Of a stretch of 64,000 nt of DNA, positions 1 to 64,000 are shown one piece after another (within the stretch, counting starts at the first letter, position 1; the number at the start of each line of letters is the position of its first letter). The position numbers and the translations under genes were made by a program. The notes below the pieces were generated by a model. That model worked only from the letters and a program-made list of their open reading frames with translations. It was not told the DNA's origin and made no database searches. The DNA comes from Rhizorhabdus wittichii RW1. Lineage in GTDB: Bacteria > Pseudomonadota > Alphaproteobacteria > Sphingomonadales > Sphingomonadaceae. The DNA lies in NCBI GenBank assembly GCA_000016765.1, contig CP000699.1:1054001-1118000 (forward strand). Reading direction: 5' to 3'.

Positions 1-2759
1 CTCGACGTGACGAAGCCGTCGCTGGCGCGATCCGCCCCCTCGCCACGAACCAGATGCGCGCCGATCGGCAGCGGCTCCATACCCTCCGCGCGCAGCCCGA
101 CGAGCTGGAGCCGCGCCGGGTCCTGGTGCAGCGCGAGCATCAGCGAACGCTTGCCGGCGAAGTCTCCCTTGCGCCGCAGGACATGGTCCCAGCCGATGTT
201 GAGCGGCGTCGTGGTGCCGTCGGTATCGGCGCCGATGTGCAGATAGCCCTTTTCGAGGCGCAGCAGGTTCCACGCGTCGATGCCGATCGGGGTCAGCCCA
301 TATCGGCCACCGAGCCGCATCAGCACGTCCCACAGCTCGGCGGTGCGGCCGGTCGGCACGTTGATCTCATAGGAGGTCTCGCCGGTGTAGCTCACCCGCA
401 TGACCCGCGCCTCGATCCCCGCGACGGTGCCGGCCTGGAAGCTCATGTGCGGGAAGGCCTCGGCCCCCAGCGGGAAGCTCGTCCCCGCCTCGGCGAGCAG
501 GTCGCGGGCGCGCGGGCCGGTGAGCGTCACCACCGACCAGCTCGTCGTCAAGGGAGCGACCAGCACGTCATGGTCGACGAACTCGCACTGGAGCCATTCC
601 TCCAGCCAGGCGGCGATCCGGTCCGCGCCGGCGCTCGACGCGCCGACCAGGAAATGGTCCTCGCCCAGCCGGACGCAGACGCCGTCGTCGATGACGACCC
701 CCAGCTCGTTGAGCATCAGCCCGTAGCGGACCTTGCCGAGCTTCAGCGTCGACATGGTATTGGCATAGATGAAGTCGAGCAGCTTGCCCGCGTCGGGGCC
801 GCGCACCTCGATCTTGCCGAGCGGCGAGCCGTCGAAGATGCCGACCCCGTCGCGCACCGCCCGCGCCTCGCGCTGCTCGGCCTCGAACCGGCTCTCGCCA
901 GCGCGGGGATAGGCCGACGGGCGGAGCCAGCCATAATCCTCCATGATCGCTCCCAGTGCGACATGGCGGTCGTGCAGGGCCAGCCGCCGCAGCGGCCGCA
1001 GCAATTCGCCATGGGCGCGGCCGGCGAAGGCGCCGAGCGCGACCGGCACGAAGGGGAAGCGGAAGCGCGTCGTCCCGGTCTCGGCGATGCCCTGCCCGGT
1101 CAGCCCGGCCATGATCGCCAGCGCGTTGACGTTGGAGGTCTTGCCCTGGTCGGACGCCATGCCGAGCGTAGTGTAGCGCTTGAGATGCTCGACCGAGCGG
1201 AAGCTCTCGCGCGCGGCAAGGCCGATATCGTCGGCGCTGACGTCGTTCTGCATGTCGACGAAGGCCTTGCCCGGCGCGTCGATCCGCCAGCAGGCGGTGA
1301 CGGCCGGCGCCGGATGCGCGTCGGTCGCGCGCGGCGCGGCGCCGTCGCCGTCGCCCGTTCCGGCGGCATGGCCGCTCGCCAGCGCCCCGTCCAGCGTCCG
1401 CAGCCCGGCGGCGGCGCCGGCCGACCGTTCGTTCTGCACCGACTGGGCGGGGCGGAAGGCGGTCAGTTCCTCGTCGAAGGCGAGCCGCCCGCCCGATTGG
1501 GAGAAGAGGCCGACATTCGGGTTGCTGCCGCCCGACATCGCCAGCAGGTCGCAGGCGAGGCGCAGCGTGCCGCCGTCCGCCTGCCGGGCCGTCACCTCGC
1601 GCAACGCCTTTGCGCCCCGCGTCGCCACCACGGACGCGCCGCGCAGCAACGGGATGCCGAGCGTCTCGACCGAGGCCGCGACCGCCGTGTCGACGTCGGC
1701 CCGCGTGTCGACCACCGCCGCCACCGTGCCCCCGGCGGCCCGGAAGGCGACGGCGGTGCGATAGGCCTCGTCATTGTTGGTGAAGATCACCGCCCGATCA
1801 CCCGCGCGGACGCCGTAGCGCGCCAGATAATGGCGCACCGCGCTCGCCAGCATGACGCCGGGCCGGTCGTTGCCGGGGAACACCAGCGGCCGCTCGATCG
1901 CGCCGGTGGCGAGGACCACCCTGCCCGCCCGCACCTGCCATTGCCGGTAGCGCGGCAGGTGCGCCGGGGCGGCGGGATCGTCGCCCGACACCGCCTCGAT
2001 CATCGCCAGCGCGTCATGGTCGAAATAGCCGGTGACGGCGGTGCTCGGCAGGATGCGGACGTTCGGCATCGCGGCCAGCGCCGCGATCGCCTCGTCGGCC
2101 CAGCGATCGGCGGCCAGGCCGTCGATCTCGCCGCCCTCCCAGCGCAGCCGGCCGCCCAGCACATGATCCTGCTCGGCCAGGATCACCCGCTGGCCGTTGC
2201 CGGCCGCCGCCCGCGCCGCGGCGAGGCCGGCGGGGCCCGATCCGACCACCAGCAGGTCGCAATGGGCGAAGCGGTTCTCGTAGCGGTCGGGATCGGCGGC
2301 CTTGGGCGCCTTGCCGAGGCCGGCCGCCCGCCGGATCACGCCCTCATAGACGTGCCAGTGCGGCCACATGAAGGTCTTGTAGTAGAAACCCGCCGCCAGG
2401 AAGCGCGACAGCAGGTTGTTCACCCCGCCGACGTCGAAGCGGACGCTCGGCCAGCAATTGACCGCCTTCGCTTCCAGACCGTCGTGCAGCCTGATCTCGG
2501 TGGCGCGCAGATTGGGCGCGGTGCGCGCGCCGGTGCCGAGTTGCATCAGCGCGTTGGATTCCTCGGGTCCGAACCCCAATATCCCGCGCGGGCGATGATA
2601 TTTGAACGATCGGCCGACCAGCCGAACGCCGTTGGCGAGCAGCGCGGAGGCGAGCGTGTCGCCGGCATAGCCGCGATAGTCGCGCCCCTCGAAGCGGAAG
2701 GACAGCGGCCGGCCGCGATCGACCAGCCCGCCAGCGGCGAGGCGGAAAGGCTGGCTCAT
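1..2759 (-). CDS. soxA: sarcosine oxidase alpha subunit (partial, C-terminus off the left edge)
   Basis: Alpha subunit of heterotetrameric sarcosine oxidase, which oxidises N-methylglycine to glycine and passes the C1 unit to tetrahydrofolate. About 919 residues are visible and no stop codon is reached, so roughly the last 40-80 residues of the usual 960-1000 are missing. The N-terminal part carries a 2Fe-2S-like/FAD region with an NAD-binding motif (VVGSGPAGLAAARAA, about residues 170-185). The C-terminal half is a GcvT-like folate-binding domain (for example VGIFDGSPLGKIEVRGPDA). The ATG overlaps the soxD stop as ATGA, which fixes the start and implies translational coupling. A gamma subunit (soxG) would be expected just beyond the left edge. 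Assignment is strong from domain order and operon context. Confidence 0.93.
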   Translation of the reverse strand, partial: MSQPFRLAAGGLVDRGRPLSFRFEGRDYRGYAGDTLASALLANGVRLVGRSFKYHRPRGILGFGPEESNALMQLGTGARTAPNLRATEIRLHDGLEAKAVNCWPSVRFDVGGVNNLLSRFLAAGFYYKTFMWPHWHVYEGVIRRAAGLGKAPKAADPDRYENRFAHCDLLVVGSGPAGLAAARAAAGNGQRVILAEQDHVLGGRLRWEGGEIDGLAADRWADEAIAALAAMPNVRILPSTAVTGYFDHDALAMIEAVSGDDPAAPAHLPRYRQWQVRAGRVVLATGAIERPLVFPGNDRPGVMLASAVRHYLARYGVRAGDRAVIFTNNDEAYRTAVAFRAAGGTVAAVVDTRADVDTAVAASVETLGIPLLRGASVVATRGAKALREVTARQADGGTLRLACDLLAMSGGSNPNVGLFSQSGGRLAFDEELTAFRPAQSVQNERSAGAAAGLRTLDGALASGHAAGTGDGDGAAPRATDAHPAPAVTACWRIDAPGKAFVDMQNDVSADDIGLAARESFRSVEHLKRYTTLGMASDQGKTSNVNALAIMAGLTGQGIAETGTTRFRFPFVPVALGAFAGRAHGELLRPLRRLALHDRHVALGAIMEDYGWLRPSAYPRAGESRFEAEQREARAVRDGVGIFDGSPLGKIEVRGPDAGKLLDFIYANTMSTLKLGKVRYGLMLNELGVVIDDGVCVRLGEDHFLVGASSAGADRIAAWLEEWLQCEFVDHDVLVAPLTTSWSVVTLTGPRARDLLAEAGTSFPLGAEAFPHMSFQAGTVAGIEARVMRVSYTGETSYEINVPTGRTAELWDVLMRLGGRYGLTPIGIDAWNLLRLEKGYLHIGADTDGTTTPLNIGWDHVLRRKGDFAGKRSLMLALHQDPARLQLVGLRAEGMEPLPIGAHLVRGEGADRASDGFVTS

Positions 2760-3052
2760 CGCGCGCTCCCCTCATCGTCGATCGCGGGCGCGGCCTCGAT
2801 CATGTGATAGACCGCGCGGATGCGGTGGGTCGCGGTGTCGCGCGCGACGTTGAACCAGCGGCGGCAGCCGGCGGCGTGCAGCCAGCGTTCGAGATGGTCG
2901 CCGCGCGGGTTGGTCTTCTCGCTCAGATAGCGGCCCCAGGTCGCGTCATCGATCTCTTCGGGCGGGCCGGGGCGGATGATGTGGCTCTGGCCGCCGCAGC
3001 GGAACTCGATCTCGTCGCGGGGACCGCACCAGGGGCAGGAGATTTGCAGCAT
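2756..3052 (-). CDS. soxD: sarcosine oxidase delta subunit
   Basis: Small 98-residue delta subunit of heterotetrameric sarcosine oxidase. It begins MLQISCPWCGPRDEIEF and has the CxxC zinc-binding pair (CPWC, residues 6-9). The conserved segment WGRYLSEKTNPRG and the RWFNVARDT motif are typical of the family. It lies between soxB (9-base gap) and soxA (4-base overlap), the usual B-D-A order. Length matches the family (about 90-110 aa). Confidence 0.95.
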   Translation of the reverse strand: MLQISCPWCGPRDEIEFRCGGQSHIIRPGPPEEIDDATWGRYLSEKTNPRGDHLERWLHAAGCRRWFNVARDTATHRIRAVYHMIEAAPAIDDEGSAR

Positions 3053-3061
3053 GATCGATCC

Positions 3062-4318
3062 TCAGTGCGCGATGCCGGAGCCGGCGGCTTCGTCGATGAG
3101 CGCGCCGGTGGTGAAGCGTTCGAGCGAGAAGGGCTCGGCCAGTTCGTGCGGCGTCAGCGTGGCGAGCTGGTGGGCCAGCATCGTGCCGCCGACCGGGATC
3201 GCCTTGAACCCGCCGGTGCCCCAGCCGCAGTCGAGGAACAGCCCCGGCACCGGCGACGCGCCGATGATCGGGCTGCTGTCGGGGACGACGTCGACGATGC
3301 CGGCCCATTGCCGCAGCAACCGGACCCGGCCGAGCGCCGGATATTGCGCCGCGACCGCGCCCAGCACGTTGCGGATCACCGGCATGTTGCCGCGCTGCGC
3401 ATAGGAGGGATAGAGGTCCAGCCCGCCGCCGATGACGAGGCCGCCCTTGTCGGACTGGCTCATATAGACCCCGGTCGCGGGCGACAGGATGACGGTGTCG
3501 AGCACCGGCTTGAGCGGTTCCGACACGAAGGCCTGCAACGCATAGCTGGTGATCGGCAGGCGGAAGCCGGCCATCTCGGCGAGCCGGCTCGAATGGCCGG
3601 CGACCGCGACGCCGATCCGCGTCGTCGCGATCGGCCCGCGCGAGGTCTCGACCCCGGTCACCGCGCCGTCGGCGCCGCGCCGGAAGCCGGTCACCTCGCA
3701 ATTCTGGATGATGTCGACGCCCAGCGCATCGGCGGCGCGGGCATAGCCCCACACCACCGCGTCGTGCCGCGCGGTGCCCGCCCGCTTCTGGAGCAGCCCG
3801 CCGAACACCGGGAAGCGCGCCTCGGGCGACATGTCGAGGATCGGCACGCGCCGGGCGATCTCGGCCGGCGTCAGGAAGTCCGCGTCCACCCCGTTGAGCC
3901 GCATCGCGCCGGCCTGCCGATGCGCCAGTTCGACATCGTGCGGGCTGTGGGCCAGCGAGATCATGCCGCGCTGGCTGAACATCACATTATAGTTCAGCTC
4001 CTTCGACAGCCTCTCGTAGAGCTTGAGCGAATGCTCGTACATCCGGGCGCTGGCGCGGTAATAATAGTTGGACCGGATCGCCGTGGTGTTGCGGCCGCTG
4101 TTGCCGCCGCCGATCCAGCCCTTCTCCAGCACCGCGACGCGGCGGATGCCGTAGGTCCTGGCCAGATAATAGGCCGTCGCCAGCCCATGGCCGCCGCCGC
4201 CGATGACGACGACCTCATAGTCCGGCTTCGGGTCGGGCGACCGCCAGGCGGGCTTCCAGCCGCGTTGGCCGCCCAGCCCCTGTTTGAAAACCGTCCACGC
4301 CGAATAGCGCATCTTCAT
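3062..4318 (-). CDS. soxB: sarcosine oxidase beta subunit
   Basis: FAD-dependent amine-oxidising subunit (DAO fold) of heterotetrameric sarcosine oxidase, 418 aa, full length. An N-terminal dinucleotide-binding motif (VVVIGGGGHGLATAYYLA, about residues 35-52) is followed by the family signature GGNSGRNTT. The C-terminal segment DCGWGTGGFKAIPVGG is typical of SoxB. The first gene of the sox operon, it starts only 7 bases from an AAATACA-N4-TGTATTT palindrome, the same element found in front of the upstream tetR gene, so TetR control is very likely. The first ATG (4318) has a weak GAGAG ribosome site; a second in-frame ATG lies two codons in. Confidence 0.95.
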   Translation of the reverse strand: MKMRYSAWTVFKQGLGGQRGWKPAWRSPDPKPDYEVVVIGGGGHGLATAYYLARTYGIRRVAVLEKGWIGGGNSGRNTTAIRSNYYYRASARMYEHSLKLYERLSKELNYNVMFSQRGMISLAHSPHDVELAHRQAGAMRLNGVDADFLTPAEIARRVPILDMSPEARFPVFGGLLQKRAGTARHDAVVWGYARAADALGVDIIQNCEVTGFRRGADGAVTGVETSRGPIATTRIGVAVAGHSSRLAEMAGFRLPITSYALQAFVSEPLKPVLDTVILSPATGVYMSQSDKGGLVIGGGLDLYPSYAQRGNMPVIRNVLGAVAAQYPALGRVRLLRQWAGIVDVVPDSSPIIGASPVPGLFLDCGWGTGGFKAIPVGGTMLAHQLATLTPHELAEPFSLERFTTGALIDEAAGSGIAH

Positions 4319-4325
4319 CTCTCAT

Positions 4326-4343
4326 AAATACAGTTGTGTATTT
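4326..4343. promoter_or_regulatory. TetR operator candidate in front of soxB
   Basis: Perfect inverted repeat AAATACA-GTTG-TGTATTT, 18 bases, between tetR and soxB and 7 bases upstream of the soxB start. The same 7-base arms with a different 4-base spacer occur at 5057-5074 in front of tetR. Two copies of a long palindrome flanking a TetR gene are best explained as its operators. Confidence 0.8.
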
Positions 4344-4389
4344 CTTGGATAAGCACATGCCGCTCCTGAAAACTTCGGAGAACGGGTAT

Positions 4390-5010
4390 TTATTTCAACA
4401 GGTTGCTGAACAGCACGTCGGTATAACGGTCGACGAGCTTCCATCGCTCCTCGGCGCTCTCCTGCATGCCGATCGCATAATAGCCGACCTGGTGGAAATA
4501 GGTGATGCGCGCGCGGATCATCGCCTCGTCGGCGTCGAAGCCGACGTCGCGGAACAGTTCCTCGAGCGCCTCCAGCCGGATGCCGTCGACCGCCCGGACG
4601 ATCTCCGCGATCGGCGGCGACAGCGCGGCCCAGGCGCGGACGGCGCTGTCATAGGCCTCGCTGAACCCGCGCCCCTCGATATAGAGCTCGGCCAGGCCGC
4701 GCATCCGCTCCTTCGGGGAGGCGTCGCTGCGGAGGACCTGCAGCATCGGCGTGGTGTTGCGGTCGCGCCAGTCGGCGATCAGCGCGTCGAGCAGTTCGTC
4801 GCGGCTCTGGAAGCGCCAGTAGAAGCCGCCGCGCGTGACGCCGGCCAGCTTGGCGAGCCGGTCGATCTTGACCGCGACGATCCCCTCGCTGATCAGCACC
4901 TCGCGCGCCAGCCGGACCCAGTCCTCGGTCGACGGGGTCTGCTCGGGCGGCGGCGTCCGCACCCAGGACCGCCTGGCGGTGGCCTTCGTCTGTGCCGCGC
5001 CTTTCGTCAC
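4390..5010 (-). CDS. TetR/AcrR family regulator, likely controls the sox operon
   Basis: DNA-binding repressor of the TetR family. The N-terminal helix-turn-helix covers WVRLAREVLISEGIVAVKID and LAKLAGVTRGGFYWRFQSRDELLDAL; the rest is the helical ligand-binding domain. The frame is open to a GTG at 5052, but that codon lies only 4 bases from the operator palindrome and has no ribosome site. GTG at 5010 is preceded by AGGG six bases upstream and gives a 206-residue protein, so I prefer it. It is co-directional with soxBDA and 71 bases upstream. The ligand is unknown. Confidence 0.85.
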   Translation of the reverse strand: MTKGAAQTKATARRSWVRTPPPEQTPSTEDWVRLAREVLISEGIVAVKIDRLAKLAGVTRGGFYWRFQSRDELLDALIADWRDRNTTPMLQVLRSDASPKERMRGLAELYIEGRGFSEAYDSAVRAWAALSPPIAEIVRAVDGIRLEALEELFRDVGFDADEAMIRARITYFHQVGYYAIGMQESAEERWKLVDRYTDVLFSNLLK

Positions 5011-5056
5011 GAGATGCCCTGCTCCGCGATGGTGATCGATGGAAACCGTCACCGAT

Positions 5057-5074
5057 AAATACAGCAGTGTATTT
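5057..5074. promoter_or_regulatory. TetR operator candidate upstream of tetR
   Basis: Perfect inverted repeat AAATACA-GCAG-TGTATTT. The arms are identical to those of the palindrome at 4326-4343. It lies between tetR (minus strand) and the class II aldolase gene (plus strand, 117 bases away), so it could give autoregulation and possibly also control the aldolase gene. Confidence 0.8.
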
Positions 5075-5190
5075 TTGCGTCAACTCCCAAATGGCGCGGC
5101 GCCGGCCGGTGCCTCCGCCTTTACAGCGAACCATGGGGATTTTAGACCCATGGCCGGTCCGCGCCACCGCACCTTACCGGGAACCGCCAG

Positions 5191-5943
5191 ATGGTCACAG
5201 CCTCCGCACAACCGCTCGACGAAGCCACGCTTCGCCGCCAGCTCACCGATTTCTACCACCTCGTCGTCCATCTCGGCTGGTCGGAGATCATCTTCAACCA
5301 TATCTCGGTCCGGCTTCCAGGGCCCGAGCATCACTATCTGATGAACCCCTTCGGCCTGCTCTACGAGGAGATCACGCCCGAGAACCTGATCAAGGTCGGG
5401 ATCGACGGCAAGCTGGTCGAGCCGTCGCCCTATCCCGGCAACCCGGCGGGGTTCGCGCTGCACGGCGTGATCCATGCGAACCGCCCCGACGTCGCCTGCG
5501 TCGCCCACACCCACAGCAATGCGGTGTCGGCGGTGGCGATGAAGCGCGAGGGGATCAGCCACGACAATTTCTACGGCGCCCAGCTGTTCGGCCGGGTTGG
5601 CTATCATGATTTCGAGGGCATCACCCTCTATGACGACGAGCGCGGCCGGATGCTGGAGAGCATCGGCGACAAGCATGTCCTGGTGCTGCGCAACCACGGC
5701 ATCGCGGTGTGCGAGCGGTCGATCCCGGCGACCTTCATGCTGCTGTGGACGGTGCAGCGCGCGGCCGAGATCCAATGCATGTCGGGCCAGGCCGGCGGCC
5801 CCGACACGATCCTCGCCGACAGCGTGCGGCAGCGCTGCGCCGACGACGCGCTGCGGCTGGCGACCTCGGCCAGCTTCTCCGACATGGTGTTCGACGCCTC
5901 GGTCCGCCGGATGCGCGCCGAGCAGGCCTCAGCTCGGCGATAG
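5191..5943 (+). CDS. class II aldolase/adducin family protein
   Basis: A 250-residue member of the class II aldolase/adducin domain family (fuculose-1-phosphate aldolase type). Visible motifs: the metal-binding AHTHS (about residues 109-113) and the second histidine in NHGIAVC. The N-terminal segment LHLGWSEIIFNHISVRLPG type (here VHLGWSEIIFNHISVR) is typical of proteins annotated only as class II aldolase in proteobacteria. Actual substrate not predictable. It lies divergently from tetR and ends 15 bases inside the opposite-strand cytochrome gene (convergent overlap 5929-5943). Confidence 0.88.
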   Translation: MVTASAQPLDEATLRRQLTDFYHLVVHLGWSEIIFNHISVRLPGPEHHYLMNPFGLLYEEITPENLIKVGIDGKLVEPSPYPGNPAGFALHGVIHANRPDVACVAHTHSNAVSAVAMKREGISHDNFYGAQLFGRVGYHDFEGITLYDDERGRMLESIGDKHVLVLRNHGIAVCERSIPATFMLLWTVQRAAEIQCMSGQAGGPDTILADSVRQRCADDALRLATSASFSDMVFDASVRRMRAEQASARR

Positions 5944-6267
5944 CTTCGCCAGATAGTCGATGATCGCCGGGACGTCCTCGTCGGCGACGGGGGCGCGGTA
6001 GACGTCGCGCATCTTGCGGACGATCCCGGTCCATTGCTCGCGCGACAATCTGGGCTGGAGCAGCACCATGCTCGCCGAATGGCACGACGCGCAATTGGCG
6101 TTCATCACCTCCGCCCCCGGCCCCTCGGGATAGGCCGTCTCGTCATAGGGCAGCTCGACCGAGGTCGATGTGATGGCGAAGCGCGGCGCGGCGCGCGATC
6201 CGGCCGAGAGCGCGATCGCGGCGACGAGGGCGCAGAGTCCGGCGGCCAGCCAGGTCCGGTCACGCAT
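5929..6267 (-). CDS. sorB: c-type cytochrome subunit of sulfite dehydrogenase (SorB-like)
   Basis: Small 112-residue secreted monohaem cytochrome c. An N-terminal hydrophobic signal (WLAAGLCALVAAIALSAG) is followed by one CxxCH haem site (CASCH, residues 59-63) and a distal Met in the C-terminal part (IVRKM). It is translationally coupled to the upstream molybdenum enzyme gene (8-base overlap), so it should accept its electrons in the periplasm. The frame is open further upstream to 6300, but the ATG at 6267 begins a proper signal peptide. The sor assignment rests on context and size. Confidence 0.85.
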   Translation of the reverse strand: MRDRTWLAAGLCALVAAIALSAGSRAAPRFAITSTSVELPYDETAYPEGPGAEVMNANCASCHSASMVLLQPRLSREQWTGIVRKMRDVYRAPVADEDVPAIIDYLAKLSPS

Positions 6268-7498
6268 CGGCCCGCACCTCGATCGACACCGCCTCGACAT
6301 TGCCGCGCATGAAGCCGCTCGGGTTCCAGACCGGCTTCATCGGCTGCCCCTCCCCCGCATCGTTGGTGCAGCGGACCATCAGCGTCAGCCGCCCCGGTCC
6401 CGCCAGCGGCAGATCGGCATCCCAGCGACGGAAGCTGTAGCGGCCATGGTCGGGGCCGAGCCGGGTCGGCAGCCAGCTCCGCCCGCCGTCGGCCGACAGC
6501 TCGACCCGGGCGACGCCCCGGTCGCCGCCCAGCGCGATCCCGCCGACCGGCAGCACCGGGCGAAGCGGAACCGCCTGCCCCTCGCGCAGGCTGGTGACGA
6601 AGGAGCGCGGCACCATCCGGCCGATCGGCACCGTCGGGAAATCCTTGGTCCCCGGCGCGATGTCCGCGCCCGGCGTCGTCGGTATCCGGTAAGCCTTGGC
6701 CATCCAGTAGCCATCGTCGGGCGCGGCCAGCACCTCGATGTCGGACAGCATCTTGATCCAGTAGGTCGAATAATAGCCGGGCACGATCAGCCGGATCGGA
6801 AAGCCGTTGAGCAGCGGCAGCTGCTCCCCGTTCATCGCGAAGGCGATCATCACCTCGCCGTCGCGGGCATGGTCGATGGCGAGCGCCTTCTCATAGCGCG
6901 GCGCGCCCTCCACCGTCGTCCCGTCGAGCCCGGCGAAGCGGACCGCGACGGCATCGGCGAGCACCCCCGCCCGGTCGAGCAGGTCGCGCAGCCGCACGCC
7001 GGTCCAGCGCGCATTGCCCATCGCGCCATGCGCCCATTGCGCGCCGGGGACGCGGGGTTCGAACAGGCCGCGCGAATTGCCCGAGCATTGGTTCACCGCC
7101 GCCAGCTCGACGCGCGGCATCCGCAGCAACTGGGCGAGGCTGATCGACAGCGGCCGCCGCACCCGTCCGTGGACGGCCAGGCGGAACGCCCCGGCATCGA
7201 CCGAGGTGGGGAAATCGGACCAGTGCCAGCGCACGAAGAAGCGGTCATTGGGGGTGAAGACGTCGCCGTCGAACACCTCCATCGGGGTTTCGAGCAGCGG
7301 CGGATGGATGCGCTGGACGATCATCTCCCCCTTGCCGGGGAAGCCGCCCGCCAGCGGCCGCCGCGACGGCCCGCCCGGCAGGCGCAGGTCGACCAGCCCC
7401 TGCGCGCCGGCCGGCACCGCCGCCAGCATCGCCGCCGCGCCCGCCAGCATCTGCCGACGGTCGAGCGGCGCCCTCATCATCATATCGAACCGATCCAT
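6260..7498 (-). CDS. sorA: molybdopterin-dependent sulfite dehydrogenase catalytic subunit (SorA-like)
   Basis: Sulfite oxidase family enzyme, 412 aa. It has a twin-arginine-type leader (DRRQMLAGAAAMLAAVPAGA), consistent with folded export carrying molybdenum cofactor. The molybdopterin domain holds the Mo-ligand Cys in NQCSGNSRG (C138), and a C-terminal dimerisation domain follows (ELSADGGRSW region). Sulfite would be oxidised to sulfate and electrons given to the SorB-like cytochrome. A YeiH-family putative sulfate/sulfite exporter lies directly upstream with a 15-base gap, which fits sulfite or organosulfonate metabolism. Ribosome site GGAAGGA precedes the ATG. Confidence 0.9.
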   Translation of the reverse strand: MDRFDMMMRAPLDRRQMLAGAAAMLAAVPAGAQGLVDLRLPGGPSRRPLAGGFPGKGEMIVQRIHPPLLETPMEVFDGDVFTPNDRFFVRWHWSDFPTSVDAGAFRLAVHGRVRRPLSISLAQLLRMPRVELAAVNQCSGNSRGLFEPRVPGAQWAHGAMGNARWTGVRLRDLLDRAGVLADAVAVRFAGLDGTTVEGAPRYEKALAIDHARDGEVMIAFAMNGEQLPLLNGFPIRLIVPGYYSTYWIKMLSDIEVLAAPDDGYWMAKAYRIPTTPGADIAPGTKDFPTVPIGRMVPRSFVTSLREGQAVPLRPVLPVGGIALGGDRGVARVELSADGGRSWLPTRLGPDHGRYSFRRWDADLPLAGPGRLTLMVRCTNDAGEGQPMKPVWNPSGFMRGNVEAVSIEVRADA

Positions 7499-7513
7499 CG
7501 TCCTTCCGCTCCG

Positions 7514-8575
7514 TCAGCCGTTCCAGGCGAGCCCGGTCGCCCACAATATGCCCAGCGCGATTGCCGCCAGCAGGCACAGCGACAGCGTCACCACCGCCGT
7601 CACGCGCGGGCCCGCGGCCGCGACGCTGCGCAGGTCGACCCCCAGCCCCAGCGCCGCCATCGCGACGACCGTCAGCAGCCCGGCGACATGGTCCGCCGCG
7701 CCGACCGCCGCCGCCGGCAGCAGCCCGATCGACCGGAGCACCGCCAGCAGCAGGAAGCCGACGATGAACCAGGGCAGGATCAATGCCAAGCGCCGTCGAT
7801 CGAACGAGGCGCGGCCCCCGGCCGCCGCTCCCGCCGTCGCGGCGCGCGGCGCGACCAGCGACAGCAGCAACAGCACCGGCCCCAGCATCAGCACCCGGGT
7901 CAGCTTCACCAGCGTCCCCACCTGCACCGCGACGCCGCCCATCGGCCCGGCGGCGGCGAGCACCTGCGGCACCGCATAGACGGTCAGGCCGGCCAGCGCC
8001 CCGCCGGCGGCGGGCGAGAGATGCAGCACCGCGGCGAGCAGCGGCAGGAGCAGGACGACGCCGACGCCGAGCACCGCCGTGAAGGCGATCGCGGTGGCGA
8101 CGTCCCTGCTGTCGGCCTCGATCACCGGCGCGACCGCGGCGATCGCCGAATTGCCGCAGATCGCGTTGCCGCAGGCGACCAGCGTCGCCATCTTGGACGG
8201 CAGGCCGAACGCCCGGCCGATCAGGAAGGACAGGCCGATCGCGCAGACCACGGTCGCGACGATCCCGACGAGCAACGCCGGTCCCGCCGCCATCAGCGTC
8301 CCGAAGCTGATCGTCGCGCCGATCAGCATCACCGCCACCTCCAGCACGGTACGCGCCGCGCAGTCGATGCCGGGCGCGAAGGATGCCGGCAGCGCCCAGG
8401 CCGTGCGCAGGACCGTGCCGAGCAGGATCGCCAGCACCAGCGGCTCGAGCCAGCTATGTCCCACCGCCACGGCCTCGACCCGCGCGAGCAGCAGCGCCGC
8501 CCCGGCGACCGCGATGCTCAGGGCAAGGCCCGGCAGCAGCCGGCCGAAGGGTGATGTCGAAAGCCCAACTATCAT
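7514..8575 (-). CDS. YeiH/UPF0324 family membrane transporter (putative sulfate/sulfite exporter)
   Basis: Integral membrane protein with about ten hydrophobic segments. It shows the family features LEPLVLAILLGTVLR near the N-terminus, LIGATISFGTL and CGNAICGNSAIAAVAPVI. Members are annotated as putative sulfate exporters and often sit beside LysR regulators of the CysB/YeiE group, as here. The frame extends to a TTG at 8611, but that would overlap the divergent operator palindrome at 8608-8623; ATG 8575 is more likely although its ribosome site is poor. It probably forms an operon with sorAB. Confidence 0.85.
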   Translation of the reverse strand: MIVGLSTSPFGRLLPGLALSIAVAGAALLLARVEAVAVGHSWLEPLVLAILLGTVLRTAWALPASFAPGIDCAARTVLEVAVMLIGATISFGTLMAAGPALLVGIVATVVCAIGLSFLIGRAFGLPSKMATLVACGNAICGNSAIAAVAPVIEADSRDVATAIAFTAVLGVGVVLLLPLLAAVLHLSPAAGGALAGLTVYAVPQVLAAAGPMGGVAVQVGTLVKLTRVLMLGPVLLLLSLVAPRAATAGAAAGGRASFDRRRLALILPWFIVGFLLLAVLRSIGLLPAAAVGAADHVAGLLTVVAMAALGLGVDLRSVAAAGPRVTAVVTLSLCLLAAIALGILWATGLAWNG

Positions 8576-8607
8576 CCCTGATAGATCGACTTGACAAACC
8601 TCCAAGT

Positions 8608-8623
8608 CCAATCGATTGATTGG
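8608..8623. promoter_or_regulatory. palindrome between YeiH-type transporter and LysR genes
   Basis: Perfect inverted repeat CCAATC-GATT-GATTGG in the short divergent intergenic region. LysR regulators commonly bind such dyads between themselves and a divergent target; this is the natural candidate site for the regulator encoded from 8650. Confidence 0.6.
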
Positions 8624-8649
8624 AACGAAACGATAGACTGTCTTTATCG

Positions 8650-9534
8650 ATGACCCTCGATCAGCTCCGCATCTTCGTCGCCGTCGCCGAGGCGTCGAAC
8701 ATGACCCGCGCCGCCGCCCTTCTCCATCTGTCGCAGCCCGCCGTCAGCGCCGCCGTCGCCGCGCTGGAGGGACGGCACGGCAGCCGGCTGTTCGACCGGA
8801 TCGGCCGCCGGCTGGAGCTGACCAGCGCCGGCCGCCTGTTCCTGCCCGAGGCCAAGGCGGTGCTCGCGCAGGCCGAACAGGCGCGGCAAGTGCTCGACGA
8901 CCTGTCGGGCCTCGTCCGCGGCGAGGTCCGCATCGCCGCCAGCCAGACGGTCGCGACCTATTGGCTGCCGCGCTATCTCGCCCGCTTCGCCACCGCGCGG
9001 CCGGGGATCACCCTGTCGATGGCCGACGGCAACACCGCCCAGGCCGCGTCGGCCGTGCTCGCGGGCGATGCCGACCTGGCGGTGGTCGAGGGACGGACCG
9101 ATCATCCGCTGCTCGACGTGCGGACCGTCGGGCACGACCGGCTCGGCCTCTATGCCGCGATCGACCATAGCCTCGCCGGCCGCCCGATCGGCCGCGCGGA
9201 GCTGCTGGAGGCCGTCTGGGTGATGCGCGAGCCGGGGTCGGGCACGCGCGACCATTTCGCGACGGTGCTGCCCGACCATGGCCTTGCGATCGGCGATCTC
9301 GACATCCGGCTCGAACTGCCGTCGAACGGCGCGGTGCTGGCGGCGGTCGAGGGCAGCGCGATGATCGCCCCCATCTCCGACGCCGCCGCCGCCCCGCGCC
9401 GCAAGGCCGGCCTGATCCAGCGGCTCGACTGCGTCCTGCCCGAACGCAATTTCAGCCTGCTGCTCCACCGCGAGCGGCACCGCAGTCGTGCCGTCTCCAG
9501 CTTCCTCGAATTCCTCGAAACCGACCCGTCCTAG
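8650..9534 (+). CDS. LysR family transcriptional regulator (YeiE-like)
   Basis: Typical LysR protein of 294 aa: winged helix-turn-helix at the N-terminus (LRIFVAVAEASNMTRAAALLHLSQPAVSAAVAALE) and a periplasmic-binding-like effector domain. The frame is open from 8620, but ATG 8650 (MTLDQLRIF) gives the normal LysR N-terminus. It is divergent from the YeiH-type exporter, the same arrangement as yeiE/yeiH in enterobacteria, so it probably senses sulfite, sulfate or a related signal and controls the exporter-sorAB operon. Confidence 0.88.
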   Translation: MTLDQLRIFVAVAEASNMTRAAALLHLSQPAVSAAVAALEGRHGSRLFDRIGRRLELTSAGRLFLPEAKAVLAQAEQARQVLDDLSGLVRGEVRIAASQTVATYWLPRYLARFATARPGITLSMADGNTAQAASAVLAGDADLAVVEGRTDHPLLDVRTVGHDRLGLYAAIDHSLAGRPIGRAELLEAVWVMREPGSGTRDHFATVLPDHGLAIGDLDIRLELPSNGAVLAAVEGSAMIAPISDAAAAPRRKAGLIQRLDCVLPERNFSLLLHRERHRSRAVSSFLEFLETDPS

Positions 9535-10388
9535 AGCAGCATCTTGGCCAGCGTCCGCCATCCCTCGATCGGCATCGCCATGTCGCTGCCGACCGCGCCG
9601 CGGATGAGTTGCAGGCAGACATGGTCGGCGCCGGCATCGAAATGGGCCTGCACGCCCGCCGCGATGCGGTCGCGGTCGCCCCACAGGAAGAGGTCGTCGA
9701 TCAGCCGGTCGCTGCCGGCGACGTCCTCCTCACTGTAACCGAGCCGCCGCCAGTTGTTCAGATAGTTGGGGAAGTTCAGATAGCTGGACAGCGCGGCTCG
9801 CCCGATCTCGCGCGCTCGCGCCGGATCGCTTTCGAGGATCACCCCCTGCTCGGGCGCGAGCAGCGCGCCCGGCCCCAGCCGATCGCGCGCCTCGGCCGTG
9901 TGCCGGGCGGTGACCAGATAGGGATGCGCCCCGGCCGTCCGGTCGCGGGCAAGATCGAGCATCTTCGGGCCGAGCGCGGCGAGGCAGCGGCGCTCGGCCG
10001 GCACGCCGGCGGCGTCGAGCCCGTCGAGATAGGCGGCCATGGTCGCGAGCGGCCGGCCATATTGTTCGCCGATCGCCGGCCCATGGCTGACCCCGAAGCC
10101 GAGCATCAGCCGCGCCTGCCGCTCGGCCGGCAGCGCCTGCCACCAGCCGCCGACATCGGCGGCGGCGACCTTCCAGACGTTGATGATGCCCGTTCCGATC
10201 GCGACGGCGGAGGTGGCGTCGAGCAGCCGGTCGACATCGGCGAGGATGCGGTCGTCCATCGCGCCGGGAACCCAGATCGCGCCGAAGCCGAGCGCCTCCA
10301 GTTCGGCCGCCGCCCGCCCCGCCTCGACCGGATCGCCGAAGCGCAGCTCGATCGACCAGATGCCGATGCGTCCCAATCCCCGTGTCAT
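9531..10388 (-). CDS. LLM-class flavin-dependent oxidoreductase (TIGR03620-type)
   Basis: Bacterial luciferase-like monooxygenase family protein of 285 aa. The N-terminal strand GRIGIWSIELRFGDPVEAGRAAAELEALGFGAIWVPG and the segment AIGTGIINVW are typical of the F420-type LLM subgroup; bacteria without F420 also carry members, so FMN use is possible. The C-terminal GDRDRIAAGVQAHFDAGADHVCLQL matches the subgroup. Its stop codon overlaps that of the convergent LysR gene. Substrate unknown. Confidence 0.85.
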   Translation of the reverse strand: MTRGLGRIGIWSIELRFGDPVEAGRAAAELEALGFGAIWVPGAMDDRILADVDRLLDATSAVAIGTGIINVWKVAAADVGGWWQALPAERQARLMLGFGVSHGPAIGEQYGRPLATMAAYLDGLDAAGVPAERRCLAALGPKMLDLARDRTAGAHPYLVTARHTAEARDRLGPGALLAPEQGVILESDPARAREIGRAALSSYLNFPNYLNNWRRLGYSEEDVAGSDRLIDDLFLWGDRDRIAAGVQAHFDAGADHVCLQLIRGAVGSDMAMPIEGWRTLAKMLL

Positions 10389-10463
10389 CGCCCTCTCCTC
10401 GGCATCCTGTCCATGCCGGAGGATAAGGCCGCCGCCCGGTCGATGTCACCCCCGCACGGCGGG

Positions 10464-11228
10464 TCAGCGCGATCGCTTCTCGAGGAACAGATAGTCGGGG
10501 CTGAATTCGGCGAGGTCGCACAGCCCGGCGCGGTCGGCGATGGTGACATGGCCGCCGCGAAAGGTGACCAGCCCGCGCTCGCGCAGGTCGCGCAGCACCC
10601 GGTTCACATGGACCGAGGTCAGGCCGAGGCAGTTGGCGAGGTCGTTCTGGGTCAGCGCGAGCGGATAGCCGCTCGGATCGGCAAGCCCGACGATCTCCAG
10701 CCGGACCTGCAGTTCGCACAGCAGATGGGCGAGCCGCGCGACCGCGTCGCGGCGGCCGAGCGACACCGTCCAGGCGCGATGGATCGCCGCGTCGAGATTG
10801 GTCGAGAACCACAGCAGCCGGCCGAGATGGGGGAAGCGCTCGATCACCGTCCTGAGCGCGTCGTGCCCGACCCAGCTTATCCGGCAACCGGTGAGCGCGA
10901 GGATGCCATGATCGAGTCGCTTGAGGGTGAAGCTGTGCAGGTCGGCGAAGTCGCCGGCGACATGAAGCTCGCTGATCTGCTGCTGGCCGTCGCGCATGTC
11001 CTTGAACCGGGCGATGAGGCCTTCGACGAGCAGCGCCGACCGTTCGAGCGGCTGGCCCTCCTCGATGATCACCCTGCGCGCCGGATAATGTTGCGGCGGC
11101 TCGACGATCGAGCGCAGCGCGGCTTCCTCGTCGGCGTCGACGTCGTCGCGCTGCCGCAACTTCATCAGCAGCCGGTCGGCCCAGGGCGTGGCCCCGGCCG
11201 GCCGGCTGCGCTCAGCGAGGGCGGCCAC
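10464..11228 (-). CDS. Crp/Fnr family transcriptional regulator
   Basis: A 254-residue regulator with an N-terminal cyclic-nucleotide-binding-like beta barrel (about residues 35-150) and a C-terminal helix-turn-helix (LTQNDLANCLGLTSVHVNRVLRDLRERGLV). It lacks the cysteine cluster of true Fnr proteins, so it is unlikely to be an iron-sulfur oxygen sensor. It starts at a GTG 17 bases inside the upstream DUF6894 gene, with GAGG nine bases before it; a start at 11165 is an alternative. A paralogue of the same type is at 11686-12402. Confidence 0.88.
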   Translation of the reverse strand: MAALAERSRPAGATPWADRLLMKLRQRDDVDADEEAALRSIVEPPQHYPARRVIIEEGQPLERSALLVEGLIARFKDMRDGQQQISELHVAGDFADLHSFTLKRLDHGILALTGCRISWVGHDALRTVIERFPHLGRLLWFSTNLDAAIHRAWTVSLGRRDAVARLAHLLCELQVRLEIVGLADPSGYPLALTQNDLANCLGLTSVHVNRVLRDLRERGLVTFRGGHVTIADRAGLCDLAEFSPDYLFLEKRSR

Positions 11229-11466
11229 TGCGGCGAACCTCGACCGCGCTGTCGAACGGCACCTCGCGGACGAGGCGTCCTTGCGGATCGGTGATGCGGA
11301 TCATGCCGCCGAAATCGAGCACGCCACGGCCGAGCTCCTCGCGCAGGATCGATCGGATTCCCGACAGGGCCCGGGCATGGGCGGCGTCGAGATCGGGCAG
11401 GTCCACGCCCTCCTCGTCGCGGGTCTCCCCGGTGCCGTTCGAGACGTGAAAGTGGAAATGCGGCAT
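11212..11466 (-). CDS. DUF6894 family small protein
   Basis: Small 84-residue protein starting MPHFHFHVSNGTGETRDEEG, with the conserved pattern of aromatic/His residues then D-x-EG-x-DLPDLDAAHARAL found in DUF6894. Function unknown; members are common in sphingomonads and rhizobia, often beside Crp/Fnr regulators. It overlaps the downstream Crp gene by 17 bases, so the two are co-translated. The frame is open to 11496, but the family N-terminus begins at 11466. Confidence 0.8.
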   Translation of the reverse strand: MPHFHFHVSNGTGETRDEEGVDLPDLDAAHARALSGIRSILREELGRGVLDFGGMIRITDPQGRLVREVPFDSAVEVRRSGRPR

Positions 11467-11600
11467 GGTTTTTCCGCGCGGCTCCTCATGGCCCACGGCG
11501 CGGCGAGGCGATCCGCGGGGCGGTGGACGTCGTCAACCAAAACCCTTTGATTACAAGGAAGTTGCAATTCTTCCGCAAAACTAACCTACGGCAATCTCAT

Positions 11601-11615
11601 TCCGGAAGTTCCGGA
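11601..11615. promoter_or_regulatory. 15-base palindrome upstream of the second Crp/Fnr gene
   Basis: Perfect inverted repeat TCCGGAA-G-TTCCGGA in the 219-base gap between the divergent DUF6894/Crp pair and the Crp gene at 11686. A position about 70 bases upstream of the start fits an operator. The binding protein is not known; it does not match the classical TTGAT-N4-ATCAA Fnr box. Confidence 0.5.
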
Positions 11616-11685
11616 TTAGGAGGAGCACCATCGATCTTGCTGGGCCGGACGGGCGGCCCTCGCGCTCGGGGGCAACGCACGCGGA

Positions 11686-12402
11686 ATGATTACGGAGAAG
11701 TTCCTCAAGGGACGTCGGGGCATGATGCTCGAACCCGCCGAGCACGCCGCGATCGAGAGGGCGATCAGCGAGATCAAGGTCGTGCCGGCCCGCACCGTGA
11801 TGGTCGAGGCGGGCGAGACGCTACGGCACAGCGCGCTGATCATCGACGGGCTGATGGGCCGCACCATTTCCGACCGCGACGGCCTGCGCCAGTTCGTCGG
11901 GCTGCACCTGCCGGGCGATTTCGTCGACCTGCACAGCTATGCGCTGTCCCAGCTCGAACATGACATCGCCTCGGTGACGCATGCGCGCGTCGCGATCGTG
12001 CCGCACGACCGGATGCACGCGCTGGTCACGGATACGGTGCTCGCCCGCAAGCTGTGGTTCTCCACCTTGCTCGACGCGGCGATGCACCGCGCCTGGCTGT
12101 TCCGGCTCGGCCGGCTCGATGCGATGGGCCGGGTCGCGCATTTCCTGTGCGAGACCAACGCCCGGCTCCGCGCGGTCGGCCTCAGCGACGGACGGCGCTT
12201 CGCGCTCGACCTGACCCAGAACGACCTGGCCGAGATCTGCGGGGTGACGAGCATCCACATGAACCGCATCCTGCGGCAGTTGCGCGAGGAGGGGCTGTGC
12301 ATCGTCCGCTCCTCCCATGTCGAGATCCTCCGTCCCGACTGGCTCGCCGCGCGCGGCCAGTTCGACGCCGCCTATCTCTATCTCGACCCCGACGCCGCCT
12401 GA
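11686..12402 (+). CDS. Crp/Fnr family transcriptional regulator
   Basis: Full-length 238-residue Crp/Fnr family regulator: N-terminal sensor barrel (VMVEAGETLRHSALIIDGLMGR, LPGDFVDLHSYAL), long dimerisation helix, C-terminal winged helix (LTQNDLAEICGVTSIHMNRILRQLREEGLC). It has no N-terminal cysteine cluster. It is closely similar to the divergent regulator at 10464-11228 in the GDF-x-DLHS and LTQNDLA-x-C segments, so the pair probably arose by duplication. The ATG at 11686 is preceded by a modest purine tract; a second start about 12 codons in is possible. Confidence 0.88.
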   Translation: MITEKFLKGRRGMMLEPAEHAAIERAISEIKVVPARTVMVEAGETLRHSALIIDGLMGRTISDRDGLRQFVGLHLPGDFVDLHSYALSQLEHDIASVTHARVAIVPHDRMHALVTDTVLARKLWFSTLLDAAMHRAWLFRLGRLDAMGRVAHFLCETNARLRAVGLSDGRRFALDLTQNDLAEICGVTSIHMNRILRQLREEGLCIVRSSHVEILRPDWLAARGQFDAAYLYLDPDAA

Positions 12403-12505
12403 ACCTAATCTGGATCATACCGTCATGACGGCGGGATGGACTAGGTCCGGGAGACTGCGCCGAAAGATTGCCGCCACGGCACGCTCGCAGCCAGCCGGAG
12501 CTCCC

Positions 12506-12769
12506 ATGTCCCTGATACTCGGCTCCCGCCTCGAAGAGGGTGGTCACCCCGGTTTCCATGCATCGCTCGACGGCGAACCCGCCATCGTCGAACTCGACAG
12601 CGGCGCCATCTTCAAGCTCGCCCGGCGCGCGCCCCAGAGCGAGCTGGACCGGATATTGGAAGAGAAGCGACACAGGATCGGCGACGCCGCGATGCGCCTC
12701 GCGCGCGAAGGCTTCGCCACGCGCGGCGATCGGGGCATCGAGATCCTCGTCACCGCGCTCGATCTCTGA
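12506..12769 (+). CDS. small hypothetical protein, DUF1488-like
   Basis: An 87-residue soluble protein starting MSLILGSRLEEGGHPGF and ending ILVTALDL. It has the pattern phi-DGE-x-A-phi-V-x-L-x-S-G-A-I-F-x-L followed by an amphipathic helix, which resembles DUF1488 small proteins, but I am not certain. It follows the Crp gene by 103 bases on the same strand and may be its target or simply a neighbour. Confidence 0.55.
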   Translation: MSLILGSRLEEGGHPGFHASLDGEPAIVELDSGAIFKLARRAPQSELDRILEEKRHRIGDAAMRLAREGFATRGDRGIEILVTALDL

Positions 12770-12783
12770 ACCACGGGCCCGTC

Positions 12784-12800
12784 CATAGACGCGGTCTATG
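12784..12800. promoter_or_regulatory. 17-base palindrome upstream of the MaoC gene
   Basis: Perfect inverted repeat CATAGAC-GCG-GTCTATG located 80 bases before the MaoC start and just after the small hypothetical gene. It is too short for a strong terminator and has no T-run; an operator is more likely. No cognate regulator identified. Confidence 0.45.
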
Positions 12801-12880
12801 CACGGCCCCGCGCCATTTCGATTTTCCAGATATCCCCGCTTGCGATACACCGCCCCTGCTGATCAGAGGGAGGATGCGCG

Positions 12881-13333
12881 ATGGCCGGCCGGTGGTTTGA
12901 CGAATGGCAGGTCGGCGACAGCCTGCGGCACGAGATCCGCCGCACCGTCACCGAGACCGACAACCTGCTCTTCTCGACGATGACCCACAATCCGCAGCCG
13001 CTCCACATCGACCTGGAGGCGGCCAAAGCCAGCGAGTTCGGCCAGATCCTCGTCAACGGCACCTTCACCTTCGCGCTGATGGTCGGCCTGTCGGTCGGCG
13101 ACACGACGCTCGGCACGCTCGTCGCCAATCTCGGCTATGACAAGCTTGTGATGCCCAAGCCGGTCTTCATCGGCGACACGATGCGCGCGGAGACCGAAGT
13201 GGTCGAACTGCGCGAATCCCGCTCGCGCCCCGACGCCGGCATCGTCACCTTCCGCCACCGCCTGATCAACCAGCGCGACGAGATCGTCTGCGAATGCCTG
13301 CGCTCGGCGCTGCTGAAGCGGAAATCGGCATAG
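12881..13333 (+). CDS. MaoC family (R)-hydratase-like protein
   Basis: A 150-residue hot-dog fold protein of the MaoC dehydratase family. The active-site signature is visible: D/H pair in [19 protein letters not shown] (about residues 35-54) followed by [13 protein letters not shown]. MaoC proteins hydrate or dehydrate 2-enoyl-CoA; many short ones occur beside CoA-transferases or acyl-CoA lyases. Here a CoA-transferase follows 600 bases downstream on the other strand. Exact substrate unknown. Confidence 0.88.
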
Positions 13334-13342
13334 GGAGACAAG

Positions 13343-13437
13343 CGTCATCCTGACGAAAATCAGGATCCATTGCCGCTCCGCCGGGATGGAGCCGCAGCGT
13401 TGCGGTTCTGGATCCCGGATCAAGTCCGGGATGACGA
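13343..13437. repeat. paired REP palindromes
   Basis: An intergenic element bounded by GTCATCC...GGATGAC. The right half (TGGATCCCGGATCAAGTCCG onward) forms a hairpin with CCCGGATCAAGTCCGGG. About 47 bases of this right half recur at 32042-32088 with a single mismatch, showing it is a dispersed repeat family. Confidence 0.8.
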
Positions 13438-13524
13438 CAGGGAAAACCGCTCTTCCTATCCTATCGCCCGGCTGGCTGACGGCACCCGCTTGATTTTCCC
13501 CGGTCGAGGATGTCAGGTGCCGCC

Positions 13525-13884
13525 ATGCTTTCCCATACACGCGCCATGGTGGCGGCTGCCGCCCACGCCCTGATCACCCAGACGAAGGTGGCCGGCATCT
13601 ACGATCATGCAGCGGGGCGCCATCTGCGGATCGCGGCGGAGGCGCGGGGCGAGCATCTGCAGGGCTTCGACGGCGACCGCGCGGCGAAGTTCGGCGGCAC
13701 GCTGCCCGAACTCTACGATGCGGCCGACCAGAGCTTCGTCTCGATCGAGATCGATGGGACGACCGCCAAGGGCTATGACCGCGGCTCTTCGACCCATTAT
13801 TCGGTCATGGTGACCGACCGCGCCGTGCAGCTCTACGATCACGGCCGGAGCGCCTGGTTCGCCTTCGACGTCCAGACCGCCTGA
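13525..13884 (+). CDS. hypothetical protein, 119 aa
   Basis: Unrecognised small soluble protein with no signal peptide or membrane segment. It begins MLSHTRAMVAAAAHALITQTKVAGIYDHAAGRHLRIAAEARG and ends with a strand-rich part containing FVSIEIDGTTAKGYDRGSSTHYSVMV and WFAFDVQTA. ATG 13525 has AGG seven bases upstream; the earlier in-frame ATG at 13510 has its only purine tract directly adjacent, so the later start is preferred. Codon use is like the neighbours. Confidence 0.65.
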   Translation: MLSHTRAMVAAAAHALITQTKVAGIYDHAAGRHLRIAAEARGEHLQGFDGDRAAKFGGTLPELYDAADQSFVSIEIDGTTAKGYDRGSSTHYSVMVTDRAVQLYDHGRSAWFAFDVQTA

Positions 13885-13903
13885 GCCCGATCGCCCGGGA
13901 TGG

Positions 13904-13929
13904 CCCTCTCCCACCTTCGCGGGAGAGGG
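13904..13929. terminator. bidirectional terminator hairpin
   Basis: Nine-base stem CCCTCTCCC / GGGAGAGGG with an 8-base loop, between the convergent genes ending at 13884 and 13944. No T-run follows, so termination may be partial or Rho-assisted. Confidence 0.55.
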
Positions 13930-13943
13930 TCTGGAACGTCGCC

Positions 13944-14594
13944 TCAGCTCAGATAATGCGCGGTCGTCTTGGCGGCGACCTCCTCGGCGGTGACGCCGGG
14001 GGCGATCTCGACCAGCTTGAACGGCGAGGCGTGATCGGGGCGCTGGAACACCGCCAGGTCGGTGACGATCATGTCGACGACGTTCTTGCCGGTCAGCGGC
14101 AGGGTGCAGGCCGGGATGAACTTCGGGCTGCCGTCCTTGGCATTATGCTCCATGACGACGATGATCTTCTTGACCCCGGCGACGAGGTCCATCGCGCCGC
14201 CCATGCCCTTGATCATCTTGCCCGGGATCATCCAGTTGGCGATGTCGCCGCCCTCCGACACCTCCATCGCGCCGAGCACGGTCAGGTCGATATGCCCGCC
14301 GCGGATCATCGCGAAGCTGTCCGCCGAGGAGAAGAAGCTCGACGAGGGAAGCTGTCTGATCGTCTGCTTGCCGGCGTTGATCAGGTCGGCGTCGACCTCG
14401 TCCTCATAGGGGAACGGGCCGATGCCGAGCATGCCGTTCTCCGACTGCAGGGTCACGGTCATCCCGGCGGGGATGTTGTTCGCGACCAGGGTCGGGATGC
14501 CGATGCCCAGGTTGACGTAGAAGCCGTCCTTCAGCTCCTTGGCGGCGCGCGCCGCCATCTGGTTGCGGTCCCAACCTTTGCTTTCCTGGGCCAT
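13944..14594 (-). CDS. scoB: 3-oxoacid CoA-transferase subunit B (SCOT type)
   Basis: Beta subunit of a heterodimeric CoA-transferase, 216 aa. The catalytic Glu lies in the family motif [13 protein letters not shown] (about residue 50). [15 protein letters not shown] and [12 protein letters not shown] are typical. It transfers CoA from succinyl-CoA to a 3-oxoacid such as acetoacetate or 3-oxoadipate. Its start overlaps the stop of subunit A in a TAATG, so the two are translationally coupled. Sequence style is closer to ScoB than PcaJ, but use for 3-oxoadipate made by the cat/pca genes in this window is possible. Confidence 0.92.
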
Positions 14595-15301
14595 TATGCG
14601 GTCTCCCTCGCGCGGGTCGTGCGGAACTCGATCTTCTTGTCATAGGGCGCGCCGAGGACGAGGCGCTTCACATAGATGCTCGGCAGGTGGATGTGATCGG
14701 GGTCGATGCTACCGACCGGCACGATCTCCTCGACCTCGGCCACGCAGACCTTGCCCGAGGTCGCCGCCGGATGGTTGAAGTTCCGCGCGGTCTTGCGGAA
14801 GACCAGGTTGCCGCTCTCGTCGGCCTTCCAGCCCTTGATGATCGCCAGGTCGGAGCGGATGCCGCGTTCGAGCACATAGGTCTCGCCGTCGAACTCCTTG
14901 CTCTCCTTGCCCTCGGCGACGAGGGTGCCGACGCCGGTCTTCGTGTAGAAGCCGGGAATGCCGGCGCCGCCGGCGCGCATCCGCTCGGCCAGCGTGCCCT
15001 GGGGGCAGAACTCGACCTCGAGCTCGCCGGCCAGATATTGCCGCTCGAACTCCTTGTTCTCGCCGACATAGGAGCTGATCATCTTCCTGATCTGGCGGGT
15101 GCGCAGCAGCTTGCCGAGTCCCTCCCCGTCGATGCCGGCATTGTTCGACGCGACCGTCAGGCCGCCGACGCCCGATGCGACGATCGCGTCGATCAGACGC
15201 TCCGGAACACCGCACAGGCCGAAACCGCCGGCGGAGATCGTCATTCCGTCAAACAGCAATCCCTCAAGCGCCGCTGCGGCGTTCGGGTAAATCTTGGTCA
15301 T
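14594..15301 (-). CDS. scoA: 3-oxoacid CoA-transferase subunit A (SCOT type)
   Basis: Alpha subunit of the CoA-transferase, 235 aa, with the CoA-binding glycine-rich segment [12 protein letters not shown] near the N-terminus (about residues 22-33) and [16 protein letters not shown]. The GLCGVPE form is typical of succinyl-CoA:3-ketoacid transferases. It is divergent from a LysR gene with an 87-base promoter region, and an AGGAGCC ribosome site precedes the ATG. Confidence 0.92.
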
Positions 15302-15349
15302 GGAAGGCTCCTCCCTGACACGGGGGCTAGAGGACCGAAATCATAAAAT

Positions 15350-15368
15350 CCAATTGTAGTTTTCTTGG
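15350..15368. promoter_or_regulatory. LysR-type site between scoA and its divergent LysR gene
   Basis: Dyad CCAA-N11-TTGG, which also contains a T-N11-A core as expected of LysR boxes, in the AT-rich divergent promoter region between scoAB and the LysR gene. Confidence 0.5.
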
Positions 15369-15388
15369 TTTAATCATAGCCATCTCTT

Positions 15389-16276
15389 ATGAGACGCATC
15401 TCACTCTACCATCTCGAAACGCTGTTGTGGATCAGCCGTCTCGGCACGTTCGGCGCGGCGGCGGAACGGCTCAACACCACCCAGCCGGGCGTGTCGGCGC
15501 GCATCCGCGAGCTGGAGCATCAGATCGGTTTCCGCCTGTTCGAGCGCGCCGGGCGGACGATGGCGCTGACGGTGCGGGGGCGCGCGTTCGTCCGCGAGTG
15601 CGAGCCGCTCTGGACCTCGATCGAGCGCACTTTCCTGCAATCGGGCCGGTTCGAGGGCGCGTCGGGCATCGTCCGGATCGGCGCGGGCGAGATCGCGGCG
15701 GCGACCTGCCTGCCGTCCTTCTTCACCGCGCTGAAGGCCGAGATGCCGCGCGTGACGCTGGAGATGGAGATCGACCTGTCGCACGGCCTGCTGCAGAAGC
15801 TGCTCAGCGCCAATTGCGACCTGATCTTCCTCGCCGGCCCGGTCGCCAGCCCCAATATCGAGACCGCCCCGATCGGCGCGGTCGACATGATGTGGATCGC
15901 GAGTCCCGCGCTGGGCGATCGGGGCTTCGACGGCCCCTGCCCCACGCTGTGGCTGCTCCACCGCCATTCGCCGATCCACGGCGTCGCCCGCGCCAGCCTC
16001 GAGGCGGCGGGGCATGGCGACGCGACGATCAACAGCTGCAACAACGTCCGCTCGCTGATCGACATCGTGCTGTCGGGCGGCGGCATCAGCTTCGTGCCCG
16101 AGATCATGGCGCGCGACCATCTCGATCGCGGCACGCTCGTCCGGCTGCGCCCCGACCTCGACCGCTCGATCCCGTTCCACGCCGCGATCCGGGCGCAGGA
16201 GCGGGACCCGCTCGTCCGCGACATCTTCGCGCGGGCGGCGGCGCTGGAGATCGCGGAGATCGCCCCCGGCCGCTGA
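15389..16276 (+). CDS. LysR family transcriptional regulator
   Basis: LysR regulator of 295 aa with the N-terminal helix-turn-helix (LETLLWISRLGTFGAAAERLNTTQPGVSARIRELE) and an effector-binding domain. It is divergent from scoAB with a dyad in the shared promoter, so it probably controls the CoA-transferase. The inducer is not known. The stop codon lies within the loop of a 14-base-pair terminator stem. Confidence 0.88.
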   Translation: MRRISLYHLETLLWISRLGTFGAAAERLNTTQPGVSARIRELEHQIGFRLFERAGRTMALTVRGRAFVRECEPLWTSIERTFLQSGRFEGASGIVRIGAGEIAAATCLPSFFTALKAEMPRVTLEMEIDLSHGLLQKLLSANCDLIFLAGPVASPNIETAPIGAVDMMWIASPALGDRGFDGPCPTLWLLHRHSPIHGVARASLEAAGHGDATINSCNNVRSLIDIVLSGGGISFVPEIMARDHLDRGTLVRLRPDLDRSIPFHAAIRAQERDPLVRDIFARAAALEIAEIAPGR

Positions 16277-16291
16277 CGGCCGGGGGCGATC
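16258..16291. terminator. strong bidirectional terminator hairpin
   Basis: Perfect 14-base stem (arms 16258-16271 and 16278-16291, GC-rich) around a 6-base loop GCTGAC that contains most of the LysR stop codon. It separates the convergent LysR gene and the Rieske-companion gene ending at 16295. Confidence 0.65.
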
Positions 16292-16294
16292 CGG

Positions 16295-16660
16295 TCAGCG
16301 CAGCACCGGGCTGGCGCTCGGCCGGTCGCGATGCGCGGGGACGAAGCGCCGCGCGGAGAAGCTGAACGGCACCTCGGCGCTGCCGCCATAGAGTTCGTGG
16401 TGCGGCGTCGCCTCGGCGAAGGCGCAGACCAGCTCGAACAGATTGGCGGTCGGCCCGCTCAGCCCTTCGAGCGACTGGTCGGCGAGCAGCGCCAGGGCCT
16501 CGTCGAGCTTGGGCATGAACGCCGCGTAGAAGTCGGCGAAGTCCTGCTTCGAGGCGGCCCAGCGGATCTGGCTGCGCTCGCCCTCGGTCGGCCGCGCCCA
16601 GCGCGCGGCGAGGTCGGCGAATTGCTCGAAGCCCGAGGGAAGGCTCTTGTCGTCGGTCAT
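16295..16660 (-). CDS. small companion protein of a Rieske oxygenase (copy 1, uncharacterised)
   Basis: A 121-residue soluble protein without a signal or known motif. It shares a pattern with the proteins at 23670-24047 and 27002-27358: a W-x-x-PT-x-x-ER(S/N) region, then W/R-x-AS, an F-Y-x-x-phi-x-P-x-L-x-E helix, an ALAE/AFAE-x-x-P-H-H-E-L-Y-G segment, and a terminal VPFSFSARRFVPAHRD. Each copy lies directly beside a Rieske alpha subunit, here 12 bases downstream of it. I do not recognise a named family; a role in oxygenase assembly, stability or electron delivery is inference. Confidence 0.75.
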   Translation of the reverse strand: MTDDKSLPSGFEQFADLAARWARPTEGERSQIRWAASKQDFADFYAAFMPKLDEALALLADQSLEGLSGPTANLFELVCAFAEATPHHELYGGSAEVPFSFSARRFVPAHRDRPSASPVLR

Positions 16661-16672
16661 GGTCGAGGCTCC

Positions 16673-17902
16673 TCAGGCGGCCAGGAAATCGTCGTGGACG
16701 CGGACGGCGTGGCGGATCAGGAATTCCTGGTCCATCAGGTACATCTGGTCGATCGCGCCGGATCGGATGCCGGTGAAGGTGTCCTCCATCGTCGCGGTGT
16801 CCTCCAGCCAGGCGTTGCGGTGGAGCGCGTTGACGTGGAGCTGCGCCACCCGCTCGGCGGCATTCCGCGCCGGCCGGAAATAGTTGATCCCCTCCCACAG
16901 CGTCCGGCCATGGTCGAGCGGCCAGAACTGATGGGTGAAGAAGGACATGCCCGGATAGCCGCAGCCCGCCGAAAGATGGATGATCAGGTTCGGGAAGAGG
17001 TTGGGCAGCTCGAACTGGAAGTCGGTGCGCCGGGTCGGATTGATCCCGGGCGGAAGCTGGTCGGGGCGCGGCCGGTGCGGCTCGGCGCCGTGCAGCACCC
17101 CGGCGAAGGCGGCGGTCGACGCCGCGGTGTCCATCCCCGCGCCATAGATGGTCGAGGAGGCGTGCGGCCCCATCAGCTTGAAATCGCTATGCTCGACCCC
17201 GCGGAAGCCGGGCAGCGAGCCGGCATGGATGGTCGGCACGTGATAGCCCTCGGAAAAGGCCTGGTGCGCGACCTTCCAGTTGCATTCGAGCACCGTCGAA
17301 TAGCGGAAGATGGTGGTCGATTCGGCATAGGGATAGCCGCCGAACAGCTTGGCGAAGTCGCCCAGATAGTCGAGCAGGCTCTGCTCGGGCGGGTCGGCGA
17401 AGTTGATGAAGACGAAACCTTCCCACGTGTCGCAGGCGATCTCGCGCAGGCCGAGGCAGCTCTTGTCGATCTTGCCGAAGCCCTCCTCCATCGGCACCGA
17501 GCGCAGCGGGCCGTCGGTGCCGAACACCCAGCCGTGGAAACGGCAGGTGACCACCCCGGCGCGGGACCGGCCGAAGCTCTCGAAATCGCCGTTGGGAACG
17601 ACCTTGTTGCCGCGATGGGTGCAGACATTGTGGAAGGCGCGGATCTTGTCGTCCTTGCCGCGCACGATCAGCACCGAGGTGTCGGCGACCGGCATCTCCT
17701 TGACCTTGTAGTCGCCGATCTCCGGTATCTCCCAGGCGGTCGCGACCTTCAGCCAGGCGCGGCGGAAGATCTTCTCGCGCTCCAGCTCATAGACCGCCGG
17801 GTCGCGGATCGCCTCCACCGACACCGGATCGACGCCCAGTTCGGCCCGGATCTCCGCGATCGAGCGGCCGATATGGCTCAGCGTCGGATCCTCTGCGTTC
17901 AT
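16673..17902 (-). CDS. Rieske aromatic ring-hydroxylating/demethylating oxygenase alpha subunit (module 1)
   Basis: Terminal oxygenase alpha subunit of 409 aa. The Rieske 2Fe-2S ligands are C94/H96 (CTHRGNKVV) and C120/H123 (CRFHGW). The mononuclear iron site has H221 and H226 in EGYHVPTIH, a distal Asp in ATMEDT, and Glu218 at the bridging position where naphthalene-type enzymes have Asp. It follows a SnoaL-like gene by 30 bases and precedes a small companion gene. Substrate unknown; the bridging Glu is reminiscent of quaternary-amine demethylases such as CntA. Confidence 0.92.
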   Translation of the reverse strand: MNAEDPTLSHIGRSIAEIRAELGVDPVSVEAIRDPAVYELEREKIFRRAWLKVATAWEIPEIGDYKVKEMPVADTSVLIVRGKDDKIRAFHNVCTHRGNKVVPNGDFESFGRSRAGVVTCRFHGWVFGTDGPLRSVPMEEGFGKIDKSCLGLREIACDTWEGFVFINFADPPEQSLLDYLGDFAKLFGGYPYAESTTIFRYSTVLECNWKVAHQAFSEGYHVPTIHAGSLPGFRGVEHSDFKLMGPHASSTIYGAGMDTAASTAAFAGVLHGAEPHRPRPDQLPPGINPTRRTDFQFELPNLFPNLIIHLSAGCGYPGMSFFTHQFWPLDHGRTLWEGINYFRPARNAAERVAQLHVNALHRNAWLEDTATMEDTFTGIRSGAIDQMYLMDQEFLIRHAVRVHDDFLAA

Positions 17903-17932
17903 TGCTGCTCTCCTTGCGTCAAAATCGGCCGA

Positions 17933-18409
17933 TCAGGCGTCGGCCAGGGCCGCCGGCTTGGGCGACCATCCATCGGGGTAGTGCGAGATCAGATCGGCCT
18001 TCAGCTCGAGCTGCCGGAAGCGCCAGCGCGGCCCGTCGGCCAGCGCCTCGGCGACGTAGCGGCCGCCGATCCAGTAAGCGCGCCCGCTCGCGGCGGTCGC
18101 CACCTCCCAGAGGTAGAATTCGATATCGGCCGACCGCCGGTCGTCGGCCAGCGCGACCTTGGGCGACACCAGATAGTGGAGCGTCCAGCGGAAGCCCTGG
18201 TCGGCGTTGCCGGCGACGCCCTCGGCGATCGCGTCGCGCCCGCGCAGCTCGCCATAGCGATCGATCAGGAAGGCCGCGTCGTCGACGAACAGCTCGCGCA
18301 GCGCCGCCGCAGACGGCCCCGCGTCGAACGCCCGGCCGAGATCGGCGATCAGATCGTCGATCGCCCGCAGCGCCTCCAGCCTCTCGATCCTGCGTTCCAG
18401 TGTCTCCAT
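17933..18409 (-). CDS. SnoaL-like (NTF2-fold) protein of Rieske module 1
   Basis: A 158-residue NTF2-fold protein: N-terminal helix ERRIERLEALRAIDDLIADLGRAFD followed by LRELFVDDAAFLIDRYGELRGRDAIAEG and beta strands ending in WRFRQLELKADLISHY. Beta subunits of ring-hydroxylating dioxygenases have the same fold, so this may act as a beta-like partner for the alpha subunit just downstream. The frame is open to 18547, but METLERR at 18409 is the natural start and lies after a terminator of the receptor gene. Confidence 0.8.
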   Translation of the reverse strand: METLERRIERLEALRAIDDLIADLGRAFDAGPSAAALRELFVDDAAFLIDRYGELRGRDAIAEGVAGNADQGFRWTLHYLVSPKVALADDRRSADIEFYLWEVATAASGRAYWIGGRYVAEALADGPRWRFRQLELKADLISHYPDGWSPKPAALADA

Positions 18410-18422
18410 CGCCACGCTCCGC

Positions 18423-18457
18423 AAAAAACAGGGGGCGGGCCCGGCAAGGCCCGCCCC
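18423..18457 (-). terminator. intrinsic terminator after the TonB receptor gene
   Basis: On the minus strand a 10-base GC stem (GGGGCGGGCC / GGCCCGCCCC) with a 6-base loop is followed by a TTTTTT run. It lies between the receptor stop (18465) and the SnoaL start (18409), so the oxygenase genes may be transcribed at a lower level or from their own promoter. Confidence 0.8.
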
Positions 18458-18464
18458 GTCGCCA

Positions 18465-20876
18465 TCAGAAGGAATAGCGCGCGCTGAGATACCATTCGCG
18501 CGGACGGCCATAGACGCCCTCGACCAGGCCGCCGAAGGAGTCGGCATAGCCCGATCCGAGATAGACCTCCTTGGTCAGGTTCTTGACGCCGGCGGTGATG
18601 CCCCAGCGCTTGTCCTCGTCGGTCCAGGCGACCGAGGCGTTGACCAGATGATAGCCGTCCTGGACGAGCAGCGGGTTGTTGACCGCGTCGTTGTAGACCC
18701 GCGACCGGTAGGACCAGTCGACGCGCGGCTGGAAGCTGCCGATGCCGTCCGCCTGGATATTGTAGGCGACGCCGGCGCTCAGCGTCCATTTCGGCGCATT
18801 CTGCAGCTTGGTCGCGGTCGTCACGCCGGCGTTGAGCGCGCGGATGTCGACCCGGCGATACTTGGCGTCGAGATAGCCGAGGCCCGCGTCGATCTGCAGC
18901 CCGCCGATCGGGCGCGCCTGCATCTCCAGCTCGAAGCCCTTGATCCGCGCCTTCGCCGCATTCTGGATGATCGGCGCGAAGCCCAGCGTCGGGTCGTTCA
19001 CGGTGATCTGCAGGTCGTCATAGTCGTTCAGGAAGGCGGCGCCGTTCAGCCGCAGCTTGCGGCCGAACAGGTCCGACTTGAAGCCGACCTCATAGGTGGT
19101 GCTGGTTTCCGGCTTGAACGACGGGATGAAGGCGAAGGGCGGGAAGACGCGCTGGGTGAAGCCGCCGCCCTTGAAGCCTTCCGAATAGGACACGTAGCCG
19201 AGCAGCTCGGGGCTGAAGCGATAGGACAGGCTGGCCATCGGCGTCCAGGCGGTATCCTTCACCGTCGACCGCTGGCCGAGCGGCCCCATCAGCGGATCAC
19301 CGTTCTGCAGGCCCGAGCCGTCCGGGTTGAACGGCGCCCCGGTCAGGAAGCCCGCCTCCACCACATATTGGTTGGCGTTGCCGAAGGTCTTCTTGTCCTC
19401 GGTCCAGCGGATGCCGGCGGTGAGGTTCAGGTTGTGGACGATCTCGTAGGTGCCCTGCCCGAAGAAGGCGAGGCTCTTGCCGTCGAGCACCGCGCCGCTC
19501 AGGAACACCGCGTCGACGATGTTGACGAGGTCGCGATGGTTGCCGCTCTCGCTCGAATAATAGCCGCCGACCACCCAGTTGAAGCGGCCGTCCGCGACGT
19601 CGCCCTGAAGCTGGACCTCCTCCGAGAACTGATCCTGCTTCCAGTCGCTGTTGGTCTCGACGATCGTCGCCGGGCTATGGTCGGAATCGCGGGTCCAGAA
19701 GCCGGTGACCTTGCGATAGGCGGTGATCGACTTGAACGAGATGCCGTCGGCGATCTTCCATTCGATCGTGCCCGACGCGCCCCAGATGTTCAGGTTGGAC
19801 GCCGACTGGTAGCGCTTGGGATTACCGTTGGTGAACACGCCCGAGACCGAGGTGAAGGTGCCGCCGTGGCGATAGGGGCCGAGGGCCCACTGGTTGTTGA
19901 AGCAGCGCTGGTCGGTGAAGCGGCTGGGATCGGCGGTGTTGGCGCAGATGCCCGGCGCGCCCGAATAGACCGCGTTCCACACCTGGGCGGCCGGCGCGTT
20001 CTCGTCGATCGCGATGGCGACGTTGGGGGCCGACTGCTCCCGCGCCCGCGATCCGTCGACCGCCAGGTCGATGGTGACGTCGCTCGACGGTTCGAGGCGC
20101 AGCGCGAAGCGGCCGGCGAGCTGGTCGGTGTCGCCCAGGTCGGGCGCGCCCGCGACCACGCCTTTCACATAGCCGTCGCGCTTGTGGTAGAAGCCTGCGA
20201 AGCTCGAATAGACGCCCTCGGCGAGCGGCACGTCGATCGAACCCTTCGCCTGGATGCGGTTGAAGCGGCCGGTGGTCAGCTCCAGCGATCCGGCCAGCTT
20301 GTCGCCCGGCTTCTTGGTGACGACGCTGACGGCGCCGCCGATCGTGTTGCGGCCGAACAGCGTGCCCTGCGGCCCGCGCAGCACCTCGATCCGCTCGACG
20401 TTGAGCACGTCGAGGACGTTGCCGACCCCGCGCGAGATGTAGACGCCGTCGAGGTAGAGGCCGACGCCGGGATCGGCCGAGAGCTGATAGTCGTTCTGGC
20501 CGATGCCGCGGATGAAGATCGCGGCGGTCGCGTTGCTCGCCGAGACCGGCACCGAGCTGTTGAACTTCACGTTCGGGGTGAAGTCGCCGATCTGGGTGAC
20601 GTTGTCGATGCCGCGCGCGGTCAGCCCTTCGGACGTCACCGCCGAGATCGCGATCGGCGTGTCCTGCAGCGATTCCGCGCGGCGCCGCGCGGTGACGGTG
20701 ATGACCTCGACGCCGTCGACCGCGTCGGCGGACGCGGCTTCGGCCGGCGCCTGCTGCGCGCTCGCCATGCCGGCCGGCGCCGCCAGCCCGATCAGCGACG
20801 CGCCGATCAGCAGCAGGCCGCGGCCGCGCCGCGGCGCTGCGATCGCCCCCATCTCATTCTGCCTTGCCATGTTCAT
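18465..20876 (-). CDS. TonB-dependent outer-membrane receptor (module 1)
   Basis: An 803-residue receptor: signal peptide (GRGLLLIGASLIGLAAPAGMASAQQ), TonB-box-like VEVITVTARRRAES, plug domain with RGIGQNDYQLSADPGVGLYLDG and LRGPQGTLFGRNTIGGAV, then a 22-strand barrel ending in the terminal Phe of YLSARYSF. The start at 20876 has GGAGG eight bases upstream; earlier in-frame starts lack one. Probably imports the substrate of the adjoining oxygenase modules. It is divergent from the amidase-oxygenase operon. Confidence 0.92.
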   Translation of the reverse strand: MNMARQNEMGAIAAPRRGRGLLLIGASLIGLAAPAGMASAQQAPAEAASADAVDGVEVITVTARRRAESLQDTPIAISAVTSEGLTARGIDNVTQIGDFTPNVKFNSSVPVSASNATAAIFIRGIGQNDYQLSADPGVGLYLDGVYISRGVGNVLDVLNVERIEVLRGPQGTLFGRNTIGGAVSVVTKKPGDKLAGSLELTTGRFNRIQAKGSIDVPLAEGVYSSFAGFYHKRDGYVKGVVAGAPDLGDTDQLAGRFALRLEPSSDVTIDLAVDGSRAREQSAPNVAIAIDENAPAAQVWNAVYSGAPGICANTADPSRFTDQRCFNNQWALGPYRHGGTFTSVSGVFTNGNPKRYQSASNLNIWGASGTIEWKIADGISFKSITAYRKVTGFWTRDSDHSPATIVETNSDWKQDQFSEEVQLQGDVADGRFNWVVGGYYSSESGNHRDLVNIVDAVFLSGAVLDGKSLAFFGQGTYEIVHNLNLTAGIRWTEDKKTFGNANQYVVEAGFLTGAPFNPDGSGLQNGDPLMGPLGQRSTVKDTAWTPMASLSYRFSPELLGYVSYSEGFKGGGFTQRVFPPFAFIPSFKPETSTTYEVGFKSDLFGRKLRLNGAAFLNDYDDLQITVNDPTLGFAPIIQNAAKARIKGFELEMQARPIGGLQIDAGLGYLDAKYRRVDIRALNAGVTTATKLQNAPKWTLSAGVAYNIQADGIGSFQPRVDWSYRSRVYNDAVNNPLLVQDGYHLVNASVAWTDEDKRWGITAGVKNLTKEVYLGSGYADSFGGLVEGVYGRPREWYLSARYSF

Positions 20877-21260
20877 TATCCCTTCCTCCCGGTTGCCGCC
20901 GGCGCCGCCAGTTCGGGGCCGGTGCGGGCACGCCCCCGCGCGCCCGTCGATCACGAACCCGAAGGCTGGTGACGGGTACATGCAACATCATCGGACCCCC
21001 GATGCGCTAGCCTCAGGGCGCGATCAGCAGCACCACAGCGCGATCGAATGAGAACGCGCCAAAACCCCCATTTTCCGGGCCCCCCGTCCCTCGCGCGCGA
21101 GCATACGCGCGGTCATGACGTCGCTTCGCAGGCCCGTTGCGGCCGCTTTGATGCGGTAACTGGCTACTAGGCTCGGCAGAGGGATAGCCGCGAAAGCCCG
21201 CCCCCGATCATCATCCTGACACGATCCGACATCGGACGACGGAACAGCGTGAGGAAGCAG
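20877..21260. promoter_or_regulatory. divergent promoter region between receptor and amidase-oxygenase operon
   Basis: About 380 bases without a credible gene. It must hold the promoters of the minus-strand receptor and the plus-strand amidase operon. A small dyad ATCGG-ACCC-CCGAT lies near 20990-21010, and ATCCGACATCGGA repeats that motif near 21220-21240. No RNA gene or clear sigma-70 boxes recognised. Confidence 0.45.
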
Positions 21261-22427
21261 ATGGCGAACACGGTGGAAATCAAGCGCAGCGGGGCGACGG
21301 CCAAGGACGATCCCAATTGCTTCAACCGCCTGCACTGGGCGCTGGAGCCGGTCGCCCATGCCCGGCCGGGCGACTATATCGTCTACGAGACCCGCGACGC
21401 CTTCGACGACCAGTTCAATTGGTCGACCACCCCGGCCGACGTCGCCGCCTGCGACCTCAACCGGGTCCACCCGATGACCGGCCCGGTCCATATCGAGGGC
21501 GCCGAGCGCGGCGACGCGCTGGCGGTGACGATCGTCGACATCGCCCCTTATGACTATGGCTATACCGTCATCGTCCCCGGCTTCGGCTTCCTGCGCGACG
21601 TCATCCCCGGGCCGTTCATCGCCAACTGGAAGCTCGACCGGCTCTGCGCGGTGTCGGACCAGATCCCCGGCGTCCGCGTGCCGATGTGCGCCTTCCCCGG
21701 TTCGATCGGCGTGCTCCCCGGCAAGCCCGAGGTCGCCGCCGCGCTCGAACGCGAAGGCGCGCTGGCGGCGGCCGGCGGCTTCGCGCTGATGCCCGAGCCC
21801 GCCCGCGCCCTGCCCGCCGCCCTGTTCGCCGAAGGCGCGCCCTATGCGGCCGAGGGGCTGCGCACCGTGGCGCCGCGCGAAAATGGCGGCAACATGGACA
21901 TCAAGGCGATGCAGGTTGGCTCCACCGTGCTGTTCCCCGTGCTGGTCGACGGCGCGGGGCTGTGGACCGGCGACATCCACTTCGCCCAGGGCGACGGCGA
22001 GGTCTGCGGCACCGCCGTCGAGATGGCGGCGCGCGTCACCCTGAAGTGCGAGGTGATCAAGGGCGGCGGCAAGAACATCGTCTTCCCGCACGTCACCGGC
22101 AACGGCCAGCTCCGCACCACCGAGCCGGGCCGCTTCCACGCGATCGTCGGCATGCCGGTGAAGAAGAAGGGTGAGGTTCCGCCCCACCTCGCCTATCTCG
22201 ACAGCCCCAAGGTCGCCGCCCTCACCAACCTGTCGGAGGATCTGACCCTGGCGGCGCGCGACGCGCTGCTGCGGATGATCGACTGGATTTCCGAGACCAG
22301 GGGCTACAGCCGCGAGCAGGCCTATGCGATCTGCGCCGCCGCCGTCGACCTGCGCATCGGCCAGCTCGTCGACGTCCCCAACATCATCGTTTCCGCCGTG
22401 ATCCCGCTCGACATCTTCGTCGAGTGA
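21261..22427 (+). CDS. acetamidase/formamidase family amidohydrolase
   Basis: A 388-residue member of the FmdA/AmdA family, which hydrolyses small amides to acid and ammonia. Characteristic segments: GDALAVTIVDIAPYDYGYT, NGGNMDIKAMQVGSTVLFPV, GDIHFAQGDGEVCGTAVEM and the terminal QLVDVPNIIVSAVIPLDIF. The ATG at 21261 has GAGGAAG upstream; the in-frame GTG at 21249 does not. It is the first gene of an operon with a Rieske oxygenase, so an amide- or formamide-bearing intermediate may be hydrolysed in the same pathway. Confidence 0.9.
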   Translation: MANTVEIKRSGATAKDDPNCFNRLHWALEPVAHARPGDYIVYETRDAFDDQFNWSTTPADVAACDLNRVHPMTGPVHIEGAERGDALAVTIVDIAPYDYGYTVIVPGFGFLRDVIPGPFIANWKLDRLCAVSDQIPGVRVPMCAFPGSIGVLPGKPEVAAALEREGALAAAGGFALMPEPARALPAALFAEGAPYAAEGLRTVAPRENGGNMDIKAMQVGSTVLFPVLVDGAGLWTGDIHFAQGDGEVCGTAVEMAARVTLKCEVIKGGGKNIVFPHVTGNGQLRTTEPGRFHAIVGMPVKKKGEVPPHLAYLDSPKVAALTNLSEDLTLAARDALLRMIDWISETRGYSREQAYAICAAAVDLRIGQLVDVPNIIVSAVIPLDIFVE

Positions 22428-22458
22428 GCCCGACCGCGGCACCATCGGAGAGTGAACC

Positions 22459-23652
22459 ATGAACGCTGAACATCGCTGGCTCGAAGCCTATCCGGAGCTC
22501 GGCTCCGGGCCGATCTCGACCGAACCCTATATCTCGCCCGAATGGTACGAGAAGGAGAAGGAGAAGATCTTCAGCAAGGTCTGGCTGTGCGTCGGCCGCG
22601 CGAACGAGCTGCCGCGCCCGGGCGACTACAAGGTCAAGCGGATCGAGGCGGCGAACACCTCGGTGATCGTGATGCGCGGCAAGGACGGCCAGATCCGCGC
22701 CTTCCACAACATGTGCGCGCATCGCGGCAACACCGTCGTCACCGAGAACGGCCAGGAGACCTACGGCCGCAACCGGGCGGGCGTGATCACCTGCCGCTTC
22801 CACGGCTGGGTCTACGCCGCCGACGGCGCGCTGCGCAGCGTACCGAGCCAGGAGCGCTTCTATTCCTGCTTCGACAAGGGCGACAACGGCCTGGCGCCGA
22901 TCCACCTCGACACCTGGGAAGGCTTCCTGTTCGTCAACGTCGCCGAGAAGCCGGAGCACAGCCTGGCGGAATTCCTGGGCGACTATGCCGAGCATTTCCG
23001 CGGCTTCCCGTTCGAGGAGCTCGACTATGGCTTCACCTACCGGACCGAGCTCGACTGCAACTGGAAGGTCGCGCACGACGCCTTCGCGGAGGCCTATCAT
23101 GTCGACACCATCCATGCCGGCTCCTTCCCCAACGTCTTTTCGAGCGGCCTGCAGAACGTCAAGCTGATGGGTCCCCACCGGACCTGCGCGGTGTGCCTGA
23201 CGCTCGACGCCAAGCCGACCCCGGTGGCCGGCATCGCCAACCGGATCGCGGGCGCCAGCCTCGTCTCGCAGCGCGGCAAATCGATGCTGCCCGCGACGAT
23301 CAACCCCGATCACCGGCCCGATTTCGCCTTCGAGCTGAGCGTGCTGTTCCCGAACACGCTGCTCCACGTGTCCGAGGGCATCTGGTTCACCCACCAGTTC
23401 TGGCCGCTCGCGCACAACCGGACACTGTGGGAGGGCCGCTATTATGTGAAGGCGCCGACCAGCAACGCCGGCCGCTGGGCGATCGAGCATGCGATGACGC
23501 TGCAGCGCAACGCCTGGCTGGAGGACACCGCGACGATGGAGGACACGCAGCGGGCGATGCAGTCGCGCGCCAAGATGCAGCAGCACCTCCAGGACGACGA
23601 GATCCTGATCCGCCACGGCGCGATCATCGTCGACCAATATGTGAACGCCTGA
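22459..23652 (+). CDS. Rieske oxygenase alpha subunit (module 2)
   Basis: Terminal oxygenase alpha subunit of 397 aa. Rieske ligands C86/H88 (CAHRGNTVV) and C112/H115 (CRFHGW); mononuclear iron ligands H214/H219 (EAYHVDTIH) with Glu211 at the bridging site and an Asp in ATMEDT. Very similar to module 1 in the NWKVAH segment and in the WPLAHNRTLWEG and NAWLEDTATMEDT segments, so the two are paralogues. It is 31 bases after the amidase and 17 bases before its companion gene. Confidence 0.93.
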   Translation: MNAEHRWLEAYPELGSGPISTEPYISPEWYEKEKEKIFSKVWLCVGRANELPRPGDYKVKRIEAANTSVIVMRGKDGQIRAFHNMCAHRGNTVVTENGQETYGRNRAGVITCRFHGWVYAADGALRSVPSQERFYSCFDKGDNGLAPIHLDTWEGFLFVNVAEKPEHSLAEFLGDYAEHFRGFPFEELDYGFTYRTELDCNWKVAHDAFAEAYHVDTIHAGSFPNVFSSGLQNVKLMGPHRTCAVCLTLDAKPTPVAGIANRIAGASLVSQRGKSMLPATINPDHRPDFAFELSVLFPNTLLHVSEGIWFTHQFWPLAHNRTLWEGRYYVKAPTSNAGRWAIEHAMTLQRNAWLEDTATMEDTQRAMQSRAKMQQHLQDDEILIRHGAIIVDQYVNA

Positions 23653-23669
23653 TCCGGGGGAATGGAAGA

Positions 23670-24047
23670 ATGACCGAATTGACGCTGCCCGCGGCGTTCG
23701 CCGACCTGGCGCCGTGGCTCGACTGGGCGCTGCCCACCGCCGACGGCCGCCAGGACAGGCGGCTGGCCTCGACCTCCGACACGCTCCGCCGCTTCTACGA
23801 CGCGGTGCTGCCCCGGCTGGAGGATATTCTCGCCGAGGTCGACAAGCACCCGCTCGGCCAGTTGCCGGCGGCGCTGCGCCCGCTCTACGACATCGCCCTC
23901 TCGCTGGCCGAGGTGGCGCCGCATATCGAGCTGTACGACGGCGCGGTGGGCGTGCCCTATGCCTTCGAGGAGGGGCGCTTCATCGCCGTCCATGGCGGCG
24001 AGCCGACCTGGAGCACGCCGCAGCCGATGATGACGCCGGCGCCATGA
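23670..24047 (+). CDS. small companion protein of a Rieske oxygenase (copy 2, uncharacterised)
   Basis: A 125-residue protein homologous to the products at 16295-16660 and 27002-27358. Visible shared blocks: WLDWALPTADGRQDRRLAST, LRRFYDAVLPRLEDILAEV, ALSLAEVAPHIELYDG, VPYAFEEGRFIAVHGG. No known motif, signal or membrane segment. Its stop overlaps the SnoaL start (ATGA), tying it to the operon amidase-alpha-companion-SnoaL-ferredoxin. The start at 23670 is preceded by GGAAGA. Confidence 0.8.
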   Translation: MTELTLPAAFADLAPWLDWALPTADGRQDRRLASTSDTLRRFYDAVLPRLEDILAEVDKHPLGQLPAALRPLYDIALSLAEVAPHIELYDGAVGVPYAFEEGRFIAVHGGEPTWSTPQPMMTPAP

Positions 24048-24532
24048 GCGCCGGCCCGTCGATCGAGCAGCGGCTGGCCCGGATCGAAGCGCGCGCCGAG
24101 ATCACCGATCTCGTCGCGCGCTACGCCCGGGGCGCCGACCGCAAGAACGACCCCGCGATATTGGGGCCGCTGTTCGCCGAGGACGCGCTGTGGTCGGCGG
24201 AGGGCTTCGCCGCCCTGACCGGCCGCGCCGCGATCGCCACCGGCCTCGCCGCGCTCGCCGCCGACCGGGTGCTCTGGTCGATCCACTACATGACCGCGCC
24301 GCTCGTCGAGCTGTCCGACGACGGCGCAACCGCCCGCTGCCACTGGTATCTGTGGGAGCTGTGCACCCTGTCCGAGGCGGCGGGGCCGACCGACAGCTGG
24401 TTCGGCGGCTGGTACGACAGCGAACTCAGGCGGACCGGCGAGGGCTGGCGCTTCACGCGCGTGACCCTCGACGTCCGCATCCAGGGAGAGGCGAATCCGC
24501 CATGGCAACTCAAGAAACCGGTGCAGATGTGA
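24044..24532 (+). CDS. SnoaL-like (NTF2-fold) protein of Rieske module 2
   Basis: A 162-residue NTF2-fold protein with N-terminal helix EQRLARIEARAEITDLVARYARGAD, ILGPLFAEDALWSAEGFAALTGRAAI and the strand-rich C-terminus (SIHYMTAPLVELS, WYLWELCTL, GWRFTRVTLDVRI). It resembles the module 1 protein at 17933-18409, especially in HYL/HYM and YLWE. Oxygenase beta subunits share this fold; no classical beta subunit is present in the operon, so this is the candidate replacement. Confidence 0.82.
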   Translation: MSAGPSIEQRLARIEARAEITDLVARYARGADRKNDPAILGPLFAEDALWSAEGFAALTGRAAIATGLAALAADRVLWSIHYMTAPLVELSDDGATARCHWYLWELCTLSEAAGPTDSWFGGWYDSELRRTGEGWRFTRVTLDVRIQGEANPPWQLKKPVQM

Positions 24533-24834
24533 CGATCAGGCTTTGCGCGACCGATGATATTCCCGAGGGCGAGGTCCGCCAGTTCGCGGTCGACGACGGA
24601 CGGACACTCGCCGTCTACCGCGTCGACGGGGACTATTTCGCCACCGACGATCTCTGCACCCATGGCGACGCCTCGCTCTCCGAGGGCGAGATCGAGGACG
24701 GCAAGATCCTCTGCCCCTATCATATGGGCAGCTTCGACATCCGCACCGGCGAGGCCTGCGCCGCACCCTGCTCGATCGCGATCAAGACCTACCGGCTGGC
24801 GGTCGACGGGGACGACGTCCTGCTGCTCGACTGA
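24502..24834 (+). CDS. Rieske-type ferredoxin of the module 2 oxygenase
   Basis: A 110-residue Rieske 2Fe-2S ferredoxin with ligands C52/H54 (CTHGDASLSEG) and C71/H74 (CPYHMGSFDIRTGEA), the pattern of biphenyl/naphthalene dioxygenase ferredoxins. It would carry electrons to the oxygenase alpha subunit. ATG 24502 overlaps the SnoaL gene by 31 bases and has GAGAGG ten bases upstream; a GTG at 24529, overlapping the SnoaL stop, is an alternative. No ferredoxin reductase gene is found in the window. Confidence 0.92.
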   Translation: MATQETGADVTIRLCATDDIPEGEVRQFAVDDGRTLAVYRVDGDYFATDDLCTHGDASLSEGEIEDGKILCPYHMGSFDIRTGEACAAPCSIAIKTYRLAVDGDDVLLLD

Positions 24835-24847
24835 GCTTCCCTCCCAA

Positions 24848-24938
24848 CGTCATCCCGGCGGAGGCCTGGATCTCGGGCGGCTCCTGCCTCGACCCCGTCT
24901 CCTCTCTCCCGAGATCCCGGCCTCCGCCGGGATGACGG
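24848..24938. repeat. paired REP palindromes
   Basis: Long, nearly perfect inverted repeat: the left arm GTCATCCCGGCGGAGGCC and the right arm GGCCTCCGCCGGGATGAC, each continuing through ATCTCGGG/CCCGAGAT. It lies between the convergent ferredoxin and AraC genes and may double as a terminator. The same type is at 62287-62367. Confidence 0.82.
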
Positions 24939-24948
24939 GTTGGGAAGC

Positions 24949-25980
24949 CTAGTGCGCGTTCATCCGCTTGAGCGTCGCCGAGGGCCGCTCGCCGAAGCGG
25001 TCGAGATAGTCGCGCGCGAACTTCGAGAGATGGGTGAAGCCGCAGGCGAGCGCGACCTCGGTCACCGACAGGCCGTCGTCGGCCGCGATCTTGAGCTGGC
25101 GGTGCGCCAGGTCGAGCCGGTGGTTCTTCAGATAGACCATCGGCGTCGTGTCGCGGAAGCGGCGGAAGCCGGCGTGGAGCGACCGGGCGCTGACGCCCGA
25201 CACCGCGATCATCTCCTCCAGCGAGATCGGATCGCGCGAATGTTCGCGGATATAATCCTCGACCCGGCGGACATAATAGGGCGCCGGGCTCGACGGCGGC
25301 GCGTCGAACAGCTCCGAATAATTGTGCGGCACCGCCGCCAGCAGCAGCCGCTGCAACGCCTCCTCGACCGTGCCGCAGGCGCGCGCATGGGTGAAGCCGG
25401 CGATCCCCGAGTCGAGATCGTCGCAGATCGTGCGGACGAGATGGGCGAAGGCCGCCGCCGGCCCCTGCAGGCGGACCGGCTGGGCCGAGAAGTGCAGTTC
25501 GCGCGGGCGGAAGCCCAGCTCCTGCGCCAGCACCGCCTCGATCCCGCATTTCGACATCTTGACGGTGAAGTGCTTGTAGCCTTCCCCGAAGGTCTGCTTC
25601 ACCTGCGCGTCGGGATCGAGCACGCACATCTGGCCGGGCGACAGCTCGATCGTGCTGTTCTCCTGCGCGATCTGGGCGACGCCCGACAGCGAGAACTGGA
25701 CCAGGTAGAGCGCGTTGGCCGGCGGGATGTTGACGACGACGCGGCCATAGGGATTGCCGTAATCGGTGGCGTTGAACGTCACCGACTTGAGCGACGCCTG
25801 ATGGTGGCGGAACGCGATCGGCGGATTGCCGCCCTCGATCCGCAGGTCGTGCGGGCAGAACATCCGGCTCATATGATCATGAACCTCGTCGATGTCGGTG
25901 GTCACGAGCCGGGCGAGCCGCGACAGCGGCATGCCGGTCCCGTCCCAGTCGCGGGGCGCATCCAGGTTGGTGATCATCAT
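24949..25980 (-). CDS. AraC family regulator (PF14525-type sensor domain)
   Basis: A 343-residue regulator with an N-terminal AraC-binding-like domain (CPHDLRIEGG, YLVQFSLSGVAQI, CVLDPDAQVKQTF) and a C-terminal double helix-turn-helix (ISLEEMIAVSGVSARSLHAGFRRF, TEVALACGFTHLSKFARDYLDRFGERPSATL). Proteins of this layout often activate aromatic oxygenase operons. It follows the racemase-like gene by 31 bases and that pair is divergent from Rieske module 3. A GGAGG precedes the ATG by seven bases. Confidence 0.88.
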   Translation of the reverse strand: MMITNLDAPRDWDGTGMPLSRLARLVTTDIDEVHDHMSRMFCPHDLRIEGGNPPIAFRHHQASLKSVTFNATDYGNPYGRVVVNIPPANALYLVQFSLSGVAQIAQENSTIELSPGQMCVLDPDAQVKQTFGEGYKHFTVKMSKCGIEAVLAQELGFRPRELHFSAQPVRLQGPAAAFAHLVRTICDDLDSGIAGFTHARACGTVEEALQRLLLAAVPHNYSELFDAPPSSPAPYYVRRVEDYIREHSRDPISLEEMIAVSGVSARSLHAGFRRFRDTTPMVYLKNHRLDLAHRQLKIAADDGLSVTEVALACGFTHLSKFARDYLDRFGERPSATLKRMNAH

Positions 25981-26011
25981 AACCTAACCTCCACGTTCCG
26001 GTTAGATCCCC

Positions 26012-26752
26012 TCATCGGCCGTCGAATATCCCGTCGGCCGTCCGTTCCGGACCCGGATAGCGACGCTTGCTGTGCGCGAGACCCAGGTCGAGCAGCATTT
26101 CACAACTTTTGAATGCGACCAAGCCCGGATTGAGGACCGGCACCGAAAGGCGCTCCGCCAGGAAGGCGTGCGACTGGTGCATCGTGGTCGATCCGAGGAT
26201 CAGCAGGTCGGCGCCGTCCTGCTCGATCGCCGCCTGCGCCGCGTCGAGCAGCAGCGGGAAGACGCTGTCCTCCTTGCCGGCCAGCAGCTCGGCGGTGTCG
26301 GGCCGAACCCCGATCGAGCGGATCGAGGCGAGCCGGTCCTCCAGCCCCTGTTCGCCCAGCACCTTCTCGTACAGCCAGCGCCAGCGGTCCCACATGCTGA
26401 TGATCGAGAAGCGGCGGCCGAGCTGGCAGGCGAGCAGATAGGTCGCCTGCGCCGTCCCGACCACCGGGATCGACAGCCGCGATCGCAGCGCCGTGACGCC
26501 GGAATCGCTCATCGAATTGATGCAGACCGCGTCGAAGCCCTCGGCCTCCGCCCGCGCCCCGGCCTCCAGGCAGAAGGCGTCGGCGATCGCGCCTTCATAA
26601 GAGGAATCGAGCGTCGCCCCGCCGCGCGCCGCGCAGGTGAACTCGACCGAGATGTCGGGCCGCACCAGATGCGCGGGTATCTGGCTCGCGAAGCCGGCCA
26701 GCGCCGCCTCCGGCACCGGCACCGGCACGATCATCCTGATCCGTCTGTTCAT
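26012..26752 (-). CDS. Asp/Glu/hydantoin racemase superfamily protein
   Basis: A 246-residue protein beginning MNRRIRMIVPVPVPEAALAGF, with the superfamily pattern of hydantoin racemases. Near the first active-site region is DAVCINSMSDSGV. In the second region the usual LGC-x-x-M is LGSTTM, so the second catalytic cysteine seems to be replaced by serine. A classical two-base racemase mechanism is therefore doubtful. A strong ribosome site (GGGAGGGA) precedes the start. Probably co-transcribed with the AraC gene and divergent from Rieske module 3. Confidence 0.78.
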   Translation of the reverse strand: MNRRIRMIVPVPVPEAALAGFASQIPAHLVRPDISVEFTCAARGGATLDSSYEGAIADAFCLEAGARAEAEGFDAVCINSMSDSGVTALRSRLSIPVVGTAQATYLLACQLGRRFSIISMWDRWRWLYEKVLGEQGLEDRLASIRSIGVRPDTAELLAGKEDSVFPLLLDAAQAAIEQDGADLLILGSTTMHQSHAFLAERLSVPVLNPGLVAFKSCEMLLDLGLAHSKRRYPGPERTADGIFDGR

Positions 26753-27001
26753 CGGTCCCTCCCTCGTCCCGGGGCCCGGCCTCTCCCGTGGCGGCGGCGT
26801 CGATCGCCGTTCGCCACGATGTCCAACCCTGAAGTTATTATTGTTCATGACGGGCTTATCAGCGGACATCGGCGCGACAAGCCGCGCTCGCCGCCCCGTC
26901 GCCATATTCCGCAGTGAGCGGCCAGCGCCTGCACAGGGAGGATAGCCGCCGCCGTCCCCGGCAACGCAGGCTTGGTGCGAACAGGGAGAAAAGAGGTTGC
27001 G

Positions 27002-27358
27002 ATGGCCGATATGCTGCCCCCGGGATTCGAGGATCTGCTGCCCTTCATCGACTGGGCCAAGCCGACCGAGCTCGAACGCAACGACAAGCGCTGGTCGGCC
27101 TCGCTCGAGGAGAGCCAGGCCTTCTACGACCGGATGATCGAGCGCGGGCCCGCCGCGCTCGAATATCTCGCGCCGTTCGAGCTTTCGGCGATCGGCGGCG
27201 CCGACCGCCGGCTGCTCGACCTGTGCCTCGCCCTCGCCGAATGTTCGGCGACGATCGAGATGTACGGCGATCCGCGCCCCAAATATGTCTTCCCGATCGC
27301 CCGCTTCGTGCCGACCCACGACGCCTGGCCGCTCGCCGGAATGGGAGGCCGCGCATGA
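27002..27358 (+). CDS. small companion protein of a Rieske oxygenase (copy 3, uncharacterised)
   Basis: A 118-residue protein homologous to the two other companions: LPFIDWAKPTELERNDKRW, SLEESQAFYDRMIERG, LCLALAECSATIEMYGDP, YVFPIARFVPTHD. Here the gene lies upstream of its alpha subunit rather than downstream, with a 4-base ATGA overlap. The conserved pairing in both gene orders supports a functional link. Ribosome site GAGGTTGCG-type purines precede the ATG. No named family recognised. Confidence 0.78.
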   Translation: MADMLPPGFEDLLPFIDWAKPTELERNDKRWSASLEESQAFYDRMIERGPAALEYLAPFELSAIGGADRRLLDLCLALAECSATIEMYGDPRPKYVFPIARFVPTHDAWPLAGMGGRA

Positions 27359-28545
27359 GCACCCAGCCTTGCCGCTTCATGGAGCGCTATCCCGAGGAGG
27401 GCCGCGACCCGATCCCGGTCGAGCGCTACACCTCGCCCGACTATTTCAACCTCGAACGCGAGCGAATATTCCGCCGCAAATGGCTGAATGTCGGCCAGAT
27501 TCTCCAGGCGCCGAAGCCCGGCGACTATTTCGTCGCCGACCTCAAGATCCTCGACACCTCGCTGCTGGTGATCCACGGCAAGGACGGCCGGTATCGCGCC
27601 TTCCACAACATGTGCTCGCACCGGGGGGCGCCGGTCGCCTGGGATGCGCAGGGCTCGTGCAAGGGCTATCTCGCCTGCCGCTTCCACGGCTGGGTCTACG
27701 ACACCACCGGCAAGCTGGTGCAGATCAGCGACGCCGCCAACTTCCCCGGCGTGAAGGCCGAGGAGAACGGCCTGACCCCGGTCCATTGCGCGGTGTGGAA
27801 GGGCTTCATCTTCGTCAACATGGCGGCCGAGCCGGAGGAGACGCTGCTCGATTATCTCGGCCCCGTCGCCGAGGAGGTCGGCCGGTTCGACTTCGACGGC
27901 TTCACCCCCGCCTTCTCCTACCGCATCGACGAGAATGTGAACTGGAAGACGTTGCAGGAGGCGCAGCTCGAAGGCTGGCACCTGCCCTATCTCCACGAAA
28001 AGACGCTGGCCCGCGCGGTGAAGGTCGACGGCAACCAGTATCGCCATGCCGCGATCGAGCTGCACGGGATGCACGGCGTGCTCGGCTCGCCGCCGCCCGA
28101 CAGCTTCACCCCGCCGCCGACCGCGATGCTCGCCAGCCGCTTCGGGACGGGCACCGTCCAGGCGTTCGGCGCCAAGCTCGACGGCAACGGCGAAGGCTAT
28201 CGCTTCCGCGGCTCGTTCGACTTCTGGCACATCTTCCCGAACTTCTTCGTCGGGCTGCTCAACGGGCTGTTCTTCACCTTCAACATCTGGCCGCAGGCGG
28301 TCGACCGCAGCGTGTGGGAGATCAAGGGCTATTATCCGCCGGTGAAGACCGCCGGCGAGCTGTTCGCCCGCGAATATTCGAAGGTCGGCCTGCGCGATCC
28401 GATGATGGAGGACTGCTTCACCCACGAGCTGATCTGCGCGCAGCTCAAGTCGGGCGCCAAGCAGCACATCTTCTTCCAGGACGAGGAGATGCTCGCCCGC
28501 CACCTGAGCAACGGCGTCGACCGCTGCGTGCGCGGCCTCGCCTGA
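27355..28545 (+). CDS. Rieske oxygenase alpha subunit (module 3)
   Basis: Terminal oxygenase alpha subunit of 396 aa, more distant from modules 1 and 2. Rieske ligands C87/H89 (CSHRGAPV) and C108/H111 (CRFHGW). Mononuclear iron ligands H209/H214 in LEGWHLPYLH with Glu206 at the bridging position; the C-terminal region has PMMEDCF for the third ligand. Transcribed with its companion gene and divergent from the racemase-AraC pair. It ends 3 bases before the convergent catR gene; a supply of catechol to catBCA is possible but not shown. Confidence 0.92.
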   Translation: MSTQPCRFMERYPEEGRDPIPVERYTSPDYFNLERERIFRRKWLNVGQILQAPKPGDYFVADLKILDTSLLVIHGKDGRYRAFHNMCSHRGAPVAWDAQGSCKGYLACRFHGWVYDTTGKLVQISDAANFPGVKAEENGLTPVHCAVWKGFIFVNMAAEPEETLLDYLGPVAEEVGRFDFDGFTPAFSYRIDENVNWKTLQEAQLEGWHLPYLHEKTLARAVKVDGNQYRHAAIELHGMHGVLGSPPPDSFTPPPTAMLASRFGTGTVQAFGAKLDGNGEGYRFRGSFDFWHIFPNFFVGLLNGLFFTFNIWPQAVDRSVWEIKGYYPPVKTAGELFAREYSKVGLRDPMMEDCFTHELICAQLKSGAKQHIFFQDEEMLARHLSNGVDRCVRGLA

Positions 28546-28548
28546 TCC

Positions 28549-29448
28549 CTATCCCTCGGCGCGGATCGCATGCAGCTCGCAGCTGATCTCGATCAGCCGG
28601 GCGAGTTCGGCCGAGATGTCGCCCGCGCGGTGGATCATCATGATCGGGGAATGGGCCGCCTTCTCGGCGATCGGCAGATAGGCGACGTCGTCGCGCTTCA
28701 GCCGCTGCACCGATTCCGGGACGATCGAAAGCCCGGTGTGCGCGGCGACCAGGCCGATCGCGGTCTGCAGCTCGCGCACCTCCTGCACCATCTCGGGCTG
28801 GAGGCCGAGGTCGTGGAAGATGCTCAATATCTGGTCGGCATAGCTCGGCCGCGCCGGCCGCGGATAGATGATCAGCGGCTCCTCCATCAGCTCGGCGAGG
28901 TGGAGCGGCCGTCCCACCTGGGTCAGCGGATGATCGACGGGCACCACCGCGACGAGCGGCTCCTCCATCAGCACGATCCGGCGGATCGCCGCGTCCTCGA
29001 AGCGGAGACGGCCGAAGCCGACGTCGATCCGCCCTTCCTTGAGCGCGGCGATCTGCTCGACCGTCGAGCATTCGATCACCGACACCTCGACATGGTCGGC
29101 GGTGGCGCGGAAGCGGCGGATCACCTCGGGCAGCAGCCCGAACAGGGTCGACCCGACGAAGCCGATGACGAAGCGTCGCCGCCCCTTGCCGGCATGGTCG
29201 CGCATCATGCCGCGAAGCTGGTCGACCCCGGCGAGGACGTGGACGGCATGCTCGTAGAGCAGCCGCCCCGCCTCGGTCAGCCGCAGCGGCCGGGCGTCGC
29301 GATCGAACAGCTCGGCCGCCACCTCCTCCTCGAGCTGGCGGATCTGGCGGCTCAGCGGCGGCTGGGCGATGTTGAGCACCTCCGCCGCGCGCGTGAAGTT
29401 GCGCTCGTTGGCGACGGCGACGAAATAGCGAAGGTGGCGTAGCTCCAT
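28549..29448 (-). CDS. catR: LysR regulator of the catechol operon (CatR/CatM/BenM type)
   Basis: A 299-residue LysR regulator starting MELRHLRYFVAVANERNFTRAAEVLNIAQPPLSRQIRQLE, the N-terminus typical of CatR/BenM proteins. The effector domain (VGFVGSTLFGLLPEVIRRFR, VGFGRLRFED) also fits the group, whose inducer is usually cis,cis-muconate. It is divergent from catBCA and a perfect ATAC-N7-GTAT box lies directly at its own start codon, giving autoregulation. Confidence 0.9.
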   Translation of the reverse strand: MELRHLRYFVAVANERNFTRAAEVLNIAQPPLSRQIRQLEEEVAAELFDRDARPLRLTEAGRLLYEHAVHVLAGVDQLRGMMRDHAGKGRRRFVIGFVGSTLFGLLPEVIRRFRATADHVEVSVIECSTVEQIAALKEGRIDVGFGRLRFEDAAIRRIVLMEEPLVAVVPVDHPLTQVGRPLHLAELMEEPLIIYPRPARPSYADQILSIFHDLGLQPEMVQEVRELQTAIGLVAAHTGLSIVPESVQRLKRDDVAYLPIAEKAAHSPIMMIHRAGDISAELARLIEISCELHAIRAEG

Positions 29449-29465
29449 GATACTTGACGAGTATC
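29449..29465. promoter_or_regulatory. CatR/BenM-type operator in the catR-catB region
   Basis: GATACT-TGACG-AGTATC contains ATAC-N7-GTAT, the consensus site known for BenM and CatM. It touches the first codon of catR and is 84 bases upstream of catB. A weaker dyad, GTCCT-N12-AGGAC (29482-29503), lies closer to catB and could be the activation half-site. Confidence 0.8.
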
Positions 29466-29548
29466 AAACCGGACCGAAACAGTCCTGTGCTATCGCATAG
29501 GACCAGCTTAGGAAATCACGGCATTTGAAGCGAACCATAAGAGAGAGC

Positions 29549-30712
29549 ATGCCCTTCAAGGTCGAGAAGATTGATACCTGGATCGTCGATATACCGACGA
29601 TTCGGCCGCATGTCCTGTCCATGATCGCGATCAACAAGCAGGTCATGGTGATCGTGCGCGTCCATTGCTCCGACGGAATCGTCGGAATGGGCGAAGGCAC
29701 GACAATCGGCGGGCTCAGCTATGGGGACGAGAGCCCCGAGGGCATGAAGCTGACGATCGACGAATATATGGCGCCGCTGCTGATCGGTCGCGAGGCGACG
29801 AACACCGCGTCGCTGATGGCGCTGGTCCGCCAATATGTCGTCGGCAACCATTTCGCCAAGAACGCGGTCGAGACCGCGCTGCTCGACGCCGAGGCGCAGC
29901 GCGCCGGCGTGCCGCTCAGCGAGCTGCTCGGCGGCCGGCTGCGCGATCGCCTGCCGGTGCTGTGGACGCTCGCCAGCGGCGACACCGGCCGCGACATCGA
30001 GGAAGCCGAGGAGATGCTGGCGCAGCGCCGCCACGACGTCTTCAAGCTCAAGATCGGCAAGCGCGCCCTGGCCGACGACGTCGCCCATGTCGCCGCGATC
30101 AAGCGGGCGATGGGCGACCGCGCCTCGGTGCGGGTCGACGTCAACCAGGCCTGGGACGAGCCGACCGCGCGCCGCGGCGCGCATATGCTCGCCGACGCCG
30201 GGGTCGACCTGATCGAACAGCCGCTGCCGCGCGCCGACCGCGAGGGGATGCGCCGGCTGACCGCCTATTCGCCGATCGCGATCATGGCCGACGAGGCGCT
30301 GCGCGGTCCGTCCGACGCGCTCGACTTCGCGCGCAACCGGGGCGCCGACGCCTTCTCGATCAAGCCGCCCCAGGCCGGCGGCCTGTTCGCGGGCGGGCAG
30401 CTCGCGGCGATCGCCGAGGCCGGGCATATCGGCGTCTATGGCGGCACGATGCTCGAAGGCAGCGTCGGCACCATCGCCTGCGCCCATCTCTACGCGACCT
30501 TCGCCAAGCTCGAATGGGGAACCGAGCTGTTCGGTCCGCTGCTCCAGACCGAGGAGATACTGACCGAGCCGCTCGCCTTCCGCGAGTTCGGCCTCGATCT
30601 TCCCATCGGGCCCGGCCTGGGCGTTGCGCTCGACATGGACAAGGTCCACCATTTCCGCCGCGACGGGCCCAGCCGGACCGTCGTCGGCCAGCCGATCGAG
30701 GAGTCCGCCTGA
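29549..30712 (+). CDS. catB: muconate cycloisomerase
   Basis: Enolase-superfamily enzyme of 387 aa that converts cis,cis-muconate to muconolactone. The N-terminal capping domain begins MPFKVEKIDTWIVDIPTIRPH; the barrel has the catalytic KLKIGK (KxK motif), metal ligands in RVDVNQAWDE, LIEQPLPR and IMADEALRGP. ATG 29549 has GAGAGAG upstream; an earlier in-frame start at 29525 is less likely. First gene of catBCA, and its TGA overlaps the catC ATG. Confidence 0.95.
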   Translation: MPFKVEKIDTWIVDIPTIRPHVLSMIAINKQVMVIVRVHCSDGIVGMGEGTTIGGLSYGDESPEGMKLTIDEYMAPLLIGREATNTASLMALVRQYVVGNHFAKNAVETALLDAEAQRAGVPLSELLGGRLRDRLPVLWTLASGDTGRDIEEAEEMLAQRRHDVFKLKIGKRALADDVAHVAAIKRAMGDRASVRVDVNQAWDEPTARRGAHMLADAGVDLIEQPLPRADREGMRRLTAYSPIAIMADEALRGPSDALDFARNRGADAFSIKPPQAGGLFAGGQLAAIAEAGHIGVYGGTMLEGSVGTIACAHLYATFAKLEWGTELFGPLLQTEEILTEPLAFREFGLDLPIGPGLGVALDMDKVHHFRRDGPSRTVVGQPIEESA

Positions 30713-31002
30713 TGCTGTTTCAGGTCCATATGCACGTCAACGTGCCGACCCATGTTCCCGCCGCCGAGTTCGACGAGATCAAGGCGCGCGAGAAGGCCTA
30801 TTTCCAGGCGCTCCAGAAGGCCGGCAAATGGCGTCACATCTGGCGCCATGTCGGCCAATATTCGAACACCAGCATCTTCGACGTGGAGAGCAACGCGGCG
30901 CTCCACGACCTGCTCATGGGGCTTCCCCTGTACCCGTTCATGGACATCGAGGTCATTCCGCTCTGCCGGCACCCCTCGTCCATCCATGACGACGACCGCT
31001 GA
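30712..31002 (+). CDS. catC: muconolactone delta-isomerase
   Basis: Small 96-residue enzyme that isomerises muconolactone to 3-oxoadipate enol-lactone. It shows the family pattern MLFQVHMHVNVPTHVPAAEFDEIKAREK, GKWRHIWRHVGQYSNTSIFDVES and LPLYPFMDIEVIPLCRHPSS. Translationally coupled to catB (TGATG). Length is normal for CatC. Confidence 0.96.
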   Translation: MLFQVHMHVNVPTHVPAAEFDEIKAREKAYFQALQKAGKWRHIWRHVGQYSNTSIFDVESNAALHDLLMGLPLYPFMDIEVIPLCRHPSSIHDDDR

Positions 31003-31032
31003 AACGACATTCATTTCCCAAGGAGAGACGTG

Positions 31033-31965
31033 ATGGCATCCGAACTGGTGCAAAGCCCTGAAATCCAAGCCTATCTCGATCGCATTTCCGGCCTCGACCA
31101 GGAAGGCGGCGATCGGCGCATGAAGCAGATCCTCCGCCGCGTCGTGTCGGACCTGTTCACCACGATCGATGATTTCGACGTGAGCGCCGAGGAGTTCTGG
31201 GCCGCGCTGCACTTCATGCAGCAGGGCGCGCCCGAGTTCGGCCTGATCGCGCCGGGCCTCGGCTTCGACCATTTCCTCGACGTCCGCATGGACCTCGCCG
31301 ACAAGAAGGCCGGCACCACCGGCGGCACCCCGCGCACCATCGAGGGCCCGCTCTACATCCCCGGCGCCCCGATCGAGAAGGGCCGCGCCCGCCTCGACGA
31401 TGGCGAGGACACCGGCGAGGTGCTGGTCATGCGCGGCACCGTCAAGGACCTGAACGGCAAGCCGGTCGCCGGCGCGATCGTCGACGTCTGGCACGCCAAC
31501 ACCAAGGGCGGCTATTCAGGCTTCGACCCGTCGCAGAAGCCCTATAACAACCGCCGCCGCATCGAGACCGGGGCCGACGGCAGCTATGTCTTCCGCAGCG
31601 TCGTCCCCTCGGGCTATTCGGTTCCGCCGCAGGGCAGCACCGATCGCCTGCTCCAGTCGGTCGGCCGCCATGGCAACCGTCCGGCGCACATCCACTTCTT
31701 CGTGTCGGCGCCGGGCTATCGCCATCTGACCACCCAGATCAACATCGACGGCGATCCCTATCTGCACGACGACTTCGCCTTCGCGACCCACAACGACCTG
31801 ATCCCCGAGGTCGTCCGCCAGGAGGACCCGGAGCAGATCCGCGCCGAGCAGCTCAACGGGCCGTTCAGCCAAATCGACTTCGACTTCACCCTGCAGAAGG
31901 CGGCCGACGCGGCCGAAGCCGAGCTGATGGCCCGCAGCCGGGCTCCGGCGCCCGCCGGCGCCTGA
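31033..31965 (+). CDS. catA: catechol 1,2-dioxygenase
   Basis: Intradiol ring-cleavage dioxygenase of 310 aa, opening catechol to cis,cis-muconate. The Fe(III) ligands are visible as Y161 (DVWHANTKGGYSGFD), Y195 (PSGYSVPP), H219 and H221 (RPAHIHFF). The N-terminal helical linker domain (about residues 1-100) is present. AGGAGA precedes the ATG; 30 bases after catC. Third gene of catBCA, under CatR-type control. Confidence 0.96.
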   Translation: MASELVQSPEIQAYLDRISGLDQEGGDRRMKQILRRVVSDLFTTIDDFDVSAEEFWAALHFMQQGAPEFGLIAPGLGFDHFLDVRMDLADKKAGTTGGTPRTIEGPLYIPGAPIEKGRARLDDGEDTGEVLVMRGTVKDLNGKPVAGAIVDVWHANTKGGYSGFDPSQKPYNNRRRIETGADGSYVFRSVVPSGYSVPPQGSTDRLLQSVGRHGNRPAHIHFFVSAPGYRHLTTQINIDGDPYLHDDFAFATHNDLIPEVVRQEDPEQIRAEQLNGPFSQIDFDFTLQKAADAAEAELMARSRAPAPAGA

Positions 31966-31991
31966 CGAGAACGAAGCAATCGCCTCCGGGT

Positions 31992-32088
31992 CGTCATGCT
32001 GAACTTGTTTCAGCATCCAGAACGGCAACGTTGCGCTTCTTGCCGCAGCGTTGCGTTTCTGGATCCCGGATCAAGTCCGGGATGACGA
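31992..32088. repeat. paired REP palindromes
   Basis: Intergenic element between catA and the lactonase gene. The left hairpin (ATGCTGAACTTGTTTCAGCAT) and right hairpin (CCCGGATCAAGTCCGGG) are joined by a GC-rich linker. The right half matches the element at 13343-13437 almost base for base. Confidence 0.8.
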
Positions 32089-32158
32089 TCCTATCGTGAA
32101 GAGAGCTCTCGACTCTCAAACCATTGCCCGCGGCATTTTCGCGAAGAGTGAAACGACC

Positions 32159-32947
32159 ATGACCGACCAGGGATTCGCCAGCGTTGGCGACGGCTGCCGC
32201 ATCGCCTGGCGGCTCGACGGGCCCGCGGATGCCCCCGTGCTGATGCTCTCCAACTCGCTGGGCACCACGATGGACATGTGGCTGCCGCAGCTTCCCGTGC
32301 TGACGGAACGCTTCCGCGTGCTGCGCTACGACCAGCGCGGCCATGGCGCCTCGGACGCGCCGGCCGGCGGCTACAGCCTCGACCGGCTGGGCCGCGACGC
32401 GGTCGAGCTGCTCGACGCGCTGGGGCTGGAGACGGTCGACTATTGCGGCCTGTCGCTCGGCGGCATGACCGGCCAATGGCTGGGCGTCCACGCGCCCGAT
32501 CGCTTCCGGCGCATCGTCCTCGCCAACACGGCCGCCTATATGGGCCCGCCCTCGGGCTGGCAGGCGCGGATCGGCGTGGTGCTCGACAAGGGCATGGCGG
32601 CGATCGCCTCTGCGGTGCTCGAACGCTGGTTCACGCCCGAATTCCTGCCCGGATCGCCCGAGGTGAAGGCGACGGTCGAGGCCTGGCTGCTCGCCACCAG
32701 CCCGGTCGGCTATGCCGGCTGCTGCGCCGCGATCCGCGACATGGACCTGCGCCCCGTCATCGGCCTGATCCGCACGCCGACGCTGGTGATCATCGGCGGC
32801 CGCGACCCCGCCACCCCGCCCGCCCAGGGCGAGGAGATCGTCGCCGCGATCCCGGGCGCCAGGGGCGTGACCTTCGACGCCGCGCATCTGTCCAATATCG
32901 AGCAGCCGGAGAAATTCGCGGCGGCCCTGCTGGACTTCCTCGCCTGA
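32159..32947 (+). CDS. pcaD: 3-oxoadipate enol-lactonase
   Basis: Alpha/beta hydrolase of 262 aa converting 3-oxoadipate enol-lactone to 3-oxoadipate. The segment LSNSLGTTMDMWLPQLPVL and RVLRYDQRGHGASDAP are typical of PcaD. Nucleophile Ser in GLSLGGMTGQW, acid Asp near GGRDPATPP, and His in FDAAHLSNIEQP. It follows catBCA, separated by a REP pair, and completes conversion of catechol to 3-oxoadipate within this window. Confidence 0.93.
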   Translation: MTDQGFASVGDGCRIAWRLDGPADAPVLMLSNSLGTTMDMWLPQLPVLTERFRVLRYDQRGHGASDAPAGGYSLDRLGRDAVELLDALGLETVDYCGLSLGGMTGQWLGVHAPDRFRRIVLANTAAYMGPPSGWQARIGVVLDKGMAAIASAVLERWFTPEFLPGSPEVKATVEAWLLATSPVGYAGCCAAIRDMDLRPVIGLIRTPTLVIIGGRDPATPPAQGEEIVAAIPGARGVTFDAAHLSNIEQPEKFAAALLDFLA

Positions 32948-32984
32948 TCCATCGCTCGGGGCGGGTGACCGTCAGACCTCCTTC

Positions 32985-33078
32985 CGTCATTCCCGCGAAA
33001 GCGGGAATCCACGGTCACGACACATTCCGTCTCTTGCGAACCGCCGTCCATGGATTCCCGCTTTCGCGGGAATGACGA
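32985..33078. repeat. paired REP palindromes
   Basis: Two inverted copies of a REP palindrome: GTCATTCCCGCGAAAGCGGG at the left and CCCGCTTTCGCGGGAATGAC at the right. They are separated by about 50 bases, between the convergent pcaD and hydrolase-OsmC genes. The right copy shows what an uninterrupted form of the IS110 target looks like. Confidence 0.85.
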
Positions 33079-33118
33079 TAGCGGTGAAGGACATGCCTCC
33101 CTCCAACCCGGAACGAAG

Positions 33119-34375
33119 CTACTCGGCGCTTTCCACCAGCCCCTCGACCGCCGTCATATGCGCCTCGATCGGCTCGGCCGCCGCAGGCGGCCCGCCCAGG
33201 CTCGTCTCGACCCGCGCGCTCGCTTCCAGGGTACGGTGCACCGGGCAGCGGTCGGCGATCTCCAGCAGCCGCGCCCGCCGCTCCGCGTCGACCTCGCCGC
33301 CGAACGCGATCCGCCGCGTGAACAGGTCGGCCGGCGCCTCGCCCTTGCGCTTGGCGTGGCCGACGGCGGTGCGGATGCGGCCGATCTCCCAGCCCTTCTG
33401 GTCGGCATACATGCGCAGCGTCATCGTCGTGCACGCGGCGAGCCCTGCCGACAGCAGGTCATAGGGCGTCGGCCCCGACCCCAGCCCGCCGACCGCGGCC
33501 GGCTCGTCGGCGAGGAAGCGGATGCCGCCCGCCTGGATCGCGACCTGGAAGCGGCCGGCGCCGGTCTCCTCCGCGACGACGTCGGCCTCCCCCTCGTCGC
33601 GGGTCGGGTCGGGTCGCGGCAGATAGGGCGCGGCCCAGGCGGCGACCAGCGCCGCGACCTGCTCGGCCTGTCCCGCCCCGGTCAGCAGGTGATCGGCCTT
33701 GTCGAGCGAGACGAAGCTCTTGGGGTGGCGCGCGGCGAGGAAGATGCGGGTCGCGTTCTCGATATCGACCACCTCGTCGAACGGCGCGTGGAGGATCATC
33801 AGCGGCCGGTGCAGCGCCTCGATCCGGGCGCCCTGGTCGTGGCGACGCAGGTCGTCGACGAAGGCCTTGCCGATGCGGAAGGTCCGGCCGGCCAGCACGA
33901 CCTCCGCCGCGCCCTCCCGCTCGATCGTCTCGACCGCCGCCGCGTCGAAATGGCGCAGGACGTGCGCGACGTCGAACGGCGCGGCGATCGTCGCCACCGC
34001 CTTGATCGACGGCATGTCCCCGGCGGCGGCGAGCGCGGCGGCCCCGCCGAAGCTGTGGCCGACGAGCAGCGACGGCGCATGGCCCGCCGCCGCCATCGCC
34101 TCGGCGGCGGCGATCAGGTCGCGGCGGTCGGCGGCGAAGCTGCTCTCCGCCAGCGATCCCTCGCTGCCGCCGATCCCGGCGAAGTCGAAGCGCAGCGTGC
34201 CGATCCCCTGCGCGGCGAGCGCCCGCGCGATCCGCACCGCCACCCGCTGGTCCTTCCCGCAGGTGAAGCAATGGGCGAAGATCGCCCAGCCCCGCGCGGT
34301 CCCCTCGGGCCGTTCGAGCCGGCCGGCCAGGCGATGGTCGCCGCCACCGGCAAAGTCGAAGGTCTCGGTCGGCAC
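33119..34375 (-). CDS. fusion of an alpha/beta hydrolase and an OsmC-like domain
   Basis: A 418-residue two-domain protein. Residues about 1-255 form an alpha/beta hydrolase (FAHCFTCGKDQRVAVRIARAL, nucleophile GHSFGG, HAPFDEVVDIEN, DKADHLL). Residues about 270-410 are an OsmC-like domain (GLGSGPTPYDLLSAGLAACTTMTLRMYADQKGW, DRCPVHRTLEA), with the two cysteines expected of organic hydroperoxide reductases. Such bifunctional proteins occur in several proteobacteria and the function is unproven. It follows an AraC gene co-directionally, 73 bases apart. Confidence 0.9.
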   Translation of the reverse strand: MPTETFDFAGGGDHRLAGRLERPEGTARGWAIFAHCFTCGKDQRVAVRIARALAAQGIGTLRFDFAGIGGSEGSLAESSFAADRRDLIAAAEAMAAAGHAPSLLVGHSFGGAAALAAAGDMPSIKAVATIAAPFDVAHVLRHFDAAAVETIEREGAAEVVLAGRTFRIGKAFVDDLRRHDQGARIEALHRPLMILHAPFDEVVDIENATRIFLAARHPKSFVSLDKADHLLTGAGQAEQVAALVAAWAAPYLPRPDPTRDEGEADVVAEETGAGRFQVAIQAGGIRFLADEPAAVGGLGSGPTPYDLLSAGLAACTTMTLRMYADQKGWEIGRIRTAVGHAKRKGEAPADLFTRRIAFGGEVDAERRARLLEIADRCPVHRTLEASARVETSLGGPPAAAEPIEAHMTAVEGLVESAE

Positions 34376-34448
34376 GGCGGGTCTCCATCGGAACAGGGGG
34401 GATGCCCCTGGATAGCCGATTCGTCCGCCGGCGTAACCGGGGCAGCCC

Positions 34449-35459
34449 TCAGTTGAGCTTGCGCAGCGTCTCCGAGGGGAGTTCCCCGAACAGCCGCCGA
34501 TAATGGGCCGCGAAGCGCCCGAACTGGTAGAAGCCCCAGCGGCAGGCGATCTCCGTCACCGATTCCCCCGGCAGCGCGTTGCGCAGGTCGTCGCGCGCGC
34601 GTTCGAGGCGGACCGACTTGAGGAAGACCATCGGCGAAGTGCCCCGGAAACGGCGGAAACCGTCGAACAGCGCCCGCGCGCTGACGCCGCTCACCTCGAC
34701 GAGCTGCTCCAGCGTGATCGGACGATCGGCATGGGCGATGATATATTGCTCGACCTTGCGGACATGCTGCGGCGCGATCTTGCACCGCTGCGGCCGGAGC
34801 TGGTCCGAATAGTTGCTGGGGTGGCTTTCGAGCAGCTTGAGGATCAGCAGCGTCTCGAGGCTGTCGATCACCGCCTGCCCCTGCGCCTCGGCCGAAACCT
34901 CCAGGCAGAGGAGCGATGCGTAATGCCACCAGCCGGCGCCCTCCGCGCCGGTCGGCATCTCGGCGGCGAAGCGCAGCTTCCGGCTGAGCGGGCGGCCCAT
35001 CATCATCGTCGCATGATGGTCGAGCACCGCATTGCTGATCTGCACGACGCGCTGAACGCAATCCTCCGACCAGCGCATCCGGCGCAACTCGCCCGTGTCG
35101 ACCACCGAGGCGCGCCGCGCATGGCTGTCGATCGTCTCCGCCGCCGTGCCGATCTCCGCCGCGCCGGCGGTCGGGTGCATGAGGAGCAGCATGTCCTGGT
35201 CCTCGATCCGCTCGATCGCCACCTCGGCCCCATAGGCCATCGCCCCGATGCCGAGCTTGGCGAGCCGCCGATGGTTGAGCCAGGCATCGAGCGCGTCGCC
35301 CCGCCGGGCCACGGCCAGGTCGTGCGGGCAATAGGTCTGCGCGATATGCTCGCGCACCTCGAAGATGTCCTCGGACGCGAACGCCGCGAAGCCGGCCATC
35401 ATCTCGCGAGGCCCCCGTGCCGCACCGGCGGGAATGTCGAGAGCGGGATCGCCGGCCAC
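34449..35459 (-). CDS. AraC family regulator (PF14525-type sensor domain)
   Basis: AraC regulator with sensor domain (YCPHDLAVARRG, MLLLMHPTAGAAEI) and C-terminal double helix-turn-helix (ITLEQLVEVSGVSARALFDGFRRF, TEIACRWGFYQFGRFAAHYRRLFGELPSETLRKLN). Of several possible starts, GTG 35459 has a near-perfect AGGAGG four bases upstream, while the ATG at 35501 has none; I use the GTG (336 aa). Related in layout to the AraC protein at 24949. Targets are probably the adjacent receptor or hydrolase-OsmC gene. Confidence 0.85.
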   Translation of the reverse strand: MAGDPALDIPAGAARGPREMMAGFAAFASEDIFEVREHIAQTYCPHDLAVARRGDALDAWLNHRRLAKLGIGAMAYGAEVAIERIEDQDMLLLMHPTAGAAEIGTAAETIDSHARRASVVDTGELRRMRWSEDCVQRVVQISNAVLDHHATMMMGRPLSRKLRFAAEMPTGAEGAGWWHYASLLCLEVSAEAQGQAVIDSLETLLILKLLESHPSNYSDQLRPQRCKIAPQHVRKVEQYIIAHADRPITLEQLVEVSGVSARALFDGFRRFRGTSPMVFLKSVRLERARDDLRNALPGESVTEIACRWGFYQFGRFAAHYRRLFGELPSETLRKLN

Positions 35460-35591
35460 CGTTCCTCCTGATCCTTCGGAGCCGGATGATCCGTCCGGCA
35501 TTCCGGAGAGTCAATCGTCCGCCGGTCGCGGGCGCGCCGCCGCCGCGCTATGCTGCGCGGAAGGGACATCGCCCGCACTGTCCTGCCATCG

Positions 35592-38015
35592 TCACAGCGC
35601 CCAGCGGACGCCCGCCGACCATTCGCGCGGCCGGGCGTACATATGCTCGTAAAGCCCGAAGGACGATCCGTAGACGCCGGTCTGCAGATAGGTCTTGCTG
35701 GTCAGGTTGTTGACCGCCGCGAACAGCGAGATCGCATCGCCGGGCAGGTTGTAGGTCAGGTTGGCGTTGAACAGGCTGTAGCCCGGCTGATAGAGTTGGG
35801 GCGAGTTGAGCGCGTCCATGAAGGCGCCCGACCGGTAGGACCAGTCGATCCGGCCGACGACGTTGCCGCCATTGGCCAGGCCGATGCGCTTGGACAGCGA
35901 TCCGCTGAGCGTCCATTTCGACACCCGCTCGAACTTCGACGCGCGGGTGATCTCGGTCGCGGCGGGATCGACCTTGGTGAACTTCGGATCGAGATAGCCG
36001 AGGCTGGCTTCGAGGAACCAGCCGTCGCCCGCCGAGAAGCGCCCTTCCAGCTCGGCGCCCCGGATCTCCGCCGACGCGGCATTCTTCGTCACCGGCGCGA
36101 TCCCGGTGAAGACCTGCACCTGCAGATCGTCATAGCGGGTCAGGAAGATCGCGCCGTTGAGCGTCAGCCGCCGGTCGAACAGGCGCGACTTGAAGCCGAG
36201 CTCATAGGCTTCCGCCTTTTCGGCGCCGAATTCGGGCACCGTCGCCTGCGCGGGAAAGACCCGCTGCACGAAGCCGCCGCTCTTGAACCCCTTGGAGAAG
36301 GACGCATAGGCGAGGATGTCGTCGGCCGCCTTCCAGGCGAGGTTGACGCTGGGCGTGACCGCCTCCTCGACGCGCTTCACCGTGGCGAAGGGCAGCACCC
36401 GGGTCTGCGGCGTGTTGGGGCTGGCCGCGATCAGCGCCCCGCCGGTCTTGTCGACCAATATCTCCTGGTCGGGCAGGAAGGACTTGCGATCCCGGGTGTA
36501 GCGCAGGCCGACCGTCAGGTCGACGACCGAGAGCGGCGACCAGGTCGTCTGGCCGAAGGCGGCATAGCTTTCGGTGTCGAAGCGGCCGCCCGAGCGGAAC
36601 ATCACCGGCGTGAAGTCCAGCGTGTTGATGTTGTTGCCCTTCTCCCGGAAATAATAGGCGCCGAGGACATATTTGAGCGACCGGTCCGCCGTCGCGCCGA
36701 GCAGTTGCACTTCCTGGCTGAACTGCTTCTGCTTCAGCACGTCGGCGAAATGCAGGATGGTGAAGGGCGAATGATCGCCGTCGCGGGCATATGTCCCGTC
36801 GACCTCGCGATAGGCGGTGATCGACTTGAGCTGGACCGGCCCCACGTCCCAGTCGACGATCGCCTGGGTGCCCCAGAGGTCGTTCCTGGAATATTGCGCG
36901 CCGGTTCCCGCATCGGCTTTCCGCCCGACGACGAAGCGGTCGCCGAAGCAGGCGGCGGCGCTGCCCTGCGGGCTGTAGGGCGCGAAGCCCAGGCAGGGCT
37001 GGCCGCCCAGCAGCGTGGCGAAATAATTGTGGAGCAAGGTGAAATTGTCGGTCGGAGCATCGAACGGCGGGTTCAGCACATAGGCGCCGGGCGTCGCCGG
37101 GCTGCCCGGCGGGAGCATCGGCAATTGGTCCGGATTGAAGATCGCCGAGCCATAGTTGACCCCGGCAAGGACCAGGGCCGGCCCGTTCGACCGGTCGCGC
37201 GTCCCCTCCACCGCCAGGTTGATCTCCAGCCCGTCGCCCGCCAGCCAGCGCAGGTCGAGCCGCCCGGTCAGCGTGTCGACATTGCCGAGCTTGCGGCCGT
37301 CGGACAGGTGGCGGACATAGCCGTCGCGGTTGAACGAGGCGACCGAGAGCTTGGTGAACAGCGTCTCGGTGAGCGGCAGGTTGCCCACCGCCTTCACGTC
37401 GATCCGGCTGTAGCGGCCGGTGGTGAGCTGGACATTGGCATAGGGCTGGTCGCCCGGCTTGCGGGTGGTGATGCTGATCGCGCCGCCGATCGTGTTGCGG
37501 CCGAACAGCGTCCCCTGCGGCCCGCGCAATATCTCCACCCGGTCGATGTCGACCAGGTCGAGCAGCGCCCCCACCGACCGGGCGACATAGACGCCGTCGA
37601 CATAGACGCCGACGCCGGGCTCGGTGGTCGGCAGGAACTCCTTCTGGCCGATGCCGCGGATATAGATGGCGGCGGACGATCCCGCCCCGCCGAAGCTGGG
37701 GTTGTTCTGGAAGGTCATGTTGGGGGTGAAGCCGGCGAGGCCGTCGATCTTCTGGATTCCCCGCGCCTCGATCGATTCCGCCGAGAAGGCGGAGATGGCG
37801 AGCGGAACGCTCTGCGCCGTCTCGCTCCGCCGCCGCGCGGTCACGACGATGTCGTTCATCAGCGGATCGGCGCCCGCGCTCCCCTCGGATGCCCCGTCGC
37901 CGGGCTGGGTGGCCTGCGTCTGCATCTGCGCCTGCACCGTCGCGGGCAAGGCGATCGAGGCGCACAAGGTGGCGATGATCGCCATGCGCCGCGCGGTTCC
38001 GTTCGAATTCGTCAT
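35592..38015 (-). CDS. TonB-dependent outer-membrane receptor
   Basis: An 807-residue receptor with signal peptide (MAIIATLCASIALPATVQAQ), TonB-box-like NDIVVTARRRSET, plug (IYIRGIGQKEFLPTTEPGVGVYVDG, LRGPQGTLFGRNTIGGAI) and barrel. The last residues, GVRWAL, end in Leu rather than the usual terminal Phe. GGAGGGG lies eight bases before the ATG. It is close in style to the receptors at 18465 and 44716. The transported compound is unknown; an AraC gene follows on the same strand. Confidence 0.92.
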   Translation of the reverse strand: MTNSNGTARRMAIIATLCASIALPATVQAQMQTQATQPGDGASEGSAGADPLMNDIVVTARRRSETAQSVPLAISAFSAESIEARGIQKIDGLAGFTPNMTFQNNPSFGGAGSSAAIYIRGIGQKEFLPTTEPGVGVYVDGVYVARSVGALLDLVDIDRVEILRGPQGTLFGRNTIGGAISITTRKPGDQPYANVQLTTGRYSRIDVKAVGNLPLTETLFTKLSVASFNRDGYVRHLSDGRKLGNVDTLTGRLDLRWLAGDGLEINLAVEGTRDRSNGPALVLAGVNYGSAIFNPDQLPMLPPGSPATPGAYVLNPPFDAPTDNFTLLHNYFATLLGGQPCLGFAPYSPQGSAAACFGDRFVVGRKADAGTGAQYSRNDLWGTQAIVDWDVGPVQLKSITAYREVDGTYARDGDHSPFTILHFADVLKQKQFSQEVQLLGATADRSLKYVLGAYYFREKGNNINTLDFTPVMFRSGGRFDTESYAAFGQTTWSPLSVVDLTVGLRYTRDRKSFLPDQEILVDKTGGALIAASPNTPQTRVLPFATVKRVEEAVTPSVNLAWKAADDILAYASFSKGFKSGGFVQRVFPAQATVPEFGAEKAEAYELGFKSRLFDRRLTLNGAIFLTRYDDLQVQVFTGIAPVTKNAASAEIRGAELEGRFSAGDGWFLEASLGYLDPKFTKVDPAATEITRASKFERVSKWTLSGSLSKRIGLANGGNVVGRIDWSYRSGAFMDALNSPQLYQPGYSLFNANLTYNLPGDAISLFAAVNNLTSKTYLQTGVYGSSFGLYEHMYARPREWSAGVRWAL

Positions 38016-38170
38016 GCGGTCCCCTCCGTCCTGAGCGGCCGGCGGGCTCTACCCGTCCGGCCTGTCGGAGGCGCATCACGTCACGGCTCAGCGATCGCTG
38101 ATATTCACATGCTGCATCGACTGTGTCGTTCCTGCCGAATTGCGACGGTCTCGCCGCTTCCGGCGCCTGC

Positions 38171-38554
38171 TCAGGCCACGCTGGTGTCGATGGCGATGCC
38201 CGATTTCAGCGTCAGCGTGACCGGGGTCCGCTCGGCGATGTCGGCGAGACGGACGGCCTGTTCGCCATCGAGTCCCCTGGGCGCGATCGTCCGGACGATG
38301 CGGCGGTCCTCGGCCCCGCCGGTCAGGCGCAGCGACACGTCGAGCGATTCGAGCGGCCATTGCTTGCGGTCGGCATACATGCGCAGCGTGATCGCGGTGC
38401 AGGCGCCCAGGCTGGCGAGCAGCAGGTCGTAGGGCGCCGGCCCGGCATTGGCGCCGCCCAGCTTCTCGGGCTCGTCGGCGGTGATCGCATGGCCGCTCGC
38501 GTCGATCTGGACGGCGTAGCGGTCGCGGCCGATGGTGGCGGTGGCGTGGGTCAT
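38171..38554 (-). CDS. OsmC family protein
   Basis: A single-domain OsmC-like protein of 127 aa (GGANAGPAPYDLLLASLGACTAITLRMYADRKQW). It is strongly similar to the C-terminal half of the hydrolase-OsmC fusion at 33119-34375. The conserved first Cys is present (GACTA), but the second segment reads AERTPVTLTL where organic hydroperoxide reductases have a second Cys (the fusion has DRCPVH). It is therefore probably not a typical two-cysteine peroxidase. Confidence 0.85.
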   Translation of the reverse strand: MTHATATIGRDRYAVQIDASGHAITADEPEKLGGANAGPAPYDLLLASLGACTAITLRMYADRKQWPLESLDVSLRLTGGAEDRRIVRTIAPRGLDGEQAVRLADIAERTPVTLTLKSGIAIDTSVA

Positions 38555-38610
38555 GGCGGGACGATCCTCCGGGCTTCAGGCGACGCCCGACGATCTCACG
38601 GACCCCGCCG

Positions 38611-39861
38611 TCAGGAAAGCCCCCGGCGGAAACAGCTCACATGATGCGCGCTCAGGTCGAGGTCGAGATCGAAGCCGTCGGAGACGAACTTGCGGATCAG
38701 GTCGGAAATGGCCCGCCGCCCGGCCGCCCAATAATGGGTTTCGATGACGATCGTGTCGATCGCGCTCAGGTCCGCCTCCAGCAGCAGGTCGGCCTCGCCG
38801 CCTTCGATGTCGCAGACCAGGACATTGGCGCGATGCGCCTCGATCGCATCCTCGAGGCTGGCGGTCGGGATGTCGACGACCTCGACGATGTCCGGGTCGC
38901 CGATCGTGGCGCCCAGCCGGGACGCCCAGAAATCCCGCGACAGGGCGAAGGGCATGGTCGGCGGCACCTCCGCCATCTTCGCCCGCGCCTGCAACACGGC
39001 ATTGGTGGAGCGGATCGCGCCGAAGCCGTTGGCGGCGAAGTTCCGGCGGGCATCCTCCAGGATATAGGGATTGGCTTCGTAGGTGGCGACGCTCTCCGGA
39101 CCGACGATCGACGCGGCGGTCATCGACAGGACGCCCACCGCGGTCCCGATCTCCAGCACGCGATCCTGCGAGCGGAGCGCGGCGTAGAGGATGCTGCGCT
39201 CCGGCCCCTCATAGCCGCCATCCTCCAGCGACCGGATGATCGGCGGGCTGTAGCGCTCCTCGTCGGCGAATATCTGAAGATTGCCGATCTTCAGCATCCT
39301 TCCGGTGCGCCCGGCCACGACGGCGTCGCGCTCGGCGGCAAGCCGGGCGACGAACGCAGCCAGGGCGTCGGCGTCCTTCTCGTCGGGAAGATGCCCGAAG
39401 ACCTGGACCGCGCGCAGGTGCAGCGGCGCGAAACCGTCCAGCCGCACCCGGACATAGCGGGCCAGATTGGGGCGATCGATCGCGATCGCCGCGCCCTCGT
39501 CGCCGGCCCCCAGCACCGGCTGGCCGTCATGGCGGTGGATCGCCGTCCAGTTCGCCTGGTCGACCGAGCCGAGGATGGTAAAGCGGGAAAGGCGCTCGGC
39601 ATGGCTGCGCCGGTTGAACAGCCGAACCATGTCGATCCGGTAGGCCGCGCCGAGATCGACCTGCCACCAGGGGAACAGCTCCTCGGCGGTGTGGTTGGCA
39701 TATTCGCGATCGGTCCGGTCGATGATGCCCTCGACGACGAAGGCGGCATCCTCGCGGGTCGATCCGGCCGCCGACCAATGGCAGGCCGAACTCTGCTCGG
39801 CGGGGCGGCCCAGGGCCAGGTCGTGGTCATGGGTCAAGAGCGTCACCTGTCGTTCCATCAT
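38611..39861 (-). CDS. fusion of a discoidin (F5/8 type C)-like domain and an FkbM-type methyltransferase
   Basis: A 416-residue protein. Residues about 15-150 form a beta-sandwich of the discoidin type (LGRPAEQSSACHWS, WWQVDLGAAYRIDMVRLFNR, FTILGSVDQANWTAIHRHD, ARYVRVRLDGFAPLHLRAVQVFG). Residues about 225-410 form a SAM-dependent FkbM-like methyltransferase (VLEIGTAVGVLSMTAASIVG, YEANPYILEDARRNFAANGF, VLVCDIEGGEADLLLEADL). No signal peptide is present, so a carbohydrate-binding discoidin domain would act in the cytoplasm, perhaps on a glycan or nucleotide-sugar substrate. Single-copy, not in an obvious operon. Confidence 0.82.
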   Translation of the reverse strand: MMERQVTLLTHDHDLALGRPAEQSSACHWSAAGSTREDAAFVVEGIIDRTDREYANHTAEELFPWWQVDLGAAYRIDMVRLFNRRSHAERLSRFTILGSVDQANWTAIHRHDGQPVLGAGDEGAAIAIDRPNLARYVRVRLDGFAPLHLRAVQVFGHLPDEKDADALAAFVARLAAERDAVVAGRTGRMLKIGNLQIFADEERYSPPIIRSLEDGGYEGPERSILYAALRSQDRVLEIGTAVGVLSMTAASIVGPESVATYEANPYILEDARRNFAANGFGAIRSTNAVLQARAKMAEVPPTMPFALSRDFWASRLGATIGDPDIVEVVDIPTASLEDAIEAHRANVLVCDIEGGEADLLLEADLSAIDTIVIETHYWAAGRRAISDLIRKFVSDGFDLDLDLSAHHVSCFRRGLS

Positions 39862-39968
39862 CGGGGGTTCGGCCTAGTAGAGCCATTTCGGGGCGGATGG
39901 AAACATCCGGCGGTCGGGAAGTCGCGGCAAAACAACAATCTAACCGAGGGAGCCGCTTCGAGCACCCT

Positions 39969-40607
39969 TCAGCCGGCGGTCACCGACGCCACGCCAGCGC
40001 ATTTCTCGCTGGTCTGCTTCGCCCCGCCGCCGAGCAGGGCGATAGCGAGGAAGCCCGCGACGACAAGGACCGCGAAGGCGGCGGTCACCTTGCCGAGATG
40101 CCTGTCGATCATCGCCTTGATCGGCGCGCCGAACAGGCGGAACAGGACGCCGACGATCATGAAGCTGATCGACCGCGAGATGATCGACGCGCCGATGAAC
40201 ACCAGCAGGTTCATGCCGATGAAGCCCGCCGTGATCGTCAGCAGCTTGAACGGGATCGGCGTCGCGCCCTTCACGACGATGATCTCCGCGCCATAGTCGC
40301 GCAGATAGCAGGCCGCCTTGGGGAAGCTCTCCGCCAGGCCCAGCGCGCGCAACAGCGCCTCGCCGAACGCCTCATAGGCGAAATGGCCGATCGCATAGCC
40401 GAGCAGGCCGCCCGCCACCGATGCGAGCGTCGCGACGGCGGCGAAGCGGATCGCCTTCTTCGGCTCGGCCAGGCACATCAGCCCCAGCAGCGGATGCGGC
40501 GGCACCGGGAAGAAGCTCGCCTCCATGAAGGCGAAGGCGGCCAGCCACCATTCGGCATGGCGGTGCGCCGCCTTGGCCATCGTCCAGTCGTACAGGCGGC
40601 GCAGCAT
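39969..40607 (-). CDS. YqaA/DedA-type inner membrane protein
   Basis: A 212-residue integral membrane protein with about five hydrophobic segments. The segment FMEASFFPVPPHPLLGLMCLAEPKKAIRFA and the later GATPIPFKLLTITAGFIGMN are typical of the YqaA branch of the DedA/SNARE-associated family, thought to be involved in lipid or small-molecule transport. Function here is unknown. It ends 107 bases from the discoidin-FkbM gene; no regulatory sign. Confidence 0.88.
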   Translation of the reverse strand: MLRRLYDWTMAKAAHRHAEWWLAAFAFMEASFFPVPPHPLLGLMCLAEPKKAIRFAAVATLASVAGGLLGYAIGHFAYEAFGEALLRALGLAESFPKAACYLRDYGAEIIVVKGATPIPFKLLTITAGFIGMNLLVFIGASIISRSISFMIVGVLFRLFGAPIKAMIDRHLGKVTAAFAVLVVAGFLAIALLGGGAKQTSEKCAGVASVTAG

Positions 40608-40684
40608 GGGGTCCCCTCGGCAAGATCGCGTCCCGATTAGAGGCCATGTGGGCCGATCGCAATCGCCTCCGTCGGCCGTCGTGC

Positions 40685-41158
40685 TCAGACCGCGGTCAAT
40701 GGCAGCTCGGTGGTCGACTTGATCTCCGACAGCGCGACGATCGAATTGATCTCCTGTACCCCCGGCACCCGCGACAGCTTGTCGAAGAAGAAACGCTCAT
40801 AGGCGTCGATGTCGGCGGCGACGATGCGCAGCAGGAAGTCCGTCGGCCCCATGGTGACGTAGCAGTCGAGCACCTCGGCAAAGCCCCGGATCGCGTCGCT
40901 GAACTCCTCCAGATGCGACCGGCCATGGGCGTTGAGCTTGACCTGCGCGAACACCTGCGTGTTCAGCCCGATCTTGCGCCGGTCGACCAGCGCGACCTGC
41001 GCCTTGATATAGCCTTCCTCGCGGAGCCGCTGGATGCGCCGCCAGCAGGGCGACGGCGACAGGCCGACCGCCTCGGAGATCTCGGCGGTCGACTGGTCGG
41101 CATTCTCCTGGAGCAGCGCCAATATCTTGCGATCGAACGCATCGAGTTCCGCCGCCAT
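40685..41158 (-). CDS. Lrp/AsnC family transcriptional regulator
   Basis: A 157-residue feast/famine regulator: N-terminal helix-turn-helix (LDAFDRKILALLQENADQSTAEISEAVGLSPSPCWRRIQRLREEGYI) and C-terminal RAM ligand-binding domain (CYVTMGPTDFLLRIVAADIDAYERFFFDKLSRVPGV). Length is normal. It usually senses an amino acid; no target is obvious. Confidence 0.92.
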   Translation of the reverse strand: MAAELDAFDRKILALLQENADQSTAEISEAVGLSPSPCWRRIQRLREEGYIKAQVALVDRRKIGLNTQVFAQVKLNAHGRSHLEEFSDAIRGFAEVLDCYVTMGPTDFLLRIVAADIDAYERFFFDKLSRVPGVQEINSIVALSEIKSTTELPLTAV

Positions 41159-41252
41159 CCCTCACCCTCCGATCATGGCAAAACCATATCTCGGAAGGCG
41201 ACTTATGCGCAAGAATTTTGCCAACTAGCGCATGAAATTGGAATGTCTTCCG

Positions 41253-42215
41253 TCAGTTGTGCCGCGACCCCGCGCTGTTGCGCCATTCGCGCGGCGACAT
41301 GCCGAAGCGCGAGCGGAAGGCGCGGCTGAAATGGGCCGCATCCTTGAAGCCGACGTCGAAGCCGATCGCCGTCACCGAGACATGGGCGAGCAGCGGGTCG
41401 GAGAGGTCGGCCTTGGCCTGTTCGAGCCGGCGCGACCAGATCCAGTCGGACACCGTCGTCGACGAGGATTCGAAGATCTTGCGCAAATAGCGCTGCGAGA
41501 TGCCGTGCGCGGACGCGATCCCCTCGCAGGTCAGGCGATGGTCGCCGAGGTTGCGGTCGATGAAGGCGCAGACCCGCTGGCGGATGATCGCCTGCCCCTC
41601 GTTGGTCCGCGCCTGGCCGCCGGTCTGCTCGGCGAGCGCGGTCGCCATCAGGTCGACCGCATTGGCCTGCAACCGGCCGAGGCTGAGATCGTCGATGTCC
41701 GCGCGCTGCTCGTGGAGCTGGCGGATGAAGCTCGACGCCAGCAGCCCGACGCCGCGCTGCCCGTCGATCCGCCGCGCGGTCAGCATATGGCTGTCGATCA
41801 GCCGCCCGGTCACCGTCTCGCGCGGCAGCCGCAGCACGACCTGCGAGAAGCTGTCGTCGAAGCGCAGCTCATAGGGCCGGGTCGAATCGTAGAGCGCGAA
41901 ATCGCCGGGCGAGAGCTTCGCGACGCGGCTGTCCTGGCAGATCGCGCCGGTGCCGCGCAGTTGCAGGCTCAGCAGGAAATGGTCGCGAGTCGATCCGGCG
42001 ATGCGGCTGCGCGTGCGGCGGACCCGCTGCGCGACCGACTCCACCATCGATATCTGGATCGCGCCGAACGCGATGTTGCGCAGCTCGCCCGAGAAGCTGT
42101 CGGATTCCTGGCTCTCGCAGTCGAGCTCGACGAAGGTGTCGCACACCATGTCGCACCAATAGGGCAATCGTTCCTTCGCGCGGACCGTGTCGGTGCTCAG
42201 CAGATGTTCGGACAT
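41253..42215 (-). CDS. AraC family regulator, probably of the nitrilase-aldoxime dehydratase operon
   Basis: A 320-residue AraC/XylS protein with N-terminal sensor domain (YWCDMVCDTFVELDCES, FLLSLQLRGTGAI, LSPGDFALYDSTRPYEL) and C-terminal helix-turn-helix pair (LTCEGIASAHGISQRYLRKIFES, VTAIGFDVGFKDAAHFSRAFRSRFGMSPREWR). ATG 42215 has GGGGGA seven bases upstream; an earlier in-frame start at 42242 lacks a site. It is divergent from the nitrilase gene with a 188-base shared promoter region, similar to the use of AraC/XylS activators such as NitR for nitrilase genes. Confidence 0.87.
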   Translation of the reverse strand: MSEHLLSTDTVRAKERLPYWCDMVCDTFVELDCESQESDSFSGELRNIAFGAIQISMVESVAQRVRRTRSRIAGSTRDHFLLSLQLRGTGAICQDSRVAKLSPGDFALYDSTRPYELRFDDSFSQVVLRLPRETVTGRLIDSHMLTARRIDGQRGVGLLASSFIRQLHEQRADIDDLSLGRLQANAVDLMATALAEQTGGQARTNEGQAIIRQRVCAFIDRNLGDHRLTCEGIASAHGISQRYLRKIFESSSTTVSDWIWSRRLEQAKADLSDPLLAHVSVTAIGFDVGFKDAAHFSRAFRSRFGMSPREWRNSAGSRHN

Positions 42216-42403
42216 GGCAACGTCCCCCTGAACCCGGAGCATAGATCAGTCGAAACCCGAATGCATTGCCGATTTGCCCCCCATGCCGCTCGCGACAAAG
42301 GCCGGGGCCCGTGGAGCAAAGACGGCCGCGATCCAACCGTGGATGTTCCGGACATGGCCGGTCCGCCGATCGGCGAAAGACGTGGTTCCAGGGAGAAGAT
42401 TGC

Positions 42404-43429
42404 ATGTCGGACGGTCCGTTCAAGGTTGCCGCGGTCCAGGCCGCCCCGGCCTTCCTCGATCTCGAGGCGGGGGTGGAGAAGGCGATCGGCCTGATCCGCG
42501 AGGCGGCGGCGCAGGGCGCCCGGCTGATCGCCTTTCCCGAATGCTGGCTGCCCGGCTATCCTTGGTGGGCCTGGCTGGATTCGCCGGCCTGGGGGATGCA
42601 GTTCGTCACCCGCCATTTCGCCAACTGCATGACCGCCGACGGGCCCGAGGCGCAACGGCTCGCCGCCTGCGCGCGCGACAACGGCATCCGCGTCGTCATG
42701 GGCTATTCGGAACGCGCCGCCGGCAGCCTCTACATCGCCCAGCTCATCATCGCCCCCGACGGCACGATCACCCCGCGCCGCAAGCTCAAGTCGACCCATG
42801 TCGAGCGGACCATCTTCGGCGAGGGCGACGGCAGCGACCTCGCCGTCCATCCGACCGAGGTCGGCAATCTCGGCGCGCTGTGCTGCTGGGAGCATCTCAA
42901 CCCGCTCAACCGCTACGCCATGTATGCGCAGGACGAGCAGGTCCATGTCGCCTCCTGGCCCAGCTTCTCGCTCTATCCGGGCAAGGCCTATGCGCTGGGG
43001 CCCGAGGTCAACCTGGCGGCGAGCCGGATGTACGCGGTCGAGGGGCAGTGCTTCGTCGTCGCCTCCTGCGGCATCATCTCGCCCGAGATGATCGAGCTGA
43101 TGTGCGACAGCGACGCCAAGCGCGAGCTGCTCGCGCCGGGCGGCGGCCATGCGATGATCTTCGGGCCCGACGGCCGGGCGCTGTGCGATCCGATCCCCGA
43201 GGACCAAGACGGGCTGCTCTATGCCGAGATCGACCTGTCGATGATCGCCTATGCCAAGACCGCCGCCGACCCGACCGGCCATTATTCGCGGCCCGACGTC
43301 GCCCGGCTGCTGTTCAACCCGCACCGCAGCCGCCCGGTCCAGCATTTCGGCCAGCCTTTCGGATCGCCGCAAGACCCGCCTGTCCAGCCCGGCGCGTTCG
43401 AGGACGTCGCCGAAAAGGCCGGTTCCTAA
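42404..43429 (+). CDS. nitrilase
   Basis: Carbon-nitrogen hydrolase of 341 aa that converts nitriles directly to carboxylic acids and ammonia. The catalytic triad is visible: Glu46 (FPECWLPGYPWW), a Lys in RRKLK (127-129) and Cys161 (GALCCWEHLNPL). The tail after RPDVARLLFN matches arylacetonitrilase-type nitrilases. It is followed by a haem aldoxime dehydratase whose product is a nitrile, so the pair would turn an aldoxime into an acid. GGGAGAAG precedes the ATG. Confidence 0.95.
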   Translation: MSDGPFKVAAVQAAPAFLDLEAGVEKAIGLIREAAAQGARLIAFPECWLPGYPWWAWLDSPAWGMQFVTRHFANCMTADGPEAQRLAACARDNGIRVVMGYSERAAGSLYIAQLIIAPDGTITPRRKLKSTHVERTIFGEGDGSDLAVHPTEVGNLGALCCWEHLNPLNRYAMYAQDEQVHVASWPSFSLYPGKAYALGPEVNLAASRMYAVEGQCFVVASCGIISPEMIELMCDSDAKRELLAPGGGHAMIFGPDGRALCDPIPEDQDGLLYAEIDLSMIAYAKTAADPTGHYSRPDVARLLFNPHRSRPVQHFGQPFGSPQDPPVQPGAFEDVAEKAGS

Positions 43430-43468
43430 ACAAGGGCATCGCGGGCAGGATCATCGCAGGGAGGCACC

Positions 43469-44500
43469 ATGGACTCGTCGATCACACCGCACCTCGCCTG
43501 TCCGCGCTCGCGCCCGCGGCGGATCGCCGACGATTATGCCCCGCCCTATCCCGCCTGGTCGGCGCGGATCGATCCCGCGATCGGGCAGGTGGTGATGGCG
43601 AGCTATGGCGTGCAAGGACGAGAATCCGGCGACGTCGCCGCCGCGCTGGCGCATGTCCGCGCCCTGCGCGCGACGCTCGATGCCGATGTCCGCCATGTCG
43701 ACCTCGCCCGCTATGTCGACGAGGCCGGTTACGACACGCTCGTCCTCCAGCCCTATTGGACCGATCCCGAAGCCTTCCGTCGCTGGGAAGCGCGCGCCGA
43801 CGTCGCCGCGCTCCTCGCCGCCGAGACCGGCCTCGGCCATTTCCGCGAGATACTGACGCCGACGGTCGAGCGGCTGGAGACGCTCTACAGCACCGAGGAC
43901 GAGATGGAGGGCCTCGGCCGCGCGCTCGAACGGCGCAGCCCGCCGGTGCAGGAACATGCCTATTGGGGCTCGGCGCGCGACCGTTTCCCGATCGCCCAGA
44001 CCGACGCGCTGGAGCCGGCCGGCCAGCTCGGCTTCGCGGCCGACGGCGCCGGCCGCGTCACGGTGCGCGGCCACGACAATATCGCGATCATCCGCTCGGG
44101 CCAGGACTGGGGCCCGACCGGCGGCGAGGAACGTCGCCTCTACCTCGCCGAGATCGAGCCGGTGCTGCGCGCGGGCATGGATTTCCTGCGCGACCGGGGC
44201 GGCGAATGCGGCTGCTACCTCAACCGCTACATGCGGATCGTCGACATGGACGGCGCGCCGCAGGAGAAGAGCTTCGGCTGGAGCTACTGGCGCTCGCTCG
44301 GCGACATGGAGAACTGGTCGGAGGCGCACCCCTCGCACCTCGCCATCTTCGGCACCTTCATGCGGATCGTGCAGCAGCTCAACTTCGACCTGAAGCTGCG
44401 CCTGTGGCACGAGGTCTATGTCGTCACCCCCGACCAGCAGCTCTACGACTATCGCAACTGCCACCCGGACACCGGCTTCCTGAAACAGATGCCGCGCTGA
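43469..44500 (+). CDS. oxd: haem-containing (phenylacet)aldoxime dehydratase
   Basis: A 343-residue protein of the aldoxime dehydratase family, which dehydrates aldoximes to nitriles with a substrate-binding haem. Typical segments: LACPRSRPRRIADDYAPPYPAW, VMASYGVQGR, FGWSYWRSLGDMENWSEAHPSHLAIFG and LKLRLWHEVYVV; the conserved histidines of the haem ligand and acid-base catalyst lie in the last two. It follows the nitrilase by 39 bases. Specific substrate (arylacetaldoxime or alkyl) not predictable. Linked oxd-nitrilase genes are known in Bacillus and other aldoxime degraders. Confidence 0.92.
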   Translation: MDSSITPHLACPRSRPRRIADDYAPPYPAWSARIDPAIGQVVMASYGVQGRESGDVAAALAHVRALRATLDADVRHVDLARYVDEAGYDTLVLQPYWTDPEAFRRWEARADVAALLAAETGLGHFREILTPTVERLETLYSTEDEMEGLGRALERRSPPVQEHAYWGSARDRFPIAQTDALEPAGQLGFAADGAGRVTVRGHDNIAIIRSGQDWGPTGGEERRLYLAEIEPVLRAGMDFLRDRGGECGCYLNRYMRIVDMDGAPQEKSFGWSYWRSLGDMENWSEAHPSHLAIFGTFMRIVQQLNFDLKLRLWHEVYVVTPDQQLYDYRNCHPDTGFLKQMPR

Positions 44501-44520
44501 AGCGGGCTTCCTCTCTCCAT

Positions 44521-44613
44521 CGCCATCCTGGCGAAAGCCAGGATCTCCCTGCCTTTGCGCGCTCCAGGCGGGGACGAAGAACAGGGAGATCCTGACTTTC
44601 GTCAGGATGACGG
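44521..44613. repeat. paired REP palindromes
   Basis: Two inverted palindromic units: CCATCCTGGCGAAAGCCAGGAT at the left, ATCCTGACTTTCGTCAGGAT at the right. The inner flanks CTCCCTG/CAGGGAG extend the inverted symmetry. Located between the aldoxime dehydratase and receptor genes. Confidence 0.8.
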
Positions 44614-44715
44614 CGCGATGGACGCCGCACCGAACAAAGCATCGCTCCGGCTCAAGCAAGAACCCCGCGCGCATCGGCATACACTCCTCCCCGAAACCAA
44701 AAGGACAGGGAGATC

Positions 44716-47061
44716 ATGATGAAGCCATTCCTCACATCGGGTGCGAGCGATCGGGCGCTCGGCCTCGCGCTGGCTGGCGCGGCGCTGCTCGCGGCGGCCC
44801 CGGCCGTCGCGCAGGAGGCATCCGGCAGTTCGGACACGATTGAAGAGATCGTCGTCACTGCCCAGAAAAGAAACGAGAATATGCAGTCGACGCCGATCGC
44901 GATCTCGGCCTTCACCGCCGACGCGATCAGCCGCAAGGGGCTGTCCGACATCCAGCAGGTGTCGCGCCTCGCGCCCAACGTCTCGTTCGACTTCACCTCC
45001 CCGATCAGCGGCGCGTCCAACGCGGCGTCGGTGTTCATCCGCGGCATCGGCCAGCAGGATTTCGCGCTGACCACCGATCCCGGCGTCGGCACCTATGTCG
45101 ACGGCGTCTATGTCTCCCGATCGGTCGGCGGCGTGCTCGACGTGCTCGACATCGAGCGGATGGAGATCCTCCGCGGGCCGCAGGGGACGCTGTTCGGCCG
45201 CAACACGATCGGCGGCGCCATCTCGATCATCTCGAAGATGCCGGAGAAGGAATTCGGCGGCTCGCTCGAAGCCTCGCTCGGCAATTATGGCCGCCGCTAT
45301 CTGCGCGGTTCGGTCAGCCTGCCGCTCGGCCCCGACACGGCGGTCCGTATCTCGGTTTCCTCCAAGGATAAGAACGGTTTCGTCAAGTCTGCTTATACAC
45401 CACAGCAGAAGTCGCTGCTCGGCGGAACGCCGCTGACCGACCTCGGCAACGAGAACCGGCAGGCCGCGCGGATGGTGCTGGTCCATGATTTTTCGGACCG
45501 GTTCAAGGCGACCCTGTCGGGCGACTATAGCCGCCTGCGCGAGAACAACGCCGCCGACCGGCTCGCCGGGATCACCGGCACGCTGGCGGACGGGCCGCTG
45601 GTCTTCGCCTACAACACGTTCGGGTCGACGCCCTCGGTCATCCCGGTGATCGGCAACGACCGCTACGTCCCGGCCAACTACATCACCGGCCGCGACCGGA
45701 CCTATTCGACCGGCCCGAACGGCAGCAGCATCGACGCCTGGGGCACCGCGCTGACGCTCGACTTCGAGGCGAGCGAGAGCCTGTCGATCAAGTCGATCAC
45801 CGCCTATCGCAAGACCACCGGATCGTTCAACCGCGACGCCGACGGATCGCCGCTGGTGATCACCGAAACCTCCAACTACGGCTATCGCCACAAGCAGTTC
45901 ACCCAGGAATTGCAGGCGGTCGGCGACGTCGCCGACGGCGCGGTCAAATATGCCGCCGGCCTGTTCTATTTCGACGAGAAGGGATCGGACCCGCTGGTCG
46001 TCCGCCTGCCCGAGGTGGTCGGCACCATCTACCAGGACATCGCCGACGTCCGGAACAAGAGCTACGCCGCCTATGCCCAGGCGACCTGGACGATCGTCGA
46101 CGGCCTGTCGCTGACCGCCGGCGGGCGCTACACCAAGGACAGGAAGCGCTTCGTCTCCGACCAGTATATCGTCACCGGATCGGCCTCGCCCTTCCTGTTC
46201 GGCGGCGCGCCGGCCGGCACGCTGATCCCGCTCGTGCCCCGCAACTCGGTCACCACCCAGTCGTTCGAGAAATTCTCGCCGCGCGCGAGCGTCGACTATC
46301 GGATCGGCGACGTGCTGGTCTACGGCTCCTACAGCAAGGGCTTCAAGAGCGGCGGCTTCAACCTGCGCTACGTCGCGCCGCGCCCGTCGGTGCTGTCCTT
46401 CGGCCCGGAAAACGCCACCACCTTCGAGGTCGGCACCAAGATCGACGCGTTCGACCGCAAGCTCCGCCTCAACCTCGCCGCCTTCACCACCGACTATAAG
46501 GGCATCCAGGTCACCGTGTTCGAGAATCTCGGCGCGCCGGTGACGCTCAACGCCGGCGACGCGCGGATCAAGGGGTTCGAGGCGGAACTGACCGCCATCC
46601 CCCTCCCCGGCCTCGAGCTCACCGCCAATCTCGGCTATCTCGACAGCCACTACACTGCGATCCGCGCCAATCCGGCGCTGGTCAGCACGCCCGAGCAGAT
46701 CATCAGCCGCTCGACCCGCCTGCCCAAGGCGCCCGAATGGCAGGGGACGATCAGCGCCGCCTACACCTACACGCTGGGCAACGACGCCAGGCTCGACGCG
46801 CGGGCGGACTTCCACTTCTCGTCGCGCTACGCCAACGACGCGGTCAACTCGCGCTTCCTCAACCAGAAGGCCTATCAGACGCTCGGCCTGTCGGCGGGCT
46901 ACACCGCGCCCGACCGCCGCTGGTCGCTGCGCCTGTTCGTCGACAACCTCACCGACGAGCGCTACATCGTCTCGGGCGACAGCAATTACGGCATCGGCTT
47001 CCACGAAGCCAACTACAACCGCCCCCGCGAATGGGGCGCGACGCTGGGCTTCAACTTCTGA
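44716..47061 (+). CDS. TonB-dependent outer-membrane receptor
   Basis: A 781-residue receptor: signal peptide (ALGLALAGAALLAAAPAVAQ), TonB-box-like EEIVVTAQKRNEN, plug (VFIRGIGQQDFALTTDPGVGTYVDG, LRGPQGTLFGRNTIGGAI) and barrel ending in the terminal Phe of WGATLGFNF. GGGAG precedes the tandem ATG ATG start. It follows the nitrilase-oxd pair on the same strand with a REP pair between, so it may import an aldoxime or nitrile-related compound, but this is inference. Confidence 0.92.
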   Translation: MMKPFLTSGASDRALGLALAGAALLAAAPAVAQEASGSSDTIEEIVVTAQKRNENMQSTPIAISAFTADAISRKGLSDIQQVSRLAPNVSFDFTSPISGASNAASVFIRGIGQQDFALTTDPGVGTYVDGVYVSRSVGGVLDVLDIERMEILRGPQGTLFGRNTIGGAISIISKMPEKEFGGSLEASLGNYGRRYLRGSVSLPLGPDTAVRISVSSKDKNGFVKSAYTPQQKSLLGGTPLTDLGNENRQAARMVLVHDFSDRFKATLSGDYSRLRENNAADRLAGITGTLADGPLVFAYNTFGSTPSVIPVIGNDRYVPANYITGRDRTYSTGPNGSSIDAWGTALTLDFEASESLSIKSITAYRKTTGSFNRDADGSPLVITETSNYGYRHKQFTQELQAVGDVADGAVKYAAGLFYFDEKGSDPLVVRLPEVVGTIYQDIADVRNKSYAAYAQATWTIVDGLSLTAGGRYTKDRKRFVSDQYIVTGSASPFLFGGAPAGTLIPLVPRNSVTTQSFEKFSPRASVDYRIGDVLVYGSYSKGFKSGGFNLRYVAPRPSVLSFGPENATTFEVGTKIDAFDRKLRLNLAAFTTDYKGIQVTVFENLGAPVTLNAGDARIKGFEAELTAIPLPGLELTANLGYLDSHYTAIRANPALVSTPEQIISRSTRLPKAPEWQGTISAAYTYTLGNDARLDARADFHFSSRYANDAVNSRFLNQKAYQTLGLSAGYTAPDRRWSLRLFVDNLTDERYIVSGDSNYGIGFHEANYNRPREWGATLGFNF

Positions 47062-47073
47062 GCCTGATGCTCC

Positions 47074-47100
47074 CCGGCCGGTTCGCAGCGGACCGGCCGG
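47074..47100 (+). terminator. terminator-like hairpin after the receptor gene
   Basis: Nine-base stem CCGGCCGGT / ACCGGCCGG around a 9-base loop, 12 bases after the receptor stop, followed by a mixed C/T stretch (CGACTTCTTCTTCG) rather than a pure T-run. Confidence 0.5.
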
Positions 47101-47112
47101 CGACTTCTTCTT

Positions 47113-47209
47113 CGTCATTCCCGCGAAGGCGGGAATCCACCGACACACGAGTCCCGAACCAACAGAGACACGACCAGGCGGCCTGGTGGATTCCCGCCTT
47201 CGCGGGAAT
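47113..47209. repeat. REP pair interrupted by the IS110 element
   Basis: Left palindrome GTCATTCCCGCGAAGGCGGG and right palindrome starting CCCGCCTTCGCGGGAAT. The right unit breaks off at AT (47208-47209) instead of reading ATGACG as in the copy at 32985-33078. The missing GACG appears at 48384, after the IS element. This REP is therefore the insertion target. Confidence 0.88.
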
Positions 47210-47227
47210 TGTCTCTCGGGAAAATGA

Positions 47228-47233
47228 TTTAAG
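47228..47233 (+). promoter_or_regulatory. -10 half of a predicted junction promoter formed on circularisation
   Basis: TTTAAG here lies exactly 17 bases after TTGATT, which is created only when the right end (TTGAT, 48379-48383) is joined to the left end (T, 47210). Both hexamers match the sigma-70 consensus at 4 of 6 positions. Such circle-junction promoters are known in IS110-type elements and would drive both the noncoding RNA and the transposase. Confidence 0.6.
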
Positions 47234-47239
47234 AGTGGG

Positions 47240-47415
47240 TGGCTGGCGAGACGAGCTGCGGGGTGGCCACCCCGCAGCTCGTGGCGGCAAGGCGCCCGTG
47301 CGGGAATAGGTCGAAACGACCGACGTCATCCAGGGCTCTTGTCGCCCCAGCTTCGCATCGCTTGCTGACTTGAATGGGCCGCCTTTCGGCACGCCCGCAG
47401 ACAATTCGAAGCATG
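47240..47415 (+). ncRNA. predicted bridge RNA of the IS110 element
   Basis: Noncoding left end, about 175 nt, with three structured parts. First, a 5' stem-loop from a perfect 28-base palindrome (47253-47280). Second, a target loop closed by a long stem (47283-47297 with 47333-47346). It contains GCGGGAAT (47300-47307), equal to the left target half, the inner hairpin GGTCG-AAA-CGACC (47309-47321), and CGTCAT (47324-47329), complementary to the right target half ATGACG. Third, a donor loop closed by GCTTCG/CGAAGC (47350-47355, 47407-47412). It contains CTGACTTGA (47365-47373), equal to the right end of the element, and AGACAATT (47399-47406), complementary to its left end. Order and polarity match the bridge RNA of IS621. 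Exact RNA ends are estimated. Confidence 0.82.
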
Positions 47416-47425
47416 GGACCCCAAG

Positions 47426-48382
47426 ATGATACGATATGCCGACGAAATCCAGACAGCTCTTGGCCTCGACGTATCCCAGGACAGCGTGACCCTGTTCGAC
47501 AGCGTAACCGGCCAGACCCTCACCATAGCCAACGAGACCCAGGCCCTCACGGCCGCGCTCGATCCGCTGCGCAACCGCGATCTGGCCGTATGCGAAGCGA
47601 CCGGAGGCCATGAGGACAAGCTCCTCGCCGTCCTCTGCGGCCTCGCCATCCCCGTTCACCGCGGTGATGCCGCCAAGATCAAGGCCTATATCCGCTCCTT
47701 CGGCAAACGCGCCAAGACCGACCCCATCGATGCCCGCTGGCTCAGCCGCTACGCCATCGACCGCAGTCCCGGCCTGATGCGCTGGCAACCTCCCGAGCCT
47801 TGCCAGGCCCAGATCAGCCTCCTCGTCTCACGACGCCTCGATCTCGTCGCCATGAAGCGCCAGGAAACCAATCGCCTCAAGGCCCCTCGTGGGCATCTCG
47901 TCGCCGACGACATCCGCGACCATATCGCCGATCTCGAACACCGTATCCGCACCATCGAGGTTCAGATCGAGGAGCTCATCAACCAACACCGCGACCTCAC
48001 CTCCCGCGCTCGCGCCTTGCGATCCATCCCAGGCGTCGCCGCCGTCCTCGCTCCTCTCCTGATCGCAACCATGCCCGAACTCGGCTCTCTCAACCGCCGG
48101 CAGGCCGCAAGCCTCGCTGGTTGCGCCCCTCATCCCAGAGACAGCGGAAAACTCCAGGCCCGCCGACACAGCTCAGGCGGACGAAGGCAGATCAGGCCCG
48201 CCCTCTTCATCGCCGCCCTCGCCGCCGCTCGCGGCAAAAATCCTCTCGCAGACTTCTACAACGCACTCGTCCGCGCTGGAAAACCCAAACGCCTCGCTCT
48301 CGCCGCCCTCATGCGCAAAATTATCTGCATCGCCAATGCTCGCATCCGCGACGCTGCCAATCTCCAGCCTCAACTGACTTGA
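47426..48382 (+). CDS. IS110-family transposase (DEDD recombinase)
   Basis: A 318-residue transposase with an N-terminal RuvC-like DEDD domain and a C-terminal Transposase_20 domain. The acidic residues are D15 (LGLDVSQ), E57 (CEATGG), D99 and D102 (KTDPIDA). The Transposase_20 domain is seen in SIPGVAAVLAPLLIA and ASLAGCAPHPRDSGK, where Ser240 is the likely catalytic serine. Length is normal and there is no frameshift, so the element may be active. The gene starts 20 bases after the last guide of the predicted bridge RNA and its TGA overlaps the right-end core. Confidence 0.95.
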   Translation: MIRYADEIQTALGLDVSQDSVTLFDSVTGQTLTIANETQALTAALDPLRNRDLAVCEATGGHEDKLLAVLCGLAIPVHRGDAAKIKAYIRSFGKRAKTDPIDARWLSRYAIDRSPGLMRWQPPEPCQAQISLLVSRRLDLVAMKRQETNRLKAPRGHLVADDIRDHIADLEHRIRTIEVQIEELINQHRDLTSRARALRSIPGVAAVLAPLLIATMPELGSLNRRQAASLAGCAPHPRDSGKLQARRHSSGGRRQIRPALFIAALAAARGKNPLADFYNALVRAGKPKRLALAALMRKIICIANARIRDAANLQPQLT

Positions 48383-48524
48383 TGACGGTGGGGGAGGATG
48401 GGCCGCGCCCGCCACTCATTCGTTCCACGCAGGAACAACTCTTTTTCGATCATATCCGCTACCGCAAAAATCACCCGCCCGATAAGACCGTTGCGGAGTC
48501 GGCGGCGGGGGTGGATGATCGAGC

Positions 48525-50018
48525 ATGACGTTGAGGATGCCGACACCGGACGAGGCCGTGCTTGCCCGCCGCGCGGAGATCGTCGCGGCGCTGCGGGCGA
48601 TCGTGCCCGGCGAAGGCGTGATCGACGATGCCGACGAGCTTCGCCCCTATGAGAGCGACGGGCTGACCGCCTATCGCCAGCCGCCGATGGTCGTCGTCCT
48701 GCCCGAGACGGTCGATCAGGTCGCGGCGGTGCTGCGCTGGTGCCATGCCAACGGCGTCCGCGTCGTGCCGCGCGGCGCGGGCACGTCGCTCTCGGGCGGG
48801 GCGCTGCCGCTGGCCGACGCGGTGCTGCTCGGCATGGCGCGCTTCAACCGCATCCTCGCCATCGACTATGCCGACCGCATCGCGGTGGTCCAGCCCGGCG
48901 TCACCAACCTCGCCATCACCCGCGCGGTCGAGGAGGAGGGCTTCTACTACGCCCCCGACCCGTCGAGCCAGATCGCCTGCACGATCGGCGGCAACGTCGC
49001 CGAGAATTCGGGCGGGGTGCATTGCCTGAAATATGGGCTGACCACCAACAACGTCCTCGGCGTCGAGCTGGTGACGATCGAGGGCGAGGTGCTGCGCCTC
49101 GGCGGCCGCCACCTCGACCCGGCCGGGCTCGACCTGCTCGGCGTCGTCGTCGGGTCGGAAGGGCTGCTCGGCGTCGTCACCGAGGTGACCGTCCGCATCC
49201 TGCCCCGGCCCGAGACCGCGCGCGCCGCGCTGATCGGCTTCCCGACCGTAGAGAGCGCCGGCCAGTGCGTCGCCGACGTCATCGCCGCCGGCATCATCCC
49301 GGCGGGGATGGAGATGATGGACCGCCCCGCCATCCACGCCGCCGAGGCGTTCGTGCAGGTCGGCTATCCGCTCGACGTCGAGGCGCTGCTGATCGTCGAG
49401 ATGGACGGCCCCGCCGCCGAATGCGACCATCTGGTCGACGAGGTGGCGCGGATCGCCGACGCCAACGGCGCGGTGTCGCTGCGCGTCTCCAACGACGATG
49501 CCGAGCGGCTGGCCTTCTGGGCGGGGCGCAAGGCCGCCTTCCCCGCCGTCGGCCGGATCGCGCCCGATTATTATTGCATGGACGGCACCATCCCGCGCCG
49601 CCGCCTGCCCGAGGTGCTGCGCCGCATGTCCGAGCTGGCCGCGCATCACGGGCTGGGCGTCGCCAACGTCTTCCATGCCGGCGACGGCAATCTCCACCCG
49701 CTGATCCTCTACGATGCGCACAAGCCCGGCGACCTCGAGCGGGCCGAGGAATTCGGCAACGACATATTGCGCCTCTGCGTCGAGGTCGGCGGGGTGCTGA
49801 CCGGCGAGCATGGCGTCGGCGTCGAGAAGCGCGACCTGATGCCCGAGATGTTCAGCGACATCGACCTGAAGCAGCAGCAGCGCGTCAAATGCGCCTTCGA
49901 TCCGGCCTCGCTGCTCAATCCGGGCAAGGTCTTCCCGACGCTGCACCGCTGCGCCGAGCTGGGACGGATGCACGTCCATGGCGGCGCGCTGCCCTTTCCC
50001 GATCTTCCGCGCTTCTGA
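48525..50018 (+). CDS. glcD: glycolate oxidase subunit GlcD (FAD-linked)
   Basis: A 497-residue FAD-binding oxidase/lactate-type dehydrogenase. The FAD-binding PCMH domain is seen in VRVVPRGAGTSLSGGALPL, YYAPDPSSQIACTIGGNVAENSGG and the C-terminal domain in NVFHAGDGNLHPLILYD and GVLTGEHGVGVEKRDLMPEMF. GlcD oxidises glycolate to glyoxylate with electrons passing via GlcF to quinone. First gene of glcDEF, its stop overlapping the glcE start (TGATG). Another ATG lies four codons in. It begins 142 bases after the IS110 element. Confidence 0.94.
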   Translation: MTLRMPTPDEAVLARRAEIVAALRAIVPGEGVIDDADELRPYESDGLTAYRQPPMVVVLPETVDQVAAVLRWCHANGVRVVPRGAGTSLSGGALPLADAVLLGMARFNRILAIDYADRIAVVQPGVTNLAITRAVEEEGFYYAPDPSSQIACTIGGNVAENSGGVHCLKYGLTTNNVLGVELVTIEGEVLRLGGRHLDPAGLDLLGVVVGSEGLLGVVTEVTVRILPRPETARAALIGFPTVESAGQCVADVIAAGIIPAGMEMMDRPAIHAAEAFVQVGYPLDVEALLIVEMDGPAAECDHLVDEVARIADANGAVSLRVSNDDAERLAFWAGRKAAFPAVGRIAPDYYCMDGTIPRRRLPEVLRRMSELAAHHGLGVANVFHAGDGNLHPLILYDAHKPGDLERAEEFGNDILRLCVEVGGVLTGEHGVGVEKRDLMPEMFSDIDLKQQQRVKCAFDPASLLNPGKVFPTLHRCAELGRMHVHGGALPFPDLPRF

Positions 50019-51190
50019 TGACCGTCCACCGTCCGACCACGGCCAAGGACCTCGAAGGGCTGTTCGCCGACGCCGCCGGCCGCGGCGGCAGGCTCGAACT
50101 GCGCGGCGGCGGCAGCAAGGCGGCGATCGGCGCCGCGCGCGAGGCCGAGATCGTCGACCTGCGCGGCTTCGCCGGGGTGGTCGACTATGACCCGCCCGAG
50201 CTGGTGCTGACCGTCCGCCCCGGCACCCCGCTGGCCGAGGTCGAGCGGCTGGTCGCCGATCAGGGGCAGATGCTCGCCTTCGAACCCTTCGACCACGGCC
50301 CGTTGTTCGGGCAGGCCTCCGGCGCCGCGACGATCGGCGGCGTGGTCGCGGCCGGCGTCGCGGGCAGTGGGCGGCTGACGGCGGGCGGCGCGCGCGATCA
50401 TCTGCTCGGCTTCACCGCCGTCTCGGGGCGCGGCGAGCGCTTCGTCGCGGGCGGCAAGGTGGTCAAGAACGTCACCGGCTACGACCTGCCCAAGCTGGTC
50501 GCCGGAAGCTGGGGCCGGCTCGCGGCGATCACCGAGCTGACCCTCAAGGTGCTGCCCCGCCCCAGGGTCGTCCGCACCATGGCGATCGAGGGGCTCGGCG
50601 CCGAGGCCGCGCAGGCGGCGATGGCCGATGCGATGGGCGGCCCGGCCGAGATCGCCGCCGCCGCGCACCGCCCGCCGCTCGACGGTCGCGCCGCCGTCAC
50701 CCTGTTCCGGGTGCAGGGCTTCGCGCCCTCGGTCGAGGCGCGCTGCGCCGCCCTGCCCCGCCTGCTCGAACGCCATGGCCACACGGTCGAGCTGCCCGGC
50801 GACGAGGCCGCGCCGCTCTGGGCGTCGATCGGCCGGGCCGAAGCGCTCGCCGATGCGGCGACGCTGTGGCGGGTCGCGCTGCCGCCCTCCGCCGCGCCGG
50901 GTTTCGTCGCGGCGTTCGATCCGCTCGGCGGCCGCTGGCTGCTCGACTGGGCCGGCGGGCTGGTCTGGCTCGGCTTCGACGGCGATCCCGCACTGGTCCG
51001 CAGCATGGCGGAGGCGGCAGGCGGCCACGCCATGCTGCTGCGCGGCCCCGCCGAGCTGCGCGACCGCGTGCCGATGCAGCATCCGCGCGCGGCCGGGGTG
51101 ATGGCGCTCGAGGCGCGCGTCCGCCGCGCCTTCGACCCCGCCGGCATCTTCGAGACCGGCCGCTTCCTGGACCACGTACATGCGCACTGA
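50018..51190 (+). CDS. glcE: glycolate oxidase subunit GlcE
   Basis: A 390-residue FAD-binding subunit, shorter relative of GlcD. The PCMH fold is recognisable in RLELRGGGSKAAIG, LTVRPGTPLAEVERLVADQGQMLAFEPFDHG and GGKVVKNVTGYDLPKLVAGSWG. It ends with VRRAFDPAGIFETGRF. Coupled on both sides: TGATG with glcD and an 11-base overlap with glcF. Confidence 0.93.
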   Translation: MTVHRPTTAKDLEGLFADAAGRGGRLELRGGGSKAAIGAAREAEIVDLRGFAGVVDYDPPELVLTVRPGTPLAEVERLVADQGQMLAFEPFDHGPLFGQASGAATIGGVVAAGVAGSGRLTAGGARDHLLGFTAVSGRGERFVAGGKVVKNVTGYDLPKLVAGSWGRLAAITELTLKVLPRPRVVRTMAIEGLGAEAAQAAMADAMGGPAEIAAAAHRPPLDGRAAVTLFRVQGFAPSVEARCAALPRLLERHGHTVELPGDEAAPLWASIGRAEALADAATLWRVALPPSAAPGFVAAFDPLGGRWLLDWAGGLVWLGFDGDPALVRSMAEAAGGHAMLLRGPAELRDRVPMQHPRAAGVMALEARVRRAFDPAGIFETGRFLDHVHAH

Positions 51191-52475
51191 CTTCTCGCCC
51201 GAACAGCTCGCCGATCCGGCGACGGCGGTCGCCGAGGCGGTGATCCGCAAATGCGTCCATTGCGGCTTCTGCACCGCGACCTGTCCGACCTATGTGCTGC
51301 TCGGCGACGAGCTCGATAGCCCGCGCGGCCGCATCTACCTGATCCAGAACATGCTGGAGAAGGAGGCCGAGCCGACGCCCCAGGTGGTGCGCCATGTCGA
51401 CCGCTGCCTGTCCTGCCTGTCGTGCATGACGACCTGCCCGTCGGGCGTGAACTACATGCACCTGGTCGACCATGCCCGCGCCTATATCGAGCGGCGCTAT
51501 CGCCGTCCGCTGGCCGAGCGGCTGATCCGCAATCTGCTCGCGGCGGTGCTGCCCTATCCCGGCCGCTTCCGCCTCGCCCTCGCGCTCGCCCGGCTCGCCC
51601 GCCCGACCGCGCCGCTGCTCGCCCGGATCGGCTGGGCCCGGCCGCTCGCCGCGATGCTCCGCCTCGCCCCACGCCACGGCAGCGGGGCCGCGACCCGCGA
51701 CACGCCGCGCCCGGCCGCCCCGGTCGGCCGCGTCGCGCTGCTCCAGGGCTGCGCCGAGCCGGTGCTCAAGCCCGAGGTCCGCGCCGCGACGATCCGGCTG
51801 CTCGGCCGGCTCGGCTATCAGGCGGTGCTGGCGCCCGGCGAGGGCTGCTGCGGCGCGCTGGTCCACCATATGGGCCGCGAGGAGGCCGCGCGCGACGCCG
51901 CCCGGCGCAACGTCGACGCCTGGAGCCGCCAGATCGACGAGGCCGGCGGGCTCGACGCGATCCTGATCACCGCGTCGGGCTGCGGCACGACGATCAAGGA
52001 CTATGGCTTCCTGCTGCGCGACGACCCGGCCTATGCCGACCGCGCCGCGCGAGTCTCGGCGCTGGCGAAGGACGTCAGCGAGTTCCTCGACACGATCGAC
52101 CTGCCGGCCGGCGACGGGCGCGGGCTGACCGTCGCCTATCACCCCGCCTGCTCGCTCCAGCACGGCCAGAAGATCACCGAGGCGCCGAAGCGCCTGCTCG
52201 CCCGCATGGGCTATCGGGTGAAGACCCCGGCCGAGGCGCATCTGTGCTGCGGTTCGGCGGGGACCTACAACATCCTCCAGCCCGAGCTGGCCGGGAAGCT
52301 CGGGGACCGCAAGGCCGCGGCGATCGACCGGCTCGACGCCGACGTGATCGCCACCGGCAATATCGGCTGCGCGATGCAGATCGGGATGCGCAGCGCGACG
52401 CCGATCGCCCATGTCGTCGAACTGGTCGACTGGGCCAGCGGCGGCCCCGCCCCCGAAAGCCTCAGCCGCCGGTAG
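51180..52475 (+). CDS. glcF: glycolate oxidase iron-sulfur subunit GlcF
   Basis: A 431-residue subunit with two 4Fe-4S ferredoxin motifs near the N-terminus (CVHCGFCTATCP and CLSCLSCMTTCP) and two CCG domains (GEGCCGALVHHMG and AHLCCGSAGTYN) of the heterodisulfide-reductase type. It transfers electrons from GlcD/GlcE to the quinone pool. The end overlaps the convergent hydrolase gene by 14 bases. No glcC regulator or glcB malate synthase is in the window. Confidence 0.94.
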   Translation: MRTDFSPEQLADPATAVAEAVIRKCVHCGFCTATCPTYVLLGDELDSPRGRIYLIQNMLEKEAEPTPQVVRHVDRCLSCLSCMTTCPSGVNYMHLVDHARAYIERRYRRPLAERLIRNLLAAVLPYPGRFRLALALARLARPTAPLLARIGWARPLAAMLRLAPRHGSGAATRDTPRPAAPVGRVALLQGCAEPVLKPEVRAATIRLLGRLGYQAVLAPGEGCCGALVHHMGREEAARDAARRNVDAWSRQIDEAGGLDAILITASGCGTTIKDYGFLLRDDPAYADRAARVSALAKDVSEFLDTIDLPAGDGRGLTVAYHPACSLQHGQKITEAPKRLLARMGYRVKTPAEAHLCCGSAGTYNILQPELAGKLGDRKAAAIDRLDADVIATGNIGCAMQIGMRSATPIAHVVELVDWASGGPAPESLSRR

Positions 52476-53319
52476 GCAGGTGGCGTTCCAGGAAGGCGAT
52501 CATCCCCGCGCTGAAGGGATCGTTCATGTCGCCGGCCACCATATGGCCCGCGCCGGGCACGTCGAATATCTCGGTCTGCGGCACCAGCCGCACCATCTCG
52601 GCCACGCCCGCATCGTCGACGATGTCGCTCTTGCCGCCGCGCACCAGCAGGGTCGGCAGCGTCACCTTCGACGCCAGCATGGCGAGGGTCTCGAACGGGC
52701 CGGGCGGCTCGGCGCGCTGGCCCATGTCGAGGATGCGGGGGTCCCAGTGCCAGCGGAAGCGGCCGTCCTCGCGCAGCCGCAGATTCTTGCGCAGCCCGCT
52801 GACGTCCTTCGGGCGGGGCCGTTCGGGATAATAGGTGGACACGGCGTCGGCGGCCTCCTCGACCGAGGCGAAGCCGTCGGGATAGGCCCGCATGAACGCC
52901 TGTATCCGCTTGGCCCCCGCCTCGGCGGGCTTGAGGACGATGTCGACCATCACCAGCGCGTCGGCGATCGGTCGGTCGCTGCTGCCGATCGCGTGGAAGG
53001 CGGTCATCCCGCCCATCGACGCCCCGACCAGCGCGATCGGCCGCTCGACCGTGTCGAGCACCATCCGCAGGTCCTGCGCCATGTCGGACAGCCGGTAGCT
53101 GCCGTTCGGCGCCCAGTCGCTCTCGCCATGGCCGCGCGCGTCGAGGTTGATGACGCGATAGCCCTGGGCGATCAGCCGCTGCATCGTGCCCGCCCAGCTA
53201 TGCCGGGTCTGCCCCCCGCCGTGCAGCAGCACGACGACGGGCGCGCCCTCGGGGCCGCCGACGTCGCCGACCAGGGTGAGGCCATGGGCGGCGAACCGCC
53301 GGGTTTCGATATCGCTCAT
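52462..53319 (-). CDS. alpha/beta hydrolase
   Basis: A 285-residue alpha/beta hydrolase: oxyanion-hole HGGGQTRHSW, VINLDARGHGESDW, nucleophile Ser in GASMGGMTAF, acid in RGGKSDIVDD and His in PGAGHMVAGD. It resembles epoxide hydrolase/lactonase-like enzymes; the substrate is unknown. ATG 53319 has AAGG eight bases upstream; a GTG at 53325 is too close to it. Convergent with glcF. Confidence 0.88.
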   Translation of the reverse strand: MSDIETRRFAAHGLTLVGDVGGPEGAPVVVLLHGGGQTRHSWAGTMQRLIAQGYRVINLDARGHGESDWAPNGSYRLSDMAQDLRMVLDTVERPIALVGASMGGMTAFHAIGSSDRPIADALVMVDIVLKPAEAGAKRIQAFMRAYPDGFASVEEAADAVSTYYPERPRPKDVSGLRKNLRLREDGRFRWHWDPRILDMGQRAEPPGPFETLAMLASKVTLPTLLVRGGKSDIVDDAGVAEMVRLVPQTEIFDVPGAGHMVAGDMNDPFSAGMIAFLERHLPTGG

Positions 53320-53394
53320 CCTCACCGCCTTCCACGGCGGCGCGCGAAAATCAACCGTCCGACGACGTCATTGCCGCCCGATGCAAGCCGGCTA

Positions 53395-53793
53395 TCACCA
53401 ATAGGGCAGCGGGCCATAGGGCCCGTAATATTCGAAGATGCGCTGGTCGTAATGGCGGATGCTCGCGCCGCCCAGTTCGACCAGCTCGTCGCGTCCGTAA
53501 TGCGGCGCGCCTTCGAGCGCCGAGCGGTCGAGCGGCACGACATAGCCGTCATGCTCCACGTCATAGTCGAGCAGCGACCAGGGGAGCGGGTGGAATTTCT
53601 CCCCGATCCCCAGGAAACCGCCGAACGACATGATCGCATAGACGATCCGGCCGGTGCCGCGCTCGATCGACAGATCGTCGACATGGCCGATGCGCTCGCC
53701 ATCCTTGTTGAACACGGGCGTGCCGTTCACCCGGCTGCCCAAAATCAGCCGATGGCTGGTCTCCACCGGCGTGCCCGAAACGGCTTGGTTCAT
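53395..53793 (-). CDS. PRC-barrel domain protein
   Basis: A 132-residue soluble protein with one PRC-barrel domain (RVNGTPVFNKDGERIGHVDDLSIERGTGRIVYAIMSFGGFLGIGEKFHPLPW), followed by a short Tyr/Pro-rich tail (YYGPYGPLPYW). Such proteins are widespread in alphaproteobacteria and linked to stress or general envelope functions; the role is unknown. Stands alone between convergent/co-directional neighbours. Confidence 0.9.
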   Translation of the reverse strand: MNQAVSGTPVETSHRLILGSRVNGTPVFNKDGERIGHVDDLSIERGTGRIVYAIMSFGGFLGIGEKFHPLPWSLLDYDVEHDGYVVPLDRSALEGAPHYGRDELVELGGASIRHYDQRIFEYYGPYGPLPYW

Positions 53794-53906
53794 GGCGTCT
53801 CTCCTGTCCGCCCAACGGGGCGATGCAAGGATTCAACCGAAGCCGGCCGGGATCGTTCCCAAGGCCGTGCTTCGGCCGCCATTGTCCCACATAATAGGCC
53901 GGGCGG

Positions 53907-54656
53907 CTATCGCGGATATTGGCCGTCGTCGACCTTGATGCAGGTGCCCGTCACATGCGCCGAGGCCTGCGAGGCGAGGAACAGCAAGGTGCCGTCGAGG
54001 TCGGCGGGGTCGCCCAGCCGCTTGCGCGGAAAGCCCTGCGACATGTCGCCGACCCGCTCGATCATCCCCTCCATCATCTCCGACCGGAAGGCGCCGGGGG
54101 CGATCGCATTGACGTTGATCGGATAGGCCGCCCATTCGACCGCCAGCGCCTCGGTCATCCGCACCACCGCGCTCTTGGTCGTCGCATAGAGCGACGATCC
54201 CGCCCGCGCGCTGTGGAAGGCCGCCATCGAGGCGATGTTGACGATGCGACCGGGCCGCTTCGCCGCGATCAGCCGCTTCGCCACCTCGCGCGACAGGACG
54301 AAGGGGGTGCGGAGGTTGAGCGCGATCACCCGGTCGATCAGCTCCAGCGACATCCGCGTCGCGAGCTCCGCGTCGGGGATGCCGGCATTGTTGACCAGGA
54401 TGGTGACGAGGCCGAGCTTCGCCTGGGCGGCGTCCACCACCCCTTCCAGCGTGGCGGCGTCGGTCAGGTCGGCCGGAATCGCCAGCGCGCGGCCGCCTGC
54501 CCCCTCGATCTCGGCGACCAGCGCGTCGAGCCGGTCGCCGCGCCGCGCCGCGACGGCGACGCTCGCCCCGGCCGCCGCCAGCGTCCGGGCGAAGCGCAGC
54601 CCGAGCCCCGCCGTCGCGCCGGTGACCAGCGCCACCTCGCCCGTCAGATCGGCCAT
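53907..54656 (-). CDS. short-chain dehydrogenase/reductase
   Basis: A 249-residue classical SDR: cofactor motif TGATAGLG (residues 13-20), NNAG, catalytic Ser in NIASM and YATTK, and the C-terminal GTCIKVDDGQYPR. Cofactor NAD(P) not decided. It is the last gene of the receptor-ferredoxin-P450-SDR operon, with an ATGA overlap to the P450 stop, so it probably oxidises the alcohol made by the P450. Confidence 0.92.
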   Translation of the reverse strand: MADLTGEVALVTGATAGLGLRFARTLAAAGASVAVAARRGDRLDALVAEIEGAGGRALAIPADLTDAATLEGVVDAAQAKLGLVTILVNNAGIPDAELATRMSLELIDRVIALNLRTPFVLSREVAKRLIAAKRPGRIVNIASMAAFHSARAGSSLYATTKSAVVRMTEALAVEWAAYPINVNAIAPGAFRSEMMEGMIERVGDMSQGFPRKRLGDPADLDGTLLFLASQASAHVTGTCIKVDDGQYPR

Positions 54657-55858
54657 CAGCCGGCCAACAGGCGCGGGCCGGGCGTGAACTCCACCATCAG
54701 CGTCTTGAGCGCGCGCGCCTCGCTCGAGGTGTAGTCGGGCGTGAAGCCGGGCGCGATCCGATAGTCGCCGATCCGGCCCAGCATCGTCTTCAGGCAGGTG
54801 TCGATCATCACCCGCGCATAATGGCGGCCGATACAGACATGCGCGCCCGATCCGAACGACATATGGTCGCGCGCGTCGCGGTCGATGATGCAGCGGTCGG
54901 GATCGACGAACTTGTCGGGATCACGATTGGCCGCGCCGTTGATGCACAGCACGATGTCGCCCGGATGGAGCGCGCCGCCGTCGAGCTCGGTCTCCTGCAC
55001 GACGGTGCGGCGCAGCGTCTGGATTGGGGTGGTGAAGCGCAGGAACTCCTCGATCGCGACCGGCCACGCCACCTCGCCCGACAGCAGCCGCCGCTTGTCC
55101 TCGGGATGCTGGCCGAGGTGGAACAGCGATCCGCTCATCGCCGAGCTGGTCGAATCGAGCGCGCCGAACAGCGCCAGGATCAGGACCTGGTACACCTCCA
55201 TGTCGCTGAGCCGCTTGCCGTCGAACTCCTCCTCGATCAGGCATTGAAGCAGGTCGTCCCGACGCGGCGCCACCCGGCGCGCGGCGGCGAGGCCCATCAG
55301 GTAATCGCCGATCTCGGTATAGCGCCGGACCCAGCCGTCATGGTCGAGCAGCCGGTTGTGGACCATCCACATCAGCTTTTCGGACAACATCGGCCGGTCG
55401 TCGTCGGGGCAGCCGATCACCGGCAGCATCGTCATCGCCAGGAAGGGCCGGGTGAATTCGTTGACCAGGTCGGCGCTGCCGCGCTCGACGAAAGCATCGA
55501 TCAGCTTGTCGGCCAGCCCCTGGATGCGGGGCCGGTCGGCCTCCGCCGCCTCCTGGGTGAAGAAGCGGTTGAGCGTGCGCCGCCAGCGGGTGTGGTTCGG
55601 CGGATCGAGATCGACCGGGAAGAAGCGGACGAGCTGCGCGGGAAGCCCCGCCCCCTCGTTCGAGGTGAAGGTGCGATAGTCGGAGAAGACCCGCTTCACC
55701 CCGTCATAGGTGGTCGGAAAATAGAAGCCGCCCAGCTCGTCCGAATGGCCGAGCGGACATTGGCCGCCGCGCACCTTCGCCAGGAAGCCATAGGGGTCCT
55801 GGGCGATCTTCGGATCGTGATGGTTGTAGTCGGCCTGGGTGAAATTCCTGTCCGGCAT
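54656..55858 (-). CDS. cytochrome P450
   Basis: A 400-residue bacterial class I P450. The haem-binding loop is FGSGAHVCIG (Cys342). The I-helix segment reads LFGALDSTSS, and the K-helix ExxR is EEFLRF. It depends on the 2Fe-2S ferredoxin encoded 28 bases upstream; a ferredoxin reductase is not nearby. Family is close to sphingomonad P450s active on terpenoids or alkylaromatics, but the substrate is uncertain. Confidence 0.94.
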   Translation of the reverse strand: MPDRNFTQADYNHHDPKIAQDPYGFLAKVRGGQCPLGHSDELGGFYFPTTYDGVKRVFSDYRTFTSNEGAGLPAQLVRFFPVDLDPPNHTRWRRTLNRFFTQEAAEADRPRIQGLADKLIDAFVERGSADLVNEFTRPFLAMTMLPVIGCPDDDRPMLSEKLMWMVHNRLLDHDGWVRRYTEIGDYLMGLAAARRVAPRRDDLLQCLIEEEFDGKRLSDMEVYQVLILALFGALDSTSSAMSGSLFHLGQHPEDKRRLLSGEVAWPVAIEEFLRFTTPIQTLRRTVVQETELDGGALHPGDIVLCINGAANRDPDKFVDPDRCIIDRDARDHMSFGSGAHVCIGRHYARVMIDTCLKTMLGRIGDYRIAPGFTPDYTSSEARALKTLMVEFTPGPRLLAG

Positions 55859-55886
55859 CCCGCTTCTCCGCCTGTCCCTGGTCCGA

Positions 55887-56207
55887 CTATCGCTGGCTGG
55901 CCGGCGTCAGCACGACCAGCCCGTCCATCGCCGCGGTGACGCGGATCTGGCAGCACAGCCGGCTGCGCTCGTCGACGCCGACGCCGAACTCGAGCATCTC
56001 GCGCTCGTCGTCGGACGGCTCGCCGGTCACGCCGCGCCACTCGTCGGGGATATGGACGTGGCAGGTGGCGCAGGCGAGCGCGCCGCCGCACTCGCCCTCG
56101 ATCGTGGTGACGCCGCCCCGCACCGCCAGTTCCATCAGGTTGGTGCCCTCGCCGGCGTCGAGGTCGGTCCGGGTGCCGTCCTGATCGAGATAGCTGATCT
56201 TCACCAT
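55887..56207 (-). CDS. 2Fe-2S ferredoxin (putidaredoxin type)
   Basis: A 106-residue adrenodoxin/putidaredoxin-like ferredoxin. The cluster ligands are C40, C46 and C49 (GECGGALACATCHV) and C86 (LCCQI). It delivers electrons to the P450 encoded just downstream. The upstream receptor gene ends 10 bases before it, so it is in the same transcript. Confidence 0.94.
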   Translation of the reverse strand: MVKISYLDQDGTRTDLDAGEGTNLMELAVRGGVTTIEGECGGALACATCHVHIPDEWRGVTGEPSDDEREMLEFGVGVDERSRLCCQIRVTAAMDGLVVLTPASQR

Positions 56208-56217
56208 GCCTCCTGCC

Positions 56218-58386
56218 TTAGCGGCTCTTGAAGCTGAGCGTCACGCCGATCGTGCGCGGCGGCGCCAGGAACTGGATGTCGCCGAGCGCCTGCTCGGTGC
56301 GGTTCAGGTAATAATCCTTGTCGAACAGGTTGCGGACCCAGAATTGCGCGCCGAAGCGCTGGTCCTGCGAGGTCCAGCTCAGCGTCGAGTTGACCACCGT
56401 GTAGCCCGGGATCGCCAGCCGGTTGGCCGCCGTCACGAACACCCGGCTGCGCACCGCCGCCGAGACGTTGACCCCGAACTCGCCGACGCTGGTCGGCATG
56501 CGATAGTCGACGGTGACATTGCCGCTATATTTTGGCGCGTAGATCATGCGGTTGCCGGTGGCGTCGATCGGCACCTGCGGCCCCATCAGCGGCGACGGCG
56601 GCGTGTAGGTCGCGTTGGGGAAGTCGGTATACTTGCCGTCGAGCCAGCCGAAGCCGCCGCTCAGCGTCAGGTTCGACGTCGCCTTGATCGCGATGTCGGC
56701 GTCGAAGCCGTGGACCCGCGCCGCCGCCGCGTTGGTGGTCAGCACCGCGCCGCCGCCGGTGATGTTGAACACCTGGATGTCCTGATAGTCGTAGATGAAG
56801 GCGGCGGCGTTCAGGCGCACCCTGCGGTCGAACAGCTGCATCTTCAGCCCCGCCTCATAGGCGTCGAGGATCTCGGGCTTGTAGCCGGGGGTGCCGGCGT
56901 TGATCATGTTGAAGCCGCCGCTCTTGATGCCGCGGTTGTAGGAGAGATAGCCGAGCACGCCGTCGCCCAGTTCCTGGTCGATCGAGACGCGCCAGGTCAG
57001 CTTCTTGATGTCCTGCGACTGCGGGCAGTCGGTGGTCGCCCCCGGGCAGAGCGCGTTGGGCGCGTGCGGGAAGACGACGCCGCCGCTCTCGGTGCGGCCG
57101 TCCGTATCCTGCTTCTCATAGGTGTAGCGCAGGCCGCCGGTGATCTTGGTCGTCGCGGTGACCGGCACGGTCGCCTGGCCGTAGATCGACAGCGACTTGG
57201 TCTTCTGATCGCCGAACAGGTCGATCGCGGGCAGCGGTGCCGCCGCGAGGCCGCCGAGGCGGAGCGGCGTATAGGCATATTTGGCGTGGAAATAATAACC
57301 GCCGACCAGCCAGTCGATCTTCGAATCCGTCGGCGCGAGGAGCTGGAGCTCCTGCGAATAGCTCTCGGCGAACTGGTTGATGTCGGCCTGGACGATCGGC
57401 GTCGGCGTCGCGTCCTGGTCGAGGTGGAAGTCGCCCTTGACGTGGCGATAGCCGGTGATGCTGGCGAGCCGCGCGAAGCCCATGTCCTGGTCGATGCGCA
57501 GCGACGCGCCGTAGATGTCGTTGTCGCCGGTGTTCTTCCAGTCGGTGTTGGTGCGGCGCTTGCCGGGATAGCTGGTGACGCCGTCGGCGCCGATCACGCC
57601 CTGGCGGAGCTGATAGTCGGTGCCGGTCGAATTGAGCCGGCTATAGTCGGCGGTCAGCCGGATCTCGGTGTTCTCGCCCGGCTTGAACAGCAGCTTGGAG
57701 CGCAGGCCGAGCTGGTTGTGCTTGAAGATGTCGGCGTTGCGGTTGATGTCCTTGCCATAGCCGTCGTTGCGGTCGAAGCTGACCGCCAGGTCGATCGCGG
57801 CCTTCTCGCCCAGCCCGGTCGAGGCATAGCCATTGGCCTCGATCGTGCCGTATTTGCCGGCGCCGATGCTGACGTCGAGCAGCGGCGCGTCGATGTCGGG
57901 ATCGCGGGTGACGATCTGGATGACGCCGCCGGTGGCGTTGCGGCCGAACAGCGTGCCCTGCGGCCCCTTCAGCACCTCGATCCGCTCGACATTGTTGAAC
58001 TTGAAGATGTTGCCGGTCACCGACGGGATGTAGACGCCGTCGATATAGGTCGCGACCGACGCCTCGTCGTTCGGGTTGGACTGGTTCGATCCGACGCCGC
58101 GCAGGAACGGCGTCACCGACACGCCGTTCTGGGTCAGGGTCAGGTTCGGCACCGCCGATTCGAGGTTGAGCGTGTTGGTGATCTGCCGCGACGCGAGGTC
58201 GCCGGCCGTCACCGCGGTCACCGCGATCGGGACGCGCTGCAGCGACTGCGACTGGCGCTGCGCGGTGACGACGATGTCCTGCAGGCCCGTATCCGTGTCG
58301 GCATCGGGCGCGGCCTGCGCAAAGGCCGGCATCGCGATGCAGGTCCCGAGAGCGACACCCGCCAGCAATAGTGCATGAGTCTTCAT
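56218..58386 (-). CDS. TonB-dependent outer-membrane receptor of the P450 operon
   Basis: A 722-residue receptor: signal peptide (MKTHALLLAGVALGTCIAMPAFAQ), TonB-box-like QDIVVTAQRQSQS, plug (FLRGVGSNQSNPNDEASVATYIDG, LKGPQGTLFGRNATGGVI) and a barrel ending LSFKSR, without the typical terminal Phe at the last position. GGGAGG is four bases before ATG 58386. It heads the operon with ferredoxin, P450 and SDR, so it probably imports their substrate. Confidence 0.92.
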   Translation of the reverse strand: MKTHALLLAGVALGTCIAMPAFAQAAPDADTDTGLQDIVVTAQRQSQSLQRVPIAVTAVTAGDLASRQITNTLNLESAVPNLTLTQNGVSVTPFLRGVGSNQSNPNDEASVATYIDGVYIPSVTGNIFKFNNVERIEVLKGPQGTLFGRNATGGVIQIVTRDPDIDAPLLDVSIGAGKYGTIEANGYASTGLGEKAAIDLAVSFDRNDGYGKDINRNADIFKHNQLGLRSKLLFKPGENTEIRLTADYSRLNSTGTDYQLRQGVIGADGVTSYPGKRRTNTDWKNTGDNDIYGASLRIDQDMGFARLASITGYRHVKGDFHLDQDATPTPIVQADINQFAESYSQELQLLAPTDSKIDWLVGGYYFHAKYAYTPLRLGGLAAAPLPAIDLFGDQKTKSLSIYGQATVPVTATTKITGGLRYTYEKQDTDGRTESGGVVFPHAPNALCPGATTDCPQSQDIKKLTWRVSIDQELGDGVLGYLSYNRGIKSGGFNMINAGTPGYKPEILDAYEAGLKMQLFDRRVRLNAAAFIYDYQDIQVFNITGGGAVLTTNAAAARVHGFDADIAIKATSNLTLSGGFGWLDGKYTDFPNATYTPPSPLMGPQVPIDATGNRMIYAPKYSGNVTVDYRMPTSVGEFGVNVSAAVRSRVFVTAANRLAIPGYTVVNSTLSWTSQDQRFGAQFWVRNLFDKDYYLNRTEQALGDIQFLAPPRTIGVTLSFKSR

Positions 58387-58691
58387 ACAACCTCCCCACA
58401 TCCTCTCCGGGGCGCCCTATCGATGGGCGATCCTCCGTGTCCGGCTCAATATCGAACCAGACGATGTTAGGCTTGATATCGACTCCGGCGGAGCGATGCA
58501 ACCGGGATATTATGGAGTGCCGAAAAATCCCGATTCCACCGAAGCGGATCGAAAACCCGCATTTCGCAGGCGCGAAGAGGCAAGGCTCCCGGCAACGCCC
58601 TCCCTTGCGACGCCCCTTGCCCGGTCAATGGAACAGTGTTAGGCGAAATGACCGACGGGCCGGCACAGGCCTGCACGATTCAGAGGACGGG
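58387..58691. promoter_or_regulatory. divergent promoter region between receptor-P450 operon and ALDH-PQQ operon
   Basis: About 305 bases without a credible gene. It should contain the promoters of two divergent operons. The stretch with GATGTTAGGCTTGATATCGA (near 58464-58483) is less GC-rich and contains dispersed GTTAGGC (again near 58640), a possible direct-repeat binding site. No regulator gene lies next to it. Confidence 0.4.
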
Positions 58692-60176
58692 ATGACCACC
58701 AAGGACGCATTGCTCGACCGCGTGAAGCGCGGCCGTTTCCTGATCGACGGAACGTGGATCGAGCCCGGCGACCGCCGCCGCTTCGACATCGTCACGCCGT
58801 CCGACGAGAGCCTCTACGCCTCGGTGCCCTGCGCCACCGCCGACGACGTCGCCCGCGCGGTCGCCGCCGCCCGCCGCGCGTTCGACGAGGGGCCCTGGCC
58901 CGGCCTCGCCCCGGCCGAGCGCGGCGCGGTCCTCGACCGGCTGGCCGACGCGATCGACGCGCGGAGCGATCTGTTCGCGACGATCTGGACGCATGAGGTG
59001 GGCGGCGTCCTCACCCATGGCGGCCATATGGTCGCCGCCTCGACCGCGGTGATCCGCGACTATGCGCGCCTGGGCCGCGACTTCCCCTTCATCGAGCGCC
59101 AGGCGCCGACCGCCGGCGGCGCGGTCGGGATGCTGGTCCATGAGCCGGTCGGCGTGGTCGGCGCGATCATCCCGTGGAACGGGCCGATCCTGATGCTCGC
59201 GTCGAAGATCGCGCCCGCGCTGGTCGCCGGCTGCACGCTGGTGGTGAAGACCTCGCCCGAGGCGCCGCTCGAAGCCGTGCTGCTGGGCGAGATCGTCGAG
59301 GAGCTCGGCCTGCCGCCGGGCGTGGTCAACATCCTGATGGCGGACCGCGAGGAGTCGGAACTGCTCGTCCGCAACCCCGACGTCGACAAGATCAGCTTCA
59401 CCGGATCGAGCGCGGTCGGCCAGCATGTCGCCTCGATCTGCGGCGGCCGGATGGCCCGCGCGACGCTGGAACTGGGCGGCAAGTCGGCCGCGGTCGTCCT
59501 CGACGACTCGCCGCTCGACGTCGTCGTCGGCGCGATCGCGCCGCAGGTCGGCATGCTGGCGATGCAGTTCTGCTCGGCGCTCAGCCGGGTGATCGTCCCC
59601 GCGCACCGCCATGACGATCTGCTCGACGGCCTCGCCGCCGCGCTCCGCCAGGTCAAGGTCGGCGATCCGTTCGACGCCGCGACCCAGATGGGCCCGATGG
59701 CGATGAAGCGACAGCTCGACCGCGCCCGATCCTTCATCGACAGCGGCAAGGCCGACGGCTTCACCCTCGCGGCCGGCGGCGGACGCCCGGCCGGCCTCGA
59801 TCGCGGCTATTATCTGGAGCCCACCCTGTTCGGCCATGTCCGCAACGACGCCCGGATCGCGCAGGAGGAGATTTTCGGACCCGTCATCGCCGTGATCCCG
59901 GCGCGCGACGAGGAGGAGGCTATCCGCCTCGCCAACCAGAGCGACTTCGGGCTCAACAGCTCGGTGTTCACCCGCGACGCCGAGCGCGCCATGGCGGTCG
60001 CCCGGCGGCTGCGCGCCGGCACGGTCGGCCATAACGCCTTCCGCAGCGACTTCGGCATCGCCTTCGGCGGCTTCAAGAAATCGGGCATCGGCCGCGAGGG
60101 CGGCCGGCCGGGACTGATGCCCTATCTGGAGGCCAAGACGGTGATCATGGACGAAGCGCCGGCGGAGCTGGCCTGA
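58692..60176 (+). CDS. NAD(P)-dependent aldehyde dehydrogenase
   Basis: A 494-residue member of the ALDH superfamily: PWNGPILMLASKIAPALVAG, FTGSSAVGQHV, the ELGGKSA segment with the general base Glu, the nucleophilic Cys in MQFCSALSR, and EEIFGPVIAV near the C-terminus. It is coupled to the PQQ alcohol dehydrogenase gene downstream, giving an alcohol-to-acid pair. GAGGA precedes the ATG. Probably works on the product of the divergent P450-SDR operon. Confidence 0.93.
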   Translation: MTTKDALLDRVKRGRFLIDGTWIEPGDRRRFDIVTPSDESLYASVPCATADDVARAVAAARRAFDEGPWPGLAPAERGAVLDRLADAIDARSDLFATIWTHEVGGVLTHGGHMVAASTAVIRDYARLGRDFPFIERQAPTAGGAVGMLVHEPVGVVGAIIPWNGPILMLASKIAPALVAGCTLVVKTSPEAPLEAVLLGEIVEELGLPPGVVNILMADREESELLVRNPDVDKISFTGSSAVGQHVASICGGRMARATLELGGKSAAVVLDDSPLDVVVGAIAPQVGMLAMQFCSALSRVIVPAHRHDDLLDGLAAALRQVKVGDPFDAATQMGPMAMKRQLDRARSFIDSGKADGFTLAAGGGRPAGLDRGYYLEPTLFGHVRNDARIAQEEIFGPVIAVIPARDEEEAIRLANQSDFGLNSSVFTRDAERAMAVARRLRAGTVGHNAFRSDFGIAFGGFKKSGIGREGGRPGLMPYLEAKTVIMDEAPAELA

Positions 60177-60199
60177 TGCGCGCGATCGGGGGAATGGGC

Positions 60200-62272
60200 A
60201 TGAAGCGTCTCGTCATCGGCCTCGCCGGCGCCGCCGCGCTCGCCATCGCCGCATCGCACGTCACCGCGCAGGAAGGCGGCAGCGCCTCGACCGTCAGCGC
60301 CGACGAATGGCCCTATTATGGCCGCGACGAGAAGGAACAGCGGTTCAGCCCGCTCGACCAGATCAACCGCGCCACCGTGGCGAAGCTCGGCCTCGCCTGG
60401 AGCGCGGAGCTCGACAGCGACCGGGGACAGGAGGCGACCCCGATCATGGTCGACGGGGTGATCTATGTCAGTACCGCCTGGTCGCTGGTCTACGCCTTCG
60501 ACGCGGCGACCGGAAAGCAGCTCTGGTCCTACGATCCGCAGGTGCCGCGCGAGTCGCTCGCCAGCGCCTGTTGCGACGCGGTCAATCGCGGCGTCGCCGT
60601 GCACGGCGGCAAGGTGTTCGTCGGCACGTTGGACGGCCGCCTCGTCGCGGTCGACGCGAAGACCGGCAAGCTTGCCTGGCAGGTCGACACGCTCGCCGGT
60701 CAGCCCAAAACGATGCGCTACACCATCACCGGCGCGGTCCGCGCGGTGAAGGACAAGGTGGTGATCGGCAACAGCGGCGCCGAGTTCGGCGTGCGCGGCT
60801 TCGTCACCGCCTATGACGCCGCCACCGGCAAGCTCGCCTGGCGCTTCTACCTGACCCCCAATCCGCAGGGCAAGCCGGACGGAGCGGCGTCGGACGAGGT
60901 TCTGCTCGCCAGGGCGCAGTCGACCTGGGGCGACGGCGAATGGCGCAACAGCGGCGGCGGCGGCACTGCCTGGGACGCGCTGACCTACGATCCAGACGCC
61001 GACCTGCTCTACATCGGCGCCGGCAATGGCGGACCGTTCGACTATCAGGTCCGCTCGGGCGGCAAGGGCGACAACCTGTTCCTGTCGTCGATCGTCGCGG
61101 TCGATCCCGACACCGGCAGATATGCCTGGCACTACCAGACCACCCCGTCCGACAGCTGGGATTATACCGCGACCCAGCAGATCATGGGCGCGCGCCTCGT
61201 CATCGGCGGCAAGCCACGCGACGTGGTGATGCAGGCGCCCAAGAACGGCTATTTCTATGTGCTCGACCGCAAGACGGGCGAGCTGCTCTCGGCCAGGCCG
61301 TTCGCGCCCGTCACCTGGTCGACCGGCATCGACATGACGACCGGCCGGCCAATCCTGGCGAAGAACGTCCATTATCAGGACGGCCCCTCGATCCAGCAGC
61401 CGGGACCGTTCGGCGCGCATAGCTGGCAGGCGATGTCGTACAGCCCGCGCACCGGGCTGGTCTATATCCCGGTCCAGCTCACCCCCGGCGAATATGAGAA
61501 GCTCCCCGCCTTCCAGCATCGCCCGATCGGCCAGAATGCCGGCATCGCGATGAAGGAATTCCCGGAGGACCAGCTCGACGCGATCCGCAAGGCGATGACC
61601 GGCCAGCTCCTCGCCTGGGACCCGGTCGCGCAAGCGGCGCGCTGGTCGGTGCCGAAGCGCTATTTCGTCAATGGCGGCACGCTGGCGACGGCCGGCGACC
61701 TGGTGTTCCAGGGCGACATGGAGGGCATGCTCGCCGCCTATGACGCGGCCAGCGGCGCGAAGCTCTGGTCGTTCGACGCCGGCACCGCGATCATCGCGCC
61801 GCCGATCAGCTACCGGATCAAGGGCCAGCAATATGTCGCCGTCCTCTCGGGGTTCGGCGGCGCCGGCGCGCTGGTCGGCCGGGTCGTGCCCGACAATCCG
61901 CGCCGCAACGGCCGGCTGCTGGTGTTCAAGCTCGGCGGCACGGCAAAGCTGACGCGCGAGCCCCCCGCCCCGCGCGCGCCGATCGACGTGACCGGACTGA
62001 CCTCGACCGGCGATCCCGACGCGGGCATGGCCGAATATGACCGCACCTGCACGGTCTGCCACGGCGGCAACGCCTCGGTCGCCTACACCGCCGACCTGCG
62101 CCGCTCGGGCGCGCTCGCCGATCCGGCGCTGTGGAAGGCGATCGTGATCGACGGCGCGCTCAAGGACATGGGCATGGTGTCCTTCGCCCAGATCCTCACC
62201 CCGCAACGCGCCGAGGACATCCGCGCCTATGTGCTGCGCCAGGCGCGGAAGGGCCAGGCGGCGGGGAAGTAG
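60200..62272 (+). CDS. PQQ-dependent quinohaemoprotein alcohol dehydrogenase
   Basis: A 690-residue periplasmic enzyme with signal peptide (MKRLVIGLAGAAALAIAASHVTAQ), eight-bladed PQQ propeller (W-motifs such as AFDAATGKQLWSYDP, DAKTGKLAWQVDT, WDYTATQ), the vicinal disulfide ACCD typical of quinoprotein alcohol dehydrogenases, and a C-terminal cytochrome c domain with one CxxCH (CTVCH). ATG 60200 has GGGGGA six bases upstream and starts a proper signal; an earlier ATG at 60176 overlaps the ALDH stop and is possible. Oxidises primary alcohols. Confidence 0.92.
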   Translation: MKRLVIGLAGAAALAIAASHVTAQEGGSASTVSADEWPYYGRDEKEQRFSPLDQINRATVAKLGLAWSAELDSDRGQEATPIMVDGVIYVSTAWSLVYAFDAATGKQLWSYDPQVPRESLASACCDAVNRGVAVHGGKVFVGTLDGRLVAVDAKTGKLAWQVDTLAGQPKTMRYTITGAVRAVKDKVVIGNSGAEFGVRGFVTAYDAATGKLAWRFYLTPNPQGKPDGAASDEVLLARAQSTWGDGEWRNSGGGGTAWDALTYDPDADLLYIGAGNGGPFDYQVRSGGKGDNLFLSSIVAVDPDTGRYAWHYQTTPSDSWDYTATQQIMGARLVIGGKPRDVVMQAPKNGYFYVLDRKTGELLSARPFAPVTWSTGIDMTTGRPILAKNVHYQDGPSIQQPGPFGAHSWQAMSYSPRTGLVYIPVQLTPGEYEKLPAFQHRPIGQNAGIAMKEFPEDQLDAIRKAMTGQLLAWDPVAQAARWSVPKRYFVNGGTLATAGDLVFQGDMEGMLAAYDAASGAKLWSFDAGTAIIAPPISYRIKGQQYVAVLSGFGGAGALVGRVVPDNPRRNGRLLVFKLGGTAKLTREPPAPRAPIDVTGLTSTGDPDAGMAEYDRTCTVCHGGNASVAYTADLRRSGALADPALWKAIVIDGALKDMGMVSFAQILTPQRAEDIRAYVLRQARKGQAAGK

Positions 62273-62286
62273 CCCCTCCTCTCCAT

Positions 62287-62367
62287 CGTCATCCCGGCGG
62301 AGGCCGGGATCTCGGGAGAGTCGGGCAGCGCCCATCTCCCGAGACCCCGGCCTCCGCCGGGGCGGCG
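62287..62367. repeat. paired REP palindromes
   Basis: GTCATCCCGGCGGAGGCCGG at the left and CCGGCCTCCGCCGG at the right, with ATCTCGGGAGA/TCTCCCGAGA inside. Same family as 24848-24938. It lies between convergent genes and may terminate both. The right end reads GGCGGCG instead of GATGACG, so this copy has decayed slightly. Confidence 0.8.
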
Positions 62368-62382
62368 AGGAGCTGGGAGCGA

Positions 62383-62985
62383 TCAATAGGCGATCGAGAA
62401 ACGCCGCCGGCTGTGCCGCGGCTGCTCCAACTCGTCGACCAGCGCCATCGCCAGGTCCTCATAGGAGATGCGGCTGTCGCCCGACGCGTCGCGCATCAGA
62501 TCGTCGCCGCCCAGCCGGTAGCGGCCGGTGCGCTCGCCGGGGACGAAACTGGCCGCGGGCGATAGGAAGGTCCAGTCGACGTCGCTGCGCTTGAGCCCCT
62601 CCAGGAAATCGCGGCCCGCCGACACTTCGGGCAGGAAGGCCTCGGGGATCACCCCCATGTCGATCAACTGCACGCCCGGCGTCGCGAACAATGTGCCCGC
62701 GCCGCCGACGACCAGCAGCCGGGGCACGCCGGCGCGCTTCACCGCCGCGACGATCGCATCGGCATTGGTCGAGACGAAGCGCCCCGCCAGCATCACCGCG
62801 TCCTGCCCGGCGATCGCCGTCGCCAGCGCCGCCGGATCATTGGCGTCGGCCAGCCGCAGCGGCACGCCGGGGTCGTCGGCGGGCCGCGACCGGGCGATGC
62901 CCGTCACCTCGTGCCCGCGCCGTTCGAGTTCGTCGACGAGCCGCCGGCCGACATTGCCGGTGGCGCCGATGATCGCGATCTTCAT
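62383..62985 (-). CDS. NAD(P)-binding NmrA/SDR-like protein
   Basis: A 200-residue atypical short-chain dehydrogenase with N-terminal motif MKIAIIGATGNVGRRLVDELERRGHEV (GxxGxxG). It has no YxxxK pair typical of classical SDRs; the C-terminal part WTFLSPAASFVPGERTGRYRLG and SRISYEDLAMALVDELE matches the NmrA-like/YhfK-type subfamily. Its start overlaps the stop of the upstream reductase gene (ATGA). Function unknown. Confidence 0.85.
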   Translation of the reverse strand: MKIAIIGATGNVGRRLVDELERRGHEVTGIARSRPADDPGVPLRLADANDPAALATAIAGQDAVMLAGRFVSTNADAIVAAVKRAGVPRLLVVGGAGTLFATPGVQLIDMGVIPEAFLPEVSAGRDFLEGLKRSDVDWTFLSPAASFVPGERTGRYRLGGDDLMRDASGDSRISYEDLAMALVDELEQPRHSRRRFSIAY

Positions 62986-64000
62986 GGCCGTCTCCTTCTC
63001 TCCCGCAGCGCCTGGGGCTGCTCCACGAAGCCTTCCCAACTCGCCATATAATCGATGAAATGCTCGCCCAGCCCTTCGCGCGCCAGGTGGTCGCGGCTGA
63101 CGGGCAAGGGCGCGCTTCGGAAATCGCCGTCCTCATGCACCCGCCGCGCGAAATCATGGTGCAGGATCGCGCCGCGCCCGATCAGCACGAAATCGGCGCC
63201 CTGGTCGAGACAGCGGCGCGCATCGCCCCCGGTCCGCAGCTTGCCCGCGACGCCGAGCCGCGCGCCGTGCCGGTCGAGATCGGTGAACCAGCCCATCAGC
63301 GGCCGCTCCCGATAGGCCGGGTCCTCGGGCCGCTTGGCCGTGTCCCAGCAGGAGATGTCGAGATAGTCGACCCGCCCCTCGCGCATCAGCCGCGCGGCGA
63401 GCGCGCGGATCTCGCCCAGGTCGACACCGTAATTCTCGGGCGACAGGCGGACGCCGATCTGGAAGCCGGGCCCCGCCCGGTCGCGCAGGCCGGCGACGAT
63501 GTCGAGCAGCATCCGCGCCCGGTTCTCGGGCGAGCCGCCATAGCGATCGTCCCGCCGGTTGCGGCGAATGTCGAGGAACTGGCACGGCAGATAGCCGTGG
63601 GCGCCGTGGACCTCGACGCCGTCGAAGCCGGCCGCCTCGGCGCGCAGCCCGGCCTGGACGAAATCCTCGATCGCCTGTTCGACCTCGCCGGTCGACAGGC
63701 CGCGCACGCCGCGCGCCGGATCGTCGGCCACGCCGACCGGCGCCCCGTCGATCAGCTCGCGCGCCGCGCGCATCCCCGAATGCTGGAGCTGGACCGACGA
63801 CACCGCGCCGCACGCCCGCAAGGCGCGCGCCAGCCGTTCGAGCCCGGGCAGATGGATGTCGTCATGCACGCCGAGCTGGCGGGGGAAGCCCTTGCCAAGC
63901 GGGTGGGTCGTCGCCCCGCAGGTCATCACCATGCCGAAGCCGCCTTCGGCGCGCTTCACCAGCCAGCCCAGCTCGTCCTCGCTGAGGGTGCCGTCGTCAT
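62982..64000 (-). CDS. NADH:flavin oxidoreductase of the old yellow enzyme family (partial, N-terminus off the right edge)
   Basis: FMN-dependent OYE-family TIM barrel; about 339 residues are visible and the frame stays open through position 64000. Motifs: VSSVQLQHSGMRAARE, AEAAGFDGVEVHGAHGYLPCQFLDIRRNRRDDRYGGSPENRARMLLDIV, GVRLSPENYG and ADFVLIGRGAILHHDFAR. No 4Fe-4S motif is present, so it is of the short type. The missing start would lie some 20-60 residues upstream. Coupled to the NmrA-like gene downstream. Confidence 0.9.
   Translation of the reverse strand, partial: DDGTLSEDELGWLVKRAEGGFGMVMTCGATTHPLGKGFPRQLGVHDDIHLPGLERLARALRACGAVSSVQLQHSGMRAARELIDGAPVGVADDPARGVRGLSTGEVEQAIEDFVQAGLRAEAAGFDGVEVHGAHGYLPCQFLDIRRNRRDDRYGGSPENRARMLLDIVAGLRDRAGPGFQIGVRLSPENYGVDLGEIRALAARLMREGRVDYLDISCWDTAKRPEDPAYRERPLMGWFTDLDRHGARLGVAGKLRTGGDARRCLDQGADFVLIGRGAILHHDFARRVHEDGDFRSAPLPVSRDHLAREGLGEHFIDYMASWEGFVEQPQALRERRRRP

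Follow-up and report, generated by a model that had tools for sequence, protein, structure and literature searches.

The closest described relatives of the locus reported here are IS621 and ISEc21. In IS621, a recombinase with a DEDD set and a catalytic serine works with a 177-nt bridge RNA from the left end of the element, in which a 5' stem-loop is followed by a target loop and then a donor loop, with sense left guides and antisense right guides that include the core; the circle junction forms a promoter and insertion is into repetitive extragenic palindromic (REP) sequences (PMC11208160, PMC11208158). ISEc21 carries its seekRNA in an upstream non-coding region, with a bottom-strand and then a top-strand guide match and again a junction promoter, and a shorter, 74-nt form of the RNA was reported to be the more abundant (PMC11187229). 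Four other IS110-family elements, ISPa11, ISPpu9, ISPpu10 and ISRm19, also lie inside REPs, in other hosts and other REP sequences (PMC1525189).

We analysed a window of 64,000 nucleotides from Rhizorhabdus wittichii RW1 that holds a further element of this kind. Here we show its anatomy, the identities of its guides, the site specificity of its four genomic copies and the covariation of its stems and guides. On this evidence we consider it almost certain that it is an IS110-group insertion sequence whose left-end bridge RNA guides the recombinase to the REP site GCGGGA-AT-GACG, where it inserts from a circle joint. The IS621 features of recombinase, RNA layout, guide polarity and REP insertion recur here, with an RNA predicted at about 176 nt and a candidate junction promoter recognized by sequence, and the guide arrangement and non-coding region of ISEc21 recur as well. 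However, the core is AT here and CT in IS621, the target sequence differs, the right donor guide is contiguous (7 nt) where that of IS621 is interrupted, the left donor guide extends over the first core base but not the second, and the right end lies inside the recombinase gene. ISEc21 differs in its target, a conserved stretch of IS3-family transposase genes. ISPa11 has been placed in the IS1111 group, and we liken it, ISPpu9, ISPpu10 and ISRm19 to our element by REP location. AT cores supported IS621 recombination in cells without being preferred, and the core T was almost invariant (PMC11208158).

The novelty is modest, that of a further IS110/IS621 bridge-RNA example with AT instead of CT as the core, and the general picture is unchanged, since bridge RNAs of IS110 elements and the targeting of REPs by such elements have been published before (PMC11208160, PMC1525189). 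Our literature search did not find IS110, repetitive extragenic palindromic sequences and Sphingo- names treated together, and among the matches listed the IS110 and insertion-sequence literature did not mention wittichii RW1; we do not claim that the element or its AT-core clade is absent from print. What the locus offers is a natural bridge-RNA system that is fully readable: its four copies are identical, its target family is abundant, and in its relatives guide changes are matched by site changes. It provides a natural test, independent of the published work, of the pairing rules reported there, the handshake base included, and an AT-core enzyme for comparison with the CT-core IS621.

The element and its recombinase

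The AT core that the first-pass annotation had proposed stands at 47208-47209 and again at 48382-48383, and therefore the element spans 47208-48381, or 1174 bp with one AT core counted. The genome (5,915,246 bases in total, 5,382,261 in the chromosome) carries four copies that are identical across the 1173 bases searched and share this core, and no match to the window recombinase beyond these four was found in it at E 0.001. A tblastn search against plasmids returned 1293 records, every one below 60% identity. The left end measures 216 nt and the right end 2 nt, the latter being the first two bases of the stop codon, and the longest exact inverted match between the terminal 50 nt is 6, against a shuffled mean of 5.55. 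A long non-coding left end and a short right end without long subterminal inverted repeats are the features of the IS110 group; the downstream non-coding RNA region and long subterminal inverted repeats of the IS1111 group are absent. By anatomy the element is thus of the IS110 group, not IS1111. IS621 orthologues in the strict sense have a CT core, and since the core is AT in all four copies we assigned the element to the IS110 group and did not file it as an IS621 orthologue.

The recombinase matched PF01548 and PF02371 (DEDD_Tnp_IS110 and Transposase_20), both above the Pfam cut-off, and two distinct solved proteins at E up to 0.001, ISCro4 (9t56, E 1.5e-25) and IS621 (8wt6, E 5.2e-25). It has the D-E-D-D residues and the conserved serine of the IS110 family. 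In the HMMER alignment E57, D99, D102 and S240 stand opposite E, D, D and S of IS621; D15 was assigned by motif only, the IS621 alignment beginning at residue 55. Across 11 aligned proteins D15, D99 and D102 are invariant, and E57 and S240 are not. Read by eye, the serine position is threonine in L088 (PNDTGK), an element whose target guides match 8/8 and 6/6 and whose source genome is listed as 10% contaminated, and the E of the DEDD set is D in L069, L071 and L073 (DTTGG or DLTGG). The stop codon TGA (48380-48382) is completed by the A of the core, so that the end of the gene overlaps both the donor half and the -35 box that the junction would form. A core-completed TGA was seen by eye at the same place in L018, L068, L088, L103, L105, L108 and L113.

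The insertion site in host REPs

All four copies are inserted at GCGGGA-AT-GACG, as their guides dictate; they are flanked by ...CGCGGGAAT on the left and TGACG... on the right, and their outer flanks otherwise differ. A site that did not match the guides had been set beforehand as a refutation test, and the three copies outside the window passed it. The 12-mer GCGGGAATGACG has 192 intact genomic copies (95 forward, 97 reverse), compared with none for the reversed control. Many of the places listed, which are part of the 192, lie in inverted orientation to a partner about 16 or about 80-90 bp away, a spacing that REPs and paired REPs would give, and the target is one arm of a palindrome. CGTC-tagged REP families have been reported in S. 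wittichii (PMC3733652), and the window repeat starts with CGTC. Two REPs form an inverted pair at 47113-47209, and the window copy is inserted in the second of them; the arm of the first, CGTCATTCCCGC, is intact at 47113. A search for a REP-associated tyrosine transposase gave no Y1_Tnp (PF01797) match in the RW1 genome at E 0.001; in the control search the family was present in 5 of 14 genomes.

The predicted bridge RNA

The left end folds into a 14-bp 5' hairpin, a target loop made of a long stem with an apical hairpin, and a donor loop (Table 1). For the 191-nt fold z was -3.88, and none of 200 shuffles was equally good. The fold reproduced the long stem 47283-47297/47333-47346 that the first-pass annotation had drawn, and the GGTCG/CGACC hairpin was where that annotation had put it. 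In a search that tolerated no mismatch, 8 of 14 left ends had a 5' stem of at least 13 uninterrupted pairs, G-U allowed, and the remaining 6 had stems of 5 to 7 pairs. By itself the donor loop is unremarkable in stability (z = -1.1; -2.0, 0.4 and 0.1 for three relatives folded), and on energy alone it is the least convincing part. An Rfam scan of 46900-48700 matched no curated RNA family; its one hit, to a microRNA model on the REP pair (E 0.99, far below cut-off), was rejected as chance.

Table 1. Features of the element and its insertion site, in window coordinates
Feature	Position	Strand	Basis
Left target half plus core, GCGGGA-AT, in right arm of host REP	47202..47209	+	Sequence; same left flank in 4/4 copies
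IS110-family insertion sequence	47208..48381	+	Ends from flanks; length includes one AT core
Predicted -35 second half, ATT of TTG/ATT, would exist in excised circle only	47208..47210	+	First half TTG at 48379-48381
Candidate -10 box TTTAAG	47228..47233	+	17 bp from junction -35; 4/6 match in this copy
Predicted bridge RNA, ~176 nt	47240..47415	+	Fold z = -3.88; covariation; ends by analogy with 177-nt IS621 RNA
5' stem-loop, 14 bp, loop GGCC	47251..47282	+	-30 kcal/mol, z = -6.15
Target-binding loop, closing stem 47283-47297/47333-47346	47283..47346	+	Fold; 14/14 stem pairs changed on both sides, ten elements
Left target guide GCGGGAAT	47300..47307	+	Identical to 47202-47209; covaries with flanks
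Apical hairpin GGTCG-AAA-CGACC, between target guides	47309..47321	+	Fold; helix 3, 95% of cells paired
Right target guide CGTCAT, antisense to ATGACG	47324..47329	+	Sequence; guide-flank comparison
CC, candidate handshake bases of target loop; the first may pair with donor position 7 (G)	47330..47331	+	Suggested by analogy with IS621
Donor-binding loop closed by GCTTCG/CGAAGC	47350..47412	+	Fold, covariation; weak by energy alone
Left donor guide CTGACTTGA	47365..47373	+	Equals 48374-48382; covaries
Right donor guide AGACAAT	47399..47405	+	Reverse complement of 47208-47214; covaries
TC, candidate handshake bases of donor loop; complement of target positions 6-7 (GA)	47406..47407	+	Guide comparison
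IS110-family DEDD recombinase, 318 aa (D15, E57, D99, D102, S240)	47426..48382	+	Pfam, PDB homology
Right end / left donor half CTGACTTG (final recombinase codons)	48374..48381	+	Sequence and flanks
Core plus right target half, AT-GACG	48382..48387	+	Same in 4/4 copies

The first-pass annotation had read four guides in this region from the letters alone. Three were exact in coordinates and identity: GCGGGAAT against the left flank, CGTCAT against the reverse complement of 48382-48387, and CTGACTTGA against 48374-48382. The fourth, AGACAATT at 47399-47406 as the reverse complement of 47207-47214, was also correctly located, but its eighth base does not belong to the donor pairing: it pairs with A47207, a target base outside the element, which leaves the 7-mer AGACAAT for the donor. 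Pairing of the left donor guide stops after the first core base (...TTGAA against donor ...TTGAT). As in a bridge RNA, the target guides lie in the first loop and the donor guides in the second, the left guides are sense and the right ones antisense, and the core is included, so that the proposed loop order and guide polarity agree with the published IS621 bridge RNA (PMC11208160). Chance had been judged a poor explanation of four ordered matches, and when the left end was mononucleotide-shuffled 200,000 times, the four guides (8, 6, 9 and 7 nt) never appeared in order. Multiplying the individual guide probabilities gives 3.9e-10, a figure that is indicative only, as the motifs were picked after being seen.

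RNA structure in relatives

Five elements, the window copy, L018, L019, L051 and L068, supplied the sequences for a covariance model. The model gave hits at E <1e-4 in 11 of 80 sources, the other 69 of which include several truncated or redundant ones. Further genome sets gave hits in 3 of 296 genomes (RW1 included), in 4 of 398 (including RW1 and the false positive L104) and in 5 of 239 (the centre genome, G1171, included), and a further scan in one of two, the centre itself. RNAs similar to the model occur in genomes of other families. Many of the hits are immediately followed by a recombinase gene, which was identified by protein search or by eye. The recombinase reading frame is broken in L098, runs off the contig in L102, L107 and L111, and is missing in L109. 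Two model matches were dropped: L104 (E 2.4e-5), which has no long ORF after the right-donor-guide motif and lies in what we take, reading by eye, to be a lytic-transglycosylase-like frame, and L109, for which the left junction was not found and which was left out of the later set described below.

On the five model sequences the RNAalifold covariation term was +0.41 kcal/mol, which gives no support by that measure, and 10 of 37 pairs were changed on both sides. With ten aligned elements this rose to 26 of 37, and the target-loop stem had changes on both sides in all 14 of its pairs. The share of paired cells was 88.8%, compared with 69.0% when shuffled and at most 46.7% when slid; the ten-row alignment was fitted to the model, and six of its rows, L069, L070, L071, L073, L088 and L098, are neither model sequences nor copies of these.

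Guides and insertion sites across elements

We compared guides with flanks and ends in 14 distinct elements, with guides and junctions anchored by hand and left junctions sought as AT-TGT; L017, which repeats the L018 element, was excluded from the permutations. These permutations ignore relatedness, and some rows represent one element more than once, as copies or near-copies. The left target guide matched the flank of its own element at 71 of 82 non-core positions (permuted 39.0; 0 of 100,000 as high; 14 elements) and the right target guide, which varies little within the clade, at 38 of 44 (permuted 28.7, p 0.003; 11 elements). For the left donor guide the count was 69 of 77 (permuted 59.5, p 2e-4; 11 elements), and for the right donor guide 68 of 70 (permuted 57.6, p 3e-5; 14 elements), a lenient figure because the junction was partly located by the same match. 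Misfits were kept in the counts: the left flank matches only 3/8 in L071 and 6/8 in L103, L051 fits at 6/8 and 4/6, and the left donor guide of L069 scores 0/7 in the fixed register. L051 (G088) is a shortened copy of 726 bp with degraded guides, inserted in a REP with the right flank ATCACG.

Covariation of this kind bears on whether the left end could be only a structured leader that controls the recombinase message and guides nothing. Its position directly upstream of the ORF and its strong structure would suit such a leader, and ISPpu9 has been reported to be under the control of two small RNAs (PMC8450116). However, a leader would not need identity to target and end sequences that covaries across elements, and we regard this explanation as very improbable. 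The left end may have a regulatory role in addition to guiding.

Individual relatives show how guide and site change together. In L018 (Rhizobium smilacinae) the guides ACAGGAAT and CCTCAT accompany the site ACAGGAAT...ATGAGG; in L105, which with L102 makes a pair of near-copies from one genome, GCGGGGAT and TGTCAT accompany GCGGGGAT...ATGACA; and L073, with the quite different guides GCCGACAT and GCGGAT, sits between GCCGACAT and ATCCGC. In a later set, guides were taken by position in the model, blind to the flanks, from columns fixed in advance, and the left junction was placed by the right donor guide, except that the L112 junction, which the automatic finder missed owing to extra left-end sequence, was read by eye. 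Over its 11 insertions, which come from three genomes, include copies of one element and are not independent, the left guide matched at 59 of 66 non-core positions (permuted 41.4; 7 of 100,000 as high), and the right guide at 25 of 32 over 8 insertions. Left-guide misfits were L116 (5/8) and L117 (6/8), and each of the seven G1401 copies has one mismatch to the right guide (5/6). The core at the left junction was AT in 14 of 14 elements of the first set and in 10 of the 11 later insertions; L116 has GT.

Two elements of G1431, L108 and L112, are identical at 146 of 151 RNA positions and 604 of the 615 bases that follow. Their left guides differ by two bases, GG against AA (GCGGGGAT in L108 versus GCAAGGAT in L112), and their flanks differ by the same two, the insertions lying at GCGGGGAT and GCAAGGAT. 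We read the pair as a natural retargeting. This pair and L073 also weigh on a different explanation, in which the protein recognizes the REP hairpin and so sets the target, and the guide matches are relics or chance REP copies captured by the left end. Its appeal is that the target is a palindrome arm and that some transposases could recognize palindromic REPs as regulators do (PMC1525189). Yet captured REP copies sit poorly with an element whose four matches include both sense and antisense ones and of which two are to the ends of the element itself, and in the relatives guide and site change together even where, as for L073, the site is unlike the window REP, or where near-identical elements differ in both by the same two bases. 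We therefore give the protein-recognition account hardly any credence. The covariation of guides with targets and ends, whose absence the first-pass annotation had named as a refutation, was found, with some misfits, in the first set, the later set and the retargeting pair, and its bridge-RNA interpretation is supported.

Candidate handshake bases

Each right guide of IS621 is followed by a base that can pair with position 7 of the other DNA (PMC11208158). The base that follows AGACAAT in the window RNA is T and target position 7 is A; T complements this A, which explains the eighth base that the first-pass annotation had counted in AGACAATT. That base matches target position 7 as a handshake base would. 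Across the 14 elements the corresponding donor-loop base was complementary to position 7 of the flank in 11 (permuted mean 5.2, p 0.0009; misses in L018, L019 and L069); in 9 it complemented position 7 of the guide itself (p 0.027). The C of the candidate TC (47407) could instead belong to the closing stem.

By a narrow margin we favour the wider reading that these elements form an AT-core bridge-recombinase clade in which the donor left half, the circle -35 and the end of the recombinase gene are one DNA stretch, the donor-loop handshake base coevolves with the core-adjacent target base, and two-base guide changes retarget near-identical elements. If natural two-base changes do retarget such elements, the clade would therefore be a ready source of reprogrammable recombinases unlike IS621.

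The proposed circle junction

We infer expression, RNA binding, strand exchange and promoter activity from the work on IS621 and ISEc21. On that model, excision would join the right end, the AT core and the left end in a circle with the predicted joint ...CAACTGACTTG-AT-TGTCTC.... This joint would build a promoter (-35 TTG/AT/T, -10 TTTAAG) from which the ~176-nt RNA, and probably the recombinase message too, would be transcribed. The bridge RNA would bind the DEDD/serine recombinase, its second loop would read the circle joint through CTGACTTGA for the right end and AGACAAT for the left end, and the recombinase would exchange strands at the AT core and insert the circle in one orientation. 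Insertion would swap the TTG of the -35 for the GGA of the target, and the promoter should weaken.

Joined in this way, the right end, core and left end would read TTGATT 17 bp ahead of TTTAAG, and from these -35 and -10 positions the RNA is expected to start near 47240, as the first-pass annotation had proposed. In the integrated copy the -35 hexamer reads GGAATT. The published IS621 and ISEc21 circles likewise form a junction promoter (PMC11208160, PMC11187229). Among the 11 elements with a known right end, 10 have TTGATT and L069 has TAGATT. When the best -10 was sought at 16-18 bp, it lay at 17 bp in 10 of 14 left ends, with a mean best score over the 14 of 4.0/6 (range 3 to 6; only 3/6 in five of them), compared with 2.56 in mononucleotide shuffles (0 of 5000 as high). 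The left end of L112 has about 128 extra bases between its left junction and the RNA relative to its near-twin L108, which by eye apparently hold another hairpin.
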